IMG/VR virus record: IMGVR_UViG_3300012922_000012
Span: 1 to 33,904 of that record
Strand: one strand, 5' to 3'
DNA from: a virus
DNA: 33,904 nucleotides
Shown piece after piece: positions 1 through 33,904 of this stretch; positions within the stretch are counted from its first letter, which is position 1; every line of letters starts with the position of its first letter. Made by a program: the position numbers and the translations under genes. A model generated the notes under the pieces. That model was not told where the DNA came from. It ran no database searches and saw only the letters and a list, made by a program, of their open reading frames with translations.

Positions 1-357
1 CGCAACCGCCTCGGCGTCGATCTGCTTCTCGGCATCGGGATCGAGTACGCCCTTCCGCCGAATCCGTTCGGCAAACATGTCGGCCATCCGCAGCCCACGG
101 TCGAACGACTGGTGAACCATCACGTAGTACCGGCAGCTCATCACGGCGTCCGTGAACACCGGATTGATGATCAGCGTCTCGGCGCCCAGCCCGCAGTCGG
201 CTAGGTGCTCTTTGACGTACGCAAAATTCGATCTTTCCACGGGTGAACAGCGGAAATACCGCCAGGCTGCGACGTAGTACTCACTGAAATCGTCCCCCTC
301 ATAGTTGACTTGCTCGACCCAGCGCTTGAGGTACCGGGGGACGTATGCTGCTTCCAT
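1..357 (-). CDS. Unknown phage protein, C-terminus cut by window edge
   Basis: An open frame of 119 codons starts at ATG 357-355 and runs off the left edge without a stop. The start is well supported: an AAGGA Shine-Dalgarno sequence lies 6-7 bases upstream. The visible part is a soluble, charged protein rich in Tyr, Arg and Glu (begins MEAAYVPRYLKRW; it has DFSEYYVAAWRYF and VFTDAVMSCRYYVMVHQ). I do not recognise the family and see no signal peptide or membrane segment. It is the last visible gene of the leftward operon and overlaps the 3' part of the HNH gene upstream by 157 bases in another frame. Its codon use looks like real coding sequence, whereas the overlapping HNH frame there becomes Ser/Thr-rich, so this frame is probably the functional one in the overlap. 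Confidence 0.6.
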   Translation of the reverse strand, partial: MEAAYVPRYLKRWVEQVNYEGDDFSEYYVAAWRYFRCSPVERSNFAYVKEHLADCGLGAETLIINPVFTDAVMSCRYYVMVHQSFDRGLRMADMFAERIRRKGVLDPDAEKQIDAEAVA

Positions 358-806
358 GTCAATCCTTGCATTGCTTTTCGAACTGTTGACGGGCTGACGC
401 CTAGCGCCCTAGCCACCTCGCACTTATTGGTCTCCGCCCACGGCATGCGCCGCAGCCTCTCCACAGTGCTGGCGTGCAGCTTACCCAAGTATTCATCGGG
501 ATGCGAGCACATCGGCTTTTTTGCTTGGCTATACAAATGTCTGGGCTCACAGCACCGCATATCACCGCATGTCTGCGCGATGAAGAGTTTCGTGATGTCC
601 TCATTGGGGTGCGTCGCCGCGTACACGATCCGGTGCGCCTTCCAGCTCTTGCCCTGGTACCCGAACTCTCCGCTGCCGGCAAAGTTCAGGGCCGCCGTCC
701 AGATCAGACACTCCCCATGCGATTCAAGTTTACGGCTGAAGTTTCGCAGCTCCTTCTCGGTGAGCCCGTGAAGGCGCAGTAACAGGCTGAGGTCGTCGTC
801 TATCAT
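201..806 (-). CDS. HNH homing-type endonuclease, probably degenerate
   Basis: A 201-residue protein with the architecture of phage HNH_3-type homing endonucleases. The core lies at residues 33-92 (CLIWTAA, KAHRIVY at 56-62, then QTC...CCEPRHLY). A helix-turn-helix follows at about 127-148 (NKCEVARALGVSPSTVRKAM), ending in the TWKQH typical of the C-terminus of this family. The first catalytic His of the usual HTCDNP motif is Gln (Q78) and the usual CVNP is CCEP, so nuclease activity is doubtful. I chose ATG 806 because it forms an ATGA overlap with the preceding stop; a GTG at 836 is the alternative. After the HTH the frame runs on for about 45 low-complexity residues into the next gene, as if the normal stop had been lost by an indel. 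HNH identity is fairly sure; the true 3' end is not. Confidence 0.65.
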   Translation of the reverse strand: MIDDDLSLLLRLHGLTEKELRNFSRKLESHGECLIWTAALNFAGSGEFGYQGKSWKAHRIVYAATHPNEDITKLFIAQTCGDMRCCEPRHLYSQAKKPMCSHPDEYLGKLHASTVERLRRMPWAETNKCEVARALGVSPSTVRKAMQGLTWKQHTSPGTSSAGSSKSTMRGTISVSTTSQPGGISAVHPWKDRILRTSKST

Positions 807-967
807 TCGCAAGCGCTTGCCAGCCAGGCGGCCCACATCAGCTCAGAAATAGCCCGCGTGCGCGGCTTTCCGGCTTCAGGTAGTTTATTGAAACGCCTGA
901 AATACCAGTTGGTGAAGGCGGTCCGTTCACTCCTCTCATCAATCGGTGGCTCAGGGAGGTCGCGCAT
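803..967 (-). CDS. Small unknown phage protein (54 aa)
   Basis: A short gene of 54 codons starting at ATG 967-965, whose A overlaps the last base of the previous stop (TAATG). It ends in a TGA that overlaps the ATG of the HNH gene (ATGA). The protein begins MRDLPEPPIDERSERTAF and is rich in Arg, Glu and Trp (FTNWYFRRFNK, ELMWAAWLAS), so it is probably a small soluble helical protein. I know of no assigned function. The evidence that it is real is the perfect fill of the gap between two genes with overlapping stop/start codons at both ends, as elsewhere in this operon. Confidence 0.55.
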   Translation of the reverse strand: MRDLPEPPIDERSERTAFTNWYFRRFNKLPEAGKPRTRAISELMWAAWLASACE

Positions 968-1236
968 TACAAATCAGCTTTGGCGAGAATCTCGCGTGCT
1001 TTCGTAGCCTCGCAATCAGAAATAAACTCATAAGTCTCGATCAGATCGCGCAGCGCATCTAACATAGCAGGTGCTGCTGCGATCAGGCGGGCGTTCGCAC
1101 TCGCGTTTTTGAATGCGCCGTGCCGGTCAAACATGTGCACTATGGTCTGACCGGTTTGGCCGCCGTTGTCCACATGGACCATCGTAAATCCATCCACGGT
1201 GTCAGCCATCCACGGCCCCGGCGTATGCGCGCTCAT
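967..1236 (-). CDS. Conserved phage protein of the HTPGPW / ARLIAAAP type
   Basis: An 89-residue protein starting MSAHTPGPWMAD and carrying NARLIAAAPAMLDALRDLIE near its C-terminus (about residues 59-79). This pairing of an N-terminal HTPGPW and a C-terminal NARLIAAAP...L..L is a very common signature of small early proteins in phages of Proteobacteria. No function is established that I can name. ATG 1236 is preferred over the GTG three codons upstream because it makes an ATGA overlap with the preceding stop. It ends with a TAATG overlap into the next gene, so the operon is translationally coupled throughout. Confidence 0.75.
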   Translation of the reverse strand: MSAHTPGPWMADTVDGFTMVHVDNGGQTGQTIVHMFDRHGAFKNASANARLIAAAPAMLDALRDLIETYEFISDCEATKAREILAKADL

Positions 1237-1415
1237 TGCACCCACCCGAACACGACGCCGTCCAGCTCGTCGGCGACTTCCTTGGCGGCTTCACGGGTGG
1301 TGAATTCCGTGGCTTGACTCCAATCGTTGGCGCTTAATCCGCCAATCGCATATATCATTGGACCTGAATACCATTTTCCTTTGGTATCAAAGTATACGTA
1401 GTAGAGGATGATCAT
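1233..1415 (-). CDS. Small unknown phage protein (60 aa)
   Basis: A 60-residue soluble protein beginning MIILYYVYFDTKGKWYSG, with a middle part WSQATEFTTREAAKEVADEL that reads as a strand followed by a helix. It resembles small phage proteins in which a two-stranded sheet and an EA-rich helix (EFTTREAAKEVAD) form a compact alpha/beta fold, but I cannot assign a function. It overlaps both neighbours by four bases (ATGA with the gene before it and with the gene after it), which strongly supports both ends. Confidence 0.6.
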   Translation of the reverse strand: MIILYYVYFDTKGKWYSGPMIYAIGGLSANDWSQATEFTTREAAKEVADELDGVVFGWVQ

Positions 1416-1579
1416 ATGGGCCTCTCCATGGGGATCTCGGCATCCTGTAAGGCACGAACGGCGCGTTCCGCCATCGCATCCGCCATGTTATTCACCACGT
1501 CCGTTCCGTGGGCGGGCCACGCCTGCACGATGGCTCGAAGCGCATCGGCAAGGATCTGTGCCTGTTGTTTGATTGTCAT
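1412..1579 (-). CDS. Small helical unknown protein, first gene of the leftward operon (55 aa)
   Basis: A 55-residue, mostly helical, acidic protein (MTIKQQAQILADALRAIV..., AMAERAVRALQDAEI). The start at ATG 1579 is set by a GGAG Shine-Dalgarno sequence about 8 bases upstream; the same frame extends 17 codons further but without such a site and beyond the predicted transcription start. It is the promoter-proximal gene of the leftward operon, about 30 bases from the -10 box of the promoter at 1609-1637. No recognisable domain. Promoter-proximal position suggests early expression; that is inference. Confidence 0.6.
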   Translation of the reverse strand: MTIKQQAQILADALRAIVQAWPAHGTDVVNNMADAMAERAVRALQDAEIPMERPI

Positions 1580-1608
1580 CTCATTTCTCCGGTTGTTTCC
1601 AGGCCTCA

Positions 1609-1637
1609 ACCATACAGACTCCCAAACCACCTGTCAA
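1609..1637 (-). promoter_or_regulatory. Leftward sigma70-type promoter
   Basis: On the minus strand a perfect -35 TTGACA (1637-1632) is separated by 17 bases from TATGGT (1614-1609, four of six matches to TATAAT). Transcription would begin near 1602, about 23 bases before the first start codon of the leftward operon, leaving room for its GGAG site. Position, spacing and the perfect -35 make this the best promoter in the window. It would be read by host sigma70 RNA polymerase and so suits early expression. Confidence 0.65.
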
Positions 1638-1695
1638 GCTGTTTGGTTCTTTGTTTGGTCTGCTTCTTATCAGTGGGCGGGTTCAGGAGTGCACG

Positions 1696-1728
1696 CCAGT
1701 CCTCTCCCCAGATTGGGGCTAGGACTGG
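1696..1728. repeat. 33-bp interrupted palindrome (candidate operator)
   Basis: Reads CCAGTCCT-CT-CCCCA-GAT-TGGGG-CT-AGGACTGG. The outer arms (8 bp) and inner arms (5 bp) are perfectly complementary, interrupted only by a symmetric CT/CT mismatch, around a 3-base centre at 1711-1713. It lies upstream of both -35 boxes, so neither promoter would transcribe it at its start; this favours a DNA-binding site (operator or origin element) rather than a leader hairpin. No T-run follows on either strand, which argues against an intrinsic terminator. Confidence 0.6.
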
Positions 1729-1798
1729 GTCCGGTCGTTCAGCGAGCTGGGACGAGTCGGCACTGGTGTGTTGCTTTCTAAGTACAGGCCCTCACACC

Positions 1799-1827
1799 TT
1801 GCCAGTGGCCCTGCCGTGATGTACACT
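1799..1827 (+). promoter_or_regulatory. Rightward sigma70-type promoter
   Basis: TTGCCA (1799-1804, five of six -35 matches), a 17-base spacer, then TACACT (1822-1827, four of six -10 matches). A start near 1834 would give a leader of about 70 bases before the first gene of the replication operon at 1902, which has an AAGGA site. It is the mirror partner of the leftward promoter and is weaker by sequence. Prediction from consensus only. Confidence 0.5.
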
Positions 1828-1901
1828 CCCCCAGTACGGCGTTCGTTTTGTCGAGCGCTGATGCCTGAAGCGCGCGTCCACTCGACGGGAAGGATGGTAA
1901 C

Positions 1902-2168
1902 ATGACGAAAGTGACCGGAAAGTCTCAAACCGATTTGCATAGCCTCGATGAGGAGGCGTGGGCCCTGTGGGTCGATTACAGGAAGCAGATCAAGAAACCA
2001 TTATTCCCAGTGTCTTGGCCGCTAGCCCAGCGTAAGCTACAGCGATTCGGCGCCACGCAGATGCGGGTCGTTGAGCAGTCCATCGAGAATGGATGGCAGG
2101 GCTTGTTTGCGCTCAAGGAAGATGCTAACGTCGACGCCGGCTCATTTGACGTAGAGGCGCCGTGGTAG
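1902..2168 (+). CDS. Replication-associated small protein (DnaT-like WQGLF segment)
   Basis: An 88-residue protein. The core reads WALWVDYRKQIKKPLFPVSW, then LAQRKLQRFGATQMRVVEQSIENGWQGLFA in pieces (residues about 20-68). The pattern of a W-x-x-(W/Y)...K-x-I...SW, an R-K-L helix and a terminal V-E-Q-S-I-x-N-G-W-Q-G-L-F is the one found at the C-terminus of phage replisome-organiser and DnaT-like proteins, where it contacts single-stranded DNA or the helicase. Here it stands alone. It starts at ATG 1902 with AAGGA seven bases upstream and is the first gene of the replication operon, followed with overlap by a loader-like gene. Function is by family resemblance plus context. Confidence 0.6.
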   Translation: MTKVTGKSQTDLHSLDEEAWALWVDYRKQIKKPLFPVSWPLAQRKLQRFGATQMRVVEQSIENGWQGLFALKEDANVDAGSFDVEAPW

Positions 2169-2383
2169 ATATAGATAAACCCAGTTTTTCCGATGCGCTG
2201 AAACATTTCGGAACTGTGCACAAGTTCACAGTTACGGATGCTGTGCGGCTCGCCTGGTGGGAGGATTTGCATGATATGAGCCGCGCCGATTTCGATAGAG
2301 CTTGCATCGAGCTACGTCGCACTAGCGCCTGGTTTCCTAAGCCGTTTCAATTCCGCCAGGCGGCGCGAAAGGGGTGGATGTGA
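2162..2383 (+). CDS. Small replication protein, possible helicase-loader-like (73 aa)
   Basis: A 73-residue protein read from GTG 2162 (GAGG four bases upstream) and overlapping the previous gene by seven bases. The sequence SFSDALKHFG...KFTVTDAVRLAWWEDLHDMSRADFDRACIEL...AWFPKPFQFR has the W-x-x-x-L-x-x-(M/L)-(S/T)-x-x-x-(F/V)-x-x-A helix pair followed by P-x-P/F-x-x-F-R. That pattern occurs in the C-terminal part of phage lambda P-like and other helicase-loader or small replication proteins, which sample how far a host field is ready for replication. The assignment rests on this weak pattern and on the neighbours (DnaT-like, primase zinc domain, helicase). Confidence 0.5.
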   Translation: MVDIDKPSFSDALKHFGTVHKFTVTDAVRLAWWEDLHDMSRADFDRACIELRRTSAWFPKPFQFRQAARKGWM

Positions 2384-2838
2384 AAAAAGATCCGGTGCGC
2401 GCACAGGCAAAAGTTGCTGGAGATATCAAGTATATTGGAAATCCGTGCAGCGTTTGCAGCGGTGTTCATAGATATACGAAAAATGGCGGATGCGTCAGAT
2501 GCAATATTAAGCATACAATGGCCTGGGCTAAGCGTAACCCAGTAAAAACAGATGCAATTAATGCCCGTACTCGCGTCAAAAATGCCGAAAGGCGACGAAT
2601 GGCAGTCTGGGTATGTAATAAAATGCCAACGCCAACGAGAGTAAGGCCAAACTCATGCGAAATATGTGCTGGAGTTAATAAAAATGGCAAGGTCCTCTCT
2701 CTTGATCATTGCCATAAATCAAATATCTTTAGAGGTTGGTTGTGCAATAAATGCAATACCGGGCTTGGTAAATTAGGGGACAGCGTGCATAGTCTAGAGC
2801 GAGCGCTAGCGTATCTGAGGCTCGCATATGGAAATTGA
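2380..2838 (+). CDS. Endonuclease VII-type HNH nuclease (copy A)
   Basis: A 152-residue His-Me-finger nuclease of the recombination endonuclease VII (T4 gp49-like) fold. The zinc/catalytic core is CEICAG...LSLDHCHKSNIFRGWLC-NKCN-TGLGKLGD (residues about 94-135). DHCH supplies the catalytic His, the four Cys (CxxC ... CxxC) bind zinc, and RG(W)LC...CN.G.G is diagnostic. A second possible zinc pair (CSVC...CVRC) lies near residues 23-42. GTG 2380 overlaps the preceding TGA (GTGA) with AAGGGG upstream; GTG 2374 is an alternative. Such stand-alone genes are usually homing endonucleases. The gene is visibly A+T-richer than the genes before it and after the middle of the primase gene, a sign of transfer. 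A related copy lies at 11845-12198. Confidence 0.85.
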   Translation: MKKDPVRAQAKVAGDIKYIGNPCSVCSGVHRYTKNGGCVRCNIKHTMAWAKRNPVKTDAINARTRVKNAERRRMAVWVCNKMPTPTRVRPNSCEICAGVNKNGKVLSLDHCHKSNIFRGWLCNKCNTGLGKLGDSVHSLERALAYLRLAYGN

Positions 2839-3271
2839 GGAAATCCTTTCTCGACTTGAAAAAGTAAAATCAACCGGCAAAGATAAGTGGATTGCACGGT
2901 GCCCATCTCATGCAGACAAAACCCCAAGTATGTCTATCAAATTAGCCGATGATGGCAGGGTTTTGTTTCATGATTTTGGTGGTTGCTCGGTATTTGATAT
3001 TTGTGGATCTATAGGAATAGAAGTTAAGGAACTCTTCCCGCCCTCGCACGACCACAGCTGGCGGAGCGAGGAGAAACGCTTGGTAGGTGCCATCCGGTTT
3101 ACGGCCATGGATGCTCTTCGTGGGTTAAGTCATGAGGGAGCCGTCCTCGCTATCATGGCCGCCGACATGGCAGAAGGCCGTGTACTCACCCCCAAGGATC
3201 GCAAACGGCTAGCTGTCGCATGTGATAGGATCTCGACCGCCCTAGGCTACATTCAGGCAAACGACGGATGA
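2828..3271 (+). CDS. Primase-type CHC2 zinc-binding protein without Toprim domain
   Basis: A 147-residue protein. Residues 20-60 read KWIARCPSHADKTPSMSI...GRVLFHDFGGCS, the zinc-finger signature of phage and plasmid DNA primases that recognises template DNA. C25, H28 and C53 are in place; the usual third Cys (LHCxAGC) is Asp49, as in a group of phage variants with HDFxGC. The remaining 90 residues are helical, and there is no Toprim (polymerase) domain, so it can only be the DNA-recognition part of a primase, or a regulator derived from one. It overlaps the HNH gene (11 bases) and the helicase gene (ATGA). Base composition changes from A+T-rich to G+C-rich near 3040, inside the gene. Confidence 0.75.
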   Translation: MEIEEILSRLEKVKSTGKDKWIARCPSHADKTPSMSIKLADDGRVLFHDFGGCSVFDICGSIGIEVKELFPPSHDHSWRSEEKRLVGAIRFTAMDALRGLSHEGAVLAIMAADMAEGRVLTPKDRKRLAVACDRISTALGYIQANDG

Positions 3272-4341
3272 AAATCGACGCAAAGCAGCGTTTGGCGGAC
3301 GTCGACCACAGTCTGGCGGCAGCGGATAGCATCGCGGCGGCGCGCAAGGCGGCCGGCATCTACATCACCAAGGAGTCGAAGGGGGTGAACGATACCCCGG
3401 AGCGCATCCTATACGATGCAGGCGAAGAGACCGCCGAGCAGATGCTGGCCGCCTACAAGCTCAAGATGGAGAACTTCGACACCATCAATCTGGATCCTGA
3501 TGGCAAGATCCTGAGGCTATTCAGTGAGGAATTCACCATCCTGTCGGGGCGTACGGGCACCGGCAAGACCACGCTGCTGCGGCAGATAGTATGTGACCTC
3601 CTGAAGCTCAATCGGAATGTCTTCGTAGCCACCCTCGAACAGAGTCCGGCGCACTACCTGATCGAGTTGGCGGCGACCGCCGCCGGGGTAGAGATGCCCA
3701 CCGAGATGCAGTTGCAGTCCTTCCTGGATACATATGGGCCCCAGCTCAAGCTCTGGGGCATGATCGGTGTTGCAGAGCACAAGAAGATCCTCGCCACCGT
3801 CCGCGATCTGGCCGACGCAGGGCTCAATTACGCGGTGATAGACAGCCTGATGATGCTCGACATCGACAGCCAGGACTTCGAGGCACAGCGGCGCTTTGCG
3901 GCGCTCCTGGCGGCAACCGTGCGCGCCAAACGGGTACATGTCATTCTGGTGGCACATCCCAAAAAGCAGATGAGTGGCGAACAGGAGCCATCCACGGACG
4001 ACGTCTGCGGCAGCTCTAACCTAGTGAACCTGTGCGATAATGCATGGTTTGTGAGGCGCGGGCCGGAGGCGGTAGCAGACTCAGGCATCACGCAGATGGA
4101 GGTTCATAATCTGAAGGCGCGCACCTACGGTAATGGCTGTCCTGGTGTGATCACGGGTTGCTTCTATTACCGGCAGCGGCAGTTCCATATAAATGCGAAC
4201 GCGAACGAGCCAACGCACTATCTGCCGGATGCGCAGTACCCGGCGACCGGGCTGACGGATGAGATGCCAGAGCATCTTATGCATCCTGGCGCGTTCCAGG
4301 TCGATAGGCAGGATATCAGGGCTCCTTGGGATATGGAATAG
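3268..4341 (+). CDS. Replicative DNA helicase, DnaB/T7 gp4-type RecA-fold ATPase
   Basis: A 357-residue ATPase that would unwind DNA at the replication fork. It has a Walker A motif GRTGTGKT (residues 94-101, K100), a strand with FVATLEQS after it (the catalytic Glu position of RecA-like helicases), and a Walker B-like YAVIDSL (188-194, D192). Next come ILVAHPKK (H230, the sensor His of the DnaB H3 motif) and DDVCGSSNLVNLCDNAWFV, matching the DxxGSxxLxQxxD region of T7 gp4 and Twinkle. The N-terminal 90 residues are charged and lack a primase domain. It directly follows the primase zinc protein with a four-base overlap, so primase-type recognition and helicase are made together. Shorter than DnaB (about 470), as usual in phage. 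Confidence 0.85.
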   Translation: MKIDAKQRLADVDHSLAAADSIAAARKAAGIYITKESKGVNDTPERILYDAGEETAEQMLAAYKLKMENFDTINLDPDGKILRLFSEEFTILSGRTGTGKTTLLRQIVCDLLKLNRNVFVATLEQSPAHYLIELAATAAGVEMPTEMQLQSFLDTYGPQLKLWGMIGVAEHKKILATVRDLADAGLNYAVIDSLMMLDIDSQDFEAQRRFAALLAATVRAKRVHVILVAHPKKQMSGEQEPSTDDVCGSSNLVNLCDNAWFVRRGPEAVADSGITQMEVHNLKARTYGNGCPGVITGCFYYRQRQFHINANANEPTHYLPDAQYPATGLTDEMPEHLMHPGAFQVDRQDIRAPWDME

Positions 4342-4348
4342 GTGTACA

Positions 4349-4666
4349 ATGGCTGGTAATGCGGAGGAATCGAAATGGATGGGAAAAGTGGCAGCATTCG
4401 GATGTATCGCATGCAAGCTGAGGCTTGGAACTCACGAACCGACTACGATTCATCACATCACGGACTGCGGGCGTCGATTGGGTCATCTATTTACGATCCC
4501 TTTATGCCCATGGCACCATCAGTCGTATATCAAGCCAGGGATGACTGGGAAGAGAATGGAGCAGACTTTTGGTCCTAGCCTGGCTAAATCTAAGGCTGAA
4601 TTCGTGCGCGTCTTCGGCACTGAACTCGAACTACTTGCGAAGGTGAAAGAATGTCTTGGCTTATGA
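4349..4666 (+). CDS. Ref-like HNH nuclease (recombination enhancement family)
   Basis: A 105-residue protein: WMGKVAAFGCIACKL (residues 11-25), THEPTTIHHITDCGRR (about 30-45), HLFTIPLCPWHHQS (about 47-60). The order W-x-x-x-V-x-x-x-G-C-I-x-C, then I-H-H-I, then T-I-P-L-C-x-x-H-H is the signature of the phage P1 Ref family, RecA-dependent HNH nucleases that cut DNA at displacement loops. The conserved Cys and His residues would bind zinc and form the active site. I start at ATG 4349, seven bases after the helicase stop; an upstream extension in the same frame overlaps the helicase and is low-complexity. Neighbouring VRR-NUC and helicase genes fit a recombination-replication module. Confidence 0.8.
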   Translation: MAGNAEESKWMGKVAAFGCIACKLRLGTHEPTTIHHITDCGRRLGHLFTIPLCPWHHQSYIKPGMTGKRMEQTFGPSLAKSKAEFVRVFGTELELLAKVKECLGL

Positions 4667-4929
4667 CTCAACCCCGCCTTACCCAGGTCTACACGTTCAC
4701 CGTGGCGCGTCTCAATGACTGCGGTATTCGACCGAATGGCGCCGTGATTAAGCCTTGGATACGTGAGGAGATGGATCAGATCGACCCGGTGCCAACGAAG
4801 TTCGAATGCGAGATGGTGCTCGTCGGCATGGTCACTGAGGGCGTACGCTTCCAGGGCGATGCGACGAGCGCAGACCGGTTCGCGGCTGAGCCGCTGTTCG
4901 CCGGCAGCCTGATGGGCAAAATAAAATGA
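4651..4929 (+). CDS. Unknown protein of the replication operon (92 aa)
   Basis: A 92-residue soluble protein (MSWLMTQPRLTQVYTFTVARL...). It has alternating strand-like segments and a conserved-looking stretch FECEMVLVGMVTEGVRF, but I do not recognise the family. The start at ATG 4651 has AAGG seven bases upstream; a second ATG at 4663 overlaps the previous stop as ATGA and is the alternative. The next gene begins at its stop with an ATGA overlap. Context (between Ref-like and VRR-NUC nucleases) suggests a role in DNA metabolism, which is only inference. Confidence 0.6.
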   Translation: MSWLMTQPRLTQVYTFTVARLNDCGIRPNGAVIKPWIREEMDQIDPVPTKFECEMVLVGMVTEGVRFQGDATSADRFAAEPLFAGSLMGKIK

Positions 4930-5327
4930 AACATCCAGAGCGCGAGCAACAGGTCCTCTTTTTTAGATGGACCGAGCTGATCAAGTACAACGGCATCAAG
5001 CTGCGCTCATACTGCTACAGCGTCCCCAACGAGCTGCCGTTCAGCGGCAAGAAGGCGATGCTAGCCATGCTTAACCTACGCGCCGCCGGGCTTACTAAGG
5101 GCGTATTTGATATAGAGTGCATGATCCCGATGGCGCCATACACCGGCCTGCACATCGAGATGAAGGCACCAAAGCCCGCTAAAAGCAAAGTCAGCGACGA
5201 GCAGAAGGAGATTCGCAAGATGCTGGAACTCTGCAAACGGAAATGCTGTATATGCTATAGCTTCGAGGAAGCCAAGGCTGCGATGCTATCCTACTTGGTT
5301 CTTGATGAATACATCAAACATGGATAA
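4926..5327 (+). CDS. VRR-NUC domain nuclease (Holliday-junction resolvase-like)
   Basis: A 133-residue restriction-fold nuclease. Visible elements in order: PEREQQVLFFRW at the N-terminus (first acidic residue E6), VPNELPFSG (36-44), an AAGLTKGVFDIEC loop giving the catalytic Asp (about 56-68), and HIEMKAPK carrying the E-x-K pair (about 78-85). These are followed by KSKVSDEQKEIRKML and a final EEAKAAMLSYL helix. This matches the stand-alone phage VRR-NUC proteins, which cut branched DNA. ATG overlaps the previous TGA (ATGA). It would work with the helicase and Ref-like protein in processing recombination or replication intermediates. Confidence 0.82.
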   Translation: MKHPEREQQVLFFRWTELIKYNGIKLRSYCYSVPNELPFSGKKAMLAMLNLRAAGLTKGVFDIECMIPMAPYTGLHIEMKAPKPAKSKVSDEQKEIRKMLELCKRKCCICYSFEEAKAAMLSYLVLDEYIKHG

Positions 5328-5586
5328 AACAAATCCCGCTCTTGATCTATATATCAATATCGCACGTGATGTCCATATCCTGTCGCAGTTCACTGTGCCG
5401 CAGATGACACCATGGCGTAATTATTCGATGCAGCGTGGAGCATGGGATTCACAGGTACCCAGTGACGTCAAGAAGCGATTCGCTGAGCAGGAATACGTGA
5501 TTATAGAGAAACACTTCGTCTACCTGACAGCGGCGGCGAAGGGAATCATTGGCTATAAACCAGACGACCCGGAGAAGGTTACATGA
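5320..5586 (+). CDS. Unknown helical protein of the replication operon (88 aa)
   Basis: About 88 residues, starting MDKTNPALDLYINIARDVHIL, with WRNYSMQRGAWDSQVPSD in the middle and a helical C-terminus. No family recognised; no membrane segment. The start is uncertain: ATG 5320 overlaps the upstream stop by eight bases, ATG 5305 and TTG 5302 are in frame, and none has a clear Shine-Dalgarno site, so translation is probably coupled to the VRR-NUC gene. It ends with an ATGA overlap into the next gene. Confidence 0.55.
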   Translation: MDKTNPALDLYINIARDVHILSQFTVPQMTPWRNYSMQRGAWDSQVPSDVKKRFAEQEYVIIEKHFVYLTAAAKGIIGYKPDDPEKVT

Positions 5587-5897
5587 AGAAAACAAAATTT
5601 AGCGACGAGGCGATCAACATCGCCGACAAGATGGTCAATGACTACGCGAACCTTGAGCGTAACCTGCGCGAGCTACGCACCGTGCTGGCGGCGATCTGCT
5701 TTCAGCAGGACGACAAGTCACTGATGGTGCCATTCTCATCGATGGTGCTACCACCAGGTATTGAGTTGGAGGTCAGTGTGGATCATGAGAATGATGCGTT
5801 CCAGTTCCGTCTGATCGGCTTAGATTCCACCAGCATCGAGAACGTCGTTAACGATTCCGCCCCGGGAGAAGGCGCCGGCCTTCCCGGTAATAACTAA
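5583..5897 (+). CDS. Unknown last gene of the replication operon (104 aa)
   Basis: A 104-residue protein: a helical N-terminal half (EAINIADKMVNDYANLERNLREL) and a beta-rich second half (PPGIELEVSVDHENDAFQFRLIGL). Start ATG 5583 overlaps the previous stop and has GAGAAGG close upstream. The last 26 codons overlap, antisense, the 3' end of the giant late gene coded on the other strand (78 bases shared). The tail SAPGEGAGLPGNN looks like a by-product of that overlap. Function unknown. Confidence 0.6.
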   Translation: MKKTKFSDEAINIADKMVNDYANLERNLRELRTVLAAICFQQDDKSLMVPFSSMVLPPGIELEVSVDHENDAFQFRLIGLDSTSIENVVNDSAPGEGAGLPGNN

Positions 5898-8800
5898 ATC
5901 CCTAGCCGACTCAGGTGAGATACCCAAACGTTGAGCGAGTTTACCAATCTGTGTCGACAGAATTTCGAGCTTCGGTGCGCCGATATCTGACTTCACGCCA
6001 GTGTAAGGACTGTATGCACCCCAAGCTAGAGCCTGCGCTGGCACGGACTCTAGACTTGCTGGAGCAGCTACGCGATTACGCCACCAGGGCGCCAATGTCT
6101 GCATCTCAGGTGTTGAAACTGACGAACCTGGCACAATTTCTTGACCCTTCGATGTCCGGGTGCCTCGCGTGTCTGCTAAGCCCACTCCGCGCGCCCAGTG
6201 AGCGTCGCCTACCGGTGTTTCCGTTTGGAAGCCAGTCTCCGGTACACCACTCGACTGAATGTAGAGCGGCACCTTTGGAGACTTCATCTGCACCTTACCG
6301 GTCTCCAGGTACTGCTGCATAGGCAGACCTTGTGCAGTCTTATGATAGACATGTCCTGGCAAATCCGCCATATCTGCCGGCGCGGTACCGCCCATACCAC
6401 CACCGAATCGCAGAAAGTCATTGAATCTGCCCTCATTGGAGAGCCAGTGCGCGCCAGTTCCACGAGCGATTTCAGTGCCCACGTCACTGCCAGGAGACGC
6501 CATGCCTACCATCGTGTTGAAGTGCGCGTACCTTGACGGCGCTTCCTCATCCCCGTATATTTGACGGAAGCGCTCGTACAGTGGATCCATCGCATACCAG
6601 CCAGTCATGCCCTTGAAAAGTTTAGGAGATTTACGTGCCTCACTCATCATGTCTATCAAGCGCTGCTCGTTCTTTGGAGTCATTACATCGCGAGCTGCTG
6701 CAGCGCCTGTCGGATTCTGTTTCGCTCCAGGCAGGTTACCCAGCTCGTTTCCCTGGCGGCTCAGCGCCAAGTCTGACAGGTCAGAGCGCGATACTCCAAA
6801 CAGCTGCTGCAATAGAGGATCTTCTGGGCCAACTTTCTGGGTGGCATCTGCAATCACTGTTCGAGGATCGCCGTATACTCCAGGAAAGGCATTCCGCTGC
6901 GGATTCGCAACCGTCTGCTGTCCCGGCTTCCACGGAGCCTGCGCTCGTGGGGAGCCCTGTAGATATTTCTCGACGAGATCGGGATCCGGTGCTGAGGTGG
7001 GTGGCACATCAACCGGGGAAGTGGTACTAGCTCCATGAATATCCCCTGTCCCAAGATCCTGAAATCCTGGTACACCGTGCTGACGTGCGACGTCGGACGC
7101 GTGCTCGAAGTCTGGGGTGACATGAGCTACGTGGAGGTAGCTATTTCCGTTTTCGTCGCCATGTACGTGAAGCGATGCCTGCGGGTCCTCGTCGAACGCA
7201 TCCTGGTGCGTCATCATGAAGTCGTGCAGGTCGTCGGGGGACGGCGGATGATCAAGCGCAATACTGCGTGCCGGCTGTGTAGGGACCGCGTATCCGCTGG
7301 TATGCAGCTCGCCGCTGGTCGGGTTGTACGTAACGCCACCGTGCGTGGTTACCTGACCCGCGAGGTGTTCGGCCTCTGGGGCGTATCGCCGCACAAGCGC
7401 CCCTAAGCCTCCCAGAGCGGTGCCGACCTCCCCTCCCTCGGCAAATCTTGGGTCATTGGACGGATCACGCTGGGAATGTCCCAGGTCGATTGTAGGTGGC
7501 ATCTGGTCTAGATCAGGGATCGATGGCACGGACTGCGGAGCGCCGAACTTCTTCCAGTCGCCCATTAGCTCTGGATTATGGTTTCCCAGACTCCAGCCTT
7601 CCTCTCCAGGGGTACCGCTCTCAAGCTGCAGCGCGGGACGCGGGGCGGTCGCTCTGCCGCTGTAGGTCTGTGCCCTGACGGTGTACACGTTCCCCTTCGG
7701 ACTCAGTAGACGCTCTCCTACCTCGTGCGGATAGACGCCGTTGTCCTTCCAGTGCTGGATGATCTGCTTTAGCTGATCTGCCTTCGTCTGCATGGCGGCT
7801 TGATTGGTCTTCGCGAACGCTGCTAATGCGCGCTCCGTCGGCGTACTCGCGCCCAGTGGCGTCACGGTGGCATACTTCTTGACGAGATTTCCAATGCCGC
7901 CCAGGATTGGGCCCACTTCCCCACCTTCGGCGAAGTCGCTGGTATCGGTGGTGTCATCGATTGGCGATACTGCGGATGTTTCGTTGTCCCTGAAGCGCGT
8001 TTTTGGTTTGGTGCCACGACCTTGTCGTGAGAACATATCTGAAACGTTGCTTTGCGGTAGCTGTGGAGTAGGAACTGATGTTGGTGCCGGATTTGGGTTC
8101 TTCATCTGCTCGATGAAGTCATCTACCTCACCAGGATGGAATCCTGACCATTCGCGCGCTCTCTCTGGCCCTGGTCCGAGTCTCGTAGCTGGAGTTGGAC
8201 CAAACATCCTGGCTTGCCCACGGAATAACCCTTCCCCCTCCGGAACATGATAGCCGGCGTAGCCCGCATCCTTGATCGAATCTTCAGCCTCGCTGAAGTT
8301 TTGTGCGGCAGCGCGAAGTCCCTGGGGATCGCTTGAGATGTCGTACATCGATGATTTTGGTACGCTTACCCTATACGGCGTCTTAGATTCCAGTCCTTGC
8401 TCGATCTTGGTGGGGTCGATGTCCCATGGATAGAGGCTAGTCGTCTTCGTACCGCCGCGACGAGCTTCCGCACCCTTGATCCCGGTGCCGTAGAACCGAG
8501 GATCTAGAGTAACTTCAGGACCAGACAGGTTGGACATGTGCAGAAAGTGTAGTTCTGGGTCTTCAAGGTTATTGAATTCCTCTGGCAGTATCCCTGTCTT
8601 TTGTGGGGCAAATACGGTATCAGCAGTCTTCGCCGTCCGGTTGGCTTCGCCATGTGGCCCGTAATTGAGCCAACTGTTCTGGCCGCGCGTCTCAGCGGTC
8701 ATCGCCGGGCGGGCGAGATCGGAGTACATGCCGGCGTGCTGCCGCCAAGCATTCTCCTCGCCATTCGCGCGGAATCCTACGCCTTCTTTTGCGTGTCCAA

Positions 8801-10499
8801 AGTAGTCATGAACGGCCCTGAAAATATCATTGTTGGTGGCAGGTACTCCACCGAAATTCTCCCCTGACTGGGTGAGTAGCGGATTACCTGATACGTCCTC
8901 CCCAGCACTGCCAAATCCAGCATCTGTTGGGTAGACGAACATGTGGTTGTTTTTTCGCACGTCTTCGGCGGCAAGTCTTGGGCTGGCTGCATACGGGTCC
9001 TCTCCTGGTGGCATGAACTCGACATTCACTCCGGCTTTCTTCATGTGCTGGTACTGAGCCAACGTCTCCTTGATCATGGCATCATAAGACGCCTTCACTG
9101 CCGGGTCGTTTGGATTGTGAGGCATAGCCTCGAAGGCGCCAGCTATCTGCTTCGCGCGCGCCGGATCGACCTGGGCGTACGTGCTCGGTGGATTGTACGG
9201 GAGCCCGGCTTCCTTCATATAGGCAGTAGCCGCATCTCGTGCAGGCTGGTGCGGGCCGACTTCGAATGTCCCCACACCGGGTACCGTGGCCTTACGCGGC
9301 ATGCCCTTCAGTGCCTCGGTCTGCTTGATTAGATCTCCGAGCCCGGCAAGTAGGCCGATCCGGCCACCTTTGGCGTGTGCCTGGCTGGCGATGTACTGCC
9401 CTGGCTCGGTCTCATCCTGTGGACGAGGGAAGGTCACGATAGGTTGCCCGTTCGAGCTGCGGATCACGGGTCCATCCACCGGGTCGTTGATCTCTTCATG
9501 CGCCGAGTTTAGGAACGAGTCCCCGGGGTGCTTCATGTAGGTCTTCATCGCCGGTACGCTGACCTGGGTATCGGAGGCGAAGTCCATTCCATTCTCATGG
9601 GCATGATTCAGTGCCCGCTGAAACAGCGATGTACCGATTCCTTGACCCTGCATATCTGGCCTAGTATCCATTCTGACCGACTGCATGGTATTCCCACGCC
9701 TGGCGACGATCTGACGGCTCAATAGGTCGCCAGTTTCCGGGTCGCGGGCGGTAAACGCCATCGTTCCCTCCGGATACTCGGCCGGCGGCGCCCATGGGGC
9801 TTGCGCCTCATTGGCGGGTTCCATCTGGATACTGTGCGCCGGACGCTGCCTGGCGGCCACAGCGCCCTCGTGGGCGGCCTGGCGGCCGGCGAAGGGCTCG
9901 GCGTAGGGTTGGGGCTCAATGCCCTCCTCAGTCATTCTCCGGCGGGCTGCGCCTTCCCTGGCCAGGGTACTGGCGTTCGCTCCGTCTGCAAGCAGGCGAT
10001 CATGACCTAGATTCATCATCTCACCGGCTCCGGCCGGCAGCCGGGCGACGGCGCGCTCGGCCCCCGCCTCGGGGAAGACCGCATTTGGGGCCGCCTCGCC
10101 TATTGCCCCAACGATGCCGGCGACGGGTGCTCCCAGATACTTTCCGGCCAGCTCAGATGCTTTGGAGACGATACGCGGGTAATTGGCGGCTAATATGCCA
10201 ACAGGAGACAATCTAGACGCATTGTGCACCGCACGACCGACCGCGTGATAGATCGGCGCGACCTGATTCTGTATGGTGCCGACACCTTCGGCGGACAACT
10301 CACCGGGCCCCATGCCCTCACTGACCTCGGCTCGGGCCCTTTCCATCGCATCTGGGCCCAATGGGAAAGCAGCGATACCAGACAACCCACCGACTATATT
10401 CGCGCCCCCGGTCTGTGCGAGATTGCGCAGTACATCCATGGCGCCTTTGTATTGCGCGATCTGGCCTTCTGTGTCTGGGGATGGGATTCGAGTTGCCAT
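5820..10499 (-). CDS. Giant multi-domain (polyvalent-type) late protein, probably packaged and ejected
   Basis: A 1559-residue protein at the promoter-distal end of the late operon. An N-terminal Gly/Ala-rich region (1-150) is followed by a GNAT acetyltransferase-like domain (about 247-330, acetyl-CoA loop QGQGIG at 284-289). Next is a domain with HDYFGH (564-569) and RGQNSW, known from many large phage proteins, then one around LHFLHMSNLSG (650-660) up to about 780. Another common phage domain (about 1050-1170, GGVTYNPTSGELHTSGYAV) precedes a C-terminal domain from about 1380. Modules FAEGGEV plus a glycine-rich amphipathic segment separate domains at 856 and 1019; HAKGGRI (375) and FSRGGIV (1544) are similar. 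This fusion style matches polyvalent proteins thought to be delivered with phage DNA to counter host defences. Delivery is inference; the GNAT call is moderate. Confidence 0.7.
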   Translation of the reverse strand: MATRIPSPDTEGQIAQYKGAMDVLRNLAQTGGANIVGGLSGIAAFPLGPDAMERARAEVSEGMGPGELSAEGVGTIQNQVAPIYHAVGRAVHNASRLSPVGILAANYPRIVSKASELAGKYLGAPVAGIVGAIGEAAPNAVFPEAGAERAVARLPAGAGEMMNLGHDRLLADGANASTLAREGAARRRMTEEGIEPQPYAEPFAGRQAAHEGAVAARQRPAHSIQMEPANEAQAPWAPPAEYPEGTMAFTARDPETGDLLSRQIVARRGNTMQSVRMDTRPDMQGQGIGTSLFQRALNHAHENGMDFASDTQVSVPAMKTYMKHPGDSFLNSAHEEINDPVDGPVIRSSNGQPIVTFPRPQDETEPGQYIASQAHAKGGRIGLLAGLGDLIKQTEALKGMPRKATVPGVGTFEVGPHQPARDAATAYMKEAGLPYNPPSTYAQVDPARAKQIAGAFEAMPHNPNDPAVKASYDAMIKETLAQYQHMKKAGVNVEFMPPGEDPYAASPRLAAEDVRKNNHMFVYPTDAGFGSAGEDVSGNPLLTQSGENFGGVPATNNDIFRAVHDYFGHAKEGVGFRANGEENAWRQHAGMYSDLARPAMTAETRGQNSWLNYGPHGEANRTAKTADTVFAPQKTGILPEEFNNLEDPELHFLHMSNLSGPEVTLDPRFYGTGIKGAEARRGGTKTTSLYPWDIDPTKIEQGLESKTPYRVSVPKSSMYDISSDPQGLRAAAQNFSEAEDSIKDAGYAGYHVPEGEGLFRGQARMFGPTPATRLGPGPERAREWSGFHPGEVDDFIEQMKNPNPAPTSVPTPQLPQSNVSDMFSRQGRGTKPKTRFRDNETSAVSPIDDTTDTSDFAEGGEVGPILGGIGNLVKKYATVTPLGASTPTERALAAFAKTNQAAMQTKADQLKQIIQHWKDNGVYPHEVGERLLSPKGNVYTVRAQTYSGRATAPRPALQLESGTPGEEGWSLGNHNPELMGDWKKFGAPQSVPSIPDLDQMPPTIDLGHSQRDPSNDPRFAEGGEVGTALGGLGALVRRYAPEAEHLAGQVTTHGGVTYNPTSGELHTSGYAVPTQPARSIALDHPPSPDDLHDFMMTHQDAFDEDPQASLHVHGDENGNSYLHVAHVTPDFEHASDVARQHGVPGFQDLGTGDIHGASTTSPVDVPPTSAPDPDLVEKYLQGSPRAQAPWKPGQQTVANPQRNAFPGVYGDPRTVIADATQKVGPEDPLLQQLFGVSRSDLSDLALSRQGNELGNLPGAKQNPTGAAAARDVMTPKNEQRLIDMMSEARKSPKLFKGMTGWYAMDPLYERFRQIYGDEEAPSRYAHFNTMVGMASPGSDVGTEIARGTGAHWLSNEGRFNDFLRFGGGMGGTAPADMADLPGHVYHKTAQGLPMQQYLETGKVQMKSPKVPLYIQSSGVPETGFQTETPVGDAHWARGVGLADTRGTRTSKGQEIVPGSSVSTPEMQTLAPWWRNRVAAPASLESVPAQALAWGAYSPYTGVKSDIGAPKLEILSTQIGKLAQRLGISPESARDLVITGKAGAFSRGGIVNDVLDAGGI

Positions 10500-10502
10500 G
10501 TT

Positions 10503-11339
10503 CTACCGTAAGTGTTTCCAGTCGCCTGGGTGTTTTTTGCGCATGTAATCCATAAGGTCCATCTTCTCGTACTTCCGGCATAGATACGAAAGAGTAAGAG
10601 GCATTATGCTGTAGTCGCCTTCCTTGACTTCGTTGAGGACGACGATCCCGCGCCAATGGCGCTGGCACTGCGCTCCGCGATAATCCTCTTCGTGAAGATA
10701 GCAAGATCCGGCTACAAGTCCGTGACGTGTTTCACCGGTTGGGAAGATGCGGGACCCGTACAGCATACCCTGTTGGTGGCCTTGGCAAAATGATACGCCG
10801 ATTTTATTAAGCCGGTTGTCGATGGATCCGCCAATCGCGAACTTCGACATCGACGACTGGAAGTAGTGGGCGTACGTGATGCCGTCGATGTCGACGGTTT
10901 GCAGGAATGGGTACCGCTTCCAGCCAGGAGATTTAAGGTGGTGAAGGCCGATGGTGCCCTCGTATTTGACGTCGTTCTCGACGGCGCGCGTGATTCGATT
11001 CTCGTGGTTGCCGAGCAAGTAGACCTGCTCTGGTGCCCATGCGCTCTTATTGCGCGACTGCCGCTTGATCTCTAGCCCAACGACGGAGTCATAGGTCGTG
11101 AAAAACTCATTCGCGGCCTCGATATCGTTTTCATACCGCGCTCCTTCGGTTTTCTTGGAGCCAGGCTTCTCATGCTGACTTAGGCTTGGCATGTCAGCAT
11201 TGTCGCCGACGTGAATAACTACATCTGGTTGGTAATCGATGACAGCTTGCGCAATCCACTTATGATGGTCGGTAGGAACCCCTGGCTTCGCTTGGGTATC
11301 AGGAATTATGAGGTGACGGCGGTACGGTGATTTGCTCAA
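10503..11339 (-). CDS. Calcineurin-like metallophosphoesterase
   Basis: A 278-residue phosphoesterase. Metal-binding motifs appear in the family order: IPDTQ (D14 and Q16, where most members have DxH), HVGDNAD (D46), LLGNHENR (N111 and H112), YAHYF (first downstream His) and GHQQG (final His motif). The fold hydrolyses phosphomono- or phosphodiesters with two metal ions; substrates of phage members are mostly unknown and include nucleic acids and cyclic nucleotides. It lies three bases upstream of the giant polyvalent gene and eight bases after the SPFH gene, in an accessory block at the end of the late operon. No signal peptide, so it would act in the cytoplasm or within the particle. Confidence 0.85.
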   Translation of the reverse strand: MSKSPYRRHLIIPDTQAKPGVPTDHHKWIAQAVIDYQPDVVIHVGDNADMPSLSQHEKPGSKKTEGARYENDIEAANEFFTTYDSVVGLEIKRQSRNKSAWAPEQVYLLGNHENRITRAVENDVKYEGTIGLHHLKSPGWKRYPFLQTVDIDGITYAHYFQSSMSKFAIGGSIDNRLNKIGVSFCQGHQQGMLYGSRIFPTGETRHGLVAGSCYLHEEDYRGAQCQRHWRGIVVLNEVKEGDYSIMPLTLSYLCRKYEKMDLMDYMRKKHPGDWKHLR

Positions 11340-11347
11340 GCTGGCTC

Positions 11348-11863
11348 CTAGTTTTGCATCAGGCGAATGGTTTTCACCAGAGCGAGACCTGCGAGCTGCA
11401 CGGACATCACTTCGATTCCGTACCGGAACGCACGTTTACGACAAGCTGCAGTGAGCTTATCTAGTATCTCGGTCGACCCGATTATATCGCACCAGTCATG
11501 GTCGCGCAACACGCGCCCCACTTCTCCCTGGCAGGCATCGCGGACGGCATGGTCGGTCTCTGCGATTTCTAACATGGCCTTGCGGATATCGTGGACCTTG
11601 TAAGTAATGATTGCATGGAACCCCACACTCTTTCCGTCTTTCGTGGTGATGCTCTCATTGCCCATGCTGTGAGTCGTCGGTACGACACTCTCATAAAGCA
11701 CGTGATCGATGCGAAATGGCCACATAAAGTGTAGACCTGGTTCGACGACACGCACGAATTTCCCTAGTCTCAAAAGGACGCCCTGCTCGAAACTATCGAG
11801 TACTATCCAGAAACGGAAAAGCTCCATTGATTGAATCAGAAATTCTACAAGGCGGTCGAACAC
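11348..11863 (-). CDS. SPFH / Band 7 (stomatin-prohibitin-like) protein
   Basis: A 171-residue protein with the SPFH core: FEQGVLLRLGKFVRVVEPGLHFMWPF (in the region of residues 25-50), then STTDGKS-type strand (ITTKDGKSVGFHAIITYKV), a helical part with VRDACQGEVGRVLRD and a C-terminal helix YGIEVMSVQLAGLAL. Host relatives (HflK/HflC, stomatins) scaffold membrane microdomains and regulate FtsH protease. Here the N-terminal membrane anchor is only a short amphipathic stretch (LVEFLIQSMELFRFWIVL) and the long C-terminal coiled coil is missing. GTG 11863 has AAGGAG seven bases upstream. It overlaps the EndoVII copy B by 19 bases. Confidence 0.82.
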   Translation of the reverse strand: MFDRLVEFLIQSMELFRFWIVLDSFEQGVLLRLGKFVRVVEPGLHFMWPFRIDHVLYESVVPTTHSMGNESITTKDGKSVGFHAIITYKVHDIRKAMLEIAETDHAVRDACQGEVGRVLRDHDWCDIIGSTEILDKLTAACRKRAFRYGIEVMSVQLAGLALVKTIRLMQN

Positions 11864-12198
11864 GATGCGCTCCTTCTGATGTATGCCAGTGCCAGCAGAA
11901 GACCGGCTTCATTATCCCCTAGTGCGCCGATTCCTACATTGCACTTGTGGCATAACCAACCACGAAATATACCGGTTTTGTGATCGTGATCCAGTCTAAA
12001 AGACCGTCCACGATTGCATGGCTTTGGAGTGCCACAGCATTCGCAATTTGCGGGCTCCGGCCTGGTCGGTTCTGGACATCCCTGATATTTCCTATTGGAT
12101 GCTCGAACCTGGGCGCGTATCTTCTCTAGCTTTATCGGATCCTGGCGCAACCTTTTCTGACAGTCGCGCTGTTGCGCCTTGCGTTTCTCTGAAGCCAT
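11845..12198 (-). CDS. Endonuclease VII-type HNH nuclease (copy B)
   Basis: A 117-residue His-Me-finger nuclease. Core: NCECCGTPKPC...FRLDHDHKTGIFRGWLC, HKCNVGIGALGD (about residues 51-97), with DHDH catalytic residues and CxxC/CxxC zinc ligands. The C-terminal part FRGWLCxKCNxGxGxLGD...LALAYIR is close to copy A at 2380-2838, clearer than to copy C at 32473-32889, so A and B probably share a recent ancestor. It starts at ATG 12198 with AGGAG seven bases upstream and has a basic N-terminus (SEKRKAQQRDCQKRLRQ) that may bind DNA. It separates the ejection genes from the SPFH/phosphoesterase block and is likely a mobile homing-type insertion. Confidence 0.85.
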   Translation of the reverse strand: MASEKRKAQQRDCQKRLRQDPIKLEKIRAQVRASNRKYQGCPEPTRPEPANCECCGTPKPCNRGRSFRLDHDHKTGIFRGWLCHKCNVGIGALGDNEAGLLLALAYIRRSASCSTAL

Positions 12199-12227
12199 TG
12201 ACTTCTCCTAGTGGCGCCTGCTATTCT
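12198..12227 (+). promoter_or_regulatory. Rightward promoter candidate inside the late region
   Basis: On the plus strand TTGACT (12198-12203, five of six -35 matches), an 18-base spacer and TATTCT (12222-12227, four of six -10 matches). Transcription would start near 12234 and lead directly into an AGGAG site and the two tiny membrane peptides. It faces against the late operon. Consensus-based prediction; the match is fair, and its placement just before a translation signal strengthens it. Confidence 0.4.
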
Positions 12228-12253
12228 AGCATCAATAGTGACAGGAGATGAAA

Positions 12254-12346
12254 ATGCTTACGAATCAAATTGGTTTCTGTATATCGATGTTCGCCGCCAT
12301 CCTGGTATGCGCCTCCGCTATCGGTGGTGGGAGGATACGTCGATGA
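12254..12346 (+). CDS. Tiny membrane peptide 1 (30 aa), opposite strand to late operon
   Basis: MLTNQIGFCISMFAAILVCASAIGGGRIRR: a single hydrophobic segment (about residues 6-24) followed by a positively charged end (RIRR), so probably one transmembrane helix with a cytoplasmic tail. AGGAG at 12243-12247 lies six bases before ATG 12254; an ATG at 12248 would be too close to it. The stop TGA overlaps the ATG of the next peptide (ATGA). A promoter candidate lies immediately upstream. Tiny membrane peptides of phage include accessory lysis proteins, toxins and superinfection-exclusion proteins; none can be chosen from sequence. Confidence 0.5.
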   Translation: MLTNQIGFCISMFAAILVCASAIGGGRIRR

Positions 12347-12414
12347 GCCACGCAATCGTACTGGGACTCAGTATTTACTTTATAATACTTGGTCTTACGG
12401 GAAACTCTCGTTAA
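12343..12414 (+). CDS. Tiny membrane peptide 2 (23 aa), coupled to peptide 1
   Basis: MSHAIVLGLSIYFIILGLTGNSR: one hydrophobic helix (about residues 4-18) with polar ends. Its ATG overlaps the TGA of peptide 1 (ATGA), the same coupling style as other genes in this phage. Its stop TAA shares bases with the stop of the 649-residue late protein on the minus strand (12411-12413). Size and composition fit a membrane-inserted peptide acting together with peptide 1. Real coding status needs expression data; the evidence is the coupled start, hydrophobicity and the gap it fills exactly. Confidence 0.45.
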   Translation: MSHAIVLGLSIYFIILGLTGNSR

Positions 12415-14360
12415 TGGTCTTGAGCCGCCACAGATTGATCTATATGACGATCGAAATCTGATCCGACTGGGCCGCTTGGTGTATTTCCAGGATCTGGCGT
12501 AGTTGCTACTGACTCATCATGTGACCCAGTAGCTTCTTTGGCGGCCTGCTTAACCAGGTCCCAAAACGATGATTTTTTGTAGACTGATCCGCCATCGGCA
12601 TGCCCAGCAAGTGCACCACTCTGGCCAGCATCAGCAAGATCGCTTTCAGCCTGTTCGCGCTCAGGGGCCGCCGCACCTACACCAACCGCCGCACCAGGTC
12701 CGAGAGATTCCAATGTCGGATTGACATATTTTGCCAATCCGGCTGGCATCCTGCTCATATAATAACGTGCAGCAAGTTTACTATTGAGGGCTCGATTACC
12801 AAGGATATTGGCGCCAACCGCCCCAAACGTATACGGATCAAATGCTGGTAATAGCGTATGCGCACCCAGTCCAACGCCACCAGCGATCATGTTCTTCTGT
12901 GCGGTTCCGCTATTCGGTATGCGCTCTTGAAGATTCTCTTTTCCGATATCTGCTAAATCCGAGAGTTTTCCTCTATTGTTCTTGGCGGTAATCAGGCGCT
13001 GCCGCAGCAAAGCCGGTGATACGCCTTCATTACCACCTTTTTCTACTAATGGCTCTATGGATTTGAGGTTCCTATACTGACCGCGTAGACCTTGCCAGGC
13101 ATCATATGTGCCATGCGGAATGCCATTCTCCATCATCGACATAAATTCGTCTTGTAGACCACCAAAATAATGCTTTAGGTCTCCATCGGTCTCGCTACGA
13201 ATTTGGCGCTGAAGTGCAGTATTCGCTTGCCGCCATGCGTCACCAGGTATGGTTCCAGTATTGGGATCTACGTGCGCAAATAACTGCTTAACTTTATCTT
13301 CTACTGCTTTGATATTCTCTGGTGTGGCGTTCGCGCGCGCATCTTGGACAACATTCATCATACCGCGAATATTATTCTGTGTTGGGATCGCGGTATGACT
13401 AGAGGCAACTTGGCCTATTGAGTTACCGACTAGATCCTTGGCATCATCTAGCATATCTGGAGTGATCGCTCCATGTGCATTCGGTATGCCAGATGCCCGC
13501 CCTATAGCATTATTGAATGCAGCACGCTGCTCGGCGGCGCGCGGTTCCGCCCCGCTTAATGGAAGCACATCAGTTAGGTTACTGTAATGTTTGAGGAATT
13601 TTGAATTACTAAGCTGTGGAACGCGCAGGTCTATCCCATATTTGCGTGCTAATTCGTATGCGGTACGCGCCGCCGGAGCTACACTATCGACGCCGGAGCG
13701 CACTACTTGCTGCGCCACCTTTCCCACTTCATTACCGGCTCCGGCTGATGCCGCACCGATGGCAGCATTACGTAGCCGCGTCTGACCGGTACCGACTGGT
13801 TCGATAGCGCCAATAGCTGCACCACCAGCTTCTGGGGCGATTACGCTGGCGAGTTTCGTGCCGGCGCTGATCAGGCCCGGTACCTTACTCGCGGCGCCAA
13901 GTACCTTCGCAATACCCATGCCCGGTAGCGCGAATGTTGCCGCCCCGCCGGCTACGTTACCTGCTAGTCCGGCGGCAGTTGCGTCTAGTGGCGCATTGAT
14001 GCGACGATCTTCGTCGACTTGCTCTGGCGTACGCTGCCCGAATAATTGCGCTATTCCTTTACCGGTGTCGACCATGGATTGGCCGGCGCCGGCTAGAAAG
14101 CGGTCGATACCCTGCGAGGTCTTGATGCCAGTGTGGAATGGGCCAACTTGCAACTCACTGCCGCCAGCGCTCGGATCATAGGCTGACGTATTACCATTGC
14201 CGCCTTCCTTGGCGGCACCCCCGGGTGGCGTAATTGTTGGCACCGGACTAGGATCGTACTCGCCGTTATGGATCATCATAGCGATGTCTTGGGCGGCAGC
14301 CTGATCCTGATTGTTATGTGCCAACTGCAGTGCGTGCAGTAAGTCCTCTTGGGTGGCCAT
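12411..14360 (-). CDS. Ejection-type internal virion protein (649 aa)
   Basis: Probably packaged in the head and released with the DNA to help it cross the cell envelope. The N-terminus (EDLLHALQLAHNNQDQAAA, AQDIAMMIHNGEYD) has the helical pattern L-L-x-A-L-x-x-A...D-x-x-A-A-x-x-I-A typical of N-termini of phage DNA-transfer proteins. Residues about 120-215 are a long Ala/Gly-rich hydrophobic region (e.g. GLAGNVAGGAATFALPGMGI) able to enter membranes. The middle is helical, then more Gly/Ala-rich stretches and the motif HADGGSV (587-593) followed by an amphipathic helix. The C-terminus is acidic and polar. Starts with a TAATG overlap with the gene before it. Role inferred from composition and position among other such genes. 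Confidence 0.65.
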   Translation of the reverse strand: MATQEDLLHALQLAHNNQDQAAAQDIAMMIHNGEYDPSPVPTITPPGGAAKEGGNGNTSAYDPSAGGSELQVGPFHTGIKTSQGIDRFLAGAGQSMVDTGKGIAQLFGQRTPEQVDEDRRINAPLDATAAGLAGNVAGGAATFALPGMGIAKVLGAASKVPGLISAGTKLASVIAPEAGGAAIGAIEPVGTGQTRLRNAAIGAASAGAGNEVGKVAQQVVRSGVDSVAPAARTAYELARKYGIDLRVPQLSNSKFLKHYSNLTDVLPLSGAEPRAAEQRAAFNNAIGRASGIPNAHGAITPDMLDDAKDLVGNSIGQVASSHTAIPTQNNIRGMMNVVQDARANATPENIKAVEDKVKQLFAHVDPNTGTIPGDAWRQANTALQRQIRSETDGDLKHYFGGLQDEFMSMMENGIPHGTYDAWQGLRGQYRNLKSIEPLVEKGGNEGVSPALLRQRLITAKNNRGKLSDLADIGKENLQERIPNSGTAQKNMIAGGVGLGAHTLLPAFDPYTFGAVGANILGNRALNSKLAARYYMSRMPAGLAKYVNPTLESLGPGAAVGVGAAAPEREQAESDLADAGQSGALAGHADGGSVYKKSSFWDLVKQAAKEATGSHDESVATTPDPGNTPSGPVGSDFDRHIDQSVAAQDH

Positions 14361-15811
14361 TATTTTGGCGCCATGTAGAGATCACCACCAGGCAGGTAGC
14401 GCTGCGCCAACGCGGTTACTGCGCTCTGCCCTGGGCGTTGTGGCAGAGGTGCGCTCATGCCGAGCGCTTTCTGAGTATCTGGCATCAGGAATCTGCTCTC
14501 GAAACTTCCGTATCGGCCACGAGTAGATTGGTCCCAGTTGAACTTAGTGAAGTGCATCTTGCCGGCCAGTAAATCCTGCCACTTCTGGATGATAGCGTTA
14601 AGCGCCTGAGGGCTATTCGCACTCGAAGCAGATGCGGCTAAGGCCTGGCGTTCAGCCTCTCCACCACCATTCGGAAGCACGGCCTTGCTGATTTCACCTG
14701 TTACGAAGTCTTTGACACCATTGAAGTTGGTAGGAGCTGGGCTACCCATGACCTTCTGATCCCAGGTGTTCTTGATATTATTGAGGATCGCGTTGTTGCC
14801 ATTCGCTAGCTGACCGACGAGCGGCTTTAGTACAGCGATATGAGAAATCGCGGTATTGCCCGCATTCAATTCCTTGTGCGTTGCACCTTTCGTGTAATCA
14901 TCGAGGACCTTTGCAGATTCCTTGTTCATCTGCTGCTCGGCCCAGAAGCTCTTGCCCGCGTCTCCAGCGGCCAATGCGCGCTCGTGGATTTTTGCAGTGA
15001 TCTGAGACATAGCAACCGGATTACGCAGAATCGCCGACGGCAATGACTTCATGTCATTCTCAGCCAGATCAACCATTTCTGGTGTAACCATCCCGGTTGC
15101 CGTGAACTGCTGAAGAGCCATTTTTGCTTTTGTGCTGTTCTGTGCAACTTGCGCAGCTTGGGCGACATCGGCTGCCCGCATCTCAGGATGGTCGATCATT
15201 TTTGTAGGATCATTAGGATCCTGAGTATAGTACTTGTCGAACAGTTTCTGCGGTGCGGCGGCCTTTGACTCTGCGTTATTGTTCTCTGTCTGCTGGATGC
15301 GTTCCTGGGCGGTAAGCTGATTCATGCGCGCATTTGCCGCACCCAAGGTTGCCTGCGGAACTTGCATCCCGTAACTCATCAGGAGTTTCTGTTTCTCTAA
15401 TTCGGCTTCACGTTGCTGTTTTAAGACATCCGCATTTGCGGCATTTATCCCACCTGGATTGAAACGCCCAGTTCCCGGTTCCCCGGTGCCTACGGCAGCA
15501 GCTATCTGATAAGCAGCTTCCTTTGGGCTTGGACCCATTTGCATGGATAGCAGACGTTGTGTGGCATCCTGTAACGCTTTACGCTGCTGTGCGTAAGCCT
15601 CAGTAGCGGAGCCAGCTGCTTGTCCATATTGTTCCCGCAAATCTCGCATCGCTTGCCGACCGGAACTGACACGAGCTTGCTTATCTGCTTGAGACCCCAC
15701 AACGGCCGTAGAGAGCGCGCCAGGTGCTTCACTGCCGAATACATTATCCGCCGGATCTTGATTCTCATCCTGATCCATGGGGGCACCAAATGAATTTACT
15801 GCGTCGGTCAT
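14360..15811 (-). CDS. Helical virion protein, probable ejection protein (483 aa)
   Basis: A long soluble helical protein: Gln/Ala/Glu-rich coiled-coil-like stretches (ATEAYAQQRKALQDATQRL, LKQQREAELEKQKLL, NARMNQLTAQERIQQTE) in the first 200 residues, then a globular helical half with KDFVTGEISKAVLPNGGG and NAIIQKWQDLLAGKMHF. The C-terminal region with F-V-T-x-E-I/L...S-x-x-A-L...I...L-A-G-K resembles the ends of many structural or internal phage proteins. It ends in the TAATG overlap with the next ejection gene and starts three bases after the previous stop. No enzyme motif seen. Function is inferred from place and composition. Confidence 0.6.
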   Translation of the reverse strand: MTDAVNSFGAPMDQDENQDPADNVFGSEAPGALSTAVVGSQADKQARVSSGRQAMRDLREQYGQAAGSATEAYAQQRKALQDATQRLLSMQMGPSPKEAAYQIAAAVGTGEPGTGRFNPGGINAANADVLKQQREAELEKQKLLMSYGMQVPQATLGAANARMNQLTAQERIQQTENNNAESKAAAPQKLFDKYYTQDPNDPTKMIDHPEMRAADVAQAAQVAQNSTKAKMALQQFTATGMVTPEMVDLAENDMKSLPSAILRNPVAMSQITAKIHERALAAGDAGKSFWAEQQMNKESAKVLDDYTKGATHKELNAGNTAISHIAVLKPLVGQLANGNNAILNNIKNTWDQKVMGSPAPTNFNGVKDFVTGEISKAVLPNGGGEAERQALAASASSANSPQALNAIIQKWQDLLAGKMHFTKFNWDQSTRGRYGSFESRFLMPDTQKALGMSAPLPQRPGQSAVTALAQRYLPGGDLYMAPK

Positions 15812-15814
15812 ATC

Positions 15815-16873
15815 TTACCCTGGTGTACTGGCTGCGCCCAATCCGGCGAGTGCGCCGCCTGCGGTGACGAGCGGGGAATCGCCGATTGTGGCTGGCGTAC
15901 CATTCGATGCGCCGTAGTTCGTGGTCGTGGTCGGGACTTGGATACCGGCGAGCGCGCCCTGCATGGCCGCAGCATTGGTAAGCGGTTGATTCTTCTGATT
16001 CAGGTAATCCTGGTATGCCAGATTCTCGTTCGCCTGGACTTGGGCCTGCTTCTGATTGCCCATCGCATTATTCTGATTAAGGGCGGAGATATTATTGCTC
16101 GTACCCTGACTACCAATATTGGCGAGTGCGCCACCCGCGTTAATGACGTCGGTGCCCGCGTTCTGTTCGGCGGTCTGTTGCGCCGTACCTAACTGTCCGG
16201 CGGTGCCGGCAAGAGCTGCCTGGCGCGCGGCGTCTGTTTGAGAGGCCCCCAATGATCCCTGATAACCAGCCTGCAATGCCCCGGCCTGTGCGTTGATGGT
16301 ATTCTGATTGTTCTGCTGGAGTGCATTCTCCAGGAGATTCGCACCCTGCGTGCTATTGCCCGTGATGTTACCGGCACCTATGATGCTCGATTGAAGGGCT
16401 GGTAATGTATAGTTCTGGAACTGAGTATTACCAGCATTCGCAATTGCTTGCGTGACATTCTGGTTGTATGGGTTCATGTAGCTGTTGACGTTGCTATATG
16501 CAGGCGTAGCCGCACTACTCAAGTATGGTTGTGCCGCCGCCAATCCACCCTGTCCAGGAGCAATTGATCCTTGCACAGTACCAACGCCCTGATTGACCAG
16601 GTTGCTGGAGGCCTGTGTATTACGCAGCGCGTCCCCAGACAGACCCTCAGATGCTGAGTACGCGCGCTGCGTCAACGGATCCTGGCCGGCGATGCGTGGT
16701 CCGTTATACGTCTGATATGGCTGTGCGGCGTACTGCGCAGCCGAATTCAGGATCTGCTGCGTATAATTCGTATACCAGCTCGGCAGCGCGGTCGAGCTTT
16801 CGCTCTCCTGCTGACTCTGTCCTGGTGTCGTACCAGATGTGAGGAACCCAAGGGCTCCGCCTGAACTACTCAT
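15815..16873 (-). CDS. Ala/Gln/Asn-rich virion protein, probable ejection protein (352 aa)
   Basis: A low-complexity protein rich in Ala, Gln, Asn, Gly and Ser. Early residues LPSWYTNYTQQILNSAAQYA and YNGPRIAGQDPLTQRAYS, and the mid-sequence YSNVNSYMNPYNQNVTQAI, are a recognisable pattern in structural proteins of many podovirus-like phages (W-Y-x-x-Y...Y-N-G-x-R-x-A-x...Y-M-N-P-Y-x-Q-N-V). The rest is a long glutamine/alanine-rich helix. It starts and is coupled via TAATG to the protein before it. Comparable proteins are found among internal or tail-tip parts of short-tailed phages; the exact role here is not established. Confidence 0.6.
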   Translation of the reverse strand: MSSSGGALGFLTSGTTPGQSQQESESSTALPSWYTNYTQQILNSAAQYAAQPYQTYNGPRIAGQDPLTQRAYSASEGLSGDALRNTQASSNLVNQGVGTVQGSIAPGQGGLAAAQPYLSSAATPAYSNVNSYMNPYNQNVTQAIANAGNTQFQNYTLPALQSSIIGAGNITGNSTQGANLLENALQQNNQNTINAQAGALQAGYQGSLGASQTDAARQAALAGTAGQLGTAQQTAEQNAGTDVINAGGALANIGSQGTSNNISALNQNNAMGNQKQAQVQANENLAYQDYLNQKNQPLTNAAAMQGALAGIQVPTTTTNYGASNGTPATIGDSPLVTAGGALAGLGAASTPG

Positions 16874-18009
16874 TACTGACCGCCCATATACTTGTGAATT
16901 GGCTTCGCATCTGGCGCCATTTTGCCCTTTGCTAAGGCGGTCCCTTTATGGGCGCGAACATTCTTGCGGAATTCATCCAGACGTTTGGCGCCTGCGCTAT
17001 TGTCGCCGTTGCCGAGCATCGACACGAGCTGGGCATCCATCACGTACTCGCCATTGGCAAGTCGCGCCGGAATGCTGTCGGAGGTCCCATCACCGGGACC
17101 CGTGACGTGCCGGCTCGTGCCAGGATTCATGGCGGCATGGAGCGCGCCCCGCATCGGCATTGGGTTGGCACCGCCTTTAGCAAACGGCTTCGCGGCCTGC
17201 ATGCGCTGCATCATCGTACTCGGCGGGCGCGGCTGTTGCGGGGCACCCATGGGAGCCGGTGGGGCGCCCTGTGGAGCCGGCATAGGCGAGCGTGTCGGCG
17301 CAGGCGGTGGGCCCATCATTGCCGTATTTGGTTGACCCATCATCGCCGGACTCATGCCCATATTGGGCACCATTCCGCCCATATCGAATGTCGGAACGTG
17401 ACCACCGCGCGCCATGGTAACTGGCGCTATTGGCGCTCCTTTACCTGTAACCTGTTGAAAGAATTGATGTTCAGGCCCGGTTCCGTAGGTGAAATAGGAC
17501 GGCGCCGGGGGTGCGGCAGTCTTCGGTGCGTACCCCAAACCGTTTTTAGCACCTGCATAATTCGCGAAATTATAGCCACCATTTGGCCCGTAACCTGCCG
17601 TCGAGCTGCCAGGTAGCGCGGGAAGCGCGCCCATAGCCGGCATATTCGGGAGTTTGCTGCCAGCTGCATTCTGTTTGTAGTTTCCATAGGCGCTGAGAAG
17701 CCCTATGGCGGCCTTTAGGGCGGCGGTGTTGCTCGTATCACCCCCACCAAGCCCGAGTGAGCTGAGGGCTTTAGAGAGCGCCCCACCGATGCTTCCCTGG
17801 CTGGGATTGGATGGCGTATTGGCGGTCGACGCCGCCGGCATCGTGGTCGCATCAGAAGTGTCATTACTGATATCCGAGTACGACGGCGCACCGCTATTAC
17901 CTGGTGAGGCCTCCGGCGCGCTATAGCTCGTGTCTGTTGCCGAGTACGGTACGCCAGGGATGTCGTAATTAGTCGGATCAAATGATGGATTGGTGTAGTC
18001 GTCGAGCAT
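16873..18009 (-). CDS. Pro/Gly/Met-rich virion protein with GPGxGTSDSIPA motif (378 aa)
   Basis: A mostly disordered protein (Pro, Met, Ala, Gly). Residues about 304-325 carry GPGDGTSDSIPARLANGEY, followed by an ordered helix with MLGNGDNSAGAKRLDEFRKNVR. This motif is well known from C-terminal parts of phage tape-measure and other virion proteins. Upstream are MARGGHV (199-205) and FDMGGMV, members of the GG motif that recurs in this phage. Residues 159-198 (GYAPKT...SYFTYGTGPEHQFFQQ) are related to residues 310 onward of the next upstream gene, so the two proteins share a module. No membrane segment. Likely a component that assembles with or inside the tail, by analogy. Confidence 0.6.
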   Translation of the reverse strand: MLDDYTNPSFDPTNYDIPGVPYSATDTSYSAPEASPGNSGAPSYSDISNDTSDATTMPAASTANTPSNPSQGSIGGALSKALSSLGLGGGDTSNTAALKAAIGLLSAYGNYKQNAAGSKLPNMPAMGALPALPGSSTAGYGPNGGYNFANYAGAKNGLGYAPKTAAPPAPSYFTYGTGPEHQFFQQVTGKGAPIAPVTMARGGHVPTFDMGGMVPNMGMSPAMMGQPNTAMMGPPPAPTRSPMPAPQGAPPAPMGAPQQPRPPSTMMQRMQAAKPFAKGGANPMPMRGALHAAMNPGTSRHVTGPGDGTSDSIPARLANGEYVMDAQLVSMLGNGDNSAGAKRLDEFRKNVRAHKGTALAKGKMAPDAKPIHKYMGGQ

Positions 18010-18011
18010 GG

Positions 18012-19151
18012 TTAGACACTGTTCTGCTTGTTGATGCCCGTGCTCTGGATATTGTTCATCACATGGGCGGTTGCGAAATTAGGTGCTGTGGGTACGGCGG
18101 TAGCCGTCACGGGTGGTTGCGCTGGCGCAACTCCGGTAGTCTTGAAGAATTGGGCTTCAGGGCCCTGCCCGTAGTGGGAATAATCGGTTACCGGATTAGC
18201 GACCTGGGTGCGTGGCGCGTACCCGTAACCCGAGTAGGATCCGATGTTGGTAAGCGCAGATGGGGTAGTTGGTAATGCCGGGATGCTACTAGCTGGCTTC
18301 ACTGCCGCTGGAGCCGCCGACATGATGGGTGGCTTAGATACCGTCGGAGCTATAGCTCGACTCGTTAAGCCTGCTGCTATTGTACCACCTAGGTTACCGA
18401 TGACTGGACTGCCCGTTGCCTGGCCCAGTGCCCCAGAGGCGGCACCGCCAATTCCTCCGACAAGCGCACCAGCACCTGGCTTACCACCAGTGATTGCCCC
18501 TCCGAGTGCTCCAGTGCCGGCACCAATAGTTCCCCTCACTAATCCCGCCGCAACAGTCGGATTGATGCCGACCTTAGTAAGCGCGCTTGTGGCTGGCGAG
18601 GAAACAGACCCTAATGCGCCGCCAACGCCCCCCAGTGCACCCCCGATGCCGATTTTCTGAAGGACCTTTCCACCAGATAGGGCAGAATTTATAGCACCAG
18701 CTAATGCCCCGTTTGCGGCGCCTGCGCCAATGGTGCTGGCTGTTGTAGCGGTACCCCCACCTAACCCAGCGGCAGTCAAGCCAAGGCCAGAGCCGATACC
18801 AGCAGTCGCAGCCCCCACACTCAACCCCAAGGCTATCTTGTCAAGTAGAGTTGGCTGGTGAGTGATATTGTACTGCTGAAGATTAAATCCCTCTATACCC
18901 TTGGTCAGGGCCTGAGTATTAGCTTGATCCTGAGGACTGCCATCATGCGGCCAACCAGGATATGGTTGCTGTATGCCGCCTGGAATCTTTGCGCCAGGCA
19001 CGAGCGCACCCATGTCTCCGATAGCTGCTCGTTGGGCTGGAGTCATAGCCGCAGCCTTAGCGACCAGCGGGGCGGTTTGCGCAGCTAATCGATTTGCGGC
19101 ATTGAGTGCGCTAGAAGGATTTTCATTAACCCCTATGCGAGTGCTGCTCAT
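18012..19151 (-). CDS. Gly/Ala-rich hydrophobic virion protein, probable ejection protein (379 aa)
   Basis: Residues about 120-290 form a long Gly/Ala/Thr-rich hydrophobic stretch (LGLSVGAATAGIGSGLGL, GIGGALGGVGGALGSV, GALVGGIGGAASGALGQ) that could form a membrane-spanning or pore-like assembly, as in ejection proteins that build a conduit through the envelope. The N-terminus is helical and polar. The C-terminal part has GYAPRT (310-315) and YGQGPEAQFF, shared with the neighbouring 378-residue protein. I take ATG 19151, which makes an ATGA overlap with the preceding stop; an in-frame ATG 14 codons upstream would overlap the 86-residue gene. Role inferred from composition and neighbours. Confidence 0.6.
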   Translation of the reverse strand: MSSTRIGVNENPSSALNAANRLAAQTAPLVAKAAAMTPAQRAAIGDMGALVPGAKIPGGIQQPYPGWPHDGSPQDQANTQALTKGIEGFNLQQYNITHQPTLLDKIALGLSVGAATAGIGSGLGLTAAGLGGGTATTASTIGAGAANGALAGAINSALSGGKVLQKIGIGGALGGVGGALGSVSSPATSALTKVGINPTVAAGLVRGTIGAGTGALGGAITGGKPGAGALVGGIGGAASGALGQATGSPVIGNLGGTIAAGLTSRAIAPTVSKPPIMSAAPAAVKPASSIPALPTTPSALTNIGSYSGYGYAPRTQVANPVTDYSHYGQGPEAQFFKTTGVAPAQPPVTATAVPTAPNFATAHVMNNIQSTGINKQNSV

Positions 19152-19408
19152 GCTGCTACCCGTGGCGCTGATCCGCGCGCATTTGATAAACACTCAGTCA
19201 GTGCCCGACCCCAATCTCGCCAATCGTCGAAGGCGTACGGATTCGGTGGGTGCAGGCTGCCGAGCTGCGGGTTACTGAAGAACGTCACACCCCAATCCCG
19301 CCATTGCTCGCCGTCAAGCGGCACCATGTCGGTATACTGACCCGTGATGTAGATCACCGCATCAGCCCAGGGTGCCATCTCCATATTTCCAGGATCCGGG
19401 AGTTGCAT
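19148..19408 (-). CDS. Conserved small phage protein with WRDWG repeats (86 aa)
   Basis: An 86-residue soluble protein. It contains two copies of a W-R-D-W motif (EQWRDWGVTFFSNP and FDDWRDWGRALTE) around NPQLGSLHPPNPYAF. Small proteins with D-W-x-x-W-A ... P-x-P-x-x-F-x-D-W-x-x-W are frequent next to the tail-hub genes of podovirus-like phages; they are usually listed as hypothetical. It starts with a TAATG overlap behind the tail-hub gene and ends with ATGA before the hydrophobic ejection protein, so it is made with the tail/ejection group. Possibly a chaperone or a minor virion part. Confidence 0.6.
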   Translation of the reverse strand: MQLPDPGNMEMAPWADAVIYITGQYTDMVPLDGEQWRDWGVTFFSNPQLGSLHPPNPYAFDDWRDWGRALTECLSNARGSAPRVAA

Positions 19409-21042
19409 TACGTATCCCTGGCGCCGTCACTCTGCACGGTAAGTAATGACTTGCCAGCCTGGAAGTCCCCGCCAACGACGTTGCTTTGAATATTTAGGCG
19501 AAGGATCTTCGCTGTATCTTTTAGTGGCACGATCAGGTTGAGCGGATTAGGAGGATTGGCTGGCAAGGTTACTTGTGATCCCTGGATTGGAGTCATACTC
19601 GCATTATTCTGCTTGAGCACAGTGACCTGTAAATCACCGGTCTGGATAAAGTCTGGTTGCAGTGTCTGCAAAGACAAGGTCGCATCAGATGGTGGTTGGG
19701 CGTTCCAATTGGTGATGCACCCAGTGGTGTAAAAAGATTTCACTGCGTTCAGCGCTGTTCCGTTGACCTCATCAACTCCGTTCTCGTGCTGCCAAAGATC
19801 AAAGTATGTTTTATTACCGCCGGTTACCGATGACTGGTAGCCTGCGGTACCAGCCATGATATTGCCAACCAGGCTGTCGCCGTGTAAACCAGAGCTGCGG
19901 CCACCGTTTGGTAGAACCGTGTCGTACCAGTTCTTCTCGCGGTAGTTGTAAACTACGGCGTGGCTGCACTCAGTATTCGCACCACGCGGGTAGCACCACC
20001 AGATCTCACCGTACCGTGGGATCTTCATGGCGAATGACTTGCCCGCATTGGTCTGGTTGATGTTATCGAAGAACCAGTTAAGGTTGAGTGAGTTGGGTAT
20101 CTCTTGTACGACGCCGTTATACATGAGAAATCTGTCAACACCTGCCCAGTAGAAAGCCCCATCGTGCTCGATTACGCACCGGTCACTGAGCAGCGAACTC
20201 TGGGTTGTGAGCTGATCGAACTGCCAGGTTCCGTTGCCGATGCCGGTGAATGTCGCCCGGACCACACTATCCACACTCCAGAAGAGACCAGCAGGACTGT
20301 ATCCACCTCCGCCGCGCAGCGGAAGACCCTTGAGGATCTTCTGGTTCGTTATCTCTGTCGCTCCGACGAACAGACTACCCTGAGTAGATCCCACGAAATC
20401 TGTTGGATTTCCTGGAGAACTCCAGCCAAAGTACCCATTGTTGCCGTAAACGATGAGATACGGTGCCAGGCTCACGAGTCCGCCTGAGATACCGTTCGGG
20501 AAGAGCGCCTGCTGTGTGCCGCCATGACCATCTGAGCCGGTTCCGAATCCCTGTACCTGAACGAAACCTGCGCCAATGTTATAGATGTTCGCCGCGTACA
20601 CCGGGAAGTTGGCGGAATTCGTCGGATCTAGTAAATTATTAGCGCAGTGCGCAAATAGTAGCGTGTTCCCGGTAGATCCATCGAGCTGCGAGTCGAACTG
20701 CCAGCTATTGGTCGCGCTCTGACTAACATTCGCTGTCGTCGGATTAGTGGTCGGAGGGAATGCGGGATTTGTGATGGCCGATGTAACGCCGAAATTGTCC
20801 ATCGTGAAGGCATCTATACCGGTCTGATTACCGCTGAATATATATCGATACCCGCTCTGTGCCTGGCTGAATAGCGCACGGCTGATGCTTGTCAGGTATG
20901 GCTGGATGACTTTATAACCGCCCATCTTGCGCGGCAGTCCGCGCTGCCATCGGCACCATTGCCCGTCTGTACTCTGCATTCCGGCCAGCATCGTGCCATC
21001 TCTCTGGATTCCAGGAGCTGACGCGAGCTGAATGATTGACAT
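19408..21042 (-). CDS. Tail hub / packaged-DNA stabilisation protein, P22 gp10-like
   Basis: A 544-residue beta-rich protein. The central region has the propeller-like pattern of P22 gp10-type tail hubs: CVIEHDGAFYWAGVDRFLMY, then VQEIPNSLNLNWFFDNIN, and KIPRYGEIWWCYPRG, AVVYNYREKNWYDT (about residues 290-390). The N-terminus (SAPGIQRDGTMLAG, CRWQRGLPRKMGGYK) is also typical of this group. The protein sits at the end of the connector complex and plugs or stabilises the packaged genome; fibres or spikes attach to it. It is coupled by TAATG to the appendage gene before it. Identity is by motif resemblance. Confidence 0.75.
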   Translation of the reverse strand: MSIIQLASAPGIQRDGTMLAGMQSTDGQWCRWQRGLPRKMGGYKVIQPYLTSISRALFSQAQSGYRYIFSGNQTGIDAFTMDNFGVTSAITNPAFPPTTNPTTANVSQSATNSWQFDSQLDGSTGNTLLFAHCANNLLDPTNSANFPVYAANIYNIGAGFVQVQGFGTGSDGHGGTQQALFPNGISGGLVSLAPYLIVYGNNGYFGWSSPGNPTDFVGSTQGSLFVGATEITNQKILKGLPLRGGGGYSPAGLFWSVDSVVRATFTGIGNGTWQFDQLTTQSSLLSDRCVIEHDGAFYWAGVDRFLMYNGVVQEIPNSLNLNWFFDNINQTNAGKSFAMKIPRYGEIWWCYPRGANTECSHAVVYNYREKNWYDTVLPNGGRSSGLHGDSLVGNIMAGTAGYQSSVTGGNKTYFDLWQHENGVDEVNGTALNAVKSFYTTGCITNWNAQPPSDATLSLQTLQPDFIQTGDLQVTVLKQNNASMTPIQGSQVTLPANPPNPLNLIVPLKDTAKILRLNIQSNVVGGDFQAGKSLLTVQSDGARDT

Positions 21043-22259
21043 TATAGTAACGCACCAAATAGGAATGCATCAGCCACAGATGGCGCACTCATGGCTGCCT
21101 GTGCACCCGCGTTATTGGCTGCCGTGAAGACGGCTATACCGGTAGATGTTCCACCTAGATTGATGAGAGCACCGCCGGCCGTTGTCGCACTAGTGCCGCC
21201 CTGGCTAATTAGCACTGGTACGGTGGTGATAGCGCTAGCTGGGGTGGCAATACTGACATTCGCACCGTCGCTATAGAAGATCGCATTAGAGTTTTGGGCG
21301 AGTAGCGGCGGCCCGACTTGGGCGGCTGTACCAATTGCGAAAGTAAAGGCCCCAGTAGTCTGGTTATTAACCCAGTACTCCTGTTTCGTATTTGGCACAA
21401 CAACAACTACGTTGCCAGTTGGTACGCCAGTGAAGCGGTATCCGATCTGATTTAGCTGAGTCCCGGTTAGTACATAGTTTCCGGTAACTCCGGTCAAGCT
21501 GATAGTAACGTAATTGAAGCCACCAGTGATGCTCGGCCCCAATCCAATCGTGTACCAGGTTGATCCATCGGTCACGATGAACGCACTGTCTCCAGGATTC
21601 ATATTGAGCGGTGTGGCACCGTTAATTATATCTGATCCGCTGTTCGCGATAACCAGAACGGAGGTGCCAGAATTTCGGAGCTGTACATACCAATTAGGAC
21701 CAACCGTGGCAGCAAGCGGTAACGTAATCGTGCCAGATCCGCCGATCCAATTCAGCAGCTTGGTCTGATCATTATTGCCGGCGACATAGTTTGTGCTGAT
21801 ACTGGTGACTACTATATCTTGGCCAAGCGTAGCGCCAACGGCCCTTAAACCCGGGCCGGCTAGAGCAGCAGCTGATGGCGCACTGATTGCGGCACCATAC
21901 TGGAACGCGAACCAGGTGCCGCCAACCGTGGTATTGTTCTGCAGATAGAAGAAGAACACAGCCCCAGCTGCAATCGACGCCAGGCTAGTACCCGTGTTAC
22001 TGAATATCGTCTGCGTAAAGGCCGACAGGTTATTGATGATCAGGAACGTGCCAACCCCGGTCTGATTGGCTGGAGGCAGAGTGAGGCTAGCTGCGACCGA
22101 TCCTAACAGGATATCGATCAGTGGCGTCGCTAGGTTAGAATTCGGGGCTGTTTCAAGCGGCCATTGAAGAACAAGCGGAGTGGTGAGCGTAATCGCATTA
22201 TATGCGGTCAATGCTGGGGCAACCAATGCGCCCGTGAAGATATTCGTGTACGTAGTCAT
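21042..22259 (-). CDS. Beta-repeat appendage (tail fibre-like) protein (405 aa)
   Basis: A Thr/Gly/Ala/Val-rich protein with recurring beta-strand units (SLTLPPANQTGVGTFLIINN, GTITLPLAATVGPNWYVQLRN, INGATPLNMNPGDSAFIVTD). Its C-terminal part VLISQGGTSATTAGGALINL has the GGTxAxTAxxAxxNLG unit common in tail fibre and spike proteins. The start overlaps the adaptor stop (TGATG) with AGGA six bases upstream. No catalytic domain is seen. Its place between adaptor and hub genes suggests a particle surface or tail appendage part that binds the host or helps attachment. Confidence 0.6.
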   Translation of the reverse strand: MTTYTNIFTGALVAPALTAYNAITLTTPLVLQWPLETAPNSNLATPLIDILLGSVAASLTLPPANQTGVGTFLIINNLSAFTQTIFSNTGTSLASIAAGAVFFFYLQNNTTVGGTWFAFQYGAAISAPSAAALAGPGLRAVGATLGQDIVVTSISTNYVAGNNDQTKLLNWIGGSGTITLPLAATVGPNWYVQLRNSGTSVLVIANSGSDIINGATPLNMNPGDSAFIVTDGSTWYTIGLGPSITGGFNYVTISLTGVTGNYVLTGTQLNQIGYRFTGVPTGNVVVVVPNTKQEYWVNNQTTGAFTFAIGTAAQVGPPLLAQNSNAIFYSDGANVSIATPASAITTVPVLISQGGTSATTAGGALINLGGTSTGIAVFTAANNAGAQAAMSAPSVADAFLFGALL

Positions 22260-22933
22260 CAGACTTCCTGCCTGGTCGATGTACGATCCAAGATGCCGTC
22301 ACTTGATTCGGCGTTGAGTGTAGCCGCCGCCCGGTCATACATAGATTGCCAAGTAGCTATCCGTTCGTCGTTCTTGAGGAATGGCGTGCATTCGAGGAGC
22401 GCGGAATAGAGCAACAAGTTTGGCGCGTACTGGGTGATCCAGTTCGTGGTGTTTGTGGTATCGAGCAGCGCCGGCTCTTCGTAGTACACGATCTCGGCTG
22501 GATAGGCTTGATCTGGTGTAGGGGCTACGATTATGTTCTGGTAGTTGTACTCGGCGTAGAACTTGGGTGGCGCAGGAGTGCCGTATACTGTGGTGTTGGT
22601 CTGAGTGTCATCCGGCCAGTACTGACGGATGTATTCGTAGCTGCGCGGAAACACTGGATTGCGCGTGATCGGGGATACGATCCCACCACCAACGTTGATC
22701 GAGACAATTTTGCGCCAACGATCAGGTTTTGCGATGACGGCAACACCGGCTTGCATGGTAAAGGTCGACGCTACGATGAATCCGAGCACCTTAAGTTCAC
22801 GACTGATTCTGCGCTCAGCCAGATTGATTAGCGATGGCAGCTGATTGAATACCTCTGGATCGAGCGCAGTACCACGCTCTAGATATACCTGTAGGTCGCT
22901 CTGCAACGACGCAAATGTCATCGCGACTGGCAT
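22259..22933 (-). CDS. Head-tail adaptor, P22 gp4-like (224 aa)
   Basis: A 224-residue protein with the fold pattern of phage adaptor or tail-accessory proteins that extend the portal. The N-terminus has FASLQSDLQVYLERG and LPSLINLAERRISREL (a helical pair), then PDRWRKIVSINV, and the C-terminal half has EIVYYEEPALLDTTNTTNW, ITQYAPNLLLYSALLECTPFL and WQSMYDRAAATL. The element YYExPxLx...TN-W-ll..P-x-LlLYaaLlea..fl is diagnostic of this adaptor group. It starts in a TAATG overlap with the Rz gene and ends in TGATG with the next gene. Confidence 0.75.
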   Translation of the reverse strand: MPVAMTFASLQSDLQVYLERGTALDPEVFNQLPSLINLAERRISRELKVLGFIVASTFTMQAGVAVIAKPDRWRKIVSINVGGGIVSPITRNPVFPRSYEYIRQYWPDDTQTNTTVYGTPAPPKFYAEYNYQNIIVAPTPDQAYPAEIVYYEEPALLDTTNTTNWITQYAPNLLLYSALLECTPFLKNDERIATWQSMYDRAAATLNAESSDGILDRTSTRQEV

Positions 22934-23463
22934 TACCGGTGAACCTCGTGAGCGGCAGCCATTTCATTACGTAGATCAACGATAATGTGTTGCAAAGCAA
23001 TTATCTCTGCATCCGCGTTGCGTCCGACGGTAAGGGCTTCCCCAGAAGGATCGAATGAAGATCCGCCTGCACGTGCGGCATCTCCGTCTCCACTGGTTGT
23101 ACCGCTGGTGGTGCTGGGCACGGCGTCACCACCGGGAGAGCTGCACACGATGCCAAGATCGCCGACAGGAGGCAGAGAGATAACTTGCTTGTAAATGACT
23201 TGATCATGCTGGATCTCGGTGTTAGCTTTGGTCTCTATGGCCGCATCAGCTTTGGTAACTCGCGCGACCGCTGCGGTGGCGACGGCGACGTCCTTCTTGT
23301 GTTCGACGCTACGTTCGTGAATCCCGAACCACGCCAGGCAGCTAAGTAGTGCGACTGCTGCCGCCGCCATCAGGTATGTTTTTAGGGGAAATATTGGCAC
23401 GGTACTTGTCCCAATCTCTGCCGCCATCGGCGTATAGTTTAAATAGATATGTGGAGAGGCCAA
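22933..23463 (-). CDS. Rz: Inner-membrane spanin subunit (Rz)
   Basis: A 176-residue i-spanin that, with Rz1, connects inner and outer membranes and fuses them in the last step of Gram-negative lysis. One N-terminal membrane segment (about residues 27-47, YLMAAAAVALLSCLAWFGI) is followed by a periplasmic coiled-coil region (VATAAVARVTKADAAIETKA), then a Ser/Gly-rich linker and a final helix. The start is TTG 23463, with GGGAGG five bases upstream; ATG 23427 and ATG 23370 are in frame but without such a site. It overlaps the small membrane protein before it by 122 bases, and the Rz1 gene lies within it in another frame, the classic arrangement. Confidence 0.8.
   Translation of the reverse strand: MASPHIYLNYTPMAAEIGTSTVPIFPLKTYLMAAAAVALLSCLAWFGIHERSVEHKKDVAVATAAVARVTKADAAIETKANTEIQHDQVIYKQVISLPPVGDLGIVCSSPGGDAVPSTTSGTTSGDGDAARAGGSSFDPSGEALTVGRNADAEIIALQHIIVDLRNEMAAAHEVHR
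23001..23207 (-). CDS. Rz1: Outer-membrane spanin lipoprotein (Rz1), embedded in Rz
   Basis: A 68-residue lipoprotein coded entirely inside the Rz gene in another frame. It has a basic N-terminus, a hydrophobic signal (LSLCLLSAILA) and a lipobox L-A-S-C with the modified Cys at position 21. The mature 48 residues are proline-rich at the start (ALPVVTPCPAPPAVQP), as is usual for Rz1. It is exported, lipidated and held in the outer membrane, where it binds the periplasmic end of Rz. The overlap of reading frames is the well-known embedded spanin pattern. Confidence 0.88.
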   Translation of the reverse strand: MIKSFTSKLSLCLLSAILASCAALPVVTPCPAPPAVQPVETEMPHVQADLHSILLGKPLPSDATRMQR

Positions 23464-23662
23464 ATAGACCTCCCGTAAGCATCGCGAAAAATGCGGTTAC
23501 TTCGACGGTGCGCTCCGCTGGTGCTACATGGCAGTACCAGGTCGTGAGGTACGTGACCACCCATACGGCGGTCGCGAAGTAAACTCCAACCAGCAGGCGC
23601 GGGAAAATTCGTAGCGCGTCGACGACTTCGGCTATATCAAGCCATTTATCCCTTAATGGCAT
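23342..23662 (-). CDS. Small two-helix membrane protein, holin/antiholin candidate (106 aa)
   Basis: A 106-residue protein with two predicted membrane helices: IFPRLLVGVYFATAVWVV (about 18-42) and TAFFAMLTGGLFGLSTYLF (about 55-75). A charged end YADGGRDWDKYR follows. Proteins with R-x-x-x-x-Y...W...F...FFxMLTGGLFGL...YxxxGRDWxxY are typical small phage membrane proteins of lysis cassettes. It lies directly between endolysin and spanin genes (17-base overlap with the endolysin gene, 122-base overlap with Rz). Because a class II holin-like gene precedes the endolysin, this could be a second holin, an antiholin or a pinholin partner. Confidence 0.65.
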   Translation of the reverse strand: MPLRDKWLDIAEVVDALRIFPRLLVGVYFATAVWVVTYLTTWYCHVAPAERTVEVTAFFAMLTGGLFGLSTYLFKLYADGGRDWDKYRANISPKNIPDGGGSSRTT

Positions 23663-24191
23663 CTGGTGTAAGCTCTTGGGCCCCCAGCTGTGCCTCGACA
23701 GCTGTCTTAATTACGCGAGACAACCATCCCTTGCCATATCGGTCGAATTGCTTCATCTGGGTGTACTCATAGGCGCATTCAGTGAGGAATTGCGTGAGCA
23801 CGATAAGTGGCGGGCTGGAGGTTGCGATACCGATCGTAAGCTGCCCAATAACCCCATCAGGGATCAATTTTAGGCTACGTTGGAATGCCTTGGAGGCCCC
23901 AACAACACCCATGTTCACGCCCTCCTTGAAGAGCGCCCCAGCAACAGCATCTGGGAAGTTGTCGCACTTAAGGGCATCCCAGAAATCGGTTAGGTAGATG
24001 CCCTTGGCTTTGGCTAGCGACAGACTAGCGATATCGATCTTTGGATACGCGGCTGCACTGATGCCGTACATCGTGCCGCGCAACTCACCGGTATTGACTG
24101 CGCCACCGGTCCAATTGCCGGGATCATTCTCATCGTTGGAGTACTTACCCTCCAAACCGATGAGCTGAGAGAATGATGTATTGAAGCTCAT
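23646..24191 (-). CDS. Endolysin, GH108-type N-acetylmuramidase
   Basis: A 181-residue peptidoglycan hydrolase. The N-terminus has FSQLIGLEGKYSNDENDPG, matching the glycosyl hydrolase 108 motif E-G-(G/x)-Y-(S/V)-x-x-x-x-D-x-G; E14 would be the catalytic acid. Then come GGAVNTGELRGTMYGIS, VNMGVVGASKAFQRSL and PDGVIGQLT, as in the C-terminal peptidoglycan-binding helices of this family. No signal peptide or membrane anchor is seen, so it needs a holin to reach the periplasm. It starts in an ATGA overlap with the holin candidate before it. Length is close to that of the family. Confidence 0.82.
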   Translation of the reverse strand: MSFNTSFSQLIGLEGKYSNDENDPGNWTGGAVNTGELRGTMYGISAAAYPKIDIASLSLAKAKGIYLTDFWDALKCDNFPDAVAGALFKEGVNMGVVGASKAFQRSLKLIPDGVIGQLTIGIATSSPPLIVLTQFLTECAYEYTQMKQFDRYGKGWLSRVIKTAVEAQLGAQELTPDAIKG

Positions 24192-24382
24192 TTTCCACCA
24201 CTCTTTATTTTGTAGTAGATGGATACCATGTAGAACAGGAACGCAGCTATCCCTGATAGCATCGCAACTGAACCTGCGCCGATAGTAAACCAGACCGCGT
24301 GATCATTTGCCCAACTAAGCGCTGACGCGCCGGCCGTTACCCCGGATACCACCAGGGCGATGTGCGGCTGATTTGTTCCCAT
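24188..24382 (-). CDS. Holin, class II type (64 aa)
   Basis: A 64-residue membrane protein starting MGTNQPHIALVVSGVTAGAS, with two hydrophobic helices (about 8-25 and 33-54) and a basic end VSIYYKIKSGGK. The layout of a short N-terminus, two helices and a Y-Y-K-x-K/R tail is that of class II holins found next to endolysins. I start at ATG 24382, one base after the previous stop; ATG 24400 is six codons upstream and overlaps that gene. The endolysin gene follows with ATGA. It would set lysis timing by forming lesions in the inner membrane. Confidence 0.7.
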   Translation of the reverse strand: MGTNQPHIALVVSGVTAGASALSWANDHAVWFTIGAGSVAMLSGIAAFLFYMVSIYYKIKSGGK

Positions 24383-24383
24383 G

Positions 24384-24701
24384 TTATGCGACTGTTGCAT
24401 CGGCTACCATGTCCTTGGCGGCGGTCTCGACTGTGGATACGACTTTATCGGCTGCGGCCTTTACCGCCTTAGCTTCAGATTCTACCTTGGCTTTTGTCTC
24501 CTGGAGCAAGGCCTCAGCCTTGTGTGGCGTGAAATGCTCCTCGACGAGGGCGACATACTTCTGTATGTCTTCCTTGATCATGCTGAGCTGCGACTCGATG
24601 TCGTTCAGCAGCTCGTGAGAAAGTTTGCTCGGTAATTCCGCCAATCCGGCGAGAACCCGCTTTACACCCTCTTCAGTGAAAATCAACAGTGAATTTGCCA
24701 T
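24384..24701 (-). CDS. Amphipathic helical protein (105 aa), unknown
   Basis: A 105-residue protein that is almost entirely helical and rich in Ala, Lys and Glu (VKRVLAGLAELPSKL, LLQETKAKVESEAKAVKAAAD, STVETAAKDMVADATVA). Its pattern is like that of apolipoprotein-type or phasin-type amphipathic helices, but I do not recognise a family. The start at ATG 24701 has AAGGA six bases upstream, which rules out the longer frame starting at 24836. It lies between the fibre and the holin gene and may belong to lysis or to the particle. Confidence 0.6.
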   Translation of the reverse strand: MANSLLIFTEEGVKRVLAGLAELPSKLSHELLNDIESQLSMIKEDIQKYVALVEEHFTPHKAEALLQETKAKVESEAKAVKAAADKVVSTVETAAKDMVADATVA

Positions 24702-24711
24702 TGTCTTTCCT

Positions 24712-26205
24712 TTACTGTAATGAATACGTAATCGTCCAGTGGTCAAATCCTTTGACCCCGGATGCTGTGAATCCCGTGGATGATAGAACCCCGGTGGCCA
24801 GAACATCGCGGTAAAATTGTATGGTTCCAGATCCATTGGTTATGAACGCCGCCCCTACGACATCCGTACTGTTATCTTCAATGGCGCATGGAACGAATGA
24901 CGTCAATGTCGCTGGTTGTAGCGCAGCAGGTAGTCCCGTCATAGTCATAGCAGTAGTATTGGAAGTGCCGGAGAAATGACCTTGTAATGTCGCAGTTTGT
25001 CCACTAATAGTCCATGTGACGGTTCCAGTAGTTCCGGCCGTCATTCCGGTGAGCGTACCGGTGAATGTGCCAGTACTGAGTAATGGAATTCCGTTTTGAT
25101 AGACACCATTGGAGTTGATATTTCCGTTGCCACCTAAAGCAGTGGCAGTGCCGAGCCGCAAGGACCCCTGGAATAGATGGTCCAATCCGGTGGCATCTGT
25201 GGCATTACCGTATTGCATGGCCGTGATGATGTTCGCCGCACGAGTCACGTTGAGTGCGTTCTTTGTCGTAGATCCTGCGTCGTTGCTTATCTTTATGGAT
25301 AACACTGTGGCCGAGGCAGATAACTCCCATGTCTTGGCGTCGGTAGCACCACCGGTATTGACAATTGATATTGCCGGCGCGGTGCTGTTGACCATGATAG
25401 CGGCATTACCTGCCGTTCCGCTGGTAGACTGTACTTGAGAAAATATATGCTGCGCTGTCCAGGTCGGTATGATAGCCTGACTTAAGGCTGGTGCGCCATC
25501 GCTACGCAGGAATGTACCCGCAGAACCATTAACCACAGTGAGACCGACCGTGCCGGTTGGATTAGCACCACTGGCACCCGCGCTTATGGCCGTACCATTG
25601 ATGTAATAATTGCTATCTACATTGATAGTGCCGGCGCCTTTATCTCCACCAGTGGGGCTTCCTACTTGGATGCCGGTGGTATTGATTTTAAGTGCAGAAG
25701 ATCCGGCGAAACCGGTAACGGTTAAGGCAATACCACTGGTAGGAGCATTGATGGTGACATTACCTGCATCAACTACCTGAAATAATGTGGCAGTATATGC
25801 ATCATTGAGGATCTGTAATGCGCCATTTATGGCCCTGATAGTTTTGGATGGATTGGTTCCGCCACCATTTATTCTTAAATTGCATCCGTTGGTATTATTT
25901 ACGTCATTAAATACCACCAATGATGTAGTTCCACTACCGGTAAATGATCCAGCTACCTTAAGTGTTTGTCCGGTCGCCGCATTGGCGCCAGTAAGATTGA
26001 CCGCAAATGATCCGGATAGAGATGTTATTGCAAGCGCATCACCGCTTGCCGGAGCAGCAATTGTGACGTTACCACCAGTACCCACAGATAGAGATGCCGT
26101 CCCGCTGACTGCCTGTAAAATAGTTAATGGATTACCACCGGGATTAGGAGGAACAATGGTTAGTTGCCCGTATCGGCTCTCAATCCCATTGCCGAGTTTT
26201 CTCAT
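24712..26205 (-). CDS. Tail fibre / spike-like protein (497 aa)
   Basis: A long beta-rich, Gly/Thr/Ser/Asn-rich protein. It has repeated units of the type found in fibre shafts (GGNVTIAAPASGDALAITSL, DAGNVTINAPTSGIALTVTG). In the middle, TVGLTVVNGSAGTFLRSDGA, ALSQAIIPTWTAQHIFSQ and DAKTWEL form a common fibre/spike segment of phage tail proteins. The C-terminal domain from about residue 400 (TFTGTLTGMTAGTTGTVTWTI, ALQPATLTSFVPCAIEDNST) looks like a receptor-binding tip. I chose ATG 26205, one base after the previous stop; a GTG at 26220 is the alternative. Likely host-range determinant together with the tailspike upstream. Confidence 0.65.
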   Translation of the reverse strand: MRKLGNGIESRYGQLTIVPPNPGGNPLTILQAVSGTASLSVGTGGNVTIAAPASGDALAITSLSGSFAVNLTGANAATGQTLKVAGSFTGSGTTSLVVFNDVNNTNGCNLRINGGGTNPSKTIRAINGALQILNDAYTATLFQVVDAGNVTINAPTSGIALTVTGFAGSSALKINTTGIQVGSPTGGDKGAGTINVDSNYYINGTAISAGASGANPTGTVGLTVVNGSAGTFLRSDGAPALSQAIIPTWTAQHIFSQVQSTSGTAGNAAIMVNSTAPAISIVNTGGATDAKTWELSASATVLSIKISNDAGSTTKNALNVTRAANIITAMQYGNATDATGLDHLFQGSLRLGTATALGGNGNINSNGVYQNGIPLLSTGTFTGTLTGMTAGTTGTVTWTISGQTATLQGHFSGTSNTTAMTMTGLPAALQPATLTSFVPCAIEDNSTDVVGAAFITNGSGTIQFYRDVLATGVLSSTGFTASGVKGFDHWTITYSLQ

Positions 26206-26206
26206 C

Positions 26207-26539
26207 TTAGGTGAACTCACTCACGAACATCGTGGCGTCGACACTAGCCGCCACACTAGATTTGACACGAATAGACCATCCATTGACGAGAGTAAACTTG
26301 AACCAATCTGCCCCCAGTAGCAAACTATCACCAATCGCTACTGGGGTTGAGAATGCTAGATTGGTATCATTCGCGCCATCATATACGGTGACCGTAACGT
26401 TGACCGCACCAGCAGAAATGTTACACACACTAAGACCAGTTGCGATTGCGCTAGATGCCGGTGTATATCCGCCGATTTGAGTAAGTACTGTACCGATGGC
26501 GCGACTGACCTTCGGACTGACGATTGTAACTGTTTGCAT
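26207..26539 (-). CDS. Small beta-rich structural protein (110 aa)
   Basis: A 110-residue beta-sandwich-like protein (GLSVCNISAGAVNVTVTVYD, LAFSTPVAIGDSLLLGA, GWSIRVKSSVAASVDATMFV). The pattern matches small phage proteins that code for neck, spike-cap or decoration parts and are often placed between fibre genes. No membrane segment or catalytic residues. It starts eight bases after the tailspike gene and is followed with almost no gap by the fibre gene. Specific role unknown. Confidence 0.6.
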   Translation of the reverse strand: MQTVTIVSPKVSRAIGTVLTQIGGYTPASSAIATGLSVCNISAGAVNVTVTVYDGANDTNLAFSTPVAIGDSLLLGADWFKFTLVNGWSIRVKSSVAASVDATMFVSEFT

Positions 26540-26547
26540 TAATAATC

Positions 26548-28197
26548 CTAAGGCGTAGTAGCCGCTGTCCAGGTAGTGCCACTACCAGCAGAAGTGTTTG
26601 TATATAATCGCGCGCCCGCGCCACCAGTAGTGTTGCTATAAATTGATCCTTCAGCAGCAGAGAATGTCGGCGCACCAGCACCGAAATAGATTCCAAGATT
26701 GGCGGTAGAGCTTACGCCAATCCCGCATGCTGCCGACCCGTTTGCTGGTGGTGCTGTAGTGTTGGCGCTGATAAATCTTGCCCCTGTAACTACATTGCCG
26801 CTACCAGCCAATCGGCTAAATCTGAAATTCTCAGAGGCATCAAGATTTGTGCCCCATGGAGTACCGCTCAAATCAGCCCAACGCACATGATCTTGACTGG
26901 CGTCATAAATGCGCAGAGCCTCATTAGCGACATTGGCCAACTGCGCAAGAGCATTGACATCATTACCTAATCCCGCCACTACAGCACCGGTCATTAAACC
27001 GCTCTGTACAATTCCATTGGTATTAGACCAATTGACGCGGCAACCCGCATCCAATGTCGGATAATTTACACCGTTACTAGAGTCTATTGCGATGAATGTG
27101 TTCTGTATCGGATTGTAGCCGCTGGCAAGAGTTGCATTCCCGAGAATATTGATCGCATTGGCAGGAGTAGTATCGCTAAAATGAAAGAAAAGATTGCTAT
27201 CTGAGGCGCTGTTATATCCATTAAGTTGAACAGATGGGACAGTGCTGCCCGCATTTCTATAATTTATGCAACTATAAAATACGTTATTATCACCGGCATC
27301 TATCTTGATCCCAACGCCAGAAGCATTGCTTAACAATCCATCCGTCTGTCCTAAGCATTCTATAAATGTGTTGAACGATGTATTGCCGTTGGTACTACTA
27401 GTGATCAGCGCATTAGTGAGCCACAACCCATGTGCCTGCTTTGCCGCCGCAGTGTCTATGCAACGCCAGTAGCATTGAGTAAAAACATTATGCTGGGTAT
27501 CTGTATCTACTAGATTGGCATTTAGTAGTGTCGTCAATTGGTAAGCAGCGGTAATCGGGTGTAGTACGTAATTCTGCGTGAATATGCCATTCTTATGAGA
27601 AGTCATCTGGATACCGAATCCAGCCAAACTATTACATTCATACTGAATGCCAGTAGATCCGCATCCCTCAAGTGCAAATAATGATGCACCAGATGGAGAG
27701 GTAATAGCCAATATAGCAACCGTTGGAGCAGATCCACCGCCCCATGAAAATAAGGTTGCTGGGCTGCTGGTGTTGGATCCACCATTTCTAATATATCCGG
27801 CACCGGCGCCCCGGAGCTTCACGTTATTAGTGCTGATCAATAAACCGGCTCCGCCTGTTCCTATCTTGTACGAACCAGCCGGGCAATCACAAAAACCACC
27901 GCCTGCTGCGGCCACGGCATTGATCGCCGCCTGCACCGCCGCTGTCACATCAATACTTCCAATATAGAGCGCCACATTGGCCTGCTGCGCAGCCGTCATA
28001 TAGTCGAATACGCTGATGGTCAGCGCCAGCTTCGCAGCAACCGTGGTTGCCACCCCACCTAGCGGAGTGTAGGTATCAGATGCGGTATTTGCGGCATTAA
28101 ATAGTGCGGTATTATTGGCATTCACTTTACCGAATGCACTGAATGCGCTCTCACCAGCATTGACCGTGTTATCTATTACTTGTTGAGTGATTGTCAT
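26548..28197 (-). CDS. Tailspike protein with right-handed beta-helix (549 aa)
   Basis: A receptor-binding spike. The N-terminal part (QVIDNTVNAGESAFSAFGKV) is an adaptor to the tail, and residues about 65-140 have FDYMTAAQQANV...IDVTAAVQAAINAV and GGGFCDCPAGSYKIG with NNVKLRGAGAGYI. This is the well-known start of pectate-lyase-type beta-helix tailspikes (Y-x-T...D-x-T-x-A-x-x-A-A-I...G-G-x-x-x-x-P-x-G-x-Y). A long beta-helical middle follows (LFALEGCGSTGIQYECNSL, NNVFYSCINYRNAG). The C-terminus (EGSIYSNTTGGAGARLYTNT) is a common fibre ending. Such spikes often degrade surface polysaccharide. ATGA overlap with the gene before it. Confidence 0.75.
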   Translation of the reverse strand: MTITQQVIDNTVNAGESAFSAFGKVNANNTALFNAANTASDTYTPLGGVATTVAAKLALTISVFDYMTAAQQANVALYIGSIDVTAAVQAAINAVAAAGGGFCDCPAGSYKIGTGGAGLLISTNNVKLRGAGAGYIRNGGSNTSSPATLFSWGGGSAPTVAILAITSPSGASLFALEGCGSTGIQYECNSLAGFGIQMTSHKNGIFTQNYVLHPITAAYQLTTLLNANLVDTDTQHNVFTQCYWRCIDTAAAKQAHGLWLTNALITSSTNGNTSFNTFIECLGQTDGLLSNASGVGIKIDAGDNNVFYSCINYRNAGSTVPSVQLNGYNSASDSNLFFHFSDTTPANAINILGNATLASGYNPIQNTFIAIDSSNGVNYPTLDAGCRVNWSNTNGIVQSGLMTGAVVAGLGNDVNALAQLANVANEALRIYDASQDHVRWADLSGTPWGTNLDASENFRFSRLAGSGNVVTGARFISANTTAPPANGSAACGIGVSSTANLGIYFGAGAPTFSAAEGSIYSNTTGGAGARLYTNTSAGSGTTWTAATTP

Positions 28198-28547
28198 GGT
28201 ATGGGTGCGTAACTAGCTGGGGCACCAGCAGTATAAAATACGGATCCGGCGAAGACGGTCAGTAAACCAGCTGACCAGAAATTCTGGTTATTGAAGTCAT
28301 CCTGCTGTGATTGCGCCAATGTCAGGATGAGAGGCTCGTCTGGGCGCACGAACTCAAGGGTGATGTCCTCGGTTTCGCGCGGCGGCAGACGGTATGGGTC
28401 GTAGTCGTCGACATCATACCGGCAGACCCTGAGGCCCGGACTATTCGGATCCTCCATGAGATCCACGATTGGAAACTTAAGGCTACAGCGACCGCAGATT
28501 CCTATCGCCAGCGACGAAAGTCCCCTTGTGTCAAGGTAGTACCCCAT
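28194..28547 (-). CDS. Conserved small phage protein with CxxC (117 aa)
   Basis: A 117-residue protein: MGYYLDTRGLSSLAIGICGRC, then LMEDPNSPGLRVCRYDVDDYD and PYRLPPRETEDITLEFVRPD. The C-x-x-C plus later C, with S-P-G-L-R-V-C and Y-D-P-Y-R-L-P-x-R, recurs in short-tailed phages next to the adaptor and spike genes, so it is probably a structural or assembly protein with a metal-binding element. The C-terminus is hydrophobic (GLLTVFAGSVFYTAG). Starts six bases after the adaptor gene's stop and ends in ATGA overlap with the spike gene. Confidence 0.65.
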   Translation of the reverse strand: MGYYLDTRGLSSLAIGICGRCSLKFPIVDLMEDPNSPGLRVCRYDVDDYDPYRLPPRETEDITLEFVRPDEPLILTLAQSQQDDFNNQNFWSAGLLTVFAGSVFYTAGAPASYAPIP

Positions 28548-28553
28548 CTCCGG

Positions 28554-29579
28554 CTACCGAGTATATTGCCGCAAATTGAACTGGAACTTGATTGGCGACT
28601 TGTCGCGCTCTTCCGTCCACGTAGTGCGCAGCATCTGCGGCAGCCGGGCCTGAACCATCGCAATCCGATCTGGCTTCGCCTCAGGTGTGACAAACGCGAG
28701 CGCGTCGGCGAGAATGAAGATCACCGTATAGAACCAGCGCGTCGGCACCTCGATGGCCTGCTGCAGCGTGCCGATGTCCATGATCATCCGTTGCCGGTAG
28801 ACCGGCATCAGATTCTGGGATGCAAGCAGATCTGGTTGCGGCCACAGAGCCATAACCGGGGTGAGCTGACGATCCAACCAGAACTGCAGCGGACGGCCCT
28901 GGAAGAACTTGTTGGTCATGTTCCAGTAGTCGTCCTTGTTCATCCTGTACATCATGATGTCGTTCGGCGTGTTGTAGACGCGGGCGGCGGTCACGGACAG
29001 AATAGTCACGGGGACGGTAACAGTCGGGATCACGCGCCAGTACCGGCGGGCGTTGCTGTTGCTCATATCATACCAGATCGTGCCGGATCCCGCACTATTG
29101 GTGAGTCCAGACTTACCAACCTGCGTCCAGTTGCTGTTATCCTCACTCGACTGGAAGATGACAGGCACGGCTGCGCCTACCCAGTCTATGGCCCAGGTCG
29201 CTACAAAGGTGTCGTTATTGGCCCCGAGGGCATTCAGTCCAAAGTCAATCGTGAACGCGGTCGCCGTGTTCGTAAACGCCGCCGGGGTGACATTACTCAT
29301 CGTGCGGAAGAACGCCCGGTTTACGTCATTGGTGCCGTTCGGCATCACGTACTCACGCTGCCCCTGGGTCAGGGTAATCAGTGTCTTATCTAGGCACCAG
29401 AGCGGGTTCGCGATGTTCACCTGATCGGCCAAACAGATGCCAAGCAGATCCTGGGCAATCGTGATCTTCTCGCCGACGATCTGCTGAGGAGTCAAACCCA
29501 GAGCTCCGTAAGCTCTGTCGATAACTGTCCTAGTATCCCAGGAGGTAGTCGTTACTGTGCCGGTCGTGGAAAGGGCCAT
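28554..29579 (-). CDS. Head-tail connector / adaptor, P22 gp4-like, with beta-domain insertion (341 aa)
   Basis: A protein of the same general type as the P22 gp4/gp10-region adaptors. It has TVIDRAYGALGLTPQQIV at the N-terminus, LDKTLITLTQGQREYVMP, and the C-terminal NDIMMYRMNKDDYWNMTNK, GRPLQFWLDRQLTPVMALWPQP and PTRWFYTVIFILADALAFV. The pattern ...M-x-R-M-x-x-D-x-Y...N-K...GRP-x-x-F-W-x-D-R-Q...LWP-x-P is a reliable signature of this podovirus connector group. Between residues about 85 and 185 an extra beta-sandwich-like segment (FTIDFGLNALGANNDTF, VIFQSSEDNSNWTQVGKSG, SNARRYWRV) is inserted. Place after the 283-residue basic protein and before the spike set fits a neck part. Confidence 0.75.
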   Translation of the reverse strand: MALSTTGTVTTTSWDTRTVIDRAYGALGLTPQQIVGEKITIAQDLLGICLADQVNIANPLWCLDKTLITLTQGQREYVMPNGTNDVNRAFFRTMSNVTPAAFTNTATAFTIDFGLNALGANNDTFVATWAIDWVGAAVPVIFQSSEDNSNWTQVGKSGLTNSAGSGTIWYDMSNSNARRYWRVIPTVTVPVTILSVTAARVYNTPNDIMMYRMNKDDYWNMTNKFFQGRPLQFWLDRQLTPVMALWPQPDLLASQNLMPVYRQRMIMDIGTLQQAIEVPTRWFYTVIFILADALAFVTPEAKPDRIAMVQARLPQMLRTTWTEERDKSPIKFQFNLRQYTR

Positions 29580-29625
29580 CTAGGGTCTCCCGGCTTGCCC
29601 TGTAGGCTGGCCCGTGGTCGAATTG

Positions 29626-30477
29626 TTACTTGTGCGCCCGGCCGCCGCGCTTCATTGGGGGCGCGCCAGGGGCCTGTGGGGCCATTGCGCCCATCGCCCC
29701 GCCTGGGGGAGCTCCCATGCCTGGCGCCATTCCTGGGGGCGCTGCGGGGCCCTGGGACGGCATCGCGGCACCACTCAGAGCTCCGGCGAGCGCACCAAGC
29801 GCACTGGCCTTCGGGCCCTTGGGCTTGTGGCCCTTGGCGTGGATGGCTGCGTTCTTGCGCGGGCTAGTCCCTCGGCTGAGTCCGCCCATCGCCGCCTTCG
29901 CGACGCCCGACTTCATCTCCACCCGGCTTCCTGGGGAGGTCTTCGGCGTGCCGGCGTGGCTCTCGGCCTTGCTGGCGTTGGCCGGTTTGACGGGAGCCGG
30001 CACCTTGCCAGAACTCGCTTTCCCGCTCGGCACTTCACTGTGGGTGGCTTTTACCTTGCCGCCGTGCGCGTAATGGCCGAGATTCTTGATCCGGCCACCT
30101 TTATTGAAGTCTGAGTACCCACTCATCCGTTCAACATTGCCGGACTGCTTCGTAGCCGGCGGCGTGCCCCGGCCCTCGGTGGCGAACTTATTGCGCGCCG
30201 CCGACTGATTGCTATCCTTCTCGCTCATCGGGGTCCGCTTGGGGCTTCCAGGACTCACGGCATCATCTGCGTTCCAGGATGCTTTTCGGCCCATTCCTAC
30301 TTTACCAGTGGCGGTACCGATGTCCGCGCTCCCGCCATTTGCGTAACAGCCAGCGGATCCACCCTTCGCGTACCGCATCGGGGTCGACGCCACGTGACCG
30401 CCGCGTGCATATCCTTTGATGGTCGGCCGGGGTGGTGATGGGGCGAAACTGAAGTCTGAGACGTACTGTACGGCCAT
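29626..30477 (-). CDS. Basic, disordered GG-motif protein of the capsid region (283 aa)
   Basis: A highly charged, low-complexity protein rich in Lys, Gly, Ala and Pro; no fold is recognisable. GG motifs occur at residues 26-27 (GYARGGHVA), 39-40 (RYAKGGSAG), 48-49 (CYANGGSAD), 127-128 (DFNKGGRIK), 139-140 (HYAHGGKVK) and 278-279 (KRGGRAHK). The region 150-230 is Lys/Ser/Pro-rich, then a Gly/Pro/Met/Ala tail. Net positive charge suggests DNA or scaffold binding inside the head. It lies between two small capsid-type proteins and the connector gene. Function unknown; its motif content connects it to the ejection proteins downstream. Confidence 0.6.
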   Translation of the reverse strand: MAVQYVSDFSFAPSPPRPTIKGYARGGHVASTPMRYAKGGSAGCYANGGSADIGTATGKVGMGRKASWNADDAVSPGSPKRTPMSEKDSNQSAARNKFATEGRGTPPATKQSGNVERMSGYSDFNKGGRIKNLGHYAHGGKVKATHSEVPSGKASSGKVPAPVKPANASKAESHAGTPKTSPGSRVEMKSGVAKAAMGGLSRGTSPRKNAAIHAKGHKPKGPKASALGALAGALSGAAMPSQGPAAPPGMAPGMGAPPGGAMGAMAPQAPGAPPMKRGGRAHK

Positions 30478-30478
30478 A

Positions 30479-30760
30479 CTAGAATCCTATCGTAAAATTG
30501 ACTACCACGATCCCGAATGCGCGGTTCGCAGTGTAAGAGACCAGAGTGCCGGCTATCGTGCCGGAAAATGTGAGCGCAGGCGTCTGCGGGACATTGGTGC
30601 TGATGTTCAGCACGGCAAGTGGCGTGGTTGGCAGCGCACTGGCCGTCGACACCGTAGCCTTGGTCTGAGCTATCGCGTTCGCGATGTCCACACTACCAGT
30701 AGTAGCCGCCCCGTCACCAAATAAAGTGAACTGGAAAAAGCCCTGCGTGTAATTGGCCAT
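30479..30760 (-). CDS. Small structural protein (93 aa)
   Basis: A 93-residue beta-rich protein (MANYTQGFFQFTLFGDGAAT, LAVLNISTNVPQTPALTF, SYTANRAFGIVVVNFTIGF). The alternating hydrophobic/polar pattern fits a small beta-barrel or beta-sandwich such as a decoration or capsid stabilising protein. No catalytic or membrane feature. It ends two bases before the basic GG-motif gene and starts on the stop of the previous gene, so it is part of the tightly packed capsid block. Family not recognised. Confidence 0.55.
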   Translation of the reverse strand: MANYTQGFFQFTLFGDGAATTGSVDIANAIAQTKATVSTASALPTTPLAVLNISTNVPQTPALTFSGTIAGTLVSYTANRAFGIVVVNFTIGF

Positions 30761-31101
30761 TACGCGCCTACTGAACTATCACTCTGGAAGACCGGACCAA
30801 GCGTAACTGTTGCTGGGCCGGTAGTCACGTTTAAGCGAATAGCAGTAAGACCCAAACCGGTGATGTTGAAAGGTTTGGAACCTCCAACAGGACTACTTGG
30901 AATTGTCGTCCATTGTGGATCACCAGCTGCTGTATAGCCTGCTGCGAAAACATCAGAGGTTGTGTACTCTACCTTGTAAGTAGATACTCCGCCATCGACA
31001 ATAGAACCCCAGATATTGATGGGGCTGGCTCTCGTGTCAGCTGGAATCGGTACGCTAACCGCTACGCCGGTAACAATAATTGGCGTTGAGGAGATTTTCA
31101 T
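30760..31101 (-). CDS. Small structural protein, beta-sandwich-like (113 aa)
   Basis: A 113-residue beta-rich protein: STPIIVTGVAVSVPIP, SPINIWGSIVDGGVSTYKVEY, GDPQWTTIPSSPVGG and LTAIRLNVTTGPATVTL. The spacing of strands resembles an Ig-like or decoration domain with Q-W-T-x-I-P...x-F-N-I-T-G...A-I-R-L-N-V, as in many phage small capsid or neck proteins. No membrane or signal segment. It lies directly between the 405-residue capsid-associated gene and the next small gene. Confidence 0.55.
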   Translation of the reverse strand: MKISSTPIIVTGVAVSVPIPADTRASPINIWGSIVDGGVSTYKVEYTTSDVFAAGYTAAGDPQWTTIPSSPVGGSKPFNITGLGLTAIRLNVTTGPATVTLGPVFQSDSSVGA

Positions 31102-31107
31102 ACTGGC

Positions 31108-32325
31108 TTACGCCTGGACGACGCCAACCAGTAATCGTGCGTCGATATTCGTGGCCTTCGTCGCCTGCGCGGCAACCGGGACCTGGAATACGATCAATTT
31201 CTTGGTGCCATCGGAGGCAGACTGCACCGCGTAGGTTCCGCGCACGTCGCCAGTAGTCGTGGTCGCCGGGCTGGTGATGTCGGCCGTAGTCCAACCAGTG
31301 GCCGCCGTAATCAGGACGCCATTGTAGTAGAGATCCGTGTACTCAAACAGATCAGAACGTAGCGGCAACCCAAAGACGTCCGTGGTCCCAATTGAGAGCG
31401 TACCAGTCGTCACGCCGGCACCGATTGCCTGCGCCGAGCTGATGTACTTGAATGCTTTCTTTTGTGTGGTAGAAATGCCGGTGCCAACGATGGTGATGCT
31501 CTCACTCATCGCCTGCCCGTAGATATCGAAACCGCGTACGAGCACACTGCCAGTTGCCGCACCCGATGCGGTCACACTGAGCGTACGAGAAACCAGCTGA
31601 GCCGGGTCGTACACGTTCGCAGCGCCGGCTGCGATGACCGGTGATGCAACGATGCCGTACAATCGATCGGCGGAGCCAACAGCAGATGCCGTAACAACGG
31701 TAAGCGCCGGGCTGGAGACCGTAATCGTACCAGCGGCAGACACAACAGAGCCGGCGGCTGCTGCCGTCGGGGTCGCAAGAACTGTAGTGAAGAGAGGCGT
31801 GGTCGAGGTAGCGCCAGCACCTGGGATGATGAGCCTCTGACCAGGATAGAAGAAGCGGAGCGCATAAGCCGCACTCACGGGGCCCGTGATCGTGACGGTG
31901 GCCGCAGCCGCGCCAGTGGTCGTGGTGCAGAGCGCCATACCAAAATCGAGTGCGAGCACGTTAACCTGGGCGGTGCTTCCCGGGGTGATTCCATTGCCTT
32001 GCGGAATAAATGGCACGTTGACCGCGATGCCGGCAGTGTTCGCAGAAGCCAGGGTGAAGAATCCACCATTGGTCGCGGCCTGTGCGGCGGCGATATTGGC
32101 GGCGCCGAGTGCGCGCGGGATACCCACGAGATTCTCGGTGATGTTTGGTACGAACCAGGCGTTGACACCACCCGAACTCGGGGCGGCGGTCGCGGCGCTG
32201 ACGTACCGTGAATCGATTAACGCATTGCCCTGGTAGTCGATATTCGGGCCGGCGTCTGTATTGTCAACTTGAAGTGGGTTATCGCTTCCGTAGAGAACGA
32301 TAGGGCCCTGATAAGATGTTCGCAT
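31108..32325 (-). CDS. Capsid-associated structural protein (405 aa)
   Basis: A 405-residue Ala/Thr/Gly-rich protein. Parts that look like a conserved phage structural family: VLVRGFDIYGQAMSESITI, KKAFKYISSAQAIGAG, and TTDVFGLPLRSDLFEYTD (about residues 260-330), seen next to capsid genes of many podovirus-like phages and usually given as structural or decoration. The middle contains weak Ala/Thr repeats (TTTTGAAAATVTITGPVS). It starts downstream of a terminator that closes the capsid-HNH unit, so it may be expressed by partial read-through. Its ribosome site is weak (TAGGA, about nine bases upstream). Confidence 0.6.
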   Translation of the reverse strand: MRTSYQGPIVLYGSDNPLQVDNTDAGPNIDYQGNALIDSRYVSAATAAPSSGGVNAWFVPNITENLVGIPRALGAANIAAAQAATNGGFFTLASANTAGIAVNVPFIPQGNGITPGSTAQVNVLALDFGMALCTTTTGAAAATVTITGPVSAAYALRFFYPGQRLIIPGAGATSTTPLFTTVLATPTAAAAGSVVSAAGTITVSSPALTVVTASAVGSADRLYGIVASPVIAAGAANVYDPAQLVSRTLSVTASGAATGSVLVRGFDIYGQAMSESITIVGTGISTTQKKAFKYISSAQAIGAGVTTGTLSIGTTDVFGLPLRSDLFEYTDLYYNGVLITAATGWTTADITSPATTTTGDVRGTYAVQSASDGTKKLIVFQVPVAAQATKATNIDARLLVGVVQA

Positions 32326-32386
32326 GTAAATTTATTCCTAGACTCATGCCTCGGGCGCCTTCACTGGTCGTGCCTCAGCTGTCCGT

Positions 32387-32412
32387 AAAAAAAGCCCTAC
32401 CGGGCGGCAGGG
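32387..32412 (-). terminator. Intrinsic terminator after the capsid-HNH genes
   Basis: On the minus strand the sequence CCCTGCC-GCCC-GGTAGGG (32412-32395) forms a 7-bp stem with one G-U pair and a 4-base loop, followed by C and a run of seven T residues (32393-32387). This is a standard Rho-independent terminator in the direction of late transcription. It comes 60 bases after the HNH copy C stop and 60 bases before the next start, so it would limit transcription past the capsid gene and let the downstream genes be made at a lower level. Drawn from sequence; no measurement. Confidence 0.7.
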
Positions 32413-32423
32413 AATGTGTTTTG

Positions 32424-32464
32424 CAGGTTATAGGCTGTAAATCTGCGTAGAAATACAGGTTATA
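32424..32464. repeat. Two CAGGTTATA direct repeats
   Basis: CAGGTTATA occurs at 32424-32432 and at 32456-32464, 32 bases apart (about three helical turns), just upstream (in minus direction) of the terminator and just after the HNH stop. The reverse complement TATAACCTG resembles a -10 box, but no matching -35 exists at the right spacing. They may be sites for a regulator, or remnants of the HNH insertion. Short and of uncertain meaning. Confidence 0.35.
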
Positions 32465-32472
32465 ATCTACAT

Positions 32473-32889
32473 TTATTGCAGGTACTCGATGGCCTTTGCC
32501 AGTACCGCAGGATCGTGAGAAAAACAGCCAATGCCTCTATTACAGGCTTGGCATAAAAGGCCACGCACCTTTCCGGTATCATGGCAGTGATCGACGGCAA
32601 GGCGCAATACCTTACCATTAGTCGTCTTGTTTTCCGGCTTACCGCAGATCGCACAGGTGTGATTCTGCTTGATTAACTGCGCATCATACCAGGCGGAATC
32701 TATTCCGTAGGCGTAACGCAATGCCCGGTCGCGCATTGTGGCGCGAGGTACTTTTCCCATTCTGATTCTAGCATCCGCCAGTTTCTCTGGGTGCGCCTTA
32801 TACCATTTGCGCATGTAATGCATATTGCACATACCCTTTGCTTGATGTGGTTTACCACACCCGGGTTCAGAGCAAATTTTTTCTAACAT
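32473..32889 (-). CDS. Endonuclease VII-type HNH nuclease (copy C)
   Basis: A 138-residue nuclease. An N-terminal zinc-finger-like part (CSEPGCGKPHQAKGMCNMHY, residues 6-25) precedes the His-Me core HTCAICGKPENKTTNGKV, LRLAVDHCHDTGKVRGLLCQ and ACNRGIGCF (about 75-122). DHCH gives the catalytic residues, CxxC/CxxC the zinc site. It is more distant from copies A and B (RGLLC and IEYLQ rather than RGWLC and ALAY.R). Start at ATG 32889 has AGGAG about eight bases upstream. Lies between the capsid gene and the terminator, a place where homing endonucleases frequently invade. It may have come with its own expression signals. Confidence 0.85.
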   Translation of the reverse strand: MLEKICSEPGCGKPHQAKGMCNMHYMRKWYKAHPEKLADARIRMGKVPRATMRDRALRYAYGIDSAWYDAQLIKQNHTCAICGKPENKTTNGKVLRLAVDHCHDTGKVRGLLCQACNRGIGCFSHDPAVLAKAIEYLQ

Positions 32890-32950
32890 CGAAATCTCTC
32901 CTGGTTATTATGCCAAGAGAGATTATATCACATTTCTGAAGGAATTGAGA

Positions 32951-33868
32951 CTAGAGACCAGGCGTTCCATACAAGGCACGTGGGTCAGTGAAACCGACCG
33001 CATAACGTTCCGTTGCTTTGTAACGCATTGAATCCGTTTCAAAATCACCCTCCATACTTTTCTGCAAACCTCTACGTTGCACCAGTTTCAACCCCTCCGG
33101 TGCATCGGTCTGGACGAACCAGGCCGTGGTAGACGTGAGACGCGAGAGGTTCGCTTGACCGCCCGAGAGCAAGCCCATGGACTTGACCGGGTTGATGTCG
33201 TTCTGCGCACCACCAGTACGGAGCACGCTCTTCAAGAGCACCTCGGACTGGAACAGGTTCGAAGGCGCGACCACCAATTTCTTGGGTTCGAGGCGGATCT
33301 TCTTGCCGTTATTGTCGACCGCAAGCCGGATCTGGATCAGGATCTGTTCCAAACTGGTCTGCGACAGCGCCGCAGAGGTTGCGAGTTGGTTGCTGAACGA
33401 TCCAGCGTTCTGGATCGGGTGAGCCGCGTTGATCAAGCTCACGCCGTCGCCGCCGACGAAGCTCGCATTGAAACCACGGTTGATCACGTTGGCGCACAAC
33501 GTTTCCTTGGTCTCGACCAACGACTGCGCGAGATGGCGCGAGTACGTCTGACCGATGCGGATATGGTCGCCGTCTTCAACGAGGACCTTGGTCAGCGCGA
33601 ACGCCAAACCGTAGACCTGGTAGAAGTACCGGTAGACGAACAACTGTCCGCCGGCCTGGTAGGTGACCGGTTGGCCGTCAGGCAACAGAGGGGCTGCGCT
33701 GAAGCCGAAGAGCACAGGCTCTTCATGGTAGGCACGAGGGATGCCAGTGATCTGCTTGAAGACTTGATTCCACTCGTCCGCGCGCTGCTCGTAGACGCCA
33801 TCGAACTCTTCGTTCAGGATGGGTTCCACGATGTTGCGGAAATCAGTACTTCGCATTGGGGCTGCCAT
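32951..33868 (-). CDS. Major capsid protein, HK97 fold (305 aa)
   Basis: A 305-residue capsid protein. The N-terminal segment (RSTDFRNIVEPILNEEFDGVY) is followed by a helical part. A beta-rich middle (YRYFYQVYGLAFALTKVLVED), the spine-like helix SLEQILIQIRLAVDNNGKKI and PKKLVVAPSNLFQSEVLLKS come next. The C-terminal P-domain ends with FETDSMRYKATERYAVGFTD and PRALYGTPG, typical of this group. Slightly shorter than most (about 320-350). It would assemble the icosahedral shell. Start at ATG 33868 has AGGAG about nine bases upstream. The first visible late gene on the right; scaffold, protease or portal may lie outside the window. Confidence 0.82.
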   Translation of the reverse strand: MAAPMRSTDFRNIVEPILNEEFDGVYEQRADEWNQVFKQITGIPRAYHEEPVLFGFSAAPLLPDGQPVTYQAGGQLFVYRYFYQVYGLAFALTKVLVEDGDHIRIGQTYSRHLAQSLVETKETLCANVINRGFNASFVGGDGVSLINAAHPIQNAGSFSNQLATSAALSQTSLEQILIQIRLAVDNNGKKIRLEPKKLVVAPSNLFQSEVLLKSVLRTGGAQNDINPVKSMGLLSGGQANLSRLTSTTAWFVQTDAPEGLKLVQRRGLQKSMEGDFETDSMRYKATERYAVGFTDPRALYGTPGL

Positions 33869-33904
33869 GTTCTGGTGCTCCTATTAGATCGACACGACTG
33901 GGGC

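Follow-up and report, generated by a model that had tools for sequence, protein, structure and literature searches.

A seven-residue Gly-Gly motif in a giant phage protein and in unrelated phage proteins: a candidate docking tag for ejected virion proteins

The giant protein encoded in the viral DNA segment analyzed here (the window, 33,904 nucleotides; IMG/VR record IMGVR_UViG_3300012922_000012) carries in its linkers copies of a seven-residue motif, [F/Y/H/M]-[A/S]-x-G-G-x-[V/I], that is under selection at the level of the protein, recurs in unrelated phage proteins and, in two unrelated proteins of the window phage, is prolonged by a glycine-rich extension. From the sequence patterns, we tentatively propose that the motif is a docking or sorting tag on internal, ejected virion proteins, an explanation to which we assign a little less than an even chance.

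The original prediction singled out three stretches, the residues and coordinates of which match a minus-strand ORF (Table 1), and described them as variants of one long pattern. Modules 2 and 3 fit this pattern in full, whereas module 1 lacks YA, and its GG is replaced by AG. The pattern resolves into two layers, namely, the seven-residue core and a glycine-rich amphipathic tail. There are four copies of the core in the giant protein compared with a mean of 0.03 in composition-preserving shuffles, and four or more copies were obtained in none of 20,000 and, separately, none of 4,000 shuffled versions of the protein. Of the 16 residues that modules 2 and 3 share, 10 are encoded by different codons. 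The fourth core copy, FSRGGIV, and those in other window ORFs had been overlooked.

Table 1. Motif copies and the features that carry them in the window
Feature	Coordinates	Residues	Strand	Remarks
Giant ORF, 1559 aa	5820..10499		-	polyvalent-like; adjoins DNA-ejection genes; carries the modules
Module 1, HAKGGRIGLLAGLGDLIKQT	9377-9309	375-397	-	low-confidence linker in model
Module 2, FAEGGEVGPILGGIGNLVKKYA	7934-7866	856-878	-	pLDDT about 33-52
Module 3, FAEGGEVGTALGGLGALVRRYA	7445-7377	1019-1041	-	pLDDT about 32
Fourth core motif, FSRGGIV	5850..5870	1544-1550	-	nine residues ahead of stop
Folded domain, phrog_3170, HDYFGH...EENAW..H signature	8568..9308	398-644	-	between modules 1 and 2
HADGGSV; extended module HADGGSVYKKSSFWDLVKQAAKEATGS	12522..12602		-	C-terminal tail of DNA-ejection-like protein 12411-14360
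Tandem pair MARGGHVPTFDMGGMV (MARGGHV/FDMGGMV)	17368..17415		-	ORF 16873-18009, ejection/tape-measure-like
Five core or relaxed copies	30052..30411		-	283-aa basic protein 29626-30477
Sixth relaxed copy	29635-29655		-	near C-terminus of protein 29626-30477

The giant protein resembles the polyvalent proteins of phages as they are characterized in passages of Iyer et al. 2017 (PMC5512222), being likewise large, multidomain and located in a virion/injection cassette: it is 1559 amino acids long, its conserved blocks have been recombined between relatives, it lies beside DNA-ejection genes, and one of its relatives is annotated as "large polyvalent protein" (OL906435). The passages of the Iyer et al. 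paper that are retrieved by term searches contain nothing on such a linker motif. No Pfam match in the giant protein reaches the cut-off, a GNAT match at residues 275-323 being weak and below it, and an ART-like reading comes down to an E of 7e-4 to a phage protein without assigned function. Residues 415-615 match phrog_3170 (E 1e-17), and the domain that encompasses them, residues 398-644, is kept in 17 other loci. The phrog_3170 domain is common to phages of cyanobacteria, actinobacteria and other hosts. For residues 641-1050, there are no relatives among the viral contigs, and none were confirmed in bacterial genomes.

The suggestion that the modules fall between domains is supported by an AlphaFold model spanning residues 345-1115, in which pLDDT is mostly 80-98 across residues 398-644 and drops below about 55 at the cores of all three modules, so that these appear as low-confidence linkers adjoining one confident domain; the case is weaker for modules 2 and 3, where the low pLDDT stems in part from the thin alignment beyond residue 644. 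A model of residues 1010-1559, built from two sequences, was set aside (mean pLDDT 36). A PDB fold search with the 398-644 domain gave no match, and as modeled, this domain possibly adopts an undescribed enzyme fold. A profile of the motif compared with the PDB matched no phage chain, and no docking partner, pocket or co-structure turned up for it.

The motif recurs both in homologues of the giant and in other phage proteins, which was the outcome sought by the search proposed along with the original prediction. In the window phage, three further proteins carry it, among them the basic protein (pI 10.6), in which six relaxed motifs are observed against 0.17 expected (0 of 4,000 shuffles); a match in the metallophosphoesterase-like ORF 10503-11339, FAIGGSI, may have arisen by chance. 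In the nearest relative (genome G001, locus L002), the capsid protein of which is 92% identical to that of the window phage, the homologues of these four proteins all have the strict or relaxed motif. The two giants have only blocks 414-643 and 1049-1550 in common; that of the relative carries HAAGGEV plus YADGGGV at the module 3 boundary, and its C-terminus is FSAGGVV directly followed by the stop. The homologue of the ejection protein retains YADGGQPKYEKSSTWDLLKQ, that of ORF 16873-18009 has HKRGGRVKKFAMGG at the position of the tandem pair, and the homologue of the basic protein has six copies. The motif is thus common to four unrelated cassette proteins in both phages, all putatively packaged.

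Across viral contigs, we found at least 120 matches to FAEGGEV, compared with 113 in a complete scan for the scrambled peptide VAEGGEF. Among the matches listed, FAEGGEV comes from about 96 mutually dissimilar proteins and the scramble from 31, and the matches lie in long ORFs in 112 of 120 and 68 of 113 cases, respectively. When codons were fixed so that both scans could be completed, FAEGGEV was encoded in 24 contigs and the scramble in none. The FAEGGEV contigs hold 78 further motifs, whereas the reversed motif numbers 2 there, and further copies within one protein number 59 in the FAEGGEV set and 0 in the scramble set (both among the matches listed). Around unselected GG pairs on these contigs, Y, M, F or H at -3, A at -2 and V at +3 are enriched. 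The members of 22 of the 51 motif pairs are 8-9 residues apart, and in other viral proteins, the copies are spread along the length of the chain. Among 121 matches listed, the motif DNA comes in 97 different encodings, which rules out a DNA-level element; because codon choice is free in this way, it is the protein, as far as the sequences tell, and not the DNA on which selection acts.

By family profiles, the carriers of FAEGGEV match tape-measure, DNA-ejection, endolysin/transglycosylase, ART-PolyVal, LPD23 and PcfJ families, and carriers of the scramble mostly match capsid/protease, portal and MazG families; the description of the motif carriers as putatively packaged and ejected comes from the minority of them that match a family. 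A few FAEGGEV matches are plainly other things, such as a RecA-like protein (L044) and a helicase. The internal virion proteins of T7-like pelagiphages and of P-SSP7 are without the motif, which, therefore, is no general requirement, and the annotated phages CRP-901, MJing1 and ct7QV12, relatives of a motif protein, have at most one loose match each. Lambda gpH (L281), which is cleaved during tail assembly, contains near forms of the motif in its C-terminal region, FATGGFT at 733-739 and YATGGYV at 778-784, in line with the matches of motif carriers to tape-measure PHROGs; the giant of the window phage, unlike gpH, is not a tape-measure protein, and PF09718 has no match in the window.

The second layer, a glycine-rich stretch with [D/N/A]L[V/I][K/R][K/R/Q] after the core, does not belong to the general motif. 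Among 2.2 million ORF residues, the extended form, defined by a pattern that was composed after the sequences had been seen, is confined to two phages, that of the window and its nearest relative, where it is present in the giant and in the unrelated ejection protein; no other extended-module protein was found. Because the extension recurs in this second protein and survives in a diverged homologue, it suggests that one partner might read it on both the giant and the ejection protein.

Under the docking explanation, the motif would reside in flexible linkers and tails of proteins that are packaged in head or tail and are delivered along with the DNA; as the particle assembles, the exposed peptide would fit into a pocket of a virion, scaffold or tail-lumen protein, which would thereby recruit and arrange unrelated cargo. 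Several copies per protein would provide avidity, and the short helix by which the window phage and the relative closest to it prolong the tag would be a lineage-specific extension of the contact. The virion localisation, the docking, the partner and the timing are what we infer. A docking tag accounts for the aromatic and Val specificity, the multiplicity, the tandem spacing, the C-terminal copies and the lineage-specific extension, and among the roles offered by the original prediction, docking fits best. The broader proposition that, across many unrelated tailed phages, the tag is recognized by a single conserved pocket in the lumen of the head or tail appears improbable; if true, it would amount to a cargo code whereby ejection, tape-measure, lysozyme and polyvalent carriers are packaged and injected, with some phages lengthening the tag by a helix of their own. 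To our knowledge, the selection of injected proteins for packaging is known in few phages, and a genuine tag would allow injected proteins to be predicted from sequence in unrelated phages. The nearest idea is the capsid targeting sequence (CTS) of T4, which is likewise a short peptide: internal, injected proteins that otherwise diverge have it in common, and about 10 residues are enough for foreign cargo to enter the head (PMC9026906). The CTS, however, is a propeptide at the N-terminus that gp21 removes, whereas FAxGGxV occurs internally or at the C-terminus, often in several copies, and across unrelated phages.

The invariance of GG is also what would be expected if a phage or host protease cut after x-GG to free the domains at head maturation or after injection. 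The copies lie in linkers of the model, GG-specific viral proteases exist, passages of PMC5512222 describe processing, known or predicted, of polyvalent proteins such as P1 DdrB, and homologous blocks begin within 40 residues past a motif in excess of expectation (42 versus 27; 3 of 1,000 randomisations). However, block ends ahead of motifs show no enrichment, a cut at the final FSAGGVV of the relative's giant would remove only two residues, and sites in tandem 8-9 residues apart would serve little purpose. The resemblance to adenovirus-type LxGG/x sites consists in the invariant GG and a hydrophobic residue upstream, which is at P4 in LxGG, whereas the motif has Ala at P4, an aromatic residue at P5 and a preferred Val two residues after GG; moreover, Pfam detected no protease among the scanned ORFs of the window, which is a fragment. 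Lambda gpH, considered as a proof of cleavage, turns out to be neutral to weakly adverse, given that residues 818-842, the part modeled in the published tail tip, lie beyond both motifs and are seen in the virion (PMC10721106). Altogether, we regard cleavage as unlikely. Similar doubt attaches to the idea that Gly-Gly forms a flexible spacer, a passive hinge with which giant proteins would more easily unfold or thread through portal and tail: the modeled linker position and the Gly-rich flanks would suit a hinge, but it needs no fixed aromatic residue, Ala or Val, all of which are enriched at exact offsets from GG, and the scrambled peptide, which keeps this GG, is rare.

Much less plausible is the view, also put forward in the original prediction, that the modules are membrane-active amphipathic segments aiding translocation. 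Four instances in the window phage are indeed followed by a short helix-like stretch, and for the three in the giant, the 13-residue helical moment is 0.42-0.50, but the 95th percentile across the giant is 0.50, the helices are predicted at low confidence, module 3 having none in the larger model, and after 183 motifs, the moment does not exceed that at random positions (p = 0.19), so that a general amphipathic helix following the motif was rejected. Least credible is the likeness to double-glycine leaders of the bacteriocin type, in favor of which is that a small Gly-rich stretch comes after Gly-Gly. Such leaders are N-terminal in short precursors and have a hydrophobic residue two before GG, whereas the motif begins at residues 375, 856, 1019 and 1544 of 1559 in the giant, is internal or C-terminal in large proteins, and has an F/Y/H-A-x-GG flank, with an aromatic residue, Met or His at -3 and Ala at -2 of the first G, which differs from the consensus of leaders; among the ORFs scanned in the window, itself a fragment, neither a C39 peptidase nor an ABC exporter was detected.

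Even if the docking explanation gave way to a cleavage site or a hinge, the motif would be a widespread feature, located in linkers here and apparently passed over by domain annotation. Searchable open-access text yielded no published description of it, which is weak evidence of novelty.

Several further features of the window are worth recording. A C-terminal DGTSDSIPARLANGEYVMDA... element of ORF 16873-18009 matches tape-measure profiles, and lambda gpH has a GEFV element resembling it between its two motif copies. An SPFH/Band_7 protein (11348-11863, minus strand) is encoded between the ejection and giant genes and is kept in the nearest relative. Three Endonuclease_7-type ORFs, at 2374-2838 (plus strand), 11845-12198 (minus) and 32473-32889 (minus), are scattered as expected of homing endonucleases, one of them adjoining the capsid gene.
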